A stretch of 64,000 nucleotides of DNA, taken from the NCBI GenBank assembly GCA_013215285.1, contig JABSRD010000008.1:33406-97405 (forward strand), in the 5' to 3' direction. The notes under the pieces were generated by a model that saw only the letters and a program-made list of their open reading frames with translations, did no database searches and was not told the DNA's origin. The position numbers and the translations under genes were made by a program. Below, piece after piece: positions 1 to 64,000 of the stretch (position 1 is its first letter; each line of letters opens with the position of its first letter). The DNA comes from Candidatus Nitrosopumilus sp. GTDB taxonomy: Archaea > Thermoproteota > Nitrososphaeria > Nitrososphaerales > Nitrosopumilaceae.

Positions 1-797
1 TCAACAGAATTATAATTTTTCTTCAATCCAATTCCGGACTTTATTATCAATGGAAGACTAAGAAATGTGATTAGCGATATAGTTGGAAACAGGTTTGTAG
101 ATACACCAATAATTATTGCACAGTATGATACTAGAGGAAAAATCCAAAATAATTTTGTAGCTTTTTCTTTTCCAGCTACAATAACCAAAGTCTTTCTCCC
201 TTTAGATTTGTCAGCATCATGATCAGGAAATGATGCAATGAATAGTACTAAAGACGATAAAGACCCAACTACAATTCCTGCAAGAATAGATTCTAAAGTA
301 ATTTGTCCTGATTGAATAAAAAATGCACCAATAACTATCATGGCACCTTTTACTGCAACAAAAAATTCACCTAAACCAGAATCTACAATTTTGGTAGAGT
401 AAAAGTAAATGGATAGAATGGCAAATCCCAAGATCACTGCAATAATTATTCCATCTGTAACTACAAAGTAACCGCCAATTATAGTACCAATTATCAAAGA
501 TGCAATTCCCGCACGATACACAGATGAAGGTTTGAGTAATCCTTCAGGTAGTACACCAGTTCCACCACTCATTTTAGTTCGAGTAGTTGTAGTGTCAATT
601 CCTCGTTTAAAATCCCAAAAATCATTTAGTAGATCTACACTTGCATGAAGTGCCATAACTCCTGCAAATGTCAATAATGCATCAAATGGATTAATGGTGT
701 GATTTAACCACCAATTAAGAGATAAACCAACAGATACTGCAATTACAGATGCTAGAAGGAATCTGACTCTAATTACTCTAAACCATACAGAAAGCAT
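1..797 (-). CDS. UbiA-family prenyltransferase (partial, runs off left edge)
   Basis: Minus-strand frame open from ATG at 797 to the window edge: MLSVWFRVIRVRFLLASVIAVSVGLSLNWW...LHASVDLLNDFWDFKRGIDTTTTRTKMSGGTGVLPEG...; N/DxxxD-like motif and multiple hydrophobic segments typical of UbiA/MenA. Confidence 0.8.
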   Translation of the reverse strand, partial: MLSVWFRVIRVRFLLASVIAVSVGLSLNWWLNHTINPFDALLTFAGVMALHASVDLLNDFWDFKRGIDTTTTRTKMSGGTGVLPEGLLKPSSVYRAGIASLIIGTIIGGYFVVTDGIIIAVILGFAILSIYFYSTKIVDSGLGEFFVAVKGAMIVIGAFFIQSGQITLESILAGIVVGSLSSLVLFIASFPDHDADKSKGRKTLVIVAGKEKATKLFWIFPLVSYCAIIIGVSTNLFPTISLITFLSLPLIIKSGIGLKKNYNSV

Positions 798-883
798 CAA
801 AAACAATGTCAGTTTTTCAGTATAATATTCATGAGTTTTGATTTTAGGTCATTCTTTATATGAAAATTGAATAAAATACGCCT

Positions 884-1090
884 ATGAGAATTGGTAAAAT
901 TTCAGAAAATGAAAAGAAGGTGAGATTTAATGTTGAAATTTACTGTACTAATTGTAACAAAAAAGTTCCTGGCGGATTACTTACAGGCGAAAAGTATTAC
1001 GGAACTGAGTCATTTAAAAAAGAATTAGAATTATTTAAAAAAACATATCTTTGTGGAATTTGTAGAGATAAAAAAAGAACAAGTAAATAA
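884..1090 (+). CDS. small CxxC zinc-ribbon-like protein
   Basis: 68 aa ORF with CTNCNKK...CGICRDKK paired CxxC motifs. Confidence 0.6.
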   Translation: MRIGKISENEKKVRFNVEIYCTNCNKKVPGGLLTGEKYYGTESFKKELELFKKTYLCGICRDKKRTSK

Positions 1091-3805
1091 TTAAATTTCT
1101 TCTTCGTCTTCCCAGTCTTCTTCCAAATCAGTTTTTGATTTCTTTAAGAACATGAATACAATTACTCCTACCATCAGAATTCCACCAATAACAATATAGA
1201 TTATCCAATCAGGTAATTCTAAATTAATTGCATCAAATGTGATATCAGGTGCATTAACATTCACAGTAAAAGTGTCTCTACCTTCAGCATATCCTTCAGC
1301 AGTTGCAATGATGTCAAATGATATTGTAGGTCCTTCAAATGCAGTTAAACTAACTATTGCACTACCATCAGAACCAGTCCTTACAACTTCGGGAGTAACT
1401 AATGCATCCTCACCAGTAATAATTTTTATCGATGCACCAGAAACTGAACCTGTATCTTCATCATCTACAAATAATTTAAATTCAATTGGCTCACCAGCTT
1501 TAATTTCAGATCCTAACCCTCCCGTAAAAACTTGTAATTGAGTTTGAGATGATGCAATATTAATTACAGAAGAAGTTCCATTGACACCTTTAGCACTTGC
1601 TGAAATAGTTGCAATTCCTACAGATCCAGTTGTTTTGATTGGGAATGTAGAATATGAAGATCCAGCAGGGATTACTGAGTCATCAATAATTTGAACAACA
1701 GAATCTTGGGATGATGTAATTTTAGATTTTATATCAAATTTTGAAATAACTGGATTTCCTTGCAAATCAACTAATTGTATAATACCTAAATTTTGTTGAT
1801 GTTCTGCATTAATTTTCACTAGAGGTAAAATGACTTGCATTTTTGATGAAGGTTGCGTGATGAATGTTTTACTTCCTATTAATTCAAAATCAGCATGCTG
1901 GCCAATAGGTTCCAATGTAAGAACAATACTGAATTCATCCTCAGACACATCAAATGAATCACTTCGTAATTGTGTAAGTGAAAAAGTAGTACCTTTATCA
2001 ATTTCCACCAATCCATTTGTAGGAGTAATCAAGTATTTTCCAGAATCTTTCATCATTTTTGGTCGTTCTTTACCATCAAGTGCAATCAAAAAAATGTCAA
2101 AAAATCCATCTTTATCATAAATTATACCATTCTCACCAGTTGGTGAAAACATCCTTACTTCTTTTTGTTCTAATGTGTTAACTATTTCAGTTTCAAATGA
2201 ACCAGTTCCAACACCATTTATGGATGTGGAAATAGTTACAAAGCCTGTTTTTTGACCAGTAGAAATCTCAGCAGTACCAAAAGAATAGGAACTTGTTATC
2301 TTTCCACCATCAGAAATAGTGGCTAATTTATCATCACTAGAAATTACATTAATATTCTGAACATATCCATCGCTGTATTGATTTTCTTTTGATTGCATAG
2401 GATAAAGTTCATCTTCTTCTAAACAATCAATAGAATACAAAATCATATCTTCAAAATCTAATTCAGTGTTGTGTTCAATTTCATTATTATTTGTTGAACC
2501 GTTTTCATCGGTTAATTCAGCACAGCCAAGATGAATCTTAATTAAACTCCCATCAGTTCGTATTCCATCATCATCTTCATCGTCTTCAATATTAGATAAT
2601 TGATAAGTGAAATAAGCAGTAGCGTTACTGGGTATTTTTTCAAGTCCATACACTCCAACTGTATGATCATAATTTTTTACATCAAATCCAAAATCAAATA
2701 CGGTACTAACATTTCGTTTAACATTGTCAACACCTTCAATAGAAATTCCCACAGTTCTAAAAGTATCAGTTGCAGTTCCATAGCCATCAGAAGTAACTCC
2801 AATCAAAATATTATTTTTAAGAAGATTCTGTAGACTGAATGTGTCTTGAAGTAGATATCCAAATTGTCCTTTTTTGATTGTGGGTTTTTCAGATTTTACA
2901 AAATTTGCTAAATTTTCGCCAATAGGATATTGTTCACTTGAGAAAAAATTCAAGGGGATGTCATTAGGGGTTTTTGTAGGATTACCATCAGAGTCAACTA
3001 CAGTCACAAAAATATCCAAAGTTCTGTCAATTTCTGCAGGAATTAATTTTGGAAAAACTGATATCTGTAATGCAGTTGGAAGTGTAGATGAAATTCTAAT
3101 ACTCTTGGCTACGTCTAGTCCAGCATCTACTTGAATTGCTCGCAAATAGGTATTTCCTATTTTGTCATGAGTTGATATTATTCCCCATGCATAATAGGTA
3201 CCTTGTTTAATTATCAAGATGTTTGAATCAGGGGACGCTAAAGATTTCTCGTGTTCGAGTAAAATTTCAATATCATTAGGTGCACGAACCAATACCCCAT
3301 CGGATGTTGTAAGATAAACTGAAAAAGGCATTTCAGAGTTTACGTGCATTTCAGTGGTTGGTAAATTTAATTCTAAAACTAAATCGTCGGGAAGATAAGT
3401 TTCATCAGTTCCTATCTCAATTTTTTGAAATGTTGTTTTTCCATTAAGACTTGCAGTAATTGTTGTTTTACCAGATTTCTCACTTGTTGTTACTGGAAAA
3501 GATACAAATTCTTCATTAGCTTTTAAAATCACTGTTTTAGGAACAAATGCGACTGAAGGATTATCAGAACTTAAACTAACTGGAACATCATATGAAGAGG
3601 TAATTGGCACACCATGTTTACTTAGAACATAAAGATATCCTACTTGATGTTCTGCAACTCCACGTTCCAAATGAGATGGAGATATTGCTAATTTTATAGA
3701 ATAATCAGATAATGATTCTAGATTTTGAGCAGATGCATAATGTAAATTTCCGCCAAACAGTAGAGATATCGCAAGTAAGAAGATTATTGGGTTTTTTATT
3801 TTCAT
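1091..3805 (-). CDS. large secreted/surface protein with Ig-like repeats and C-terminal TM anchor
   Basis: N-terminal signal peptide, repeated beta-rich segments, C-terminal hydrophobic helix IIYIVIGGILMVGVIVFMFLKK followed by an acidic tail. Confidence 0.8.
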   Translation of the reverse strand: MKIKNPIIFLLAISLLFGGNLHYASAQNLESLSDYSIKLAISPSHLERGVAEHQVGYLYVLSKHGVPITSSYDVPVSLSSDNPSVAFVPKTVILKANEEFVSFPVTTSEKSGKTTITASLNGKTTFQKIEIGTDETYLPDDLVLELNLPTTEMHVNSEMPFSVYLTTSDGVLVRAPNDIEILLEHEKSLASPDSNILIIKQGTYYAWGIISTHDKIGNTYLRAIQVDAGLDVAKSIRISSTLPTALQISVFPKLIPAEIDRTLDIFVTVVDSDGNPTKTPNDIPLNFFSSEQYPIGENLANFVKSEKPTIKKGQFGYLLQDTFSLQNLLKNNILIGVTSDGYGTATDTFRTVGISIEGVDNVKRNVSTVFDFGFDVKNYDHTVGVYGLEKIPSNATAYFTYQLSNIEDDEDDDGIRTDGSLIKIHLGCAELTDENGSTNNNEIEHNTELDFEDMILYSIDCLEEDELYPMQSKENQYSDGYVQNINVISSDDKLATISDGGKITSSYSFGTAEISTGQKTGFVTISTSINGVGTGSFETEIVNTLEQKEVRMFSPTGENGIIYDKDGFFDIFLIALDGKERPKMMKDSGKYLITPTNGLVEIDKGTTFSLTQLRSDSFDVSEDEFSIVLTLEPIGQHADFELIGSKTFITQPSSKMQVILPLVKINAEHQQNLGIIQLVDLQGNPVISKFDIKSKITSSQDSVVQIIDDSVIPAGSSYSTFPIKTTGSVGIATISASAKGVNGTSSVINIASSQTQLQVFTGGLGSEIKAGEPIEFKLFVDDEDTGSVSGASIKIITGEDALVTPEVVRTGSDGSAIVSLTAFEGPTISFDIIATAEGYAEGRDTFTVNVNAPDITFDAINLELPDWIIYIVIGGILMVGVIVFMFLKKSKTDLEEDWEDEEEI

Positions 3806-3861
3806 TTTTTCTCCATTTTTCAGTTATCCATTTTTTTTCATAAAAAGGAAAAAAGGGTGGG

Positions 3862-4485
3862 TTATCCACTTTGTTGTCCAGCAATTACAGTTCCAACGAA
3901 GACAGCACCGTTTGATGTTGTCAATTTGATCTGTGTGTCTCTACCTTGTTTGATGTTTTCATCAAGTTGTAGAATTAGTGTCACTTGTTGTCCAGGTTGA
4001 ACTTCTGCAGATGTTGCTGACAAGATTGTAGCAGGTCCTCTTGTAAGAATTTGATAGCTGCCTTGTATTGGGCCAGTAGCATTATAGTTGTATACTGTAC
4101 CACCAAATCTTACTTCACCTAGTGTAAGTTTTCCTACACTGTTACTTTGTACATAGATTACTATATTTTCATCTACGAGTAGACCATCTCCTGCAGTATT
4201 TCCTGCTGCAAATACGGTACCATCATGATTTAACATAGTACCATCAGTTGCATCATAACCAGCAAATTTTAGTGACTCAATTTGTGGAGCGCCACTAATT
4301 TGAGCAGAACTGAAAAATCCTTGTGAGAACACAAAGACAATACTTCCACCAACGACTGCGATTGCTACTAAAAGAAGTGTTGCAATAACTGGAGCAACTG
4401 CTCTTCTTGAAGTCATTTTTGACTGTAGTTTTGTCATTATGAATTTCTTAGAATTAGAAAAGATGTTAAAGTAATTTGTGTTCAA
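3862..4485 (-). CDS. archaellin/type IV pilin-like protein
   Basis: Class III signal motif RRAVAPVIATLLLVAIAVVGGSIVFVFSQGF; short downstream beta-rich domain. Confidence 0.85.
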   Translation of the reverse strand: MNTNYFNIFSNSKKFIMTKLQSKMTSRRAVAPVIATLLLVAIAVVGGSIVFVFSQGFFSSAQISGAPQIESLKFAGYDATDGTMLNHDGTVFAAGNTAGDGLLVDENIVIYVQSNSVGKLTLGEVRFGGTVYNYNATGPIQGSYQILTRGPATILSATSAEVQPGQQVTLILQLDENIKQGRDTQIKLTTSNGAVFVGTVIAGQQSG

Positions 4486-4567
4486 AATGGACTACAATTA
4501 ACTGGTTTGTGCATATGTTTTATGAAATGAATAAAAAATCATGTAAACTATAAGATGAAAAAATAGA

Positions 4568-6358
4568 TTATGGACAGCCAGTAGTTGGACATACCTGTAA
4601 AACAGTTTCAGCTATAGGACCAACTGCAAATGTGCCACTTGGACTATTACCAGTAGCAATACCATTTGCAAGAATATGCATAACATACATTTTTGCTTTA
4701 GGAACGGAGGGAGCAGTTGCGGTAAACTGAATAGTTTTTGCTTCAGTGTGATCATCTATTGATGATATAAGAGAACCAACTATCTGTGTAGAACCATCAG
4801 GATATGTAATAGGGGTAGACAAAGTAAAACCATTAGAACTAATGATGTTATTAAAAGTCCATTCTTTTGGAATGTTGATGATTAGAGATGTACCAGCACT
4901 TATTCCATAAATATTATCACTGCTCATGTCAGCAAGAGTTGCATTAAATGTCACAGTACTCCCTTCTACAATTCCTCTCAACTCACCCATAACATTGGAA
5001 GATGCAACAGACTCAGGGTTTCTTGCAAGAAAAACATTTGGTAGTGCAACTTCACTAGTATGCATTGTAGTACCATAGCCTGCTTTTCCATATTGCCCAA
5101 GAGTTGTAAACACAACAGGTTGAACTAGAATATTTTGTGCATCATCTATAGTACCCGCCATATTTCCACTGCCAATACCTACAAGAAATGGAAAGACGGA
5201 TCTAGGTGCAACTTCAATAGGAGTGACCAAATCTCACCACATCAGTTGGTTACTTTCAGGACAAGACCAATTATCAGGTGTGGGAGGTATTGTTACAGGT
5301 CTTTCAGGATTCGCACCTGGAATATCTTCACAGTTTTTTGCAAAAACATCATCTTGTGAATTTGCCCTAGGAACAAATGCCATTATCACTACCTTGTTTA
5401 CAAACATCGGTTGATCTGTGGGATTTGCAACATTAACACCCCAGATAGGCCTATCTGTAACATCACTATCCTCATCTCCAATTGCATTAGGCATTATCAT
5501 AAATATCTGAGGTTTTCCAAAAAGTTCGTTTGAGATAACTACTTCACCTCCACCTTCACCAGCTTCTCGTAAAAGAATCGAATCAGATACAACATTACTG
5601 GATACATCTTCAGTGTCTTCAAAGTCACCTATTGCAATAGCTGAAAATACCACATCATCACCACTAACTCCATCAACTTGATAATCCCAAGAGAACATCA
5701 CAGATTCTCCATGTTCTAAATTCACAGACGCAGGGGTATGTGAAGGTGAAGGTGAAGGTGAAATAAGGAAACCAGAGCCAAGTACAGATTGCATTTCAGG
5801 GTGAACATTCTTAATTTCAGCATCGCCAGTGTTAGTAACAACCATTACAACAGTGACATTTTTTCCAAGAACTACATCAGGGGGATCTGTAATTAATTCA
5901 GCACGTAGTTCACCTACAGAAGATCCGACACCAACTACTAGTTCTTTAATTTTAATTGTTCCAAGAGAGGAGATTATTTTGACATCATATGTATCAGGAA
6001 CCATTCCAAGTGTTTGCGTTGAAACAACATTATTAGTAAAACCTGAGGGCACAAATGCATCATCATAAGTTATATCAAATCGAGTTACAGGTTGATTTGA
6101 TAATGTTTTGTTAGCAATCCACATACTTGAAATTTCAACAGGGTTTTGACCTTGGTTTTTAACATTCATACTTAAAATATTATTTTCATCAATAGAAGCA
6201 AAAATTGCAAATTGTTCTTGCTGTTTTTTTATTTCAATATCAGAAATAATTCTTTGTGTAGTTACAATATCTTCTTGGGCATCTAATGCTAAACCCAATA
6301 CTGAGAAACCTGAAATCATTAACACAGTAAAAAATAATCCTCCTACAACTGAGGACAA
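4568..6358 (-). pseudogene. pilin-like surface protein interrupted by an in-frame TGA (ORFs 5234..6358 and 4568..5230)
   Basis: Both ORFs lie in the same frame; ...NWSCPESNQLMW-TGA-DLVTPIEVAPRSVFPFLVG...; N-terminus RRGLSSVVGGLFFTVLMISGF resembles a pilin signal. Confidence 0.65.
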
Positions 6359-6399
6359 TCCACGCCTATTTTGAGGCTGAAAACAGTTTCTTTTTAGAT

Positions 6400-6924
6400 C
6401 TATCGTGCGTCACCTGTCTCAATGAAAAGTTCTACAGGGCGCATTCCACCCATATCAAGACGAATATGAACGCCTTTATTGAGACCTATATCAGAATCAT
6501 CCGAACCCAATTTAATTAAAAGATTAACTATCTGTCCGCTTTGAATTTGGATATCTTCATTTTGTATGATTGGAGAACTTCCTACAGGTAATATCGAAAA
6601 CATACCATCAGCAGGATATTTTCTATCAGCACCAGGCAAATAATCCACAGAAGCATCTAATTCAATTCCAGATGTAGATGAATCTCGTGTATTATATGCA
6701 AGAAGCAAGATATTTTTAGAAGAATCAAATGAAGATGCGGAAGCAAGGTTTCCAGAAACAAATGCATCATTTACAAAATAAGTAAGTGTACTAGCACCAG
6801 TTATTGTAACACCCATTAACATCATGGTACTAATAATTTCAGTGACAGCACGTCTGTTCTTCAATCTAGACTTTTTTGTCTTTGCTAATTTTTGATTTGA
6901 CATTGTTTTGGATTTCATTTTCAT
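6400..6924 (-). CDS. type IV pilin-like protein
   Basis: KKSRLKNRRAVTEIISTMMLMGVTITGASTLTYFV class III signal-like N-terminus. Confidence 0.75.
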   Translation of the reverse strand: MKMKSKTMSNQKLAKTKKSRLKNRRAVTEIISTMMLMGVTITGASTLTYFVNDAFVSGNLASASSFDSSKNILLLAYNTRDSSTSGIELDASVDYLPGADRKYPADGMFSILPVGSSPIIQNEDIQIQSGQIVNLLIKLGSDDSDIGLNKGVHIRLDMGGMRPVELFIETGDAR

Positions 6925-7458
6925 CTATGTGTTAAATGGACTAGCAACAGTTGTGAAAAAATTTCCCCTAGTTGTGGTCAAGGATATTCTGTATTCAGAG
7001 TTAAGATATTTTACATCATTCCAAGTATTTGTGACAATACCTGACAATTCAATTTCTGAGTTGTCAACATTATCCAAGGTGATCTTTTGATTATCTTTGA
7101 TTAGAACAAGTTGATTAACATCAATCCAATTGGTAATGATTTCTTGATTGTCAATTTTGAGAATAGTGATAGTGGAAATGGTAGAATCAACTGTTCCAAT
7201 ATTTAGCAAATCTATTTGAATGTCATCAGAACCAGGTACAAATCTGACATGCTCAAAAATTATATCTTCGCGATGACTCAAATTACTAGATTTTTCATGA
7301 AATGAAAGATCATATGTGAATGCACTGATATTATCCATTCCATTAAACAAAATCACAGATCCTACAGCAGTTACAATTCCCAAAATCACAATACTGCCCA
7401 TGATCTGACTTACAGCACGACGATTTTTCACATGTAATTTGGGGAAGGCATTTCTCAC
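6925..7458 (-). CDS. type IV pilin-like protein
   Basis: LHVKNRRAVSQIMGSIVILGIVTAVGSVILF class III signal-like N-terminus. Confidence 0.75.
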   Translation of the reverse strand: MRNAFPKLHVKNRRAVSQIMGSIVILGIVTAVGSVILFNGMDNISAFTYDLSFHEKSSNLSHREDIIFEHVRFVPGSDDIQIDLLNIGTVDSTISTITILKIDNQEIITNWIDVNQLVLIKDNQKITLDNVDNSEIELSGIVTNTWNDVKYLNSEYRISLTTTRGNFFTTVASPFNT

Positions 7459-8681
7459 TTTTTACCACCATTTTTTTCATATAATTCAGAAACAAGTGAA
7501 TCAAAGACAGATTTTTGCTTTTTAACATCATTTTGTGAATACCACTCAGAAACAAATTCCTCAACATGAGAAATGATTTGAGAAAAATCAGGTTCGGAGA
7601 TTAAATGGATTCCATAAAGTTTAGTAAGAATTTCTACACCAACATTAATGTCAGAAACAGTCACAAGCAAAGTATTTGTTGGATTTATGTCTAATTTTGG
7701 AACTAAAATAGAATTAATATCAGATTGATTAATACCTGTAGGATGATTTTTTATGAAAATCAAAATAGATTCGTTTGTTGTTTTGTTTTCTCCATAAATT
7801 GGAATTTCATGAACATTGCCACTTTGTCCTTTGATAGTAGCATTAAGTTTAGCAGTAAAATTGAATCCTTCTAATAATTTCAATAATTCATCTTTTATTT
7901 GATTAGTATCAGAATTAATTGAAATTTCAGAATTTTTTAGTTTGTAACTAAACGTTGTAACGAATTGACCTGAATTAATATCAAAGTCATGCTCATGTTT
8001 TCTACAATGTAATTTAATTACAGCATTATCAAATTTTTCAGAACAGCCATTGCATTGATACCACATCGCAGGAATACGAATTTCTTTTTCAAAATTTTTG
8101 ATTGGTTTCTTACAAGATGGACAATGTGAATTATTTTGATCTGAAAAATCAAAATTAGTACTCTCTGTAATGTAACCACATCGCTTATGTTCAAAGAGAT
8201 TTAATTTTTCAACATCCATTGAAGTACATTTTGGACAATAAAGGCGCATACTAGATGAAAAGGTATCTGAATGAGTTGGACAAACAATCAATTTTTCATA
8301 AATTTCTTTTTCTAAAATTCCATCATAAACCAAACCATCAAGACATTCAACATTGTCTTGAACTTCACCTATTTTTGATAAAATTGGATAGAATAACTTA
8401 CCCTCATTGTAATCTATGAATGGTTTAATGGTTCTATCATCAAGTTTTTGTACTTCCTGAATTAATCGAACAGCTTTACTATTGGTAGGCTTGGATAAAT
8501 CAAGGTTAGTCACTAAAATTTGTTTTTTAGAAACTAGTTCTTCAGGAATATATTTTTTTTCATCATTTGATTGATTTTTAAAAATTGAAGTAATATTTTC
8601 AAAACCAAATAATCTAGATTCAGATTTTGGTTCTAATTTAACATCATCATAAATAATTTTTTTTTTAAACATTACAATCAT
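7455..8681 (-). CDS. multi-zinc-ribbon protein associated with pilus locus (possible TackOD1-like)
   Basis: Serial CPxCxS / CxxC / CP-SC motifs (LYCPKCTSMDVEKL...CGYITE...HCPSCKK...YQCNGCSEKF); overlaps start of pilin gene 6925..7458. Confidence 0.55.
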   Translation of the reverse strand: MIVMFKKKIIYDDVKLEPKSESRLFGFENITSIFKNQSNDEKKYIPEELVSKKQILVTNLDLSKPTNSKAVRLIQEVQKLDDRTIKPFIDYNEGKLFYPILSKIGEVQDNVECLDGLVYDGILEKEIYEKLIVCPTHSDTFSSSMRLYCPKCTSMDVEKLNLFEHKRCGYITESTNFDFSDQNNSHCPSCKKPIKNFEKEIRIPAMWYQCNGCSEKFDNAVIKLHCRKHEHDFDINSGQFVTTFSYKLKNSEISINSDTNQIKDELLKLLEGFNFTAKLNATIKGQSGNVHEIPIYGENKTTNESILIFIKNHPTGINQSDINSILVPKLDINPTNTLLVTVSDINVGVEILTKLYGIHLISEPDFSQIISHVEEFVSEWYSQNDVKKQKSVFDSLVSELYEKNGGKK

Positions 8682-8759
8682 ACCTCACAATATAAGAGAG
8701 ATTCATTACCATGATGGTTTTTTTAACTAAAAGAAGAGTAAAAGGAAAATGTTGTTCAT

Positions 8760-10421
8760 ATGAACGAACAAGCGTTAAAACACATTACTCACTCACAAAA
8801 TCTGGAATTGAAATTAAGCATTATTAAAGATAAGTTATCATTATTACAAAAATTACAACTAGAAAACAAATTAAATTTTAAAATAAAAAAAAATCCTAAA
8901 AAACAAATTATCAAAAATGTAGAAAATGAAATAAAAATTCCCCAATTTATGACTCTGTCAAAATTAGATTGGGATACAAATGAAATTCATGCAGGAGTGA
9001 TTAAGGATCCTACTGCAAAAGGAGGTTTAAGATACCAAGTCATTGAACCAGTCCTCTCACAACGGGATGAAAAAGCATTTGAAATTATTAAAAAATTACT
9101 AATAACTGAGCTTTCAGTTTCATTAAACGAAATTAAATCAAAAAAAGATGCTGAACGTAGATTAAAAAAGAAAATAATATCGATGATAAAAAAATATAGA
9201 TTAAAGATTCCTTCCAAAAATATTGAAAAAATTAATTATTTTGCAGTTCGTGATTTTGTATATCTTGGTAAAATAGAGCCATTAATGAAGGACCATATGA
9301 TAGAGGAGATTAGTTGTGATGGAACTAACATTCCGATATACATATGGCACAGAGAACATGAATCGATGCCAACAAATATCATCTTTGAAAAAGATGTTGA
9401 ATTAAACAACTTTGCAAGAAAAATGGCATACATTTGCGGAAAACATGTCTCAATGGCAGATCCTATTATTGATGCATCGCTTCCAAACGGAAGTAGAATC
9501 AATTTAACGCTAGGTCATGAAATTACCAAAAGAGGTAGTACATTTACTATTAGAAGATTCAGAGCAGACCCAATTACAATTATTGATTTAATAAAATTTG
9601 GAACACTTTCAGTCGATATTGCAGTATACATGTGGTATTTGGTTGAAAAAAGAACAACCATGCTTATCGCAGGAGGCACTGCCAGTGGAAAAACAACTGC
9701 ACTTAATGCATTAGCCTCATTTATCAGACCAGGTCAAAAAGTAGTCAGTATAGAAGATACTCAGGAGTTAAATCTTCCTCATGAAAACTGGATTCCAGCT
9801 GTATCAAGACAAAATTTTACGGATACTCAAGTTGGTGAAATTACTCAGTTTGATCTTCTAAGAGCAGCTCTGAGACAAAGACCAGACATAATCATTGTTG
9901 GGGAAACAAGAGGGAGAGAAGCATTCACATTATTTCAAGCAATGGCCACAGGTCACGGAGGATTCTCATCTATTCACGCGGATTCTGTTGATGCAACACT
10001 TACAAGATTAACATCAACACCAATGGATGTTCCAAAAGCATTGATCTCAAATAGTTTGGATATTATCACTCTCCAATTAAAAATTAGAGTAGGGAACAAA
10101 TCAGTTAGAAGGGTCATTCAAGTTTCAGAAATTGATGGAATAGATGAAAATACAGGACAAATCAAAACACATGAAATTTTTAAATGGAATCCAAAAACAG
10201 ATACTCATGACTACTTGGGAGACAGTGTAGTCTTTAAGAAAATCCAAGAAAGAGAAGGAGATACGGAAGAGCAAATTAATTATGAATTAACAAAAAGAAG
10301 ACTAGCACTAGAATGGATGGTAAAAAATAACATTCGCAATCAGGTACAAGTCTCTGAAAATATAATGGACTATTATGCAAATCCTGAACGATTCTACGAG
10401 CGAAAGAGGTTAGAGGTATAA
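8760..10421 (+). CDS. type II/IV secretion system ATPase (TadA/VirB11/ArlI family)
   Basis: Walker A GGTASGKTTALNALASFIRPG, IEDTQEL, RPDIIIVGETRGREA Walker B/His box region. Confidence 0.93.
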   Translation: MNEQALKHITHSQNLELKLSIIKDKLSLLQKLQLENKLNFKIKKNPKKQIIKNVENEIKIPQFMTLSKLDWDTNEIHAGVIKDPTAKGGLRYQVIEPVLSQRDEKAFEIIKKLLITELSVSLNEIKSKKDAERRLKKKIISMIKKYRLKIPSKNIEKINYFAVRDFVYLGKIEPLMKDHMIEEISCDGTNIPIYIWHREHESMPTNIIFEKDVELNNFARKMAYICGKHVSMADPIIDASLPNGSRINLTLGHEITKRGSTFTIRRFRADPITIIDLIKFGTLSVDIAVYMWYLVEKRTTMLIAGGTASGKTTALNALASFIRPGQKVVSIEDTQELNLPHENWIPAVSRQNFTDTQVGEITQFDLLRAALRQRPDIIIVGETRGREAFTLFQAMATGHGGFSSIHADSVDATLTRLTSTPMDVPKALISNSLDIITLQLKIRVGNKSVRRVIQVSEIDGIDENTGQIKTHEIFKWNPKTDTHDYLGDSVVFKKIQEREGDTEEQINYELTKRRLALEWMVKNNIRNQVQVSENIMDYYANPERFYERKRLEV

Positions 10422-10423
10422 TT

Positions 10424-11347
10424 ATGAAGTTAATTGGAACTAAACAAAAAATGAAAACAAAAGAAGAATCAGTTGGACAAATACATGTGTTTAGCTACAA
10501 ACTGCTAAATGAACATGTTAAATTCATGCATCCAAAATTAAGATCCTTAGAAAAATCAATCAAGCAATCAATGATGCCAATTCCATTTGAGGTTTACGTT
10601 TCAAGTATGATTTTCTTTAGCATGATTGCAGGAGTATGTGGTGTAATCATGGGAATTGTCGCATGGCAATTTATCAATATTCAGCCTGCAATTGTAGGAT
10701 TTTTGCTTCCACTAATAACTGGATTAATGCTTTTTGGAATGACATTTGGCATATTACAAATTATTCCAGCATTTCGAGTAAAAAATAGATCTGCAAAGCT
10801 TTTGGAGGAAATACCACATTTTATTGGATACATGTCAACATTAGCAACTTGTGGCCTGACATTAGAAGGAATTTTCAAGGCAATTGCAAAAGAAGAAACA
10901 GAGGAAGACATTGTAAAGGATGCAAGATTCATTGTAAGAAATATAGATATTTTGGGAATGGATTTAATCAGCGCCATTAAGGATTTGATTCATAGAACAC
11001 CAGTAGGGACATATTCAGAATTACTTGATGGTGCAATTATCACAGTTTCAACAGGGGGGGATCTTAAACAATACTTTAACGCAACTGCAAAAGTTCAACT
11101 GGAAGAAAAAAAGATGCTTTTGCAAAAGACTACCGAATCACTAGGAAGTGTTGCTGAAATTTATACAATATTACTAATCGTCTTTCCATTACTTGCAATA
11201 ATCATGCTATCAATTATGGGGATAATGAGCCCAAGTCTTGGAGGATTTGATTTGTTGACGCTGATGAATATTCTAACTTTTGGCGTGATCCCACTTAGTG
11301 GAATATTGATGTTAATCATGATGGACACAATGGTTCCAAAGAGGTAA
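10424..11347 (+). CDS. TadC/ArlJ-like pilus assembly membrane protein 1
   Basis: Follows ATPase; multi-TM; T2SSF-like segment LLEEIPHFIGYMSTLATCGLTLEGIFKAIA. Confidence 0.85.
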   Translation: MKLIGTKQKMKTKEESVGQIHVFSYKLLNEHVKFMHPKLRSLEKSIKQSMMPIPFEVYVSSMIFFSMIAGVCGVIMGIVAWQFINIQPAIVGFLLPLITGLMLFGMTFGILQIIPAFRVKNRSAKLLEEIPHFIGYMSTLATCGLTLEGIFKAIAKEETEEDIVKDARFIVRNIDILGMDLISAIKDLIHRTPVGTYSELLDGAIITVSTGGDLKQYFNATAKVQLEEKKMLLQKTTESLGSVAEIYTILLIVFPLLAIIMLSIMGIMSPSLGGFDLLTLMNILTFGVIPLSGILMLIMMDTMVPKR

Positions 11348-11351
11348 AAAA

Positions 11352-12257
11352 ATGCAGAGAGTCAAAAGAAAACAAGAAAAAGAATTAGAACCAACACAAT
11401 CAATATTAAAAAGGGAAATTGTAAAAACAGTCTCATTTTCTATTATTGCATCAATAGCTGTTCTTTCAATGAGTTTCTATTTTTCAGAATATTCTGAATC
11501 TGCAACAATTAGAGACGTAGGATTAATCTTTGGAATACTAGTTGGAATTGTACCATTGACTATACATCAATTAAAACAAGTCCAAAGAAGAGACAACATA
11601 GATAGAAACATGCCTATGTTTTTGCTTGCATTATTAAGTTCAGTTCAAAGTGGAGCCAATTTGATAAAAGCAATAGAACAAGCCGCAGAAAGAAATCTCG
11701 GCGCTTTGACTCCAGAATTAAAGAATCTCAAAGCCAACTTGAGTTGGGGAACTCCAATGGATGAAGCCTTTGAGAATTTTGCGGAGAGAACAGGAACTAG
11801 AGTATCTAGACGTGTCACAGTATTATTAGAAATGGCAATGAAAATTGGAGGAGATGTAACTGAAAACCTGGAGATGATTCAAAAACATGTATCGGAGATG
11901 CAAAATATTGAGAAGGGTAGAAAATCAGCTCTTCAACCATACACATACACCATCTGGATTTCATTTGCAGTATTTTTAGCAGTTTCAGTTTTACTAACTA
12001 CAAGCTTTTTTTCTGAAATGGAAAAAGTTCAGGAAGGATTGCTTGCCTCAGGTAGTGGAACTGATGGATTGTTTGGTTCTATGGCAAGCATGGATATTGG
12101 TGCAATGGAATCAGCATTATTTAACATGGCAATTATTGAAGCAGTTTTTGGAGGGCTGGCGGCAGGGAAAATTGGTTCCGGATCATATGTTGCAGGAACA
12201 AAACATGTTGTTGGAATGATAGTGATTGCAGTAATTGCATTCAATATTCTAATGTAA
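11352..12257 (+). CDS. TadC/ArlJ-like pilus assembly membrane protein 2
   Basis: T2SSF-like: NMPMFLLALLSSVQSGANLIKAIEQAAERNLGALTPELK...; C-terminal TMs. Confidence 0.87.
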   Translation: MQRVKRKQEKELEPTQSILKREIVKTVSFSIIASIAVLSMSFYFSEYSESATIRDVGLIFGILVGIVPLTIHQLKQVQRRDNIDRNMPMFLLALLSSVQSGANLIKAIEQAAERNLGALTPELKNLKANLSWGTPMDEAFENFAERTGTRVSRRVTVLLEMAMKIGGDVTENLEMIQKHVSEMQNIEKGRKSALQPYTYTIWISFAVFLAVSVLLTTSFFSEMEKVQEGLLASGSGTDGLFGSMASMDIGAMESALFNMAIIEAVFGGLAAGKIGSGSYVAGTKHVVGMIVIAVIAFNILM

Positions 12258-12435
12258 GTATCAATTTAGACATTTTTTAAAAAAATTGTATAAAATGAAC
12301 AAAAAATAGCGATAAATGATCATATTGGAATTGGGAATTTAGTCATTACAAAATATTACGGATTTTTCTGTTTGTAATTATACATACAAGCAGATCCTTT
12401 TGTTCAAATCGATCCATCATTATTTACTGAAAAAC

Positions 12436-12528
12436 ATGTCATATGAGAAGAAACTGAGGAATAGTACGGAAATACTAAATGTAATCAAACAAAATATGCC
12501 TAGGATAAAGAGAATGGTGAAAAATTAA
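12436..12528 (+). CDS. short basic peptide overlapping downstream TrmB start (putative)
   Basis: ATG...TAA, MSYEKKLRNSTEILNVIKQNMPRIKRMVKN; TAATG overlap with the next ORF. Confidence 0.3.
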   Translation: MSYEKKLRNSTEILNVIKQNMPRIKRMVKN

Positions 12529-13373
12529 TGATGTCTTTTCATGATCAAATTAATGGCATAGCATCAGAACTAAAAGATATTTTAGGTCTTGATGATTTAG
12601 AGACAAAAACGTATCTTAACTTATTAAGATCTGGCCCAATCACTGCAAGCGCACTTGCAAAAGAACTTGGAATTGATAGGGCAAGAATGTATAGAACTGT
12701 AGATAAGCTTGCCAGTAGAAATATTATTTCAATAACATTATCTAGTCCCAAATTATGCATAGCAGTAGATCCTCATGAAGCATTGAAAATTGCATTAGGA
12801 AAAAAAGAAGATGAAATTAACAAAATAAAAAAATCAGGTGAGGCAATAATTGATAAAATCAATAATGAAATTGCAATAAACCCAGTCAATACAGTTCCAA
12901 CATTTAGAGTAGTTCAAGGACGTCAAAACATCTATGCAGATATTGCACAATTAATTGAAAATACAACAGATATCATCTACATCGCAACAACGTTAGAGGA
13001 TGTTTCAAGAATGTATCATAGTACAATTCCAGAAAAAATTACCATGTGTGAAAAAAATGGTGGAGAAGTAAGACTAGTGGTAAATATGGATGATCCTAAA
13101 TTAGCACCATTTGTTAAAAGATTTAATGCTACTGAAACAAGAATTTGTAAACTTCCATCAAAAGGAAGAATGGTTGTACAAAAAAATAAAAAAATGATAA
13201 TGTCGGATTCAGCTACATCTTTTCAACATTCAGGTTCTGATTCTGATTTTTCATTATGTACAAACTCAACTGAAATGGTAGACAATATCTTTACGTTGTG
13301 TTCATTCCTGTGGAAATCATCAAAACCGTTCAAAACTATTGATGTAAAAAATTTCGTTAGAAAAAATGGATAA
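12528..13373 (+). CDS. TrmB-family transcriptional regulator
   Basis: LGLDDLETKTYLNLLRSGPITASALAKELGIDRARMYRTVDKLASRNII winged HTH plus TrmB-like C-terminal domain. Confidence 0.85.
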   Translation: MMSFHDQINGIASELKDILGLDDLETKTYLNLLRSGPITASALAKELGIDRARMYRTVDKLASRNIISITLSSPKLCIAVDPHEALKIALGKKEDEINKIKKSGEAIIDKINNEIAINPVNTVPTFRVVQGRQNIYADIAQLIENTTDIIYIATTLEDVSRMYHSTIPEKITMCEKNGGEVRLVVNMDDPKLAPFVKRFNATETRICKLPSKGRMVVQKNKKMIMSDSATSFQHSGSDSDFSLCTNSTEMVDNIFTLCSFLWKSSKPFKTIDVKNFVRKNG

Positions 13374-13757
13374 AAAAAGTAAGAGTACATAAAACAAGTT
13401 CATAAATTTTTGAGGCTAAAAATTTGAAATCATTAAAAAATACTTATTTCTAAACTTGAAATTGGTAGTAGGAATAAGATAAAATAGATTAAGAGAACTC
13501 TCATGTGAGAACAAGTCACCCATATGCGAGCGTATTTTAAAAATGATGGTAACTGAGTAGTCAAACATTTTCTTTAATAATGAATTATAATTATTTAAAA
13601 TCTTGATCAAGCAGTATTAAATCAATTATAATACATTACAATGTAGTCATTTGTACAGTGTTGTTAGTATTGAAAATAACATACTAATCAATATCATAAA
13701 AAATACTAATAATAAATCAGTTAAAATGAATATTCTTAGAAAATTGGAGATCGATAC

Positions 13758-14303
13758 TTGATCATGCAAGAAAAACAAATATTGAAAAAAACTGATAATG
13801 TTTCAATAAGAATAGATGCAGATCTAAGTAATAGACTTCATGAAAAATGTATAGAACAAAAAATCAATCTTAACACACTCATCAATCATCTTTTAGAAAA
13901 ACAAGTTAATTGGTACGAATTAACTACAGAAATGGGATGGGTTTCAATGTTTAGATCAACATTTAAAGAATTATCAGACTCAGTTTCAAAAGAAACAATT
14001 GAAAATATTGCAAAAACAACAGGCAGTATTGACTTGAAAAATTCACTGAATTATCTATACGGGTACATTGACTTAGATTCAATTTTAGATTTATTTAAAA
14101 AAAGATGTCAAAATATGAATATTCAATATAGAGAAATAACAGTAAACAGTAGAAATAAAATAATTGTTCGACATGATTTAGGAAAAAATTGGCCATTTTT
14201 TATACTAGTTCAGATGAATGAAGTTCTCAACGAAGTAGGGTATAAAATAATAAATGATGAATACAATAAACAAGGGTTTACTTTTGAAATCATCAAAATT
14301 TAG
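13758..14303 (+). CDS. hypothetical protein with RHH-like N-terminus
   Basis: NVSIRIDADLSNRLHEKCIEQKINLNTLINHLLEKQV resembles ribbon-helix-helix. Confidence 0.5.
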   Translation: MIMQEKQILKKTDNVSIRIDADLSNRLHEKCIEQKINLNTLINHLLEKQVNWYELTTEMGWVSMFRSTFKELSDSVSKETIENIAKTTGSIDLKNSLNYLYGYIDLDSILDLFKKRCQNMNIQYREITVNSRNKIIVRHDLGKNWPFFILVQMNEVLNEVGYKIINDEYNKQGFTFEIIKI

Positions 14304-14546
14304 TTGTGTTATCAAAACTATTCCTTGCAGAAACAAATTACTGCCATAGATGTTTTTTCATTGGCATCAATTCTGACTAGGATATTTTTATTAAGAAATA
14401 GATTGACAGGGAGCGATAAACAATGAATCTATAATGAACAAAAAAATAGGCATGAAATTCATAGAAATTTAAAAAAAATCAATTGTACTCACATGTATAC
14501 ATTTGAACGATCAGGCTTTTAAGATAAATTACAATCATTACCATTA

Positions 14547-15385
14547 ATGGGAATTACAACAAACATAATGCAGTTAGGATTATTTCCAGTAGATAAAACA
14601 AATTAGGAGGAAATTGAAGAGGCACTCGTAATTTTTGGGCTAACTCATAACCAAAGCAAAGTATTTTTCTATTTAGGAAAAATGGGTTCAAAAACTGCAT
14701 CAGAGATTTCTAAAGCAGTAAAGGTCACAAGAAGTGAGACATATCATTTACTTACAACTTTGCAAAACAAAGGTATTGTAGAAGCATCGTTTCAACATCC
14801 AATTAAATTTTCAGCCCTTTCAATTAAAAAAGCTATATCTGTTTTGATTAATACTGAAACAGAGAGATTAAACAAACTCAAAAAATCAGGTCCAGAATTA
14901 GAAAAAATTTGGGAGAGAATTCCAGGAATTGCAAAAAACATCGATGATGTTAAAGAAGAAAAATTTAAAGTGTTACAAGGTGGTAATCAAGTAAATAGTA
15001 AAATTTTTGATATGATTTTAAACGCTAAAAAAGAATGTAAAATTTTTGGTTCTGAAAAAGATTTTATAAAATTTTATCATGCAAATTTTCTTGATGCATT
15101 AGAAGAACGAAAAATAAATTATAAACTTTTGACACCAGTATCTGAAAGAACAAAATATATCTTTAAAAATATTGATAAATTAAAAATCTTTGTTCAACGA
15201 TAAAAGAAAATCTTTGTTTTTTGATTAAAGATGAAGATGAGGTATTATTATTTATTAAAAATGAAGGAAATAATAAAGAGATGAGTGCAATGTGGACAAA
15301 TTCTGAAACCATAATTTATTCTAAAGAATTATTGTTTAACAGCATATGGGCAAAGGCAAAACCAATTGAAAAAGATTTTAAATAA
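14547..15385 (+). pseudogene. TrmB-like regulator, disrupted by in-frame TAG and frameshift
   Basis: In-frame from ATG 14547 (MGITTNIMQLGLFPVDKTN-TAG-EEIEEALVIFGLTHNQSKVFFYLGKMGSKTASEISKAVKVTRSETYHLLTTLQNKG...); C-terminus continues in another frame after about 15200 (IKENLCFLIKDEDEVLLFIKNEGNNKEMSAMWTNSETIIYSKELLFNSIWAKAKPIEKDFK). Confidence 0.7.
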
Positions 15386-15482
15386 AATATAATTATAAGT
15401 ATAATATAAAAATCGAAGATAAATTTAGTACCAAAATAACAAATGAGGAGATTCATTTCAAAGTGAATAAAATAATTATTTA

Positions 15483-15883
15483 TTAAACTAAGGATTCATC
15501 AGTTACCTCTATTGGTTTTCTGCCCATAAATCCAGAATCTTTTTCATGCCAAAATTTTATTTCAGTTTCACCATGTTTCCAGCACAACCAAACTTCTTCA
15601 TCAAATCTCTTTGAAGGAAAGTCAAGTAATCCTGTTCTATGCTTTTGACTACAACCCCAGTATTTTCTAAGATTTCAACAGATTCATAAAATTTAGTCAT
15701 TGCCGAATTCAGATTTTGTTTTAGATTTACATATTCTTCAAAAGAATTTGTAGTAGAGAGGCTCATTTGCATCTCTTTTTCCAGTTTTGATATGTCATTT
15801 CGTTTTGCCAAAGCATTTTCAAATTTTTTTATCACATCAGGCAGTGCTAAATTTGCCTCATTTGTGGTAAAAAACGAAAACAT
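15483..15883 (-). pseudogene. DUF2203-like protein with -1 frameshift near 15631
   Basis: ORF 15557..15883 plus alternate-frame tail LLDFPSKRFDEEVWLCWKHGETEIKFWHEKDSGFMGRKPIEVTDESLV, which matches the conserved DUF2203 C-terminal pattern. Confidence 0.75.
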
Positions 15884-15954
15884 GGATTAACTCAGAAAAC
15901 ATGGATTAAAAATCTTAGGCACAAATTTATTAAGAATTATCGTAAATCATCAAT

Positions 15955-16233
15955 ATGACTGAAGAACAATTAGAGGAAATAATTCTTCAAACCATTAATG
16001 GTGCAGTTGCAACAATTCCATCATATTTAGAAGAAATTATTGAAAATAAAGATGTGCTAAAGGTAGAAAATCCTAAAGAATTTGTATATGGAATAGTAAT
16101 GGGGATGGCACTTGGAATGAGTGGTGCAATTCTTAGTGCACAAAAAGAGATGCCAACTAAAGAAGACCAAATCAAAATTAGAGATATTGTGTATAAACAC
16201 ATTCCAGAAATAAGAGAACGGATTTTCAGTTGA
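15955..16233 (+). CDS. conserved hypothetical protein
   Basis: 92 aa intact ORF, overlaps next gene by 4 nt. Confidence 0.6.
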   Translation: MTEEQLEEIILQTINGAVATIPSYLEEIIENKDVLKVENPKEFVYGIVMGMALGMSGAILSAQKEMPTKEDQIKIRDIVYKHIPEIRERIFS

Positions 16234-16628
16234 TTAAATTTGATCAAAATGAAAAAGATTTTCTAAAATCGTCAGAAGCCGCAAGGATATCTACATCTCA
16301 TGACGACATTCCACATGTGAAGCCAGTATCTTTCTTGTATGAAAATAATTCAATCATCATTGCTACAGATTATAAAACAAGAACACTTTCCAATATAAAA
16401 TCAAATCCCAACACAAGTATTGTAATTGATATTTACAAACCAGGAGATCACAAGGCAATTTGCATACAAGGAAAATCAGAAATTATTGAAAATGGAGCAG
16501 AATTTAAGAAATTTTATGATATTTTTTATAAAAAATTTGAATGGGTAAGAAAAAACCCATGGAATGAAAACGAAGCACCGTTTCTAAAAATTAGACCAAC
16601 AAATAAAATAAGTTGGGGGATAAAATAA
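16230..16628 (+). CDS. pyridoxamine 5'-phosphate oxidase-like / F420-binding family protein
   Basis: ARISTSHDDIPHVKPVSFLYENNSIIIATDYKTRTLSNIKSNPNTSIVID split-barrel pattern. Confidence 0.75.
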   Translation: MIKFDQNEKDFLKSSEAARISTSHDDIPHVKPVSFLYENNSIIIATDYKTRTLSNIKSNPNTSIVIDIYKPGDHKAICIQGKSEIIENGAEFKKFYDIFYKKFEWVRKNPWNENEAPFLKIRPTNKISWGIK

Positions 16629-16638
16629 GTAAATTAAA

Positions 16639-17205
16639 TTAAGTTGTGTCTTTTTCTTCTTTTCCAACTAATAATTTCATGATATTGTCGCCAGTAACAA
16701 TACCAAGAATTTTTTTGTAATCATCTACTACAGGTATTACATCAAAGGGATGTGAATTCATTTTTTGAATTACAGTAAAGATTTGCTCATCTGATGTAAC
16801 GGTGTGGTATTTTTTATACATTATATCTTTGATTTTAATTACAGAGTGATTCTTCTTGTGAATTTTTTTAATTTCTTTTTGTGAAATTAAGCCTACAGGG
16901 TTTTTATCATCATAAACTATGAAAACAGATTTTGAATTTATTTCATGTGAGTTTAAAAATTCTTCCAAGCTAGTTTCAGGGGATGTTTTTAAAAATTCTT
17001 CATCCATAACTTGATGTGCAGTGTAATCGGATACAACTCTACGGAAAAATCCAGGTAGTAACCCTAGTTCTAGAGTTCCAACTTTTACTTGAACTATTTT
17101 TTTCAGTTTACGTTGTAACTCAACGCTGGATATTACCATGGTAATCAAAGTTCCAAAAACCAAAATAAAATACACAACATTTTTTGTAGTTATAAAATCA
17201 TGCAA
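16639..17205 (-). CDS. membrane-anchored CBS-domain protein
   Basis: N-terminal TM; two CBS-like repeats (FIVYDDKNPVGLISQKEI; VIPVVDDYKKILGIVTGDNIM). Confidence 0.8.
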   Translation of the reverse strand: MHDFITTKNVVYFILVFGTLITMVISSVELQRKLKKIVQVKVGTLELGLLPGFFRRVVSDYTAHQVMDEEFLKTSPETSLEEFLNSHEINSKSVFIVYDDKNPVGLISQKEIKKIHKKNHSVIKIKDIMYKKYHTVTSDEQIFTVIQKMNSHPFDVIPVVDDYKKILGIVTGDNIMKLLVGKEEKDTT

Positions 17206-17469
17206 ATCATGGTACTGACCGAAAAAATTCTAGAAGATATTTTAAAATATTTAGAAAAATCAATCTGTAATTTAGCAAAAGAATCACTTGAAAATCTTGA
17301 GATATAAGGAGGCGTACAAGGAATAGAAAATTTTCTTAAAAATTAATTTGACATAAGATTGGAAAATTTGTTAGTTGCAAAAAATAGTAGCATTCACCAT
17401 TTAGAATCAGGAATGAAAAATAAAGTGATTCAAAGAAAACAAGAAATCATCAGTAAAATTACTAAATAA
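17200..17469 (+). pseudogene. decayed small ORF with two in-frame TAA codons
   Basis: Single frame MQIMVLTEKILEDILKYLEKSICNLAKESLENLEI*GGVQGIENFLKN*FDIRLENLLVAKNSSIHHLESGMKNKVIQRKQEIISKITK*. Confidence 0.4.
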
Positions 17470-17473
17470 GAAA

Positions 17474-18985
17474 CTAAAGAAATAGATCTAATCCCGATTT
17501 TTTAGATTCAATCCCTTTATTCTTCTCCAATATTTTGGTCATTTGTTTTTCCATAGATTTAGCTGCAGTCATCTTTCTTTTTCCTATCCAATAATATGTC
17601 TCATCTATAGTATTTTTTGCAATCAGTACTACTAGTTTACCAGTATTTTTTCGTCCAGTCCTCCCCCTTCTTTGAACAAATCGAATTGAGCTAGGTACAT
17701 TATCATAAAAAATAACTTGGTTGACTTCTGAGATGTCTAATCCTTCCTCGCCAACACGAGTTGCAACTAATACCTGAAAAATTCCATCTCTAAATTTTTG
17801 TACAACCTCAATCTGTTTTTTTTGCTTTAGTCCATGTTCACCGGCTTTACCAATTAAAATTCCTGCAGATACTCCAAGCTCAATTAGTTTATTGTAAATT
17901 AGATCAACTGAATCACGATAACTAGTGAAGATTAGAGCTTTTCCAGGAACTGAGTCAAGAATCTCTTTTAGTTTCGGAATTTTAGAATGCTCAATTCCTT
18001 GAGATTGTGCTTCTTTTGCTAAATGAATTGCCCTTGTAAAATTAGGATCAATCTCAAATAGATCTTTTACTCCAATTCCTTTTTTTGCCTGTGCACGTTC
18101 ACAAAATTTCAAGAAAGGGGTTATACCGTGAACTTCAAGCATGTTTAGAGCATAATGAATTCTAATTGCAGTGAATAGTGGTTTTGCTGAACGTCTATTT
18201 TGATTTAACACAAACTGTCTGATTCGCAATAATGCAGAAAGAGATTGCTGAGACGGTAAATTAATACCATTTTTTCTTAATGAATCATATCTTTCATCAA
18301 GTGATAATTTCAGTAATGTTTGAATTGCTTTTAATTCATCTGGAAGTTCTACATTAATCCATTCAGTATTAGTTTCCTGAATGTATGGTTTAACATCAGG
18401 ACTCTCTTCATCCCTCTCAGCTACACTTGAAATTCTAAGTCTTGTTAGAATTTCAGTTGCTTTTTCTTTTTCACTTGGAAGAGTAGCAGTCATTCCAATA
18501 ATTCGAGCTGAAGAGTCTTCAAATTTTTTAGCAATTGTAGAGTATGCATAATCACCAACAGTTCTATGCACTTCATCAAAGATTACAAGGTTAAATTGAT
18601 TAATTGGTACAATTCCTTTTTCCAAATCATTTCGGGCAACTTCAGGAGTTGCACAAATAACACTATTATTCCAAAGTTTAGTTCGTTTTTGAACAGTGTC
18701 CTCACCAGTGATTAATGAAATATCATCAATAGTAAGATTTGTTTTAAGAAATTCATAATGCTGATTTACTAAAACTCTAGTTGGTGCTAAAAATAACACA
18801 CAACCTGTTCCTTTTGAAAGGTATTCGGCTATCGCATGTAGTGCGATAGTAGTCTTTCCAAGTCCAGTAGGTAAAACAACAATACAGTTTTCTTTAATTG
18901 CCTGATTTGCAAGATTTACTTGATAGTCTCTATTTTCTATAGAGTTTGCTTGAACATATTTTTTTTCAACATATAGAGTTGACAT
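17474..18985 (-). CDS. Hef-type SF2 DEAH helicase (no nuclease domain)
   Basis: VVLPTGLGKTTIALHA, IFDEVHRTVGDYAY, MTATLPS, QRRGRTGR motifs. Confidence 0.92.
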   Translation of the reverse strand: MSTLYVEKKYVQANSIENRDYQVNLANQAIKENCIVVLPTGLGKTTIALHAIAEYLSKGTGCVLFLAPTRVLVNQHYEFLKTNLTIDDISLITGEDTVQKRTKLWNNSVICATPEVARNDLEKGIVPINQFNLVIFDEVHRTVGDYAYSTIAKKFEDSSARIIGMTATLPSEKEKATEILTRLRISSVAERDEESPDVKPYIQETNTEWINVELPDELKAIQTLLKLSLDERYDSLRKNGINLPSQQSLSALLRIRQFVLNQNRRSAKPLFTAIRIHYALNMLEVHGITPFLKFCERAQAKKGIGVKDLFEIDPNFTRAIHLAKEAQSQGIEHSKIPKLKEILDSVPGKALIFTSYRDSVDLIYNKLIELGVSAGILIGKAGEHGLKQKKQIEVVQKFRDGIFQVLVATRVGEEGLDISEVNQVIFYDNVPSSIRFVQRRGRTGRKNTGKLVVLIAKNTIDETYYWIGKRKMTAAKSMEKQMTKILEKNKGIESKKSGLDLFL

Positions 18986-19177
18986 ATAGTAAAAAATCAG
19001 AATTTATGGATTTTATGCTTTCGTATAGTAAAATACTAGCCATTACTCAACAATCAGTAATTATCAAAAAATCAACCTAAATTGAGCCTAAAATTAGAAA
19101 TTAAAAAATTTACAAATTTTAAAAAAACAAGAAAATATAGGATTAAAAATAATCATAAAAAAAATAGAAAAAAGGGA

Positions 19178-19366
19178 TTAACCTAGTTTTTTCTTGGCTT
19201 TGTTTATCATAACAGTCTCTTCACGTAGATGTGATTTCAACAAACGTTCATGATCTTTTTTGTGAACGCTATATGCTTTGTTCAAAGTTTGTTTTGTCTT
19301 TGCTCTCTTCACAGCATTTTGAAATTTTTTGTGAATGACGTTAACTTGTGCTGAATAGCTTGCCAT
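19178..19366 (-). CDS. small basic helical hypothetical protein
   Basis: MASYSAQVNVIHKKFQNAVKRAKTKQTLNKAYSVHKKDHERLLKSHLREETVMINKAKKKLG; listed ORF extends to 19444 but the internal Met is more likely. Confidence 0.55.
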   Translation of the reverse strand: MASYSAQVNVIHKKFQNAVKRAKTKQTLNKAYSVHKKDHERLLKSHLREETVMINKAKKKLG

Positions 19367-19496
19367 TAAAATAAAATTTGTAAAGATGCTAAAGAAGTTT
19401 ATGTACAAATTAAAAATATTGTAAAATGATAATATTGATCGCAAAATAAATTTTATCTAACGCGATCCATATATTGAACACAGAAACAGGATTGGT

Positions 19497-20021
19497 ATGA
19501 ATTCTTTTGATAGACCAGATTGGGATGAATATTTTATGCTACAAGCAGAATTAGCAAAATTACGTTCAAATTGTATGACTAGACAAGTGGGAGCCGTAAT
19601 TGTTAGGAATCACAGACAGTTGGCAACAGGATATAATGGAACACCGCCAGGAATCAAAAATTGTTTTGATGGGGGATGTAAAAGATGTCAAGATAGAATG
19701 GATGGAAAAATAAAATCAGGTGTGGCCCTTGATAGATGTCTATGTAATCATGCAGAAGCTAATGCCATAATGCATTGCGCAATTTTAGGAATTGAGGCAG
19801 GATCAGAAGGTGCAATATTGTATACGACATTTGTTCCATGCCTAGAATGTACTAAAATGGCAATAACAATAGGAATTAGAAAATTTGTTTGTCTTGACTC
19901 TTATCCTGAAACTGATTATGGTTTATTAGAAGAAGCTGGAGTTGAAGTGGTTCATCTAGATAAAAAAAATATTGTAAGATGGGCAAAAGAACTAGTTAAC
20001 AAATACGAAAAATCTGTGTGA
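19497..20021 (+). CDS. dCMP deaminase (ComEB-like)
   Basis: CNHAEANAIMH and PCLECTKMAI zinc-deaminase motifs. Confidence 0.93.
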   Translation: MNSFDRPDWDEYFMLQAELAKLRSNCMTRQVGAVIVRNHRQLATGYNGTPPGIKNCFDGGCKRCQDRMDGKIKSGVALDRCLCNHAEANAIMHCAILGIEAGSEGAILYTTFVPCLECTKMAITIGIRKFVCLDSYPETDYGLLEEAGVEVVHLDKKNIVRWAKELVNKYEKSV

Positions 20022-20025
20022 AAAA

Positions 20026-22584
20026 ATGCAAGTAAGAGTAGCAGAGACAGATAAAATTGAATCAATGCCACCAGCAATGCTGGTATCAGCTACATATGAT
20101 ATTCTTTCAAAATCAGCTGTTTTAAAATTTTATGAACCTAAATCACAAAAATTAATCTTATGGAAAGATGAAATTGGACACAAACCATACTGTTACTCCA
20201 GATTAACACCTGATGAATTAGATTTTCTTCAAGAAAGAGATGATGTTTTAGAAATTAAAACTGTTCAAAGGTATGATCTAATTAAAGATAAAGAAATTGA
20301 CATGTCAAAAATTACTGTTGCAGATCCGTTAGCAATTGGCGGAACAACAGGGGATAAAAGTATTAGAAATGTAATTGAGACTTGGGAATCAGATATCAAA
20401 TATTATGAAAGTTATCTGTATGATAGAAGTTTAATCGTTGGAAAATATTATGAAATAGTTAATGGAAAAATAAAACCACACGATTTAGAAATTTCAGATG
20501 AAGTAAAAATTGCACTGAAAAGTTTGCTGTGGGATAAAGTAGATAGTGACAGTGTGGTTGATGCAAACGAATTCAAAGAATTAATTTCAGAATGGGCAGA
20601 TTTACTAAACCAACCAATTCCAAAAATAAAAAGACTGAGTTTAGATATTGAAGTAGAGGCAGAAATTGGTAGAATTCCCGACCCCAAAGTTGCAGAAAAA
20701 AAAGTTACAGCAATAGGAATGAAAGGAACAGATGGTTTTGATCATGTTTTTGTGCTCAGAACTGAAGGTACAGAACAAGGAATAAATGAATTATCTCCAA
20801 ACATCAAGGTGACATTTTATGATTTAAACAAAGAAAAAGAAATGATAGAAGATTCTTTTAAAATTATCAAAGAATTTCCATTTGTTCTAACATACAATGG
20901 AGATGAATTTGATTTACCATATCTCTACAACAGAGCTGAAAGACTGGGAATTAAAAATTCAGAGAATCCATTTTACATGATGCGAGATTCTGCAACTCTA
21001 AAGCACGGGGTTCATATTGATTTGTATAAAACATTATCAAATAGATCATTTCAAATCTATGCGTTTAGTCAAAAGTATACTAGTTTTTCACTAAACACTG
21101 TATCAAAAGCATTACTAGGTAAAGAGAAAATAGATTACGGATTAGAGTTTGATGAATTAACACTATACCAAACTGCAAATTATTGTTTCAATGATGCCAT
21201 ACTTACTTACGAGCTTACTAGTTTTGACAGCGAAGTATTGATGAATTTGCTTGTAATTATTGCAAGAATTGCTAGAATGCCAATTGATGATATTGCAAGA
21301 ATGGGTGTATCACAATGGATTAGAAGTTTGTTATATTATGAACACAGAAAAAGGAATTATTTAATTCCAAAAAGAGCAGAACTAGAAGAAAAATCAGAAG
21401 GAGTAATGTCTAATGCTGTAATTAAAGACAAAAAATACAGAGGAGGTTTAGTTATAGAACCAAAAGCAGGAATTCATTTTGATGTGGTGGTAATGGATTT
21501 TGCAAGTCTGTATCCAAGTATCATAAAGGTTAGAAATTTGTCATATGAGACAGTTAGATGTCCACATGAAGAATGTAAAAAAAATACAATTCCCGGAACA
21601 AACCATTGGGCATGTTTGAAAAAGAATGGATTAACATCAATGATTATCGGTTCACTACGAGATTTGAGGGTAAATTACTACAAGAATCTATCAAAAAAAG
21701 AGACATTAACTGAGGAACAAAGACGGCAATACACAGTAGTCAGCCAAGCCCTCAAAGTAATTCTTAATGCTAGTTATGGGGTAATGGGTGCTGAAATATT
21801 TCCACTATATTTTCTACCAGTTGCAGAAGCCACAACTGCAATTGGAAGACATACAATTTTAGAGACAATTAAAAAATGTGAGTCAATAGGAATTGAAGTT
21901 TTGTATGGAGATACAGATTCACTATTTCTTAAAAAACCAACAACAGAACAAATTCAAAAAGTGATAGAACAGGCAAAAATAGATCACGGCGTAGACTTGG
22001 AAGTTGACAAAACATACAGATATTGTGTGCTAAGTAATAGAAAGAAAAATTATCTTGGAGTGACAATGGATGGAAAAGTAGATGTTAAAGGATTAACAGG
22101 TAAAAAATCACATACACCTGGGTTTATCAAAAAATTATTTTTTGAATTAGTTGAAGTGTTATCAAAAGTTCAAACAATGGATGATTTCGTATTTGCAAAA
22201 AAAGAAATTTCAGAAAAAATTGCAAAATGTGGTAAAAAAGTAGAGGCAAAAGAAATTCCATTAGAAGATTTAGCATTTAATGTAATGTTAAGTAAAGCCC
22301 CATCAGAATATGTAAAAACTATTCCACAACACATTAGAGCTGCAAAACAATTAGAGTCAATAAGAGAAATAAAACGAGGAGATAGAATAGCATACATCAA
22401 AACTCTAAACAAGCCAGGTGTAAAACCAGTAGAGTTGGCAAAAAAAGAGGAGATGGATTCTAAAAAATACATGGAGTTTATGGAATCAACATTAGAGCAA
22501 ATCACATCATCAATGGATTTAGATTTTGATACAATTCTAGGAAAGCCAAAACAAACAGGATTAGATGAATTTTTTTGGAGTTAG
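20026..22584 (+). CDS. polB: family B DNA polymerase
   Basis: DFASLYPSII, KVILNASYGVMG, YGDTDSLF polymerase motifs; exonuclease LDIEVEAE; C-terminal QTGLDEFF PIP box. Confidence 0.96.
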   Translation: MQVRVAETDKIESMPPAMLVSATYDILSKSAVLKFYEPKSQKLILWKDEIGHKPYCYSRLTPDELDFLQERDDVLEIKTVQRYDLIKDKEIDMSKITVADPLAIGGTTGDKSIRNVIETWESDIKYYESYLYDRSLIVGKYYEIVNGKIKPHDLEISDEVKIALKSLLWDKVDSDSVVDANEFKELISEWADLLNQPIPKIKRLSLDIEVEAEIGRIPDPKVAEKKVTAIGMKGTDGFDHVFVLRTEGTEQGINELSPNIKVTFYDLNKEKEMIEDSFKIIKEFPFVLTYNGDEFDLPYLYNRAERLGIKNSENPFYMMRDSATLKHGVHIDLYKTLSNRSFQIYAFSQKYTSFSLNTVSKALLGKEKIDYGLEFDELTLYQTANYCFNDAILTYELTSFDSEVLMNLLVIIARIARMPIDDIARMGVSQWIRSLLYYEHRKRNYLIPKRAELEEKSEGVMSNAVIKDKKYRGGLVIEPKAGIHFDVVVMDFASLYPSIIKVRNLSYETVRCPHEECKKNTIPGTNHWACLKKNGLTSMIIGSLRDLRVNYYKNLSKKETLTEEQRRQYTVVSQALKVILNASYGVMGAEIFPLYFLPVAEATTAIGRHTILETIKKCESIGIEVLYGDTDSLFLKKPTTEQIQKVIEQAKIDHGVDLEVDKTYRYCVLSNRKKNYLGVTMDGKVDVKGLTGKKSHTPGFIKKLFFELVEVLSKVQTMDDFVFAKKEISEKIAKCGKKVEAKEIPLEDLAFNVMLSKAPSEYVKTIPQHIRAAKQLESIREIKRGDRIAYIKTLNKPGVKPVELAKKEEMDSKKYMEFMESTLEQITSSMDLDFDTILGKPKQTGLDEFFWS

Positions 22585-22587
22585 TAA

Positions 22588-22875
22588 ATGGAAGTTGATG
22601 GAACACTACTAACTATTCTAGGAGTGTCAGCAGGGGTTTTGATTCTAACTGGATGGGTAGAGCAAATTTACAAAGGATACAAGACCAAGAGCCTAAAAGA
22701 TGTATCAAAATTTCTCATGATATTCATTGCCGCTGGGTCAATTTTATGGTTAATTTATGGAATTATAGTATCTGATGTGTTCATTATAGGAACAAATGTT
22801 GCAGGATTAATGTTAATGATAATAGTTTCAATTATGAAAAAAAGATACGACAAACTGACAAAAACTCAAATCTAA
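22588..22875 (+). CDS. SemiSWEET/PQ-loop small membrane transporter
   Basis: 95 aa, three TMs, WVEQIYKGYKTKSLKDVSKFLMIFIAAGSILWLIYG. Confidence 0.75.
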   Translation: MEVDGTLLTILGVSAGVLILTGWVEQIYKGYKTKSLKDVSKFLMIFIAAGSILWLIYGIIVSDVFIIGTNVAGLMLMIIVSIMKKRYDKLTKTQI

Positions 22876-22913
22876 TCAAACATTAAATATAATGCAAAAA
22901 AGTTCAAAGAAAG

Positions 22914-23570
22914 ATGTTTGTAATTAATTGCAAAAATTATGAAGAAATTGCAGGAAATGAAATTATTAAATTTGTTAAAATTGCAGAAAAAATTTCTAAA
23001 AAATTTAAAGTAAAAATTGCAATTGCCCCACCACAACATCTTATTGGATTAGTGTCTAACAGCTCAATTACAATACTTGCTCAACACATTGATGATTCAA
23101 AAATTGGTAGTACTACAGGGTTTATGATTCCCGAATTATTAAAAAAATCTAAAGTAAATGGATCACTAATCAATCACAGTGAACATAGAATATCAAGTAG
23201 TGAAATTAAAAAATTGGTTTTAAAATTAAAAGAATTAAAAATGATTTCAATTTTATGTGTAAAAGATGTTGCAGAAGCTAAAAAATATGCAAAGTTAGAA
23301 CCAGATTATATTGCAATAGAACCTCCAGAATTAATTGGTTCAGGAAGATCAGTATCAACAGAAAAACCAGAATTGATTACAAAAGCAGCTGTTGCAGTAA
23401 AAATTGCTAAAAATAAAACAAAACTACTTTGTGGTGCAGGTATTGTTTCAGGAAAAGATGTTTCAAAAGCCATAGAATTAGGATCGAAGGGAATTCTTGT
23501 TGCAAGTGGAATTGTCAAATCAAAAGACTGGAATAAAGTAATTTCCGAATTTGCTAAGGCATTAGTTTAA
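22914..23570 (+). CDS. tpiA: triosephosphate isomerase
   Basis: FVINCKNY..., LINHSEHR, YIAIEPPELIGSG, LLCGAGIVSGKDVSKAIELGSKGILVASGIV. Confidence 0.93.
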   Translation: MFVINCKNYEEIAGNEIIKFVKIAEKISKKFKVKIAIAPPQHLIGLVSNSSITILAQHIDDSKIGSTTGFMIPELLKKSKVNGSLINHSEHRISSSEIKKLVLKLKELKMISILCVKDVAEAKKYAKLEPDYIAIEPPELIGSGRSVSTEKPELITKAAVAVKIAKNKTKLLCGAGIVSGKDVSKAIELGSKGILVASGIVKSKDWNKVISEFAKALV

Positions 23571-23597
23571 AAAGCCAAAAAATTTACAAAATTTTGC

Positions 23598-26276
23598 ATG
23601 GTGAAAACAAAATCAGTTTACGCATTTGAAGAAGCAGATAGTAAAAAAAGAATGCTTCTAGGTGGGAAAGGTGCAGGTCTAAGTGAGATGACTAGACTAA
23701 AACTTCCAGTACCGCCAGGATTTACCATAACAACTGAGGTTTGTAACAAGTATTATGATAACAACAAAAAACTCCCAAAAGATGTGATGCCTGCAGTAAT
23801 GAAAAATATCACAATAATGGAAAAAAAGACAGGTAAAAAGTGGAATTCAACAAAGAATCCACTACTAGTTTCAGTAAGATCAGGTGCAGCAGTTTCTATG
23901 CCCGGTATGATGGATACAATTTTGAATTTAGGATTAAATGAAAAAACAGTTGAAGGATTTGCAGAACAAACAAAAAATCCAAGATTTTCATGGGATTCGT
24001 ATAGGCGATTTATTCAATTATTTGGCAAAGTTGTTTTTGGAGTACATGATGAAAAATTTGATCATGTGTTGGATTCTGCAAAAACTAAACAAGGCGTAAC
24101 AGATGACAGTAAACTAAGCGTTGAATCATTAAGAACAATTGTTTCAGAATACAAAAAAATCTGTGAGACACATACAAAAAGAAAATTCCCAGATTCACCA
24201 ATCGAACAATTAGAATTATCAATTGAAGCTGTTTTCAAAAGTTGGATGGGTGAAAGAGCAATCGTTTATCGTGAAAAAAATGGCATTACAAAAGATATTG
24301 CAAATGGAACTGCAGTTAATGTCGTAACAATGGTGTTTGGAAATATGGGTGATGATTGTGCAACAGGAGTTGTTTTTACAAGAAACGGTCATAACGGTAA
24401 AAAAGAAATTGAAGGTGAGTATCTAATTAATGCTCAAGGTGAAGATGTTGTTGCAGGAGTTAGAACTGGAAAAAATATTGAATTATTAAAAAAAGACATG
24501 CCAAAATCATATAAAGAATTAATTGATGCATGTACAAAATTAGAGAAACATTTCAGAGAACCACAAGATATTGAATTTACTATTGAACAAGGTAAATTCT
24601 ACTTGTTACAAACAAGAACTGCAAAGATGAGTGCAGGTGCACTAGTAAAAACATCAGTAGATATGGTTAAAGAAAAATTGATTGACAAAAATAAAGCACT
24701 TACAAGAATTCCTGCACAACAATTGGAAGCATTACTACATAGAACAATGGATGAATCAAAAATTAAAGATTTTAAACAATTTGCAAAAGGAATTGCAGCA
24801 TCTCCAGGAGCTGCTAGCGGAATCATAGTGTTTGATGTAAAAAAGACAATTGAATTAGGTGATGCAGGCAAAAAAATCATACTAGTAAGAAAAGAAACAA
24901 AACCAGAAGACGTACCGGCATTCTTTTCAGCAGAAGGGATTTTGACTAGTTTGGGAGGAAAATCATCCCACGCAGCAATTGTCTCAAGAGGAATGGGAAA
25001 GCCATGCATAGTTGGATGTTCAGAATTAAAGATTGATTATGAAAACAATACGTGTACTGCAAATGGAATTACTGTAAAAGAAGGTGATACAGTCACCATT
25101 GACGGTAGTGAAGGAACAGTATTCATCGGTGAGATTCCAACAGTTGAGCCTAAAGTGACAAAAGACTTTGAGCAAATTTTAGAGTGGGCACAAAAAGCAA
25201 AAACATTGGGAATTAGAGCAAATGCAGATACCCCAGAAGGAGCAAAACTTGCAAGGAAGTTTGGAGGTAAAGGAATTGGATTATGTAGAACAGAGAGAAT
25301 GTTCAATGGTAGTGATAGAATTAATTTATTTGTAGAAATGATTATGGCTGAAAATATAGAAGGGCGAAATAAAATATTGAAAAAATTAGGGGAATTACAA
25401 AAAAGTGACTTTATTGAAATTCTAAAAGCAATGGAAGGATATGAAGTTACAATCAGACTATTAGATCCGCCATTACATGAATTCTTGCCCAATCCAGAAG
25501 AACTAGTTGAAAAAATTCAAAAATTAAAATTAAAAGGTGAAACAAATGAAATTGAAAAAGCAAAGATTGTTCTAAAAAGAGCAAGAGAGTTAGCTGAAAT
25601 AAATCCTATGATGGGACATAGAGGGGTAAGAGTTGGAATCACATATCCCGAAATTTATGAAATGCAAATTCGTGCAGTCTTTGAAGCATTAGTTGTATTA
25701 ACAAAGAAAAAAGTAAAAGCACATCCACAAATTATGGTTCCACAAATTAGTAGTATTGAGGAATTAAACCACATAAAGAAAATTTATGATTCTATTAAAA
25801 AAGAAATGGAGACAAAACATAAAATGAAATTAAAAATTAACTTTGGAACTATGATCGAGGTGGTTAGAGCAGCACTAACTGCAAATGAACTTGCAACTAC
25901 TGCAGAATTCTTTAGTTTTGGTACAAATGACTTGACACAAGGAACATTTAGCTTTAGTAGAGAAGATGTGGAAGGAAAATTCCTTCCAGAATACATGGAA
26001 AAAGAATTACTTGAAAAAAATCCATTCCAGTCAATTGATGAAAATGGTGTGGGTAGTTTGATAAAGATGGGAGTTGCCAGCGGACGTAAAGTTAGGAAAA
26101 ATATGGAAATTGGGATTTGTGGAGAACATGGAGGAGACCCAAGTTCTATCAAATTCTGTCACGCTGAAGGTCTTAGTTATGTTAGTGCTTCACCACATAG
26201 AATCCCAATTGCAGTGGTCGCAGCAGCACAAGCAGCAATTGAACAACCAAAAAAAGGCAAATCAAAGAGAAAATAA
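23598..26276 (+). CDS. ppdK: pyruvate phosphate dikinase
   Basis: LLGGKGAGLSEM, GGKSSHAAIVSRGMGKPCIVG, FSFGTNDLTQGTFSFSREDVEG, GICGEHGGDP. Confidence 0.97.
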   Translation: MVKTKSVYAFEEADSKKRMLLGGKGAGLSEMTRLKLPVPPGFTITTEVCNKYYDNNKKLPKDVMPAVMKNITIMEKKTGKKWNSTKNPLLVSVRSGAAVSMPGMMDTILNLGLNEKTVEGFAEQTKNPRFSWDSYRRFIQLFGKVVFGVHDEKFDHVLDSAKTKQGVTDDSKLSVESLRTIVSEYKKICETHTKRKFPDSPIEQLELSIEAVFKSWMGERAIVYREKNGITKDIANGTAVNVVTMVFGNMGDDCATGVVFTRNGHNGKKEIEGEYLINAQGEDVVAGVRTGKNIELLKKDMPKSYKELIDACTKLEKHFREPQDIEFTIEQGKFYLLQTRTAKMSAGALVKTSVDMVKEKLIDKNKALTRIPAQQLEALLHRTMDESKIKDFKQFAKGIAASPGAASGIIVFDVKKTIELGDAGKKIILVRKETKPEDVPAFFSAEGILTSLGGKSSHAAIVSRGMGKPCIVGCSELKIDYENNTCTANGITVKEGDTVTIDGSEGTVFIGEIPTVEPKVTKDFEQILEWAQKAKTLGIRANADTPEGAKLARKFGGKGIGLCRTERMFNGSDRINLFVEMIMAENIEGRNKILKKLGELQKSDFIEILKAMEGYEVTIRLLDPPLHEFLPNPEELVEKIQKLKLKGETNEIEKAKIVLKRARELAEINPMMGHRGVRVGITYPEIYEMQIRAVFEALVVLTKKKVKAHPQIMVPQISSIEELNHIKKIYDSIKKEMETKHKMKLKINFGTMIEVVRAALTANELATTAEFFSFGTNDLTQGTFSFSREDVEGKFLPEYMEKELLEKNPFQSIDENGVGSLIKMGVASGRKVRKNMEIGICGEHGGDPSSIKFCHAEGLSYVSASPHRIPIAVVAAAQAAIEQPKKGKSKRK

Positions 26277-26313
26277 TACATTTTAAAACCAATTATACAT
26301 AATTCTAAACGAA

Positions 26314-26871
26314 TTGCTACCTAGAATTGACTCAATTAAGCAAATAAGACAAAAAATTGGTATTACTCAAAAAAAACTTGCCACCATGGCTGGAGTTAGT
26401 ACATCTATGATTAATCAAATTGAATCAGGAAGGAGTCAACCAAGTTATGAGACTGCAAAGAGAATCTTTGAGAGTCTTGCAAAATTAGAAGGTGAATCAT
26501 CATCACATACTGTAGGAAGTTTTTGCAGTAAAGATATCGTTAAACTAAAACCAACAAACACACTTCATGATGCAATCAAAAAGATGCATCAAACATCAAT
26601 CAGCCAGATTCCTATTTTTGAAAATTCAGAAGTTGTAGGAGTAATATCAGAAGATGGAATTATAAAACATTTGGCAGACCTTGGAGAATCAGAATTAAAA
26701 AATGCTAAACTATCAGACACCATGGACCCAGTTCCACCAATAGTTGATTTTGAGACTCCAGCGAATGTTCTTGTGCCATTAATTAGATATTCAAAATGTA
26801 TTCTAGTTTCCAAAAAATCAAAGATCATAGGAATAATTACAGCATCAGATACTCTAAAAATGATGGAATGA
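26314..26871 (+). CDS. XRE-type HTH plus CBS-domain regulator
   Basis: IRQKIGITQKKLATMAGVSTSMINQIESGRSQPSYETAKRIFE; two CBS-like segments; TTG start. Confidence 0.88.
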   Translation: MLPRIDSIKQIRQKIGITQKKLATMAGVSTSMINQIESGRSQPSYETAKRIFESLAKLEGESSSHTVGSFCSKDIVKLKPTNTLHDAIKKMHQTSISQIPIFENSEVVGVISEDGIIKHLADLGESELKNAKLSDTMDPVPPIVDFETPANVLVPLIRYSKCILVSKKSKIIGIITASDTLKMME

Positions 26872-27016
26872 TTATTTTTTCAAGATTAATAAAAAAATAA
26901 AAGTTAAGTGAGGTGGTAATCGTAATCAAAAATATATTTTTGTTAGTTTGTTACTCATACAATAAAATATTACAAAATAACCATCGGCTGAAATACTAAA
27001 AACTATAAATTTTTGG

Positions 27017-27484
27017 ATGGGAGTTCAAGATCTGGAAAAATTATTTAGTATCAATCAACAAATAAAAAAAATAGACACAGTAAATTACTATAATTTTGTA
27101 ATTGACACAGATACAAAAGAAGGTAAAACTAGAATCTTCATAAATGAATTTGGAGCATGGAAAAAAATGCCAATATTAACAGAAATTCAAGCCAAAGATT
27201 TTAGAAAAAAAGGTTTCAGACAATTCGTACCAGATTTAATAGATTTTAAAAATAAAATAATCATAGAATATCAAGAAGAATCAGAAGGAAGACATGGTGT
27301 TTTAAGAAGACGTGGGAAAATAAACAAAAAAGGACATGATGAATTTAGCGATGAGGATAAGGATATTTTTTATGGCTTGGCAAAATTTAACCAATTAAAA
27401 ATATGGGAAAATACACCACTTGAAAAACAAAAGGAAGAGTTAGAAACATTCCTAGCATTATTTTCTAAAAATATTCAGCCGTAA
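27017..27484 (+). CDS. hypothetical protein (possible nuclease-like fold)
   Basis: 155 aa intact ORF; VPDLIDFKNKIIIEYQEESEG reminiscent of PD-ExK spacing. Confidence 0.5.
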   Translation: MGVQDLEKLFSINQQIKKIDTVNYYNFVIDTDTKEGKTRIFINEFGAWKKMPILTEIQAKDFRKKGFRQFVPDLIDFKNKIIIEYQEESEGRHGVLRRRGKINKKGHDEFSDEDKDIFYGLAKFNQLKIWENTPLEKQKEELETFLALFSKNIQP

Positions 27485-27499
27485 TTCATTTTATGATAA

Positions 27500-27595
27500 A
27501 TTATGGTAGAGCTTCATGACCGCGTTTATGCCCACTCCATTTTCTGTATTCATAATCAGTCAAAGGAGATTCACATCCACATTTACACATTGTCT
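27500..27595 (-). CDS. tiny Cys/His-rich protein (putative; approximate coordinates)
   Basis: Minus-strand MKTMCKCGCESPLTDYEYRKWSGHKRGHEALP; below the ORF-track cutoff. Confidence 0.35.
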
Positions 27596-27735
27596 TCATG
27601 TATTTTCCAACTAGTACAATGTATTTTTACATTAGGTTTGATGAGTGTTAGCTATTCATCAGTATTTTTTCCAAAGTTAAATAAAATAATAAATTCAAAA
27701 ATAGCGATCAGTATAGCTGATCACGTGGATTATTC

Positions 27736-27765
27736 TTTAGGAATAGTAAAGTAAAACGAGCTTAT
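27736..27765. repeat. direct repeat copy 1 (tttaggaatagtaaagtaaaacgagcttat)
   Basis: 30 bp identical to 28174..28203. Confidence 0.9.
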
Positions 27766-27854
27766 CCTAATCTAAGTAAATTTGGATTTGTCCCATTTGA
27801 CGTCAAGTGTAAACGAGTAATTGAATTAAATTCTAGTTTAGATGTTTTCAACAC

Positions 27855-28178
27855 ATGGTAAATCCAATCTATAGTGACAAACATATTCAAATTTTTAATG
27901 ATAAGATCAGATTCAAGTCTTGGGTTTTACCATGGGGCAAAAAAGACGTAAAATTTTCTCATATTAAAAAAATTTCAGAGAAAAATATGGGCTTATCGGG
28001 TAGATTACGAATTTCAGGGTCAAGTAATTTTAGAGATTGGTTTCATTTTGATGCTACAAGACCTACAAAGAAAAAAGCAATTGTATTGGAAACTGACTTT
28101 ACAATATACAAAAGATTGTGGATCACGCCTGAAAGACATGCAGAAGCATTACGAGTTTTAAGAAAGTTCACGGTTTAG
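27855..28178 (+). CDS. hypothetical PH-like small protein
   Basis: 107 aa ORF; MVNPIYSDKHIQIFNDKIRFKSWVLPWGKKDVKFSHIKKISEK. Confidence 0.55.
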   Translation: MVNPIYSDKHIQIFNDKIRFKSWVLPWGKKDVKFSHIKKISEKNMGLSGRLRISGSSNFRDWFHFDATRPTKKKAIVLETDFTIYKRLWITPERHAEALRVLRKFTV

Positions 28179-28203
28179 GAATAGTAAAGTAAAACGAGCT
28201 TAT
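28174..28203. repeat. direct repeat copy 2
   Basis: 30 bp identical to 27736..27765. Confidence 0.9.
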
Positions 28204-28271
28204 TCTATTCAAAATAAATGCTATTACGATAATTGTTACAGGTTTCATACCATATCACGAAGTTTCTTATC

Positions 28272-28478
28272 TCAACTTTCGATAAGATTATGATGATCAT
28301 CACAATAGATTGCAATGTTCTTGTAACTATTATTTTCAGAATTTCCATCTCTATGATGTAAATTTAATTTTATATCAAGTGCAGTTTTTCCACATTTTTC
28401 ACATCTGACCCTATTAACAGTAAATTGACCAAGATACTTCAAAAGATCAGTTTGGCTGAAATCTTTTCTATCATCCAT
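28272..28478 (-). CDS. small HNH-like zinc protein
   Basis: CEKCGKTALDIKLNLHHRDGNSENNSYKNIAIYCDDHHNLIES. Confidence 0.6.
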   Translation of the reverse strand: MDDRKDFSQTDLLKYLGQFTVNRVRCEKCGKTALDIKLNLHHRDGNSENNSYKNIAIYCDDHHNLIES

Positions 28479-28557
28479 GATTTTTTTATCTTATTCTATT
28501 ATTTTAGAAATTGTTTGACAACATTAGATTATATAGACAGAAAATTGTCGTTTTTTT

Positions 28558-28695
28558 ATGAATTTATTTAGAAAACAACAAACTCAAGAAGTGGGTTTAA
28601 TGTGTAAAATATGTAAAATGGAATTTTCTGACTCTGAAAGAACTATGCGACATATGGTTAAAGCACATTCCAAACCACAAAAAACCAAAAAATAA
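28558..28695 (+). CDS. small C2H2 zinc-finger protein
   Basis: MNLFRKQQTQEVGLMCKICKMEFSDSERTMRHMVKAHSKPQKTKK; CxxC-x12-HxxxxH. Confidence 0.6.
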   Translation: MNLFRKQQTQEVGLMCKICKMEFSDSERTMRHMVKAHSKPQKTKK

Positions 28696-28983
28696 CCCAT
28701 TCATTTTTGAAAGCATGTTATTTTGTAACTGGTTTATCCCATACAACCCTTAAACCAGTACTAATCTCTGTATTGGAAAAGAAACTTAGTTTGAGATAGA
28801 TAGAATCCTTGTCGTTCTCTTATTTTTTTCATACATAATTTTGATTTTTCTTCAGTATGAATCCATTCAGGAATTAGACAACAAATACAAATTTTTGGTT
28901 TCAGTATAGATTTCACTATAATATTTTTTTAATTCTATTATTAGAAAATAGATTAAACAATGCGGTATGCCTTTAAGTTTAAT

Positions 28984-29382
28984 TCATTCTTTAGGATGAG
29001 CACAAAGTTCTGTTAAAACTCCATATAATGACTTTGGATGGATAAAAGTAACTTTAGTTCCAGCAGAGCCAGGTCGAATATTCCCAAGGAATTGAATTCC
29101 ACATCCCTCCATTCTAGTTACCTCACCTTCAATATTTTCAGTTTCCAAAGCCATGTGATGTAGTCCTTGACCTTTTTTATCTAGAAATTTTTTAATTGGA
29201 CTAGTATCATTTGTTGGTTGCATTAATTCAATACGAGCATTTTCTAAATGAATAATTGCAATTTTAACACCTTCAGATTCTACTGTTTCAAATTCTACAT
29301 GATCTACACCTAATGCTTGTTGATATATTTTAGCAGATTCTTCTACATCATTTACTGCAATTGCAATATGATCAATTTTCAT
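28984..29382 (-). CDS. mce: methylmalonyl-CoA epimerase
   Basis: MKIDHIAIAVNDVEESAKIYQQALG...GLHHMALETENI; adjacent to mutase. Confidence 0.92.
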   Translation of the reverse strand: MKIDHIAIAVNDVEESAKIYQQALGVDHVEFETVESEGVKIAIIHLENARIELMQPTNDTSPIKKFLDKKGQGLHHMALETENIEGEVTRMEGCGIQFLGNIRPGSAGTKVTFIHPKSLYGVLTELCAHPKE

Positions 29383-30981
29383 CTAAAAGACCTCTTTTGG
29401 ACGATACTCGCCAAACACTTCTCTAAATGTATTGCTTATTTCACCAGTAGTAGCAAATGCTTTTGCTGCAGTAACTATGTAAGGCATAAGATTCTCTTCA
29501 GTGTCAGCTGCACTTTTCATTGCAGATAGTGCGGTTTCTAATTTTTTATTATTACGAGAACTTCGTAATTTCTTTATTGCTTTATTTTGTTGAATTTCAA
29601 TTCTACCATCAACACGAAGTAAGTCAGGTTGTACTTCATCTTCTTCATACTTGTTTACACCGACAATAATTCTTTCTCCACTATCTGCTTCTTTCTTTAA
29701 ACGATAAGCATTCTGTCTAATTTCAGATTGGAAGAATCCTTGCTCAATTGCTTTAACAGAACCACCCATTTTTTGAATTTTTTTAAGATATTTCCAGACA
29801 TCAGCCTCGATTTGATCACATAATTCTTCTAAATAATGCGAACCACCCATAGGATCAGTAGTTTTTGTAATTCCACTTTCATGTGCTACAATTTGTTGTG
29901 TTCGTAAAGCAATTTTTGCAGATTCTTGAGTTGGTAGTGCTAATGCTTCATCTCGAGAGTTGGTGTGAAGAGATTGTGTACCTCCCAATACGGCAGCCAT
30001 CGTTTGAATTGCAACACGAATAATGTTATTATCAGGTTGTTGCGCAGTTAAAGATTCACCACTAGTTTGAGTATGGAATTTTAATTGAATTGAACGAGGG
30101 TTTTTTGCATGAAACATATCTTTCATGATTTTAGCATAAACTTTTCTTGCAACTCTAAACTTTGCCACTTCTTCAAAAAATTCTATAGTACAACAAAAGA
30201 AAAATGACAAACGTGGTGCAAAGTCATCGATTTTTAATCCTTTATCCAAACAAGTTTGGATATATGCAATTGCATTTGCTAGAGTAAATGCAACTTCTTG
30301 TGTTGCAGTACAACCAGCTTCTCTCATGTGATAACCAGATATTGAAACAGGATACCATGATGGTACTTTTTCTGCACAGTACTCTATCATGTCACCAATT
30401 AATCGCATTGAGGGTTCAGGAGGATAGATGTAGGTGTTTCTTGCAATGTATTCTTTTAGAATATCATTTTGAGTAGTACCACGAAGTTCATGACTTTTGA
30501 ATCCTTGTGATTCACCAACTGCGATATAATATGCAAGTAATGTTGATGCAGATGAATTAATTGTCATTGATGAACTTACTTTTCCTAAAGGAATACCATC
30601 AAAAGCAGTCATCATATCTTTAATTGATGTAATGGATACTCCAACTTTTCCCACTTCACCTTCAGCTTGTGGGGAATCAGAATCATAACCAATCTGTGTG
30701 GGTAAATCAAATGCCATACTAAGGCCAGTCTGACCTTTTTCAAGCATGAATTTGAATCGTTCATTGGTAAGTTTTGCATCACCAAATCCAGAATATTGCC
30801 GCATAGTCCAAAATCTACTACGATACATTCCAGGATGAATTCCTCTAGTATAGGGGTATTTTCCAGAATCCTCAATAGATTTCTTTTTAGATGATTTTTG
30901 GTAAATGCGTTTTACTTCAAAATTAGAATCAGTGAAAATTTTCTTCTCTGGTTCTTTTGATTTTGGTTTTTTTACTACCAT
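29383..30981 (-). CDS. methylmalonyl-CoA mutase large subunit
   Basis: YPYTRGIHPGMYRSRFWTMRQYSGFG, SMAFDLPTQIGYDSD, LHTNSRDEALALPT. Confidence 0.97.
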   Translation of the reverse strand: MVVKKPKSKEPEKKIFTDSNFEVKRIYQKSSKKKSIEDSGKYPYTRGIHPGMYRSRFWTMRQYSGFGDAKLTNERFKFMLEKGQTGLSMAFDLPTQIGYDSDSPQAEGEVGKVGVSITSIKDMMTAFDGIPLGKVSSSMTINSSASTLLAYYIAVGESQGFKSHELRGTTQNDILKEYIARNTYIYPPEPSMRLIGDMIEYCAEKVPSWYPVSISGYHMREAGCTATQEVAFTLANAIAYIQTCLDKGLKIDDFAPRLSFFFCCTIEFFEEVAKFRVARKVYAKIMKDMFHAKNPRSIQLKFHTQTSGESLTAQQPDNNIIRVAIQTMAAVLGGTQSLHTNSRDEALALPTQESAKIALRTQQIVAHESGITKTTDPMGGSHYLEELCDQIEADVWKYLKKIQKMGGSVKAIEQGFFQSEIRQNAYRLKKEADSGERIIVGVNKYEEDEVQPDLLRVDGRIEIQQNKAIKKLRSSRNNKKLETALSAMKSAADTEENLMPYIVTAAKAFATTGEISNTFREVFGEYRPKEVF

Positions 30982-30985
30982 ATTA

Positions 30986-31903
30986 TCACTTTAACAACGA
31001 TTTTGTTATTTTATCTCCAGCTTCAAATGGATCAATATCTTTTGTTTGTAATTTTTTAAGATATTTTGAAAATACTTTATCAGAATTTAACATATCATCA
31101 ATCTTTTCTTTAATGTTATTTAAAACAATATCTTTTAGTTCGACTTCTAATCGTTCCAAATCTTTTTCTTTCTTGAATTTCTTTTTAGAGTCCATCATAT
31201 CTTTTAGGATTTTTGCAAATTCTAAAATACCAGAATTCTTTTTTACAGAAGTTTTTAGAATCACTGGATTTCGTTCTGAATCGCCAATAAAATCAAGTAC
31301 AGCATCAAACAATTGGTTTGTTCCGCTAAGATCACTTTTGTTTACAATATAGATATCACCAATTTCAGTTAAACCAGCTTTGATTGTTTGAATACTGTCT
31401 CCAGTGTTTGGGTTAAACACAACAACTGTAATATCTGCAATATTTGAAATTTCAACTTCGGTCTGCCCAGCACCAACACTTTCAATAATTATTGGATTAA
31501 ATCCAGAATATTCTAAAATTCTAATGCTGTTTCTTAATGAACGGGACACAGCACCAGTTGCACCTCTTGAAGCAATACTTCGAATGTATGTTCCTGAATC
31601 AGTAGATTCACTCATTCGTACTCTATCGCCTAGTATGGCACCGCCAGTAATATGACTAGTCGGATCAATTGCTAATACAGCAGGTTTTGTGCCTAATTTT
31701 TTCATTGCAATTACGGTTTTGTTAATCAAAGAACTTTTTCCAGCTCCTGCAGGTCCAGTAATTCCAATAATAATTGAGTTTCCAGTATTTTTGAAAATTT
31801 TCTTTAAGATTTTTTTTGCTTCTTTTTGATCATTTTCAATTATAGAAATTGTTTTTGCAATTGCTCCACGTTTACCTTTCTTTAGATCAACAAGTAAATT
31901 CAA
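30986..31903 (-). CDS. MeaB/ArgK family GTPase
   Basis: GITGPAGAGKSSLINK, VLAIDPTSHITGGAILGDRVRM, ESVGAGQTEVEI. Confidence 0.95.
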   Translation of the reverse strand: MNLLVDLKKGKRGAIAKTISIIENDQKEAKKILKKIFKNTGNSIIIGITGPAGAGKSSLINKTVIAMKKLGTKPAVLAIDPTSHITGGAILGDRVRMSESTDSGTYIRSIASRGATGAVSRSLRNSIRILEYSGFNPIIIESVGAGQTEVEISNIADITVVVFNPNTGDSIQTIKAGLTEIGDIYIVNKSDLSGTNQLFDAVLDFIGDSERNPVILKTSVKKNSGILEFAKILKDMMDSKKKFKKEKDLERLEVELKDIVLNNIKEKIDDMLNSDKVFSKYLKKLQTKDIDPFEAGDKITKSLLK

Positions 31904-31947
31904 TATACAATAATGATTTATGGGTGCAATAAAATCTTGTGTTTAAT

Positions 31948-32355
31948 CTAAGGTCTTGAGTAGATTACAGTGGGTGCAGGTTCATCAAGAGAATGAATTT
32001 CAGTTTTAAGTTGAATGTGACCCAATTCAGGATGATCGATTTCTAAAACAATTGGATGAATTGCCCAACCATATTTTGGTAAGTTTGAGAAAGGAACAAT
32101 TTCAATAAACTCTGAAGTAGAAAATGTTTTTTGGAAAGATTCATCCATTCCAAGAATTTCCATAACAACTAGAGTGGTTTTATCAGATTTATCAAGAAAA
32201 GAAATTTCAACATGTCCTGAATCATAGTATACGGCATCTATCTGAAATGTTTGACGAAGAATGTCCTTATCATCAGTTCCATTACCTGTAAGAAACAATA
32301 TTGCCAATACAGTAACTACTCCAAGAACAATTGGAGGACCAAGTTTTTTAGCCAT
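31948..32355 (-). CDS. hypothetical membrane-anchored/secreted protein
   Basis: Single N-terminal TM, 135 aa. Confidence 0.6.
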   Translation of the reverse strand: MAKKLGPPIVLGVVTVLAILFLTGNGTDDKDILRQTFQIDAVYYDSGHVEISFLDKSDKTTLVVMEILGMDESFQKTFSTSEFIEIVPFSNLPKYGWAIHPIVLEIDHPELGHIQLKTEIHSLDEPAPTVIYSRP

Positions 32356-34849
32356 TTTTAAATTCTTTTCTCATATTTCTTAGAAATTTTGATTTTATTC
32401 TAATTCTTTCAAGAGTTTGAGTTTGAGTACGTTCAGTTCCCGGAGTAGGGTTCTTTTTGAAGAATTCTTTAATTTCTTTCTCCATAGAATCATCAGCAAT
32501 AGATGAAATGCTAGATACAATACGATTAAACAAAGGATTTCCATGTCCAACTTTTTTGTTTAGATTTTTCCAGTTTTTCTTTAACCATACCCACAAAATT
32601 TTATCGCCGTAAGGATTTGCAGCAACTTTCATTATTGGTAATTGCATATTTTGGGAACGAACATCAGAGGTTTGAGAGTAATCAAGAGATTTTTTGAGAA
32701 GTTTAGTATCTTTAAATCCACACATGGTACCTAAGAAACGGAGTTTTTCTTCCATGGTTTTTGCATTTTTGTATAATTTGGTTAATTGTGAATGAGTTTT
32801 TGCATTTCCATTCCATGCAGCAATAGAACAAATTGGTTCTACTAAATCAGGGGGTAATGAATTAGGGGATTTTAAGAATTTTGAATATCGTTTTAAGGCT
32901 TCATCAGTTACATCGTCATCATCCATTTTACCTAATACAGAAATTGCAAATGTACGAAGTAGTGCATCAGTATGTTTATCAGATTTTTTAGGTTCCCATC
33001 CAAGATCAAATAAAATTTTTCTAAAGTAGTTTATTGTATATCCACGAATTTCTTCTACAAATGTTTCATTAAATGCACGGAAATACAAAGAAGCCAAGTT
33101 ATGTGCCACATTAACTAATGCAAGATAACTATCTTCAGTATAATATGCATCAGTAAAATCAAGATAATTTCTAACGGATTCATCACCTGAAACACAAAGA
33201 GAGAATAAATCATTTTGAATTGCCCATCTATCAATTGCAGGAAGACGTTTTTCATCAACTAGCATTTTCAAATCAAGTAAAATTCCCTCATCATATTTTA
33301 CACGGTAAAACCCCTTTCTACCATAATTTGCAACAAATCCAATTGTATTTTTTGGTAATTTTACAGACATTGATTTTTTTGTAAAGAGTTTTCTTGAAAT
33401 TTCACCCTCTAATCCTAGAGAAACAGGAATAGACCACAACCCCTTACTGAATTTTTTATCATGTTCAAGCAAGTATCTTTTCTGTTTTAGTTTCAAATTA
33501 TTACCATCTTGAGTTATCTCAATTAATGGAAATCCAGGCTGTCTTAGCCATGAATTTACCATAGATGAAACAGGCATTTTTGAGGCATTGCCAATTGCAT
33601 TCCATAAATCTTGACCTTCAGCATTTTTGTATTTAAAATCAGAGAGATATTTTTTGAGACCCTTTTGAAAATTTGGTTCTCCAACATAATGTTCAAGCAT
33701 TCGCAATACACATCCACCTTTGTCATAAGATATTGCATCAAAGATTTCTCGAATTTCAGATGTTGAATTTACTTTAACATCTATTGGATGCGTTGTTTTA
33801 AGAGAATCAAGACTCATTGCAACGTTCATTGCATCCTCAACAAACTGATTCCACATATCCCATTCAGGATAAAATTTATCAACAAATTTTGTGGCCATGA
33901 ATGTGGCAAAACTTTCATTCAACCACAAGTCATTCCACCATTTCATTGTAACTAGGTTTCCAAACCACATATGTGCAATCTCATGTGAAATCACTTCGGC
34001 AATGAATTGTTTAGTTCTAGTTGATGAGGTTTTAGGATCATAAAGTAAAATGGTTTCTCTGAAAGTAATTGCACCCCAATTCTCCATAGCTCCTGCTGCA
34101 AAATCAGGAATTGCAATCAAATCAAGTTTAGGTAATGGGAATTTAATTCCAAAATATTTTTCATAAGATGTAAGAAGTTTTTTTCCCAATTCTAGTGAAA
34201 ATTTTCCTTTTGATTTATTTCCTTTAGTAGTTACAACTCTAATTTGCACTTTGCCAATTTTTCCAGTAAGATATTCAAATTCACCAACACCAAGATAAAT
34301 CAAATAAGTTGAAACGACAGGAGTTTTTCCAAATTTGTAAAGAGTTTTACCAACAAGTTTTTTCTTGGATTTAACAGGCATGTTTGAAATTGCAGTAAAT
34401 TTGTTATCAGCTATTATTGAAATATCAAAAGTTGCTTTTGCCTCAGGCTCATCCCAACAAGGAAATGCACGTCGTGCATCTGCAGCTTCAAATTGAGTGG
34501 TGGCAAGATATTTTGTTTTGCCCCCTTGTTTGTATTGACTACGATAAAATCCCAATAGTCGGTCATTTAGGATGCCTTGAAATGTTAAATTAATGACTAG
34601 TTTGCCTTTGATTTTTTGAGATAGTTTGATGGATAATTCTTCTTTTTTCTCATCGGTCTTTGGAGTAGAGGGAATCGTTTCTTTTCCAAATGTCACTTTA
34701 CAGGATTTTATCTTGAGTTCTGCACAGTGCATGGTGATAAGATTTGTGGGTTTTTTACAAGATACAGTAATAATTTCAGTTCCAAAAAAAATAAATTTTT
34801 TTAAATCGGGCTCAAATGTTAGTTGGTAATTAATGGGATTTGTATCCAC
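32348..34849 (-). CDS. M1 family aminopeptidase
   Basis: GAMENWGAITF, HEIAHMWFGNLVTMKWWNDLWLNESFATF. Confidence 0.97.
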   Translation of the reverse strand: MDTNPINYQLTFEPDLKKFIFFGTEIITVSCKKPTNLITMHCAELKIKSCKVTFGKETIPSTPKTDEKKEELSIKLSQKIKGKLVINLTFQGILNDRLLGFYRSQYKQGGKTKYLATTQFEAADARRAFPCWDEPEAKATFDISIIADNKFTAISNMPVKSKKKLVGKTLYKFGKTPVVSTYLIYLGVGEFEYLTGKIGKVQIRVVTTKGNKSKGKFSLELGKKLLTSYEKYFGIKFPLPKLDLIAIPDFAAGAMENWGAITFRETILLYDPKTSSTRTKQFIAEVISHEIAHMWFGNLVTMKWWNDLWLNESFATFMATKFVDKFYPEWDMWNQFVEDAMNVAMSLDSLKTTHPIDVKVNSTSEIREIFDAISYDKGGCVLRMLEHYVGEPNFQKGLKKYLSDFKYKNAEGQDLWNAIGNASKMPVSSMVNSWLRQPGFPLIEITQDGNNLKLKQKRYLLEHDKKFSKGLWSIPVSLGLEGEISRKLFTKKSMSVKLPKNTIGFVANYGRKGFYRVKYDEGILLDLKMLVDEKRLPAIDRWAIQNDLFSLCVSGDESVRNYLDFTDAYYTEDSYLALVNVAHNLASLYFRAFNETFVEEIRGYTINYFRKILFDLGWEPKKSDKHTDALLRTFAISVLGKMDDDDVTDEALKRYSKFLKSPNSLPPDLVEPICSIAAWNGNAKTHSQLTKLYKNAKTMEEKLRFLGTMCGFKDTKLLKKSLDYSQTSDVRSQNMQLPIMKVAANPYGDKILWVWLKKNWKNLNKKVGHGNPLFNRIVSSISSIADDSMEKEIKEFFKKNPTPGTERTQTQTLERIRIKSKFLRNMRKEFKNG

Positions 34850-34946
34850 GATTGTGATGATTTGGTTAGGCTTTAAGTAGATTATCCATTAATTATTTAG
34901 AAAATCAAATAAAGCCTTTAAAATATACAAAATAACGAATAGTACA

Positions 34947-35369
34947 ATGAAACAAAAGACAACATCTCGTAGTATCAAGATTCTAGTTGCAAAATTAGGA
35001 TTAGATGGTCATGATAGAGGAGCATTGGTACTTTGTAGAGCATTTAGAGATGCAGGAATGGAGGTAATCTATTCAGGTCTTTTTGCAACACCAGAAAGAA
35101 TTGCACAGATTGCAGAAGATGAAGACGTTGATGCAGTTGCAATGAGTTTACTTAATGGTGCACATGGAACACTTTTCCCAAGAGTAGTAAAAGCAATAAA
35201 AAAGAAAGGAATCAACGATGTTCTAATTGTTGGTGGAGGAGTAATTCCAGATATTGATCATGCAGATTTGATAAAGGCAGGAATAAAACATGTGTTTGGT
35301 CCAGGCACCACACTACCAACAATTATTGAGAATATTACTATTGGCGTATCAAAATTAAGAAAATTATAA
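34947..35369 (+). CDS. methylmalonyl-CoA mutase small (B12-binding) subunit
   Basis: KILVAKLGLDGHDRGALVLCRAFRDAGMEVIYSGLFATPERIA (DxHxxG). Confidence 0.96.
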   Translation: MKQKTTSRSIKILVAKLGLDGHDRGALVLCRAFRDAGMEVIYSGLFATPERIAQIAEDEDVDAVAMSLLNGAHGTLFPRVVKAIKKKGINDVLIVGGGVIPDIDHADLIKAGIKHVFGPGTTLPTIIENITIGVSKLRKL

Positions 35370-35378
35370 GAAAAAAGA

Positions 35379-36377
35379 TTATTCTGTGGAATCAGGCCAC
35401 ATCATTTTACGCATTTCTTTACCAACTTTTTCAATTTGGTGTTCGTCATATTGTTTCATGTATTTATCAAATGAATCTTTACCGTTTTTCTGATATTCAG
35501 AAATCCACTCGTTGTTGAATGTACCATCTTGAATCATGGTGAGAACTTTTTTCATCTTCTCTTTACTTGCAGAATCCATCACCATTGGTCCGCGTGTTAA
35601 ACCACCATATCTAGCAGTTTCACTTACACGTCTCCACATTCCATTAATTCCATATCTCTGAATCAAATCTACAATGAGTTTGAGTTCATGTAAAACTTCA
35701 AAGTATGCAATTTCTGGTTGATATCCTGCTTCAACTAGAGTTTCAAACGCATTTGTAACCATAGAAGCTGCACCACCGCAAAGGTCAGCTTGTTCACCAA
35801 ACCAATCTGTTTCTACTTCTTCTTTGAAAGTAGTTTTGATTAATCCAGCTTTTGCACTTCCAATTGCTTTTGCAATTCCTAATGTTCGATCCCAAGCTTT
35901 TCCTGTAAAGTCTTGTTCAACTGCAACAATAGCTGGAGTTCCAAAATTATCAAGATATGTTTCTCGAACTTTAGAACCAGGGCCTTTTGGTGCAATCATA
36001 ATTAGATCAACATTGTTTGGTGCTTCAATCCATTTCCAATAGATTGCAGCTGCATGAGAAAATGACAATGCTTTTCCTTCAGAAAGATTAGGTTCAATTT
36101 CATCTTTGTACACTTGAGCTTGAACCATATCTGGAATCAATACATGAATAACATCTCCTTGTTTTGTTGCATCTGCAACAGACATTACTTTGTGGCCATC
36201 AGATTCAGCCTTTTTCCAGCTGTTTCCGCCTTCCTTAAGACCAATGATTACATTTAGACCAGAATCTTTCATGTTGTTAGCTTGTGCATCACCTTGAATT
36301 CCATAACCAATCACGGCTATTGTTTGGTCTTTGATTGGATCAAGGCTGATATCGTTATCTTTCCATGTTTTTGCCAT
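35379..36377 (-). CDS. ilvC: ketol-acid reductoisomerase
   Basis: IAVIGYGIQGDAQANNMKDSGLNVIIGL, LIMIAPKGPGSKVRETY. Confidence 0.97.
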   Translation of the reverse strand: MAKTWKDNDISLDPIKDQTIAVIGYGIQGDAQANNMKDSGLNVIIGLKEGGNSWKKAESDGHKVMSVADATKQGDVIHVLIPDMVQAQVYKDEIEPNLSEGKALSFSHAAAIYWKWIEAPNNVDLIMIAPKGPGSKVRETYLDNFGTPAIVAVEQDFTGKAWDRTLGIAKAIGSAKAGLIKTTFKEEVETDWFGEQADLCGGAASMVTNAFETLVEAGYQPEIAYFEVLHELKLIVDLIQRYGINGMWRRVSETARYGGLTRGPMVMDSASKEKMKKVLTMIQDGTFNNEWISEYQKNGKDSFDKYMKQYDEHQIEKVGKEMRKMMWPDSTE

Positions 36378-36504
36378 AAGGTTAGCACGAATATTGCAAA
36401 TATTAACTAAATCAATTCAGTGTCATCATACCAAAATTCTAACGATTGTTGATTTTTTCGTTAATTTTGGATAATCCTGTAATAGATTATTCTAAATATA
36501 ATTT

Positions 36505-39500
36505 CTAATTTACACCAGAATCACTTGGTGGTTCGGGTTCTGTTGAACCCGAGTAGTAACCGGTTATATCTTCAGGAACTGGTGGAAATGAGTTTAATCC
36601 TAGATGATTCAAATATTCATTTAGAACATCTCCACTAACACTCAGATTTTGAATAGAATAGTTGCTGACTGTTCCATAACCGCAATTACCTACAGGTGAG
36701 TGATACCCTAGAGAAAGTGTTGTTGATGCCATCAAAGCCCCATTTCCAATGTAATGTGCTTCTCCATTACATGTTGAACTGTATTGAACTATTGTGAATT
36801 GATATGCGGGGTATTGTCTACCGTAATCTGCAGTTACAACAGGTAAACTATATGATTGATTTGGATCATATGGACCACTAACTGCAGTGTTACCTGCAAG
36901 ATACTCATCAACTATTCCCTCAACTGCAGCAAAAGCTTCTGCATGATTGGCAAAATTCCATGTACTAGTACCAATTTTTACTTGTATTTTTCCATTAAAA
37001 GTAATTCCAATTGCTGTTCTTTCACTTGAACCATCAGTGTATGTAATTATTGCAGATGCTCCACCATGTATTAGCCAAACAGATGTTCCATCAGGATAAG
37101 TTATCGTTACGGTTCCATCTGCATTGTTAACTTTAATTTTTTCTGTGGGGGTATCATCTACACATTCATTGTCCCTCAAGTTGGCTGCGTAACCGCATAA
37201 ATATTCAGCTTCAGTTACACATACATTATCTTTCACTCTGTATCCTGCACCGTATATGTATTCCTCTTCTTGGTTGAACGAATCAGATATTATGTTACCA
37301 TCTGCATCTCTTTCAATAACCGTTCCATCAGGATTTATTGTAGTTGAGGAACCATCAGGATGATCGATAAGTGTGGTACCGTTAGGCCATTCTGTCTTTC
37401 CAGAACCGTCAGGGTTAGTGGTAATTACTGTACCGTCCTCATATTCTGAAACCATAGTCCCATCAGGATATGTTGTTGTTATCGTACCGTCAGGTTCTAC
37501 TGTTGTTGTTGTACCGTCATTATTATCGGTGATTATTGTACCGTCATCATATACTGTACTTGTGGTTCCATCAGGTAATGTGTGAGTTGATGAACCATCA
37601 GGATTGGATGTACTTGTGGTTCCATCAGATGTTGTTTCAGTAGATGTACCATCTGGATATGTGGTAGTAGTTGGTGCACCTGGATATGCCGTTGTAACAG
37701 ATCCATCTTCATGGTATGTCGTTGATCTATCAGGAGTACCAGGCCAAGTTATAATTCTTGTACCATCAGGAAATGTTGTAGTTACTGAGCCGTCAGGATT
37801 ACTAGTAATAGTACTGCCACCAGATGTATCAGGTTCAGGATCTCCTCCAAAATAACCATCTGAACCAGGTATGACAATATCAATATCATCATCAAGCTAA
37901 TCTGAAAATCCTTGAGAGTCAGGATCATCTGATTCATCATCAGGATATCCTATATTGGGTAAACTGTCAGGAAGACCATTTCTGATATAATCATCCCACC
38001 ATCTATCAAGAGGGTTTTGTGGACCATTAAGAATTTCATAACCTCTAATTACGTCAGGGTTCAATACTTTCTCTGTTTGTGGAGTTTCCCACCAATCACC
38101 CCTGGAGTGTTCACTCTTTCATCAAGCCAGAAATCATCAAAATAATAGTCTCCAAAGTTTTCATAAAGATAATCCAAAAATCTCATGAGGGCCTCATCAT
38201 ATTCTCTTTCAGTACCAAAAACTGAATCATCAATAGTTGGATCATTGTAATAATCTGGATCGTCAAAATGTAGTGGATAGTAATCGTGTGCTCCATCTAT
38301 AAGATCTTCAAGGGTGTCTCTATGAGATTGATCTAATTGATATCCATACTCCTCAAAAAAATGTTGTAAGAAATCAGTAGTATCAAGATCCATAAACTGA
38401 TTATTTTCCTCGCCTCCAAAAGCATCCAAAGTATCTAAGGTGTCACTTAATGAATGCCCAGAACTTGAAGAATCAGAATCACCAAGATCATTAAATGGTG
38501 GAAAAGGTTGTAAATCAGGAATTACTGAATCAACACCATTGCCATCAGAAGGTATTCTAAAATCAGAATATTCAATTCCCCCTATTGTAGTTGAAACAAA
38601 ATTTTTGTCAGAGGATGATAATGCTGCATAATTTGGATTGTGTTGTATTGAAGATGTAAGAATATTTTGGTCCCGTATTTGCAAGTCTTTGAGATTTTAA
38701 TGCATTTTTGTATGCAGAATTTATTTCTGATTCAGTTTTAAAATGTCTACTCATAGAATCAAGTTCGTATTGTTGATCAACTGTTGCTGCCTCCAAATCT
38801 AATACATTTACACCTGCGCGAATTGCATCACTCTTTGCATCTTTTGCTAACTGAACAGAAGTTTTAAGAAATTGGTTTGATGAAAAAGACAGTTCTTTAG
38901 ATATTTTCTCAAAATGTCCAAGGCCGATCATATTATTCATAGAGGTTTGATCTTGACTTTCTGAATAGGTATTCACAGAAATGTCATACGAATTTTGAAC
39001 AAGGTCGTATTCAGCAGCCTTGATTTTTTGAAGATATTTCATTGATACTTCATTCTGTTTTGCAGTTTCAAAGGCTAATTGTGCAATTTTAGGATCTAAA
39101 CTTGATACATTGCTAAGTTGTGATGAAGTAATGGTTGTTGGTCTTGATGGTTTTTCTGTAAATGCAATCACATCATATTCAATCATGAATCCTGCAGCAC
39201 CAGTGTAGTCTCTATCAGTAGTTTTACCTTCAACCCAATAACCAGCTTGTATTTTTACCCAAAAATCAATTACTATATTTTTATCAACTGCTATAACTCC
39301 TTCAGAATCAACTTGAACATTATCCACTATGATTACACCAGTTTTTACCTGATATGCTAATTGAGTGGCATAAGTAAAATCATCAATTAAACCATCTACC
39401 CACATTTTTGCTACTAGTTTTTGATATTCAGGAACAAAAGATTGATTATCACTATTTGCACCAAAAGGGTTTTCAGTATCTATCATTCCAATTTGCACTA

Positions 39501-39717
39501 ATGATTGATGCGGAATAGTAGGAAGATCAATGCATTGAACATTTGTTGGAATTAGATTTCCAATTGATTGTTTTAGTCCATCTGAAAAGAAAATACGGTA
39601 AAAATGTATGTAATAATAGTTGTTAATACATTCGAGTTCAGATACTGTTTCATAAAGTGGAGTAACTTCTAGTGGTTTACATGCCCGGACTAGAGTTAGA
39701 AAAACCCTATTTACCAC
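36505..39717 (-). pseudogene. large surface protein broken into 38608..39717, 38061..38684 and 36505..37899 pieces; C-terminal DGT-type repeats
   Basis: Successive fragments read on in shifted frames (about 38660, about 38098) and across an in-frame TAG (37898..37900). Confidence 0.6.
37320..37850 (-). repeat. degenerate (P/x)DGTxxxx(Y/x)PDG ~9-10 aa coding repeats
   Basis: Translation ...SNPDGSVTTTFPDGTRIITWPG...TYPDGTSTETTSDGTTSTSNPDGSSTHTLPDGTTSTVYDDGTIITDNNDGTTTTVEPDGTITTTYPDGTMVSEYEDGTVITTNPDGSGKTEWPNGTT... Confidence 0.85.
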
Positions 39718-39896
39718 AAATTACATTATTTTTTTAATAATTTTACATCATCAGGAATTGTATCCAAAGTATAGGAATCATAGTTTGTCCCATCAAAATT
39801 AGTGTGTATAAGAGATACACCACTCAGATTAGCATCATAATCATAGTAAGATTATGAAGTGTGCGTGTTAGATTCAGCAAATATGAACTATGAAAT

Positions 39897-40016
39897 TTAG
39901 ATTTGAATTATTTTATCACAAGAACGACATTTTACAGTGACTGGTTCTCCAGATAATCTAGTAAATCTCTTTGAGCCACATTTAGGGCAAATGGGGCAAG
40001 CACGTATTGGTTCCAT
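39897..40016 (-). CDS. 39-aa zinc-ribbon protein
   Basis: MEPIRACPICPKCGSKRFTRLSGEPVTVKCRSCDKIIQI; CPxC/CxxC knuckles. Confidence 0.65.
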   Translation of the reverse strand: MEPIRACPICPKCGSKRFTRLSGEPVTVKCRSCDKIIQI

Positions 40017-40035
40017 GATAACATATCAAACTAGT

Positions 40036-40956
40036 CTACTTAATTATCCCACTTCCAAGAATTCGAATAGTCGTAGATTCAGGTTTTAAGATTACAACAA
40101 TTTGTCCTTTTTTACATACAATAGGTTTTTCAAAAATTAGTTTTAACGGAGAGACAGATGTGAATTTTGCAGATTTTATTTGTAATCCAATGTTCACCAA
40201 ACATCCCTGATTTTCTGCAATATCACTCTTGTAAAATGGGCTTTTTTGAAAATCAAGTTCAAGTTCTGTTTTAACATCTACAGCCCCATCTTCAGAAATT
40301 ACATCTCCACGTCCAACTTCATCAGGTTTTACACCTTTAACTGCAAGTCCTACTCTTGCTGGAGAAATTGATTCTGATACTGGATCATCATGCATTTGAA
40401 TTGATTTTATGAGTACGTCAATTCCTGCAGGGTATAGTTTAAGATTATCATATTGTTTTATTTTTCCATTAGTTACTTTACCTAAAATTACAGTTCCAAC
40501 ACCTTTAACATCAAAACAATGATCAATTACCATTTCAGATTTACCTTCAGTAGATATTGGTTCAAGTTTGTCCATTTCTTCTTTAATTTTATCTTGATCA
40601 ACTTTGATATATTTTTCAACCACAGTTCCTTTGATCATCATATCTAATTTTGATTCATCAACTTCAAATGTATGAGATAAAATTCCTTTTTCTTTTTTTA
40701 GAGAATCAAGTGCAATGATTTGCTCGCCAGTGAATTTGTCTAGTTTATCCACATGAAATATTACATATTCTGCCAAATTGATTGCTTGGAATAATGGTTG
40801 TATTTTATCAGGGAATCCATTGGGGGTAACCCACGTTTTGATGATATCAGATTCTTTTCGATCATATAGAGAAATGTCAGATACATCACCTTTTTTTCCA
40901 AACTCTGATGCAAGATCTTGTTTACCTAAAACTACAAAATTTACAGATTTTACCAA
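40036..40956 (-). CDS. EF-Tu/SelB-like protein with degenerate GTPase domain
   Basis: EF-Tu domain 2/3-like GTVILGKVTNGKIKQYDNLKLYPAG...ISPARVGLAVKGVKPDEVGRGDVI; no GxxxxGK[ST] P-loop. Confidence 0.8.
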   Translation of the reverse strand: MVKSVNFVVLGKQDLASEFGKKGDVSDISLYDRKESDIIKTWVTPNGFPDKIQPLFQAINLAEYVIFHVDKLDKFTGEQIIALDSLKKEKGILSHTFEVDESKLDMMIKGTVVEKYIKVDQDKIKEEMDKLEPISTEGKSEMVIDHCFDVKGVGTVILGKVTNGKIKQYDNLKLYPAGIDVLIKSIQMHDDPVSESISPARVGLAVKGVKPDEVGRGDVISEDGAVDVKTELELDFQKSPFYKSDIAENQGCLVNIGLQIKSAKFTSVSPLKLIFEKPIVCKKGQIVVILKPESTTIRILGSGIIK

Positions 40957-41172
40957 TATTCACAGATGTTAATCAAGCACTAAAAACCATACGAGTGAAA
41001 TTCTAGCAAGGGTATTCAGAAAGATCTATTGAAATTTCGGAATTTTCATCTAAAATGTGTAGGTGGTATAAGATAGATTTTCTATTAGAGTACGCACTTA
41101 TTCTCATGATAAAGTGTAAAGTGTATTTTTTCTATAAAAGAATGGTGAACAAATTATACTAAACAAAATATT

Positions 41173-41925
41173 CTATGGAAATGAACTCAATACAGAAACA
41201 TAACTTGCAAATCTATGATTTTTTGGTCTGACTAATTTTTGAGAGTATTTACTGAGAGGTTTTCCAATTGCACCATTAAGACCAAGAGGACCTTTAACGT
41301 ATTTCTCTCGCTCAGCCCATTTAAGAACATCATCAGTAGGTGCATAGTGATTAATTATTTTTTTATTAATTGTGTTTTGAAAAATTTTACTATATTTTTT
41401 AGAAGATGGAACATCTTCAGTAATTGATGCCCCAAAAAAGTAAATACTCTCAACAATACCATAATTTTGTTTCTTTTTTGAAAGATATTCAAGTGTACTA
41501 AGAATTACTTGAGAACCTAAAGAATGGCCTATTAATCGAATCTTTGTTTTTGGACTAGTAGTTTTAAAATCTTCAATAAATTTACCAAGATTTCGTCCAT
41601 TTTTCTTTGCAATAATTTGGCCTACTGCAAGAGCATGTTTTGCATGTTTCATTAAATGGGCGCCAATTGTATTGGAATCATAACTATATCCAATTACAGG
41701 ATTAACATATCCTAATTTAGATAATCTATTTTTTGCTAAAAGGACTTTAGCAATTGCCCCAGCATTATCATTTCTTAAACCATGAATCATTATTGTGAAT
41801 TCTTTAGAATCAAATAATTTCTTAAAATCTTTTTTTGGATACAAATAGTAAGAATTGGTTTTGAGTGTTTTTCCATTATGTAGATCATAGTATCCCCTAG
41901 TTGAAATTCTTGGAGTAATTTTCAT
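41173..41925 (-). CDS. alpha/beta hydrolase-like protein
   Basis: RLIGHSLGSQVILSTLEYL nucleophile elbow. Confidence 0.75.
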   Translation of the reverse strand: MKITPRISTRGYYDLHNGKTLKTNSYYLYPKKDFKKLFDSKEFTIMIHGLRNDNAGAIAKVLLAKNRLSKLGYVNPVIGYSYDSNTIGAHLMKHAKHALAVGQIIAKKNGRNLGKFIEDFKTTSPKTKIRLIGHSLGSQVILSTLEYLSKKKQNYGIVESIYFFGASITEDVPSSKKYSKIFQNTINKKIINHYAPTDDVLKWAEREKYVKGPLGLNGAIGKPLSKYSQKLVRPKNHRFASYVSVLSSFP

Positions 41926-43580
41926 TATTCGGATGGCCCTAGTTGTTTTTTGAGGATTTCAATGTCTGATGCTTCGACCTTAGCAAACAATGGAGAAGCA
42001 TTACCCAATACATGACCAGAAGGGATTCCCAATTCAGACATATCACTCCAAGTTAATTCATCAATTTTTCCAGATAGTCCTAATTGCTCCCAAATTTTTT
42101 GGGCAGATTCAGGAAGAAATGAAAATAAAGCAATGGCCATACTTCTAGCTGCATTAACTGAAAGAAATACACAATTTGCAGTTCCAGGGCCTTTTTTCCA
42201 GGGTTCCTTATGTTGAAAATATTGATTAAAAAATGAAGAGAACTCCATGACTTTCTTTAGAGCCCTATCAAGATGATTCTGCTCTAAAAGTAAACCCACA
42301 TCAGTTGCAAGGCTTTTGATTTTTTGTTCAGCTTCTGTATCTTTCTCATCGAATGATTCAGTTTCAGGGACTATACCATCAAATGTCTTTTTAGTAAATC
42401 CTAAAGCACGATTAACAAAGTTTCCAAGATTTCCAATTAGTTCAGAATTAATTCTAGTTGCAAAATCATTCCAATCAAAATTCAAATCATCTTGAGAATA
42501 TGGATTGATTGAAATTAAATAATATCGAAGATAGTCTGCACGATAATTTTTCAAAAAATCTTTTAGGCCAATATACCAATTTCTGCTTTTAGAAATTTTC
42601 TTTGCTTGAAGTGTAAGATGTCCTCGAGTTGGAATATAATCAGGCAATTTGTATTCACTGTTAATTCCCAATCTCATTGCAGGTAAAAAGAGAAAATGAT
42701 GATAAACAATATCTTTTCCAATAAAGTGGTAAATATCTGCAGAATTCCAAAACTCTTTTCCATCAATTCCTTTATCATTAAGAAATTTTATTGCAGTTGA
42801 AATATACGCCAAATGATTATCAAACCATCCATAGAATACCTTACCTTCTGCAGCATCAAGAGGTACTGGAACTCCCCAAGAGATATCACGAGTGATATCC
42901 CAATCAATTAAACCAGATTTAATCCAATTTTGAACATATTTTTTAACATCTTTTTGAAGATGTTCATTTTCATCTAACCATTTGAATATAGAGTCACCAA
43001 AATTTTTGAGTTTGAAAAAATAGTGTTTTGTTTTTTCTTTAGTTGGTGGTTGTCCACATATGGAGCATTTTGGATTGATAATTTCTTCAGGAACACGACC
43101 ACAACTTTCACAAAGATCAGAATATTGGTCCTCAGCTTTACAGTCAGGACATGTGCCTTTTACATACCTGTCAGGTAAGAATTTCTTGTCATTGTTACAA
43201 TAAAATTGAATAATTTCTTTTTCATAGATATGACCAGCGTCATTTAGTTTTTGAAATACATCCTGAACAAATGCAATATTTTCAGAAGAGCTAGTCTTGT
43301 AAAAATAATCAAATCCAATGTTGAGTGCAGTAAAATCCTCATAATCTCGTTTATTCCAATGAGCAACATATTCTGCAGGTGTTTTTCCTTCTTTTTCGGA
43401 TTGAAGAAGTATAGGAGTACCATAATCATCTGTTGCACAAACATAGTATGCCTCGACTCCATTTAATTTCAAAAATCTAGTTGTTACATCTGCAGGAAGA
43501 TATGTTGATGCAACATGTCCTAAATGAATTTCTCCATTTGCATAAGGTAATGCACTAGTAATGATTGCTTTTTTGTTCAT
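41925..43580 (-). CDS. metG: methionyl-tRNA synthetase
   Basis: SALPYANGEIHLGHVAS, zinc CPDC...CSICG, KISKSRN (KMSKS). Confidence 0.97.
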   Translation of the reverse strand: MNKKAIITSALPYANGEIHLGHVASTYLPADVTTRFLKLNGVEAYYVCATDDYGTPILLQSEKEGKTPAEYVAHWNKRDYEDFTALNIGFDYFYKTSSSENIAFVQDVFQKLNDAGHIYEKEIIQFYCNNDKKFLPDRYVKGTCPDCKAEDQYSDLCESCGRVPEEIINPKCSICGQPPTKEKTKHYFFKLKNFGDSIFKWLDENEHLQKDVKKYVQNWIKSGLIDWDITRDISWGVPVPLDAAEGKVFYGWFDNHLAYISTAIKFLNDKGIDGKEFWNSADIYHFIGKDIVYHHFLFLPAMRLGINSEYKLPDYIPTRGHLTLQAKKISKSRNWYIGLKDFLKNYRADYLRYYLISINPYSQDDLNFDWNDFATRINSELIGNLGNFVNRALGFTKKTFDGIVPETESFDEKDTEAEQKIKSLATDVGLLLEQNHLDRALKKVMEFSSFFNQYFQHKEPWKKGPGTANCVFLSVNAARSMAIALFSFLPESAQKIWEQLGLSGKIDELTWSDMSELGIPSGHVLGNASPLFAKVEASDIEILKKQLGPSE

Positions 43581-43618
43581 TAGATATTTGTGAAGTGTAG
43601 TATTGAGGTTAAGAAGTT

Positions 43619-44860
43619 TTACCAGCTACTAGCATACTTTACTTGTTCTGGAGTAAGTTTATCGATTTTAACATCCATTGCCTTTAGCGCATCAAATGCT
43701 ATTTGGATGTCAATTTCTTTAGGAACATCAATGATTTTATTTTCCATTTTTTTGTGATTTTTAAGAATATACAAAACAGATAGTATTTGATTTGAGAATG
43801 ATTGTGCCATTACTTCTGGAGGATGTCCTTCTGCTGCAACCAAATTTGCAAGGCGACCTTGGCCAATTAGATAAACTATTTTTCCATTTTTCAAAGTACA
43901 TTCATCAAGATTGGGTCGTACTTCTCTAACTGATTTTGATTTTTTTAGTAAAAATGCAGCATCAATTTCTACATCAAAGTGACCAACATTTCCCATAATA
44001 GCACCATTTTTCATTTGTAAAATGTGTTCTTTTCTAATTACACTAGTCATTCCAGTACAGGTAACAAAAATATCACCAATCTTTGTTGCTTGAGACATGG
44101 GCATTACTTCAAATCCATCCATATGTGCTTCAAGAGCTTTAACAGGATCAATTTCAGTTACAATTACTTTGGAACCCATTCCATGAAATCTTGATGCAAC
44201 ACCACGTCCAACCCAACCATATCCTACAACTACAACACGTTTTGATGCCATGAGTAAATTCATTGCACGTAGATAACCATCAATTGTACTTTGTCCAGTA
44301 CCGTATCTATTATCAAACATGTGTTTTGTATATGCTTCATTAACCAAAATTACAGGATATCGCAGTTTGCCCTGATTTTCTACTGCTCTAATTCTAGTAA
44401 CACCAGCAGTAGTTTCTTCAGTTGCACCTAAAACTTTCATATCTTTGAATCTTTTATCAAAATGAGCTTTAATGTTCATGTCAGCTCCATCATCAGTTAG
44501 AATAGTTGGTTTGTGTTTGAGTACTTGATCAATACACCAATCATAATCTTTTACTGATTGACCATGCCATGCATAAACATGAATTCCTTTAGATGCTAAA
44601 AATGCAGAAATATTGTCTTGTGTGGTTAATGGGTTTCCACCACAACATGCAACAGTTGCTCCTAGTTCTTTAGCGCCCATTAGTAAAACAGAAGTCTCTT
44701 TTGTAATGTGTAAACAAAATCCAATTGTGATACCCTTTAGTGGCTTTGATTTTTTATAGCGATTAATGGTATTTTCTAGAATTTGCATGTGAGATCTAGC
44801 CCAATCATAAGATAACTTGCCTTCTTTGATCAATTTTGGACTAGTCTTTACTTTACTCAA
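43619..44860 (-). CDS. ahcY: adenosylhomocysteinase
   Basis: VVVVGYGWVGRGVASRFHGMGSKVIVTEIDPVKALEAHMDGFEVM. Confidence 0.96.
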   Translation of the reverse strand: MSKVKTSPKLIKEGKLSYDWARSHMQILENTINRYKKSKPLKGITIGFCLHITKETSVLLMGAKELGATVACCGGNPLTTQDNISAFLASKGIHVYAWHGQSVKDYDWCIDQVLKHKPTILTDDGADMNIKAHFDKRFKDMKVLGATEETTAGVTRIRAVENQGKLRYPVILVNEAYTKHMFDNRYGTGQSTIDGYLRAMNLLMASKRVVVVGYGWVGRGVASRFHGMGSKVIVTEIDPVKALEAHMDGFEVMPMSQATKIGDIFVTCTGMTSVIRKEHILQMKNGAIMGNVGHFDVEIDAAFLLKKSKSVREVRPNLDECTLKNGKIVYLIGQGRLANLVAAEGHPPEVMAQSFSNQILSVLYILKNHKKMENKIIDVPKEIDIQIAFDALKAMDVKIDKLTPEQVKYASSW

Positions 44861-44934
44861 TAATCAAAACCCGAAATCAGGCTATAAAATCCTTCATGCG
44901 AATGTAAATAAATGACAAAAGTATCAGCAAATTA

Positions 44935-45237
44935 TTGACTTGGAAGAAGATTGCTGAAAAAGGAGAAATTTCAGATGGAAAAGGTAAGGCCTTTAAAATT
45001 GAAGGTAAACAAATTGCATTATTCAATCAAGACGGATATCATGCAATGGATGATCTTTGTGTTCACCAAGATGGCTCAATTGCAGCAGGGAAATTAGAGG
45101 GGGGTATAGTAGAATGTCCATTACACTTTTGGCATTACAACATTAAAACTGGAGAACTTACGGACTATCTTAAAGACGTCAAACTAGAAACATATTCTGT
45201 TGAGACAAGAGATGATGGAATTTACGTGGATATCTAA
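44935..45237 (+). CDS. Rieske [2Fe-2S] ferredoxin-like protein
   Basis: CVHQDGSIAAGKLEGGIVECPLHFWHYNIKTGE (C-x-H...C-x-x-H). Confidence 0.93.
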   Translation: MTWKKIAEKGEISDGKGKAFKIEGKQIALFNQDGYHAMDDLCVHQDGSIAAGKLEGGIVECPLHFWHYNIKTGELTDYLKDVKLETYSVETRDDGIYVDI

Positions 45238-45311
45238 GAACAATTAGACAAAATCAAAAAAATAACTTGTTTCATTAATAATTGTAATATTTTAAAAGGA
45301 CAAAATTCTTT

Positions 45312-45722
45312 ATGCAAAAAAATCTATTAAAGAACATGAAGTTCAAAGTTCTACTCCCAGTTCTACTAGGGGTTTTAGTTATAGGGTTTACACAGTTTGC
45401 AGTTGCCGAAGAATTAGAAAAAGTAGCATACATTTCAATTAATCAAGCAGAGTTTGAGCAACCTCAATCAGTCAACAAATACCAAGAAATCATAATTAAC
45501 GGATATGTCGAAAATTATTCCAGAGGACAAACAGTAACAATTTCAATAATTAGCCCAGATGGAATTAGTGAAGAGATAAACACTTTTGCTACAAAAAAGG
45601 GGGTAGTGTTTACAATACACCACATTACTATGGATTCACAGATTGGAGAACATCAAGTGATTTTAGAATATAATGGAGAAATGGTAGCATCTACGACATT
45701 TCAAATGATAGAAAAAAAGTAA
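45312..45722 (+). CDS. secreted hypothetical protein
   Basis: N-terminal signal peptide followed by beta-rich domain. Confidence 0.65.
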   Translation: MQKNLLKNMKFKVLLPVLLGVLVIGFTQFAVAEELEKVAYISINQAEFEQPQSVNKYQEIIINGYVENYSRGQTVTISIISPDGISEEINTFATKKGVVFTIHHITMDSQIGEHQVILEYNGEMVASTTFQMIEKK

Positions 45723-45815
45723 TCCAGTATACAAGACAATTCGTACTCAATCCAAATTAATTGAAATGAGACATTAAGCATAATTTTTATTCTTACGAAT
45801 TATGCAAAATGATTA

Positions 45816-46607
45816 TTGAATCAAGACATCATAAAAGAAATTCAAAATCAAGACTATTCCAAGATTACTGAAATGATTGAGGGTTTTTTATCAGACAAAA
45901 TCACAGAATCCAATACAAATGGAATAATTTTAGGATTAAGTGGTGGAATAGATTCAGCAGTTTTAGCTTATCTTTGTAAAAGAAAACTAAAAGAGAAAAC
46001 TTTGGCAATTATAATGCCAGATACGGCAATTACGCCAAAAATAGAAACAGAAAATGCAATGAAAATGATTGCATTAACTGGAATAGAATACAAGTTAATC
46101 GATATCAAACCAATTGTAAATGAGTATACTATGTATCTTGAACCAAATGACAAATCCAAAGGAAATCTAAGAGCACGAATTAGAACTAATATTTTGTATT
46201 ACTATGCAAACTCTAAAAATTATCTAGTTTTAGGATCAAGTGATAAAAGTGAAAATCTAATTGGTTATTTTACAAAATTTGGAGATGGTGCATCAGATAT
46301 TACTCCAATAATTTCATTATACAAACTCCAAGTAAGAGAGATAGCAAAATACCTCGGAGTTCCAGACAATATCATTTCAAAAAAGAGTAGTCCACATTTA
46401 TTGGAAGATCATGAAGCTGAAAAAGAATTGGGTGCATCATATGAAGAAATTGATTCTATTTTGTATTGTTTGATTGAAAAAAAATTATCTGTTGGGGAAA
46501 CAGTGAAAATTACTTTAATTGAAAAATCAATGGTAGAGAAAATTTATGAATTGAATGTAAACAGTGAACATAAAAGATTGTCAGCAGCAAAACCAGATAG
46601 TGAATAA
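45816..46607 (+). CDS. nadE: NAD synthetase
   Basis: LGLSGGIDSAVLAYLCKRK, VLGSSDKSENLIGYFTKFGDGASDITPI; TTG start. Confidence 0.95.
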   Translation: MNQDIIKEIQNQDYSKITEMIEGFLSDKITESNTNGIILGLSGGIDSAVLAYLCKRKLKEKTLAIIMPDTAITPKIETENAMKMIALTGIEYKLIDIKPIVNEYTMYLEPNDKSKGNLRARIRTNILYYYANSKNYLVLGSSDKSENLIGYFTKFGDGASDITPIISLYKLQVREIAKYLGVPDNIISKKSSPHLLEDHEAEKELGASYEEIDSILYCLIEKKLSVGETVKITLIEKSMVEKIYELNVNSEHKRLSAAKPDSE

Positions 46608-46608
46608 A

Positions 46609-47997
46609 ATGAAAATACAAGATACATTATCAAATTCAGAACAAGTGTTAGATATTTCAAAAAAAGTGAAAATCTATCTTTGTGGAGTGACAGTTTATGA
46701 TGAATCACACATTGGTCATGCAAGAACCATAATAGTTTTTGATGTTTTAAGAAAATATTTAGAAAAAAAAGGGGTGGAGATAGAATTTATTCAAAATTTT
46801 ACAGATGTGGATGATAAAATCATCAATAGAGCACAAAAAGAGAACACTACTGCAGCAATGATTAGTACTAGATATATTGAAAATTATTTCAAAGATTTTG
46901 ATGGACTAAATGTTAAACGTGCAACAAACTATCCAAAAGCTACAGAACACATTGAAGATATTATCAAATTTATTGAAAAATTAATAGAAAAACAAGTTGC
47001 ATATACTACTAAAAATGGCGTCTATTTTTCCATATCAAAATTTCCAGAATATGGAAAATTATCAAAAAAGAAAATAGATGAACTACAATCAGGAGCAAGA
47101 ATTGAAGTAGACGAGTCAAAAAAAGATCCGTTAGATTTTGCAGTGTGGAAGTTCTCAGATGTAGAACCTGTATGGGATAGTCCATGGGGAGAAGGTAGAC
47201 CAGGATGGCACATAGAATGCTCTGCAATGAGTATAAAATATCTTGGAGAAAATTTTGACATACACGGAGGAGGAAGAGATCTAATTTTTCCCCATCATGA
47301 AAATGAGATTGCACAATCAGAATCATGTACAGGAGTGTCATTTGCAAAGATTTGGATGCATGTTGGAATGGTAACAATTAATGGTGAAAAAATGTCAAAA
47401 TCGCTTGGCAATATAAAATCAATAAAACATGTTTTAGAGAATTGGGGTCCAAACATTATACGATTATTTTGTCTGTCAGGACACTATTCAAAACCAATTG
47501 ATTATTCTGACGAATTATTAAAAGAGAATCTCACAAAATGGAGACAAGCTGAAACATGTTATTATGAATTAATTCATGTAATTAGTGAAAATCACGAAGA
47601 AATCAATCCAGTAATTGAAAAAATAAGTATAGAATTTGACAGTGCATTAGATAGTGATTTTAACACACATCTGGCATTATCTGCATTTTTCCAACTTGTC
47701 AAAGAAGCAAATAGATTAGTAGCTGATGAAAAACTTGGAAAAGAAGATGCTAAAATCATCAAAACTGAATTTGAAAGAATGATGGAGATATTAGGATTAA
47801 TTATTCCAAAAATTACAGAAAAAGAAAAACAAGAAATAGACGATTTAATTAAAAACAGAGAAAAATTTAGAAAAGAAAAACAATTTGAAGACGCAGACAA
47901 AATTAGAGAAAAACTAAATGAGATGAATATTGAATTGATTGATCATAAAGGAAAAACAATCTGGATGAAAAAAGAAAACATTAAAGCAGAAAATTAA
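46609..47997 (+). CDS. cysS: cysteinyl-tRNA synthetase
   Basis: YLCGVTVYDESHIGHARTIIVFDVLRKYL, WHIECSAMS, KMSKSLGN; the 46564 start in the ORF track overlaps nadE, ATG at 46609 is more likely. Confidence 0.96.
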   Translation: MKIQDTLSNSEQVLDISKKVKIYLCGVTVYDESHIGHARTIIVFDVLRKYLEKKGVEIEFIQNFTDVDDKIINRAQKENTTAAMISTRYIENYFKDFDGLNVKRATNYPKATEHIEDIIKFIEKLIEKQVAYTTKNGVYFSISKFPEYGKLSKKKIDELQSGARIEVDESKKDPLDFAVWKFSDVEPVWDSPWGEGRPGWHIECSAMSIKYLGENFDIHGGGRDLIFPHHENEIAQSESCTGVSFAKIWMHVGMVTINGEKMSKSLGNIKSIKHVLENWGPNIIRLFCLSGHYSKPIDYSDELLKENLTKWRQAETCYYELIHVISENHEEINPVIEKISIEFDSALDSDFNTHLALSAFFQLVKEANRLVADEKLGKEDAKIIKTEFERMMEILGLIIPKITEKEKQEIDDLIKNREKFRKEKQFEDADKIREKLNEMNIELIDHKGKTIWMKKENIKAEN

Positions 47998-48000
47998 AAA

Positions 48001-48077
48001 TTAGTTTACACTAATTAGTTTATACTAATTATTTTTGTGCGCAAAAAAATTAGGTGAATCTAATTAGTTGTATCTAA
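48001..48077. promoter_or_regulatory. four TTAG-N6-CTAA operator-like palindromes in two abutting pairs
   Basis: 48001..48014, 48015..48028, 48050..48063, 48064..48077, immediately upstream of ORF 48118. Confidence 0.6.
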
Positions 48078-48117
48078 TTTTCGTAGTGTTTAATAGAATT
48101 ATTCACAAATATAATAC

Positions 48118-48399
48118 ATGAATGTATGGAATAAATTTTGGCAATGGTATGAAAATAAAATACTAGGAAGTATAATCATTATTGCAGTTATACAATTTAT
48201 ACAAATACCTCACATGATATGGAATTTAGATATAATGTTAGAAGCAGGAATTGTATCAAGAGTTCATCCAGTTATTGATTGGTTCCTGTATGGAGTGGAC
48301 TTGATTGAAATAATTTCAATAATTAATGTTGGAATGATAATGTTCAGTCTAATTAAGAAGAGACGAGCTAAAAAACAAGTTGCAGCAAAAATGACATAA
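48118..48399 (+). CDS. small membrane protein
   Basis: Two hydrophobic helices, basic C-terminus. Confidence 0.65.
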   Translation: MNVWNKFWQWYENKILGSIIIIAVIQFIQIPHMIWNLDIMLEAGIVSRVHPVIDWFLYGVDLIEIISIINVGMIMFSLIKKRRAKKQVAAKMT

Positions 48400-48425
48400 A
48401 CACCATCAGATTTTTTTGTTAAAAC

Positions 48426-49637
48426 CTAAAAGAAATCAGACAGAGTCGTTTGTCTAATTATTTTTAAAATGTTTCCATGAACGAGCCATTCAGATTTGCT
48501 AATGCTCATTTTATTTGATGCCAAAATGAGTGCATCATCAAAGTTCTCAGTTATTGTAGGCTTTTGTTTCATAGCCTCGCGAATACCTTCACGAACTTGC
48601 CATACACCAACAGGAATAGCATACTCTGGCCTAATTTCTCTGAGAATTACAACTCCTGCTTGGATTTTCTTTTCAGACAAGTATTCTACAACCCCCAATT
48701 TAGCTGCAAAATAAGCACCAGCTATGGCTGGCGGATGATGAATTCCACGTGCATCCTCATAATCAGACCCAAATCCTAAGATTCCATTTGAATACCAAGC
48801 TTCAATCATTTCATAGATCCATCTGTGAGGAAACAAGACAATAGAGAAAACGTTTCCCAAGTGTTCATATGAAAAGACCCTACATGAATCAATCAAACTA
48901 TAATCTAAAATTTTATCTGTAAGCGATTTAGAAATAATATCATCAGTTGCAGTAATGCTCCATTTAGTTGGAACCAGTTTTCTTTTTTGTCCAAGCATTC
49001 CAACACTAAAGCATTTTTGAATTTTAGAAATTTCAATTCCTGAATTATATAAATTTAAAACTGCATCTTGTGCTTTCAAATCTTTGTCATAAAATATTTT
49101 TTCAATTGATTTTACAGAAGAGGTTCCAGAAAATTTTACAGTTTTTATTTCACCAATTGGACCAAAAGGAGCACTCTCACCATCAAGAGACACGCTAGAT
49201 GATAATGCCTTTTGAAATGTCAAATCAGAATCAATTGGCTTTGAAGACATTGCAACTTCTTGGAGATTTTCAATGTATCTTCCTTCTGTTTGAGTAATTG
49301 AAATTTTTTGTGTTCCACGAACTAAATTTAATCTAAAATTAATAATTTCTTCAAGAGATTGTCCTTTCCACTTTTCAGGACTATCAAGTAGACTTGTGTC
49401 GCCATGAATTGGCGGGACCATTGGACCAACAAAGACTTTGGGATAATTGTAAGAGCCAACAAAAACAGATGGGGGACTAGTGCCACTAATTGAATCAGAA
49501 GAGAATAGATTCCCATATTTTGAGAGGGTTTCATGCCATTTTGCCAAAATTGCACGTCGTATATCTTGAGAATCAGAAGACATGTATTTTGTGCCTAAAT
49601 TATGCATATTAACATGCCTGATCAAAGACTTTGACAA
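48426..49637 (-). CDS. Nre-family DNA repair protein
   Basis: SPPSVFVGSYNYPKVFVGPMVPP...; C-terminal QTTLSDFF PIP box. Confidence 0.85.
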   Translation of the reverse strand: MSKSLIRHVNMHNLGTKYMSSDSQDIRRAILAKWHETLSKYGNLFSSDSISGTSPPSVFVGSYNYPKVFVGPMVPPIHGDTSLLDSPEKWKGQSLEEIINFRLNLVRGTQKISITQTEGRYIENLQEVAMSSKPIDSDLTFQKALSSSVSLDGESAPFGPIGEIKTVKFSGTSSVKSIEKIFYDKDLKAQDAVLNLYNSGIEISKIQKCFSVGMLGQKRKLVPTKWSITATDDIISKSLTDKILDYSLIDSCRVFSYEHLGNVFSIVLFPHRWIYEMIEAWYSNGILGFGSDYEDARGIHHPPAIAGAYFAAKLGVVEYLSEKKIQAGVVILREIRPEYAIPVGVWQVREGIREAMKQKPTITENFDDALILASNKMSISKSEWLVHGNILKIIRQTTLSDFF

Positions 49638-49682
49638 TTAGTTAGCATATGATGTTTAAGGATCAACACATTACCAAACCAC

Positions 49683-50606
49683 ATGTCAATTAAGAGAATA
49701 GTCTCTTTTTTACCCAGTGCAACAGAATTACTTTACGAGTTTGGAGTGCAAGACAATCTTTATGGTGTTACACATGAATGCGGATATCCAGCAGAAGCAT
49801 CTTTAAAACTACAAGTGATAGATTCTGTAATAAATTCAGACAAGTTGACCAGTAAAGAAATTGATACGATGACTTGTCAATTAATAAATGACAAAAAAGA
49901 TATTTTTACTTTAAATGAAAAAAACATCATAGAAGCTAATCCAGATCTCATAATATCACAAGAAACGTGTGAAGTATGTGCAGCATACACTGATCAAGTC
50001 AGTAAAGCAGTAAAAATTCTTGAAAAAAAACCAATTCTGCATTCAATAGATCCTCACAATCTACAAGAAATAATAGATTCTGTAACAGAGTTGGGTAAAA
50101 TTTTAGAAAAAGAAACTAAAGCAAAAGAAATCATAGATTCACTTGAAAAAAGAATTCAGATTGTAAAAAAAATTCAAAATAATAATAGGCCTAAAGTTCT
50201 TGCAATTGAATGGATTGAGCCATTTTTTACTGCAGGTCATTGGGTCCCAGAAATGATACACATTGCAGGAGGGAATAACATGATCAGTAAAATTGGAGAA
50301 CATTCAAGACGTTTAGACATTCAAGAGATCATAGAGTCTGATCCAGACATAATTATCATGATGCCATGTGGCTTTGATACAAAACGTACAATTTTAGAAT
50401 ACAACAACATACTGAAAAAAAATAAAAACTGGAATTCTCTTAAAGCTGTAAAAAATAATCAGATTTTTGCAGTAGATGCAAATTCATTTTTTAGTAAACC
50501 AAGCATAAGGACCATAGAAGGATTAGAAATACTTGCTAAAATTATTCAGCCAAATAAATTTGAAAACATAAAAATCACAAAAGATTCATTTTCACAAATT
50601 TGTTAA
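49683..50606 (+). CDS. ABC-type cobalamin/Fe3+-siderophore substrate-binding-like protein (BtuF-like)
   Basis: RIVSFLPSATELLYEFGVQDNLYGVTHECGYP...EANPDLIISQETCEVCAAY. Confidence 0.88.
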   Translation: MSIKRIVSFLPSATELLYEFGVQDNLYGVTHECGYPAEASLKLQVIDSVINSDKLTSKEIDTMTCQLINDKKDIFTLNEKNIIEANPDLIISQETCEVCAAYTDQVSKAVKILEKKPILHSIDPHNLQEIIDSVTELGKILEKETKAKEIIDSLEKRIQIVKKIQNNNRPKVLAIEWIEPFFTAGHWVPEMIHIAGGNNMISKIGEHSRRLDIQEIIESDPDIIIMMPCGFDTKRTILEYNNILKKNKNWNSLKAVKNNQIFAVDANSFFSKPSIRTIEGLEILAKIIQPNKFENIKITKDSFSQIC

Positions 50607-50632
50607 AAGGTATTGTTAGGCACAAATAGAGG

Positions 50633-51844
50633 TCATTTTTTAATGGCGTTAACCAATGATACAACATCTCTGTCTCTTAGCTGATAATCTACAGGCAATC
50701 TCAGATTATATCTCAAATCTTTACCATAAAGAAGACCCTTAGTCAAGTCAGAATGGATTTCTTTTGCAAGATCAGTAATTGTTGCCCCATCTTTTAATAA
50801 AATCAAATCAGGCAATATTCTTCCCTTTTTATCAGCAAGTTTTACATCATCAGCAACAGGGTAAATAGAATTCATTTTAAGTAATTTGAAAACAGCCACA
50901 TTAATTGCAAACTGAACACCAGTTCTCATATACTCACCCATAATTCCTTGTTTGATGAAATCCAATGCATGAATTTGTTTTTCATTTAGTTTATCAGATT
51001 CAATAATTTCAAATTGTTCAGAACCAGGCGAGTATCTTATCAATCCTTTTTGTTCTGCACGTCGAAGACTAAACTCACTATCACCACTAACAGGAATTAC
51101 TATTGAATCATTATATCGTTCTCGTAACCTAGCAAAATTTTTGTCTGCACCCTCTACATCAATTTTGTTTGCAACAATAAGTGTGGGTTTTGAAATTTTT
51201 CTTAGATATGATGCAAATTTTTTGCTGTCAACCATGTCAAAATCATCAAAATCTTTTTCTTCAAGTTTAGTTGCCAAAAGACTTTCTTTAACATGTGTTT
51301 TATTGACACTGATACCACGATACAAATCAGTGATAGCATCTATAACATCTGATCCGTTTTTTATTAATTTTGATACTTTGTCTCTATTACCTTCTAAAAT
51401 TTTCTGATACCACATGGTCAACTCTTCTTCAATATCTGCAAAATCAGAAACAGGATCACCAGTTCCCACTTCAGTAATTTTTCCAGTTGAATCAATACCA
51501 CCAGAAGCATCAACAACATGAAGTAATGCATCAGATTGTGCTGCAATAGACAAAAATTGATTCCCAAGACCCTTCCCTTTCCAGGCGTCTTTTATCAATC
51601 CAGGTAAATCAATTAATTCAATTGGAATGTAGCGCCATCCATCTATGCATTTTGAATTATTTGGATTGTCTTGAATTTTAAATTCAGGATGAACACAAAG
51701 TGTAATTGCATGGGCTACTCCAGATACAGGTGTTTTAGTAGTAAATGGATATGATGAAATTTCTTCAGAAGATAACGTTGCCGAATTAAAAAATGTAGTT
51801 TTTCCAGTATTAGTTTTACCAATTAATCCAAGTTTGATTGGCAT
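50633..51844 (-). CDS. OBG/YchF-type GTPase
   Basis: LGLIGKTNTGKTTFFNSATL, LIDLPGLIKDAWKGKGLGNQFL, VANKIDVEGADKN, TGS-like C-terminus. Confidence 0.94.
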   Translation of the reverse strand: MPIKLGLIGKTNTGKTTFFNSATLSSEEISSYPFTTKTPVSGVAHAITLCVHPEFKIQDNPNNSKCIDGWRYIPIELIDLPGLIKDAWKGKGLGNQFLSIAAQSDALLHVVDASGGIDSTGKITEVGTGDPVSDFADIEEELTMWYQKILEGNRDKVSKLIKNGSDVIDAITDLYRGISVNKTHVKESLLATKLEEKDFDDFDMVDSKKFASYLRKISKPTLIVANKIDVEGADKNFARLRERYNDSIVIPVSGDSEFSLRRAEQKGLIRYSPGSEQFEIIESDKLNEKQIHALDFIKQGIMGEYMRTGVQFAINVAVFKLLKMNSIYPVADDVKLADKKGRILPDLILLKDGATITDLAKEIHSDLTKGLLYGKDLRYNLRLPVDYQLRDRDVVSLVNAIKK

Positions 51845-51878
51845 AAAATAATTACTAGCTCAGAATATTTATCTCTGC

Positions 51879-52241
51879 CTAGAAATCAGAAGGGTTTTTG
51901 ATTTTAATTTTTTCAAGTGATTGATTTAGTTTTTTTAGTGCCCAATCAATATCTGATAAATCCTCAGCAGTTAAAGAATCTCTCCATTTATCTAAAACAC
52001 AATTAGCAATTTCTGAACAATTATACAATAAATTCCAATAAGGATGATGTTCAGCTGTAGCATATGCAAGTTCTGTTACATCATTAAGACCATTTTTTGC
52101 CCTTCCCAAAGATGTAATTTTTTCTCCAAAGATTTTGATAATATCATTATCTAGATCTTTTTCAATTTTCAGAGGAATATTTTGTTGTTCATATTTTTTA
52201 ATGAATTCAAGTAGATCTTGGTAAAAATTTTCAAATGTTGC
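51879..52241 (-). CDS. hypothetical helical protein
   Basis: MATFENFYQDLLEFIKKYEQQNIPL...; ORF track start further upstream overlaps next gene. Confidence 0.55.
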   Translation of the reverse strand, partial: ATFENFYQDLLEFIKKYEQQNIPLKIEKDLDNDIIKIFGEKITSLGRAKNGLNDVTELAYATAEHHPYWNLLYNCSEIANCVLDKWRDSLTAEDLSDIDWALKKLNQSLEKIKIKNPSDF

Positions 52242-52245
52242 CATA

Positions 52246-52656
52246 TCAATACAACCTCTGATGTTCTGCCAACATACATCTGTTAAAAACAACCATAATT
52301 CCTTCTTTTCTTACTAATTCTTCAGCTTCAAAATTATGTATTCCCTCTTGCAGCCAAATAACTTTAGGTTTTTTCTTTATAGCCTCTTCTACAAATTGTA
52401 AAACTTGTTCGGAAGGTCTGAAAATATTTATAATTTCAATTTCGCCATCTATTTCTGAAACAGAATCATAGCATTTTTTACCTAAAATTTTACTAGCTGT
52501 GGGATTTACAGGAATTATATCAAATCCATTATCAGCAAGGTATTTGGGAACATAATTGGCAGCTTTTGAAGAATTTTTAGACATTCCTATAACTGCAACT
52601 TTTTTCAGTGTAAGGATTTGATGAATTTCCTCATCAGTATGATCGTCACGTTCCAT
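52246..52656 (-). CDS. CoA-binding domain protein
   Basis: VAVIGMSKNSSKAANYVPKYLADNGFDIIPVNP...KVIWLQEGI. Confidence 0.92.
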   Translation of the reverse strand: MERDDHTDEEIHQILTLKKVAVIGMSKNSSKAANYVPKYLADNGFDIIPVNPTASKILGKKCYDSVSEIDGEIEIINIFRPSEQVLQFVEEAIKKKPKVIWLQEGIHNFEAEELVRKEGIMVVFNRCMLAEHQRLY

Positions 52657-52738
52657 AAATAATTCAGAAACATGCGGAATATAATTTTTAAAAAATATAC
52701 TAAAGCAAAGAATTTTTAATCATAGTCAAAAATAAAAT

Positions 52739-53227
52739 ATGATGAATTTAGAGCCAAAAACAATCATAGTATTAGGAGCAATAAAGCATGGAATTAATAA
52801 ATTTGAAAGAATTCAAAAAATTACACAGATTAAAGCTGAGGAATTGAATACAATTTTGGAGAAATTGGAAAATAGTGAACTAATTCAAGTTATAGAAAAA
52901 AAAGGGTTGTTAGGTAATAAGATTGAAGTTATTGTCACAGATGGAGGATCAACAAAAGTAGATGAGCAAATTCAGGAATTACAATCAAAATGGAATCAAA
53001 TGTCAATATTATACAAAACAAAAGATAAAGAAAATCTAAAGCAATGTATGGAGGATAACAAATCATTCTTCCCTACGATGATATTTTTTGGGGTCATGGA
53101 CATGATGATGTTTTCAATGATGTTCAGTATGATGGGAATGACAATGTCAAGTTATGTCCCGGCAGAAAATATACCAGATGAGGTAGACAGTTATGATTTA
53201 GATACAGAAACAGGTGAGGGAATTTAA
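52739..53227 (+). CDS. wHTH-like protein with Met-rich segment
   Basis: KTIIVLGAIKHGINKFERIQKITQIKAEELNTILEKLENSELIQVI; FFGVMDMMMFSMMFSMMGMTM. Confidence 0.65.
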   Translation: MMNLEPKTIIVLGAIKHGINKFERIQKITQIKAEELNTILEKLENSELIQVIEKKGLLGNKIEVIVTDGGSTKVDEQIQELQSKWNQMSILYKTKDKENLKQCMEDNKSFFPTMIFFGVMDMMMFSMMFSMMGMTMSSYVPAENIPDEVDSYDLDTETGEGI

Positions 53228-53282
53228 TTTTGATGTGGGGGTCTAGTGTATATTTTATACTCGATGTGAAAATAAACTATAG

Positions 53283-54290
53283 TTGATTTACAATTCTTTT
53301 GACAATCCAGGATTAGTAAAAGTACTCAAATTTTTACAAACACACAATACCGAATATCTATCAGGTCAAGATTTGAGTGATGTTTTAAGAATTAGTAGAG
53401 TTGCAGTATGGAAACATATCAAAAAAATTCAAGAGTTGGGATACACTGTTGAATCAAAACAGAAGCTAGGTTACAAACTAATTTCAAACTCAAATACACT
53501 ATTACCATGGGAAATAACTACAGGGTTAAAAACAAAAAACATAGGACAACGAGCATATTTTTTTGATTCAATAGATTCCACACAAAATCAGGCATTAAAA
53601 ATGGCAGATAATCATGAAAACGATGGTTCCATAATAATTGCAGAAAAACAAACAGAGGGGAAAGGGAGATCGGGTAGAAGATGGGAATCACCTAAAGGAG
53701 GAATTTGGTTTTCAATAATTTTACACCCAAAATTTGATATTTCAATTACTACTTTATTTCCAATTGCATCATCTCTAGCATTGTCAATTGCAATAGAAAA
53801 AATATTTAAAATATCACCAGAATTAAAATGGCCAAATGATTTAACTATCGAAGGTAAGAAACTTGCGGGAATGATTGTGGATGTGTCATTAGAATCAAAT
53901 AAAATTGAAAGTTTAGTTTTGGGGGTTGGAATAAATTTTAATGTAGACGTAAAACAAATTGAAAAATCACTGAAAGGTACACCAAATTTTTATGGAGTGG
54001 TATCACTGTATGAACAAAAAAATAATATTAAACCTCTTCAATTAGTTCAAACATTTTTGATTGAATTAGAAAAAATTTATGAATTATTGAATACAAAACA
54101 AATAAAAAAAATAATTGTGGAATGGACAAAAAGATCATCAACAATAGGAAAAAATGTAGAATTAAGTACAATAGATGGAAAAATAAAAGGAAAAGCAATT
54201 AAAATTGATGAAGATGGGGCATTGGTAGTATCAAGTAATAATAAACCAATTAGAATTATTGCAGGGGATATTACTCACGTATCAAAATAA
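53283..54290 (+). CDS. birA: biotin-[acetyl-CoA-carboxylase] ligase/repressor
   Basis: HTH + KQTEGKGRSGRRWESPKGGIWFSIIL, LKWPNDL; TTG start. Confidence 0.95.
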   Translation: MIYNSFDNPGLVKVLKFLQTHNTEYLSGQDLSDVLRISRVAVWKHIKKIQELGYTVESKQKLGYKLISNSNTLLPWEITTGLKTKNIGQRAYFFDSIDSTQNQALKMADNHENDGSIIIAEKQTEGKGRSGRRWESPKGGIWFSIILHPKFDISITTLFPIASSLALSIAIEKIFKISPELKWPNDLTIEGKKLAGMIVDVSLESNKIESLVLGVGINFNVDVKQIEKSLKGTPNFYGVVSLYEQKNNIKPLQLVQTFLIELEKIYELLNTKQIKKIIVEWTKRSSTIGKNVELSTIDGKIKGKAIKIDEDGALVVSSNNKPIRIIAGDITHVSK

Positions 54291-54291
54291 A

Positions 54292-54644
54292 TTATTTGTG
54301 AGTAGTTTTTGACTTAGTTTTTGACATTACTTTAAACTGTTTTTTTGCAGAAGGTGGGATTAATGCAGATTGTTCTTTCAATATTTCCTTTAAATCGTGT
54401 TGTATATCAAAAACAGATGAAAGTAATTCCTCTAAAGCATTAGAATATTGCAGATAATATGACAATAGTTCTGTTTTTTTTCATTTGTTTTTGATAGATA
54501 CTCATTTGAACGTAGTAAGTTAGCTGAAACAATTAATTCAGGCAGATCAGATACAGGTTCACCCAATTGATTCAAATCAGATTGGATCTGTTGTATTTTT
54601 CTACGTAATTCATAAATTATATCTCCAGAACCGATCTTTGTCAA
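54292..54644 (-). pseudogene. coiled-coil hypothetical protein with frameshift in T8/A8 tract (54474..54481)
   Basis: MTKIGSGDIIYELRRKIQQIQSDLNQLGE...NEYLSKTNEKK then alternate frame TELLSYYLQYSNALEELLSSVFDIQHDLKEILKEQSALIPPSAKKQFKVMSKTKSKTTHK. Confidence 0.65.
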
Positions 54645-54781
54645 TACAAAAGCACGTAATCATGAATAAATTAAAGATTATCTTACAAGCAGAGTTATTC
54701 ACGACTAAAATTGAATGTGCAGTCAAATTTAGTACAAAATAGAAATAAAGTGTGATTTGAATTAAAAATAGGAAAAATTCC

Positions 54782-56212
54782 ATGAAAAGTGTATCTTATT
54801 TTTTAGTTATAGTTTTGCTAAGTTCGTCCATTGTTTCTGGAACAGCATCTGCACAAATAGAAAAAGATGCAGAACTAATGTTCAATCAAGCTAATGAACA
54901 TTTTTTTAATGGTGAATACAAGGAAGCCATAACAATTTATGATGAAATACTAGAGATCGCTCCAAATAATATTTCAACATTGAAAATGAAAGGGATAGTA
55001 CAAAGTAATCTAGAAGACCACAGTAGATCTTTAAAACAATTTTTCAAAGTTTTGCAACATAGACCAAATGATGTGATTTCATTAACTGGAATGGGTGTAG
55101 GGTTTGGAAACCTAGGAGAATATCAAGAATCTGCAATATATTTTGAAAAAGCGTTAAAAGAAAAACCAAATAGTGTTGTGGTAAATAATTACAAGGAATT
55201 TGTAGAAAAAGTAATTTCAAAATATCCATACACACCTACAGAAAAACCAAATGGGTCAGAAAAAAAGCAAATACATGTCATTCCGGATTGGGTACGAAAT
55301 ACAGCAAATTGGTGGTCATTAACACAAATTACTGATCAAGATTTTTCAAAAAGTTTAGAATACCTGATACAAAATAAAATTATTCAAATTCCTAAAAGTG
55401 AGTCTAATGTAAGCGAATCTGAATCTGAATTACCATCATGGCTTAAAAAAAATGCAGGATGGTGGAGTCAAGGACTATTGCCAGATGAAGAGTTTTTCAA
55501 GAGTATTCAATGGTTAATCAGTAATGGATTTATCAATATAACAATTCAACATACGACACAAAAATCACAAGAACAGTTAGATCATGAGTTTTATTTATTT
55601 GAAAAATATCTTAGAGACATATCAAATAATATTTTAAAAGAAAAAAGATACATTGAATTCCCAAATCCAAGTAGAGATGTTATAAAAAAATTCCTTAGAG
55701 ATTATGTAAAATGGAATTTTGAGGAAGAAGTGAAAAGAGTATCAGATAAATTTCCTGATCCCATATATGAAATTATAGATGAAACATACATCATACACTA
55801 CAAAGTATTCATTAATGAACAACCAACAGGACTTTCATTAGATCATGTCAGTATATTGTCAAACTCTTTTGAATTTTGGGAAGAACAAGAATTAAACACT
55901 AACAATCAAAAAGCTAAAATGATATTTGAGATTACAAATAAAAAATATGAAGCAAATGTTTGGGTAACATGGGTAGTTAGAAATATCGGAGAGGGTGTTT
56001 TAGGCCATGCACATCTTGGAAAAGGTGTTGTAGAAGTCACATTGGGGGATTACAATTGTGATGGTAGCTTTCAATTGTATGATGTGAAAAGTGTTGAAGC
56101 TATAATGACACATGAATTGGGTCATTCTATTGGTCTAAAACATGTTGAAGAGCAAAATAATATCATGTATCCATCATTTTCTCCATCATATGCATATTGT
56201 ATCCTAAGTTAA
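54782..56212 (+). CDS. secreted TPR + WW-containing repeats + matrixin-like metalloprotease
   Basis: Signal peptide; TPR-like repeats; PDWVRNTANWWS / LPSWLKKNAGWWS repeats; MTHELGHSIGLKHVEEQNNIMYPS (HExxHxxGxxH). Confidence 0.9.
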   Translation: MKSVSYFLVIVLLSSSIVSGTASAQIEKDAELMFNQANEHFFNGEYKEAITIYDEILEIAPNNISTLKMKGIVQSNLEDHSRSLKQFFKVLQHRPNDVISLTGMGVGFGNLGEYQESAIYFEKALKEKPNSVVVNNYKEFVEKVISKYPYTPTEKPNGSEKKQIHVIPDWVRNTANWWSLTQITDQDFSKSLEYLIQNKIIQIPKSESNVSESESELPSWLKKNAGWWSQGLLPDEEFFKSIQWLISNGFINITIQHTTQKSQEQLDHEFYLFEKYLRDISNNILKEKRYIEFPNPSRDVIKKFLRDYVKWNFEEEVKRVSDKFPDPIYEIIDETYIIHYKVFINEQPTGLSLDHVSILSNSFEFWEEQELNTNNQKAKMIFEITNKKYEANVWVTWVVRNIGEGVLGHAHLGKGVVEVTLGDYNCDGSFQLYDVKSVEAIMTHELGHSIGLKHVEEQNNIMYPSFSPSYAYCILS

Positions 56213-56334
56213 TTTTAGAAAAATTCAATTATATTCTAAAAAACGAGAATATGAGTTAGCTGAACCTACACACAATTAACCTTCAGAACATATGTAGAAT
56301 TGATAATAGTGAATTGTAATAATTTTTTATAATT

Positions 56335-57246
56335 ATGCTTAAAAATACAATGATCAGCACTCCCAAATGTCCATCTTGTGGAAATAAAAAATTAGTTGCA
56401 GATCAAAATACAGGCGAGTTATGTTGTAATAGATGTGGATTAGTAGTTACAGATAAAATTACAGATACAGGAGCTGAATGGCGCTCATTTGCAAATGATG
56501 AAAGTAATAGAACTAGAGTAGGTGCAGGAACATCATTAACAATGCACGATATGGGGTTATCAACAGTAATTGGTGCAGTCAACAAAGATGCTACAGGAAA
56601 ACCATTGTCAGCAAGTATGAAAAGTTCTATTGAAAGATTAAGAACGTGGGATAGTAGAAGTCAAGCTCATTCTTCTGCAGATAGAAATCTAAGACAGGCA
56701 TTAAATGAAATGGACAAGTTAAAAGATAAACTTGCATTAACAAATGCAGTAATTGAGAAAGCAGCTTACATTTACAGAAAAGCTATGGAGAAAAAATTAG
56801 TTAGAGGTCGTTCTATTCACGGATTAGTTGCAGCATGTCTTTATGCATCATGTAGAAACACTGAAACTCCTAGAACATTAAATGATGTTGCCAAAGGGAT
56901 TAACATTAGAAGAAAAGATGTTGCAAGATGTTATAGATTAATTTACAGAGAACTTGAATTAAAAATGCCAGTGGTTGATCCTGTTAAAGCTGTTTCAAGA
57001 ATTGCAAGCATTGCCGAATTAGGTGAAAAAAGTAAGCGAAAAGCAACTGCGATATTAAATCAAGCAAAGAAGGAAGGCATAGTTGCAGGAAAAGACCCAA
57101 TGGGAATTGCAGCTGCTGCACTCTATCTCGCATGTATAAGTACAGGTGAAGTAAAATCTCAAAAACAAATCTCAAATGCCTCAGGAGTTACAGAAGTAAC
57201 CATACGAAACAGATGTGCAGGCTTGAGAAAAATGCTCATTGATTAA
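56335..57246 (+). CDS. tfb: transcription initiation factor TFB
   Basis: Zn ribbon CPSCGNKKLVADQNTGELCCNRCG and two cyclin-like repeats. Confidence 0.97.
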   Translation: MLKNTMISTPKCPSCGNKKLVADQNTGELCCNRCGLVVTDKITDTGAEWRSFANDESNRTRVGAGTSLTMHDMGLSTVIGAVNKDATGKPLSASMKSSIERLRTWDSRSQAHSSADRNLRQALNEMDKLKDKLALTNAVIEKAAYIYRKAMEKKLVRGRSIHGLVAACLYASCRNTETPRTLNDVAKGINIRRKDVARCYRLIYRELELKMPVVDPVKAVSRIASIAELGEKSKRKATAILNQAKKEGIVAGKDPMGIAAAALYLACISTGEVKSQKQISNASGVTEVTIRNRCAGLRKMLID

Positions 57247-57535
57247 AATGCCAGATGTGCCGTGGTCAGACTGGTTAGATTTCAATCAAGAAACGTTTGA
57301 AAAAATTCCAAAATTACCAGGTGTGTTTATGATGCATGCGGCAATGAAAATTTTATTCATAGGTGGTTCTGATAACATGAAAAAATCAATCGAGGAAGCA
57401 TCATTGGAAAAAGGCATATCCAAAGCTACAAGAGTCAGATATAGAAAAGAAAAATTTTTTGAAAATGTAAAACATGAATTAATTTCAGATTTTAAAAAAC
57501 GACATGAAGGGCAGATGCCAAGTTGCATGAATTAA
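57239..57535 (+). CDS. conserved hypothetical (GIY-YIG-like?)
   Basis: 98 aa, LPGVFMMHAAMKILFIGGSDNMKKSIEEA; overlaps tfb stop. Confidence 0.55.
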   Translation: MIKMPDVPWSDWLDFNQETFEKIPKLPGVFMMHAAMKILFIGGSDNMKKSIEEASLEKGISKATRVRYRKEKFFENVKHELISDFKKRHEGQMPSCMN

Positions 57536-57539
57536 AAAT

Positions 57540-57950
57540 TTATTTTTTAGATCTTTGAAATTCTAATTTGTCCCAAGGAAAAACAACATATGCCGAATTA
57601 TCTGTTTTTTTAGCATAAACCAGTTGTTTTGGATATTTTTTTCCAGATCTTGCAAATAATGTTACAAAGACTAGTTTTGATGGATTATCAGTACAAACTA
57701 TTATTTTATCAAAAGTATCACCAGAATCAAAAATATCATCAATAAACAATGAATCAGAAGATATATTTTTTTTATCAACAAAAATTTTTTTAATTCCCAA
57801 ATGATCAGCAAGTAAACGCGAAGGAACTAAGCCACCTCTGCTCAGAGTTGAAATACTAGAAAAGTTCCTCTCTAGATTCAAGATTTTTTTAGAAAGTATT
57901 TTCACTAATGATTCTATTTCATCCCAGCTAACATTTTGTTCAAAAGACAT
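57540..57950 (-). CDS. phosphoribosyltransferase-like protein
   Basis: LSRGGLVPSRLLADHLGIKKI...SLFIDDIFDSGDTFDKI. Confidence 0.85.
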   Translation of the reverse strand: MSFEQNVSWDEIESLVKILSKKILNLERNFSSISTLSRGGLVPSRLLADHLGIKKIFVDKKNISSDSLFIDDIFDSGDTFDKIIVCTDNPSKLVFVTLFARSGKKYPKQLVYAKKTDNSAYVVFPWDKLEFQRSKK

Positions 57951-57987
57951 GTAAAAAATTGTAACTTGTTGAATTAAGTTGTTATGA

Positions 57988-58380
57988 TCAAAATGTCTTT
58001 ACAGGAGATTTTTTAATGTGCTCAATTAATTTGAGTATTTTAAATGGTAGTTGGCCAAAATCGGTTTCTTTTTCACAGGAAATCAATAATACATCATCAT
58101 TAACTAATGGAAAACTCATTACAATTACTTTGTCCCTATAAGACATTGAAAAATGAACTTCGCCAAATTCTTTATCAAATTCATGTCTCATTCTTACACG
58201 TAAGGCAAGTTCCATGAACATCATTTCATCTTGTTTTTGAGCTTCAAGTGAAAATATACCATCTTTCATACCACCAGCTGTCAAATGTCCTCTACTGTTG
58301 ATGAATCGGGCTGAGCGCATCGTAGAATTTAATTTAATTATTTTTTTGCAAATCTTTTCAAGTTCCTCAACGTTATCCAT
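57988..58380 (-). CDS. conserved thaumarchaeal hypothetical
   Basis: 130 aa; similar in layout to partial CDS at 63800..64000. Confidence 0.65.
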   Translation of the reverse strand: MDNVEELEKICKKIIKLNSTMRSARFINSRGHLTAGGMKDGIFSLEAQKQDEMMFMELALRVRMRHEFDKEFGEVHFSMSYRDKVIVMSFPLVNDDVLLISCEKETDFGQLPFKILKLIEHIKKSPVKTF

Positions 58381-58433
58381 TAGTCTAATTTTACAATCGA
58401 ACTATTTATTGCGATCTGTGATAATAGATAATT

Positions 58434-59012
58434 GTGAAATTAGAATCATCTAAAGAAATTACAGATTATTACAAACATTTGTCACTATTCTGGACAGATA
58501 TTATGCATTTGATGTCAAGTAAACCGCAGGCATTAGCATCAGTTGGGCCAATGAGAGCATTTGCAAAAAATTCAAAGAAAGTATCAACTGAATTAATTGA
58601 AATTAATGAAGTTTTGATGGGGTTTAATCAGCATTATACAGAATATTACAAACAGCTAGCTGATACATGGAGTGATGCTCAAAAAAAGGTCAACCTAAAA
58701 GCTCCTGAAATTCCTCAAGATGTAGAACAGATAGAGGCATTCAAAAGAATTTGGATTGATATTTTTGATAATGATTTTACAGAGTTATTTGATTCTGGGA
58801 AATTCGGTGAGAATTATGGAAAACTAGTTTCTAAAGAACTTGAATTAACAAAACATTGGAATAATATTACTAATGTGATTTTACAATCAGTTAATCTTCC
58901 AAGTAAAGAAGAAATGGATGAGATTTACAAAGAGATTCATTCACTTAAAAAAAGAGTTGGAAAATTAGAATTGGCATTAAAGAAAAAGGAAGTGAAACAA
59001 AATGCAAAGTGA
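58434..59012 (+). CDS. phaE: class III PHA synthase PhaE-like subunit
   Basis: Helical, immediately upstream of and overlapping phaC. Confidence 0.75.
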   Translation: MKLESSKEITDYYKHLSLFWTDIMHLMSSKPQALASVGPMRAFAKNSKKVSTELIEINEVLMGFNQHYTEYYKQLADTWSDAQKKVNLKAPEIPQDVEQIEAFKRIWIDIFDNDFTELFDSGKFGENYGKLVSKELELTKHWNNITNVILQSVNLPSKEEMDEIYKEIHSLKKRVGKLELALKKKEVKQNAK

Positions 59013-60066
59013 ATCTACAATAGATCCAAAAATAATTGAAGAAATTTTAAAATTCAGCAAAAATGTTATTAATGCACCAAAATTAGTTTCAGCTCCAGAT
59101 GAAATTAAGTTAGAGGTTACACCGCATGATATTGTTCAAGAAATAGATAAAACAAGACTATTACATTACAAATCTCTTACAGATAAACAACATAAAACAC
59201 CGCTTCTAATTTCATATGCATTAATCAATAGATACCACATACTAGATATTCAACCTGAAAAAAGTTGGGTAAGGAATCTTCTTCTGCAAGGATTTGATGT
59301 ATACATGTTAGACTGGGGGACACCAACTAGTATGGATAAATATCTTGACTTTGATGATTATGTAAATGGATATCTAGATTCCTATGTTGAACATATCAAA
59401 AATGAATCATCAACTGAAAAAATATCATTACAAGGTTATTGTACAGGTGCAACAATTGCAACTGCATACATAACATTGCATCCAGAAAGTGTAAAAAATT
59501 ACATTGCAACAGCACCAGTTATTGATGGATGGCGAGATACCACAGTGATAAGTAATCTTGCAAAACATATGGATGTTGAAAAGATGGTAGATACAATTGG
59601 AAACATGCCTCCAGAATTCATGTATTATTGCTTTTCAGTCTTAAAACCATTTGAACAAGGTATTGAAAAATATGTGAAGTTTTTCAAAAATATTGAAAAC
59701 AAGAAATATGTAGATAATTTTTTGAGAGTAGAAAAATGGTTAGGAGATACACCTCCAATTCCAGGGGAATTGTTCAAACAATGGATTAAGGACATTTACC
59801 AAGATAATTTGCTTATTCAAAATAAGATGTTTGTAGGAGGACAACACATTGATTTGAAGAAAATTGACATGCCAATGTTTACACAAGTTGCAGTAGGAGA
59901 TCACCTAGTATCTCCTGAATGTAGTATGCCACTTCATTATGCTGTAGGAAGTGTAGATAAGACATTACGAATGTATCCTACAGGACATGTTGGAATGATT
60001 GCTAGCTCATTATCACAAAAAAAGGTGTTACCCGAGCTAGGAAAATGGTTAGCTGAAAGATCATAA
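59002..60066 (+). CDS. phaC: class III poly(R)-hydroxyalkanoic acid synthase subunit PhaC
   Basis: PLLISYALINRYHILDIQPEKSWVRNLLLQGFDVYMLDWGTP, GYCTGAT lipase-like box. Confidence 0.95.
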   Translation: MQSESTIDPKIIEEILKFSKNVINAPKLVSAPDEIKLEVTPHDIVQEIDKTRLLHYKSLTDKQHKTPLLISYALINRYHILDIQPEKSWVRNLLLQGFDVYMLDWGTPTSMDKYLDFDDYVNGYLDSYVEHIKNESSTEKISLQGYCTGATIATAYITLHPESVKNYIATAPVIDGWRDTTVISNLAKHMDVEKMVDTIGNMPPEFMYYCFSVLKPFEQGIEKYVKFFKNIENKKYVDNFLRVEKWLGDTPPIPGELFKQWIKDIYQDNLLIQNKMFVGGQHIDLKKIDMPMFTQVAVGDHLVSPECSMPLHYAVGSVDKTLRMYPTGHVGMIASSLSQKKVLPELGKWLAERS

Positions 60067-60107
60067 AATAAAAAAAGGAAAAAAATAGAAAAATAGATTC
60101 TACACTA

Positions 60108-60530
60108 CTAGTTCTTTGTAGTGAATGCTGAAATCCAAGATTGTAGAATATTTCTGTTTAGGTCAGCAAATGATTTTGCATTATCGTTGAATGTTTTGAT
60201 GTTTTGTTGTGTTGCATCGATAGTTGCAAGGGTTATTTGGTTTTGTATGGAAGCTGCCTTTACAAATTCTTCTGTTGTATCATGAATTACTTTTAGAGTT
60301 GCCTCTGGAATGTTAGCTGCAATGCCTGCTTTCTTTACATATTCTTTTTGTAATGTGATAGTTGAATCTATTACATTTTCATATGCTTGTAGGTATTCTT
60401 GCTGTACATTAGTAATTGATTGATGGTACTGTGGTACTGATTGTCTAATACCAGTAAACAGTTTGTCTACATTTTCTTGACATACTGAAAATACATCTTT
60501 TGGATTTGTTGTTGTTTCGTTTTTACTCAT
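60108..60530 (-). CDS. phasin-like protein
   Basis: Helical 140 aa adjacent to PHA synthase. Confidence 0.7.
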   Translation of the reverse strand: MSKNETTTNPKDVFSVCQENVDKLFTGIRQSVPQYHQSITNVQQEYLQAYENVIDSTITLQKEYVKKAGIAANIPEATLKVIHDTTEEFVKAASIQNQITLATIDATQQNIKTFNDNAKSFADLNRNILQSWISAFTTKN

Positions 60531-60952
60531 TGTTTCACCACCTTATTTTTTGATTTTTTTGCGATTGGAAGTATAATGACTTGAATCAAGTCACCATCAC
60601 CTAAGTCAAGTGCATTACGCTCTGCCTCAGGAATTGAGATTCTGCCATTACTGCTAATGGTGGTTTTGTAAGCACCCCAATTCATGAAGGAGGGAAGTAG
60701 TTGGCCGATAGAAAACATAGTATCCATGCTTTTACTTTGCATTGATGTCACATTTTCCATCATGTTAGATTGAGTTTGTTTAGTACTGTCAAAAACTCCT
60801 TTTAGGATTTCTAAGGGATTGAATGTTTGACTAGTTTGATTTGTCATCAAAGAGCCAAAGTTTTTCATAAATTCTTCTTGAGCACGTCCACTTTTTTGAA
60901 TCCAAGATTTAAACATCTCAGAAGGGTCATATAGGTTTTGATTACCACTCAT
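60527..60952 (-). CDS. PHA-associated protein with C-terminal AbrB/SpoVT-like domain
   Basis: YKTTISSNGRISIPEAERNALDLGDGDLIQVIIL swapped-hairpin signature. Confidence 0.8.
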   Translation of the reverse strand: MSGNQNLYDPSEMFKSWIQKSGRAQEEFMKNFGSLMTNQTSQTFNPLEILKGVFDSTKQTQSNMMENVTSMQSKSMDTMFSIGQLLPSFMNWGAYKTTISSNGRISIPEAERNALDLGDGDLIQVIILPIAKKSKNKVVKQ

Positions 60953-60978
60953 TGGTATTAGTAGGGAATTAGAGTTAT

Positions 60979-61839
60979 TTAAACACGATCATTTTGGAGA
61001 AAGTTCAGCACTATAGATGAAAAAGTGACAGGATCTTGTACATATGGAGTATGCCCACAATCATCCATTCGATAAAATTTGCAATCTTTGATTGAAGAAA
61101 CAAATTCATCCAAATGTTCAATTGGAATAACAGGATCTTTAGCCCCCCAAATTATCAGAGTTTGAGTAATAATAGATTGAAGTTTTGCAGTAATTACTTC
61201 AGCATTTTTTAATCCAAGTATAGTTGACATGAATGCAAGTTTTGCATTAGGTAATTGCATTCGTTCTACAAATTCATTAACAACCTTGATATCAATATTT
61301 TTTCCAGAACATTCCATCAATTCAAATGCATTTTTTGCACTTTGTTCACTTGGATATAATGCTGCCATAATATATGCATCAAGTGCTGGCGTAGATTGTT
61401 TCATAATACCAGAAGGCGAAACCAAAATAAGTTTTTTAACATTGTCTGGATGTGAAGCAGTGTATTCAGCAGATATTTGCCCACCTAATGAAGAACCGAT
61501 CAAGTAAGGACGTACAATATTTGACGCAGTGAAAAATTTTTCAAAAAATTCAGAAAAGAATTCAGGAGTATAATCTACAAGTGGTTTATCACTATAACCA
61601 AATCCAATTAGATCAGGAACTATTACACGATATTTGTTATTAAAAAGGGGAATTACAGGATCCCATCTTTCTGCAGATGCACCTAAACCATGAAGTAGTA
61701 CAAGTGTTTCTTTAGAATCTCCAGATTCAAGATAACGAATCTTACTTTCATCAACTTGAAGAAATTTTTCTTTCATCATTTTAGCGTCAATGATTCTCAC
61801 TAGATAAGTTTTAGTTAATTTAGCGATCAAATAATACAT
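60979..61839 (-). CDS. alpha/beta hydrolase
   Basis: LVLLHGLGASAERWDPVIPLF, LIGSSLGGQIS, DCGHTPYVQDP. Confidence 0.92.
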   Translation of the reverse strand: MYYLIAKLTKTYLVRIIDAKMMKEKFLQVDESKIRYLESGDSKETLVLLHGLGASAERWDPVIPLFNNKYRVIVPDLIGFGYSDKPLVDYTPEFFSEFFEKFFTASNIVRPYLIGSSLGGQISAEYTASHPDNVKKLILVSPSGIMKQSTPALDAYIMAALYPSEQSAKNAFELMECSGKNIDIKVVNEFVERMQLPNAKLAFMSTILGLKNAEVITAKLQSIITQTLIIWGAKDPVIPIEHLDEFVSSIKDCKFYRMDDCGHTPYVQDPVTFSSIVLNFLQNDRV

Positions 61840-61910
61840 AATTTTTCAAAATTTTTAAACATCTAATTGTAATATCTACATTTTTTAAGATCAATAACAG
61901 TCAAAATAAT

Positions 61911-62342
61911 ATGTTAAAGAAAAAAATTTCAAGGATTTTAGTTCCATTAGATGGTTCAAAAAACTCTCAAAGAGGACTTGAAATGGCAATTACATTAGCA
62001 AGATATTGTGGTGCAATCATCACCGGAGTCTATTCAATTTATGCGCCACCACATTCAGAATTTATAGGCGTAGGATCAGTTGAAAAATCACTAAATATAC
62101 AAGTTAAAAAAATTTTGGAAAATGCAAAGATATTAGCTGCTCAAAATGGGATTGTGTTTAAAGAAAAAATAGTACGAGGTGAAATTGGATACAATATCAT
62201 CAAACTTGCACATGGAAAAGGAAATTTTGACATGATCGTTATTGGTTCTCGTGGAAGAAGTTCTACAAAAGAAATGTTTTTTGGAAGTGTTTCAAATTAC
62301 GTCATACACACATCTAAAATTCCGGTAGTTATTGTAAAATAG
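61911..62342 (+). CDS. universal stress protein (UspA family)
   Basis: RILVPLDGSKNSQRGLEMAI, IVIGSRGRSSTKEMFFGSVSNYVIHTSKIPVVIV. Confidence 0.94.
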   Translation: MLKKKISRILVPLDGSKNSQRGLEMAITLARYCGAIITGVYSIYAPPHSEFIGVGSVEKSLNIQVKKILENAKILAAQNGIVFKEKIVRGEIGYNIIKLAHGKGNFDMIVIGSRGRSSTKEMFFGSVSNYVIHTSKIPVVIVK

Positions 62343-62347
62343 TTTAA

Positions 62348-62800
62348 TTATAATCCGTGTTTTTTAAAATATTTTTGATGGTATTCTTCTGCAGGGTAAA
62401 AAATAGGAGCAGCGATAATTTGAGTAACAACTGGGGCATTATATTGTGTAGATTCATCTAATGCTTGTTTTGATTTTTCAGCAACCTCTTTTTGCTCATC
62501 ATCATGATAAAAAATTGCTGAGCGATATTGAATTCCAACATCAGGGCCTTGGCGATTTAGGGTGGTAGGATTATGATTATTCCAAAATACATCTAAAAGT
62601 TTTTCAAAAGAAATTTCATCAGGATTGTATTCTACCTCTACAGCTTCTGCATGTCCTGTTTTATCAGTACATACCTCCTCATAAGTAGGATCAGATAATT
62701 GGCCTCCAATGTATCCCACTTTGGTTGATGTGACTCCTTTAGTTTTACTGAGTAAATCCTCAACATGCCAGAAACAACCAGCACCAAATGTTGCTTTCAA
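62348..62800 (-). CDS. msrA: peptide methionine sulfoxide reductase MsrA
   Basis: GAGCFWHVEDLLSKTKGVTSTKVGYIGG. Confidence 0.96.
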   Translation of the reverse strand: MKATFGAGCFWHVEDLLSKTKGVTSTKVGYIGGQLSDPTYEEVCTDKTGHAEAVEVEYNPDEISFEKLLDVFWNNHNPTTLNRQGPDVGIQYRSAIFYHDDEQKEVAEKSKQALDESTQYNAPVVTQIIAAPIFYPAEEYHQKYFKKHGL

Positions 62801-62850
62801 TTTAATTTAGATAAAAGGTTACCAGATTAAAACTATTTGTTGAGTTGAAA

Positions 62851-63810
62851 TTAATTAATAGTGATAATTCCATTTTGGATAAGAAATTTCAAAGAGTTTA
62901 CAAATTCATTTTCTGAAATTAGATTTTGTGACCACCAATGGGCATTATTACGAATCCAATCAGGAATTTCATCTTCAGATATATTTCCAGAAGAAGTAAT
63001 ATTTGGAATCATTATAATATTATTTTCTAGCATAAAGTCAATTCCAGATATAAAAGCAGAGTCAGTGATGGCGCCAGTTGCCCACAATTCAGCATTATTG
63101 CGAATCCAGTCAGGTACAAGGATTGGATCAGAGTATCCTAAAATATTGTGAATTGAAATTCCAGGGAATTGTGAATCAAACCAAGATTTGTAACTTTGTT
63201 CATCATTATATCTATCAATATAATATTGAGGAGTTTTGTCAAGAGCAGGAAAATTTGGAATTATAAGTTTTAGAGTATCAAAAGTAGATGATGGTGTAAG
63301 GATTTGTTCAGATGTTGGTTCAGATGTTGGTTCAGATGTTGGTTCAGATGTTGGTTCAGATGTTGGTTCAGATGTTGGTTCAGAAACAGTAGATGTGGAT
63401 TCTTTGTATTCAAAAGTTTTTTCAATACTATGATTTTCAGAAGTGACTTTGATTGGATAAATTCCATAAGTAGACCAAGTACCGCCACCAATAGTTAAAG
63501 TGGTGGAGAAAGAACCATCAGAATTTGCTACAGCAGAACCCAACATCACAAAAGTGGATTTGGCAGGATTAAAAATCACAATACTGACATTAGGAAAATC
63601 TAGTTCCGAAGTAACATGTCCAGATATAGTTAAAGTATCGCCTTCATAATACACAGAACGATCTGTTGTAAAATTATCTACAGTTCCAAATGCAGGTAAA
63701 GTACCTAGAGGAATTAAAAGTAATAGAAAGAAAATTATAGTACTGTAATTCATATTCAAAAACAAATTTTTTACATAATTAAAGAATTTGCCAAATTGTT
63801 TAATTAACAT
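62851..63810 (-). CDS. secreted protein with SEPT repeats and two WIRNNAxWW domains
   Basis: Signal peptide; (SEPT)n; VPDWIRNNAELWATGAITDSAFISGIDFMLENNIIMIP / IPDWIRNNAHWWSQNLISENEFVNSLKFLIQNGIITI. Confidence 0.85.
   Translation of the reverse strand: MLIKQFGKFFNYVKNLFLNMNYSTIIFFLLLLIPLGTLPAFGTVDNFTTDRSVYYEGDTLTISGHVTSELDFPNVSIVIFNPAKSTFVMLGSAVANSDGSFSTTLTIGGGTWSTYGIYPIKVTSENHSIEKTFEYKESTSTVSEPTSEPTSEPTSEPTSEPTSEPTSEQILTPSSTFDTLKLIIPNFPALDKTPQYYIDRYNDEQSYKSWFDSQFPGISIHNILGYSDPILVPDWIRNNAELWATGAITDSAFISGIDFMLENNIIMIPNITSSGNISEDEIPDWIRNNAHWWSQNLISENEFVNSLKFLIQNGIITIN
63307..63384. repeat. 12-bp tandem repeat (ttcagatgttgg)x6.5
   Basis: Read directly; encodes SEPTSEPT on minus strand. Confidence 0.97.
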
Positions 63811-64000
63811 CAGTGAATATTTCTACAACTTTTTTGGCCAAAATTTCAATATTGACAGTGGGTTCTGCAGATATCAATAATAGAATTTTGGTGATAGGGA
63901 ATGGAAAACTTACTAAAACTGCCTTATCTCGTCTGGCAGCAAGATAATTTATTGGGCCCAAACTTTCATCAAATTCCTTTCGAATAGATGTCTTTGAAAC
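63800..64000 (-). CDS. partial CDS, paralogue-like of 57988..58380
   Basis: VSKTSIRKEFDESLGPINYLAARRDKAVLVSFPFPITKILLLISAEPTVNIEILAKKVVEIFTDVN*, open to right edge. Confidence 0.7.
   Translation of the reverse strand, partial: VSKTSIRKEFDESLGPINYLAARRDKAVLVSFPFPITKILLLISAEPTVNIEILAKKVVEIFTDVN

Follow-up and report, generated by a model that had tools for sequence, protein, structure and literature searches.

A conserved array of abutting TTAG-N6-CTAA boxes as the probable operator of a DtxR-family metal regulon in Nitrosopumilus

Archaeal metal genes are under the control of DtxR-family proteins in Halobacterium (Idr/SirR) and Archaeoglobus (MDR1), and archaeal DtxR regulons were reportedly described by Leyn and Rodionov in 2015. 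Ptr2 of Methanocaldococcus, an Lrp-family protein, has its sites directly upstream of BRE/TATA and recruits TBP. A literature search that covered neither Leyn and Rodionov (2015) nor Martinez-Pastor (2017) found no description of a thaumarchaeal DtxR regulon. For IdeR, promoters that are activated, such as that of bfrB, have multiple boxes upstream, and at repressed promoters a box covers the start site or the -10 region (PMC8464063, PMC10317159). The 14-bp sequence TTAGGNNNNCCTAA has been proposed as the consensus for a single IdeR dimer (Marcos-Torres 2021, PMC8464063), and the role of such single-dimer boxes is a stated open question (PMC10317159). Read from its letters, the 19-bp IdeR box TTAGGTTAGSCTAACCTAA is a pair of TTAG-N6-CTAA sites shifted by 5 bp relative to each other.

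The window, by which we mean the whole stretch of 64,000 nucleotides of Candidatus Nitrosopumilus sp. DNA that was analysed, contains four such sites between cysS and the gene of a 93-aa membrane protein, arranged as follows:

46564..47997, + strand: cysS (Pfam PF01406), the upstream neighbour, outside the operator
48001..48014, unstranded: distal box 1, TTAGTTTACACTAA, exact TTAG-N6-CTAA match
48015..48028, unstranded: distal box 2, TTAGTTTATACTAA, exact match abutting box 1
48029..48049, unstranded: spacer, reading TTTTTG-TGCG-CAAAAA, its A-tract adjoining box 3
48050..48063, unstranded: proximal box 3, TTAGGTGAATCTAA, exact TTAG-N6-CTAA match
48064..48077, unstranded: proximal box 4, TTAGTTGTATCTAA, exact TTAG-N6-CTAA match
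48083..48088, + strand: presumed BRE region, placed by its position relative to TATA
48089..48095, + strand: TATA box TTTAATA, with TTTA at -29 to -26 near-invariant in 88 promoters
48118..48399, + strand: target gene, 93-aa membrane protein with two long predicted helices

The four sites of the preliminary description are all exact and form two abutting pairs, and its distances hold to the nucleotide: the second pair begins 49 bp after the start of the first, and the gap between 48077 and the ATG at 48118 is exactly 40 nt. With its first start codon taken as the start, cysS shares 44 nt with the end of nadE (46564-46607). Single TTAG-N6-CTAA sites number six in the 64-kb window versus 1.15 +/- 0.93 in shuffled sequence, and 59 genome-wide, where approximately 33 are expected and the reversed pattern occurs 113 times. 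Since this reversed control outnumbers them, bare single sites were dropped as evidence; alone they are non-specific, and the specific signals are doublets and promoter-linked singles. The whole genome contains two doublets, both in this array, versus approximately 6e-4 per genome expected under a first-order Markov model. A chance origin of the doublets was rejected, the controls being empty or nearly so.

Pattern searches, the method of all our regulon scans, identified doublets in 88 of the 96 Nitrosopumilus genomes and, with the reversed control, in only one of the 96. The conservation is positional as well. Among 78 distinct orthologous promoters, retrieved solely by homology of the encoded protein, every one has an exact box 39-42 nt before the ATG, and in 72 the proximal doublet ends 39-41 nt before it. 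The column consensus of 88 aligned promoters, aaaaaAATTAGnnnagTCTAATTAGtnnnaTCTAATTTTcannntgTTTAaTagaat, has TTTA at -29, which places the boxes directly upstream of BRE/TATA; from the position of this TTTA, the mRNA of the target gene is probably leaderless. Boxes abut at a 14-bp offset in every doublet seen and occur in tandem arrays of two to five, some species having four abutting boxes with identical spacers. The high cooperativity proposed in the preliminary description may go with such tandem arrays. An expanded array lies before the membrane-protein gene of one genome (G102; locus L179, contig G102:C91, 1501-1739), where a five-box block is joined by a four-box block and most boxes share the spacer GACGCG, pointing to a recent expansion of boxes. 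In the phased distal pair both boxes are exact in 12 of the 88 aligned promoters, with one box in 13 more; by this distribution the distal pair, 49 bp further upstream, is optional. The spacer consensus in relatives is 'ttt..gc.taaaaaAATTAG', and the hairpin that the preliminary description read in the spacer is correct in its letters; relatives retain the A-tract, not the small hairpin. The fixed spot before a conserved TATA box, the genus-wide conservation and the common target genes bear out the proposed operator. Of the two findings that would have told against it, a lack of promoter bias and a lack of conservation in close relatives, neither applies to the doublets; the bare single motif is not enriched over the reversed control. 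Judged by its conservation, then, the array is a real operator.

The gene it precedes is near-universal in Nitrosopumilus. Of 37 genomes of the genus, 35 encode an orthologue of the 93-aa protein (the genome under study counted), and most of its relatives in the named GTDB collection come from Nitrosopumilus. The alignment has six invariant residues (H32, D38, H50, D54, D61 and E64), searches of Pfam and NCBIfam returned no family match, and the AlphaFold model is of moderate confidence (mean pLDDT 78.5, pTM 0.44). Other doublets in the genus, with boxes at approximately the same distance, precede genes for small double-zinc-ribbon proteins and one ferritin, and a TFB paralogue lies behind boxes at a slightly larger distance. 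In addition, ferredoxin genes in all 12 well-assembled genomes have a single box in front of them, with the same spacing to TATA (10 exact, 2 with one mismatch); in the genome under study such boxes precede two ferredoxins and one zinc ribbon. A 57-aa zinc-ribbon protein is encoded behind a degenerate doublet (G000:C20:54144-54320, L192), and its paralogues adjoin TFB paralogues (L249), a gene for Hsp20 (L168), one for a rhodanese-like protein (L058, L192) or one for a winged-helix-like protein of approximately 69 aa (L054, L072).

Within the order, doublets were found in families f1, f2, f3, f4 and f8 only. Their targets outside Nitrosopumilus include FTR1, FeoB, a ZIP transporter, DtxR genes (Fe_dep_repress protein) and small HTH proteins. 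For example, a doublet stands at the head of an FTR1-dtxR operon in three genomes (G055, G126 and G039), and in G135 one doublet heads a truncated FTR1 plus dtxR (G135:C27) and another dtxR alone (G135:C62), both loci continuing with a ferredoxin-like gene that by eye resembles the Nitrosopumilus targets. The boxes of f4 and f8 approach TTAGGN4CCTAA, which is the 14-bp site published for a single IdeR dimer, and those of Nitrosopumilus retain only one C of CCTAA. Family f8 also has small PF12840-like HTH proteins whose start codon follows the doublet directly (L335, L346, L348, L349, L350), which may be a second-tier regulator under the same control, and large predicted secreted proteins behind boxes (L344, L351, L353) that have no Pfam match and are possibly extracellular metal-binding proteins.

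These observations suggest that the array is probably the operator of a DtxR-family metal regulon. The box, the genes targeted in sister families and a candidate protein agree in pointing to the DtxR/IdeR family, which narrows the "unknown regulator" of the preliminary description to a family. The sites match the DtxR/IdeR form TTAG(G)NNNN(C)CTAA, being exact TTAG-N6-CTAA at four places, and the genes under the box include those of iron homeostasis and iron proteins. The classic 19-bp operator with two overlapping dimers is not present here, as the boxes abut; since a single-dimer form has been published, we regard the array as a variant form. The signal would be iron.

DtxR-family proteins were present in all 20 genomes tested, mostly as two kinds, IdeR-like and MntR-like. 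By position in the DtxR alignment, the IdeR-like protein of the genome under study (G000:C1:92224-92673) has the equivalents of Met10, Cys102, Glu105 and His106, an iron-type primary site, and also retains Pro39 and Gln43; the ancillary ligands His79 and His98 appear replaced. The Met/Cys ligand pair is the Fe-selective one (PMC10317159). The DtxR proteins encoded next to boxes in f4 belong to the IdeR-like kind and carry Glu at the Met10 position. No doublets were found in the families that lack a clear IdeR-like protein (f5, f6, f7, f9, f10, f12, f13 and f15), and genera g22, g28, g29 and g8 have an IdeR-like protein with doublets mostly absent. One 99% complete, single-contig genome (G064) has four perfect doublets and three MntR-like proteins and no IdeR-like protein, and four more fragmented assemblies (G011, G020, G028 and G324) also combine arrays with the lack of an IdeR-like protein. 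Because of these genomes, we assign the array to the IdeR-like protein specifically with less assurance than to its family, considering it a plausible and somewhat favored candidate. Autoregulation of the Nitrosopumilus DtxR genes was considered and rejected, as no box was found before them, that of the IdeR-like protein in this genome included; a box is present in one f4 genome.

We lean modestly towards activation as the sign of regulation at this promoter, since the arrangement of the boxes here resembles that at published multi-box activated promoters. Each 14-bp box would hold one regulator dimer, and Fe2+-loaded dimers on two abutting boxes would help TBP/TFB onto the promoter, so that the 93-aa membrane-protein gene would be on at sufficient iron together with the box-bearing ferredoxins and small zinc-ribbon proteins. 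Sister families have the order TATA, then directly the box, then the start codon; as the three adjoin, the box likely covers the transcription start, and there the regulator would repress iron uptake. Counted by pattern, with shuffled flanks as controls, the box lies upstream of TATA (activator-like) in 116 cases and downstream (repressor-like) in three in f1, versus one and 35 elsewhere (Fisher p = 4e-30, a value that overstates independence because the sequences are related); phylogeny and base composition confound the test as well as the association with clade. The full proposal, namely that stacked single-dimer IdeR boxes upstream of TATA activate, that sister families repress and that the 93-aa protein is a new iron-handling protein, is a tentative one.

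The DtxR protein might instead act as a repressor here, blocking TFB at the BRE, in which case the membrane protein would be made in iron starvation as a possible uptake component. The end of the box is close to the presumed BRE, iron-uptake genes of sister families stand behind the same box, and the known Fe-specific transporters are missing in N. maritimus, where the ferric reductase is also unidentified (PMC6776035). Nevertheless, the box of those uptake genes comes after TATA, in contrast to its place before TATA in all orthologues of the gene studied here, and the ferredoxins and ferritin, which are expected to rise with iron, have the same upstream layout; we consider repression at this promoter less likely than activation.

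Within the DtxR family, the operator could also belong to the MntR-like protein (G000:C3:27079-27543, which has the MntR ligand set) or a paralogue, with manganese or another metal as the signal. All genomes in which the DtxR proteins were read encode one of this kind, G064 among them, but f7 and f10 have it and lack doublets, so its presence does not track that of the boxes. Moreover, f4 boxes head operons with the IdeR-like and not the MntR-like protein, position 43 of the recognition helix is K rather than Q, and the genes under the box encode iron proteins and iron transporters, which together make this assignment improbable. We consider it still a little less probable that a regulator outside the DtxR family, for example of the Lrp or ribbon-helix-helix type, acts on 14-bp-spaced CTAATTAG elements. 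Short tandem arrays of constant period are, as a matter of general knowledge, typical of such regulators too, and G064 has no IdeR-like gene, yet the exact geometry of the single-dimer IdeR box, the iron-transport targets and the linkage to dtxR genes all point to the DtxR family. Finally, an RNA hairpin or the overlapping cysS terminator of the preliminary description, with the whole 85 nt as one long stem, can be practically dismissed: the 39-nt arms are 77% complementary and the RNA fold has z = -4.45, but palindrome arrays fold so by themselves, the distal arm is absent from most relatives that retain the proximal doublet, the element is upstream of the TATA box of its target, neither an Rfam match nor an intrinsic-terminator-like site was found at the array, and the array is also present where another gene than cysS lies upstream. 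In several species (L164, L170, L177, L237) a divergently oriented gene for a pyrimidine-dimer DNA glycosylase (PF03013) takes the place of cysS.

The two promoter positions that one box takes in related archaea make a natural case for study, as does the array itself, which would represent single-dimer IdeR boxes. As a conserved and probable iron operator, the array yields a testable list of genes headed by the near-universal Nitrosopumilus membrane protein, in a genus of which one species, N. maritimus, lacks any known transporter specific for iron (PMC6776035).

Compared with the actinobacterial IdeR/DtxR boxes, those described here share the half-site TTAG(G), the 14-bp palindrome with its 6-bp center and the iron-related targets. 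They differ in that the archaeal boxes abut at a 14-bp offset, whereas the actinobacterial ones overlap at a 5-bp offset, and the proposed regulon differs from its actinobacterial counterparts in its archaeal TATA promoters and in having uncharacterized membrane and zinc-ribbon proteins among its targets. With the archaeal systems of Idr/SirR and MDR1 it would share the control of metal genes by a DtxR-family protein. The position of the array directly upstream of BRE/TATA resembles Ptr2-type activation, although Ptr2 belongs to the Lrp family and has a different motif.
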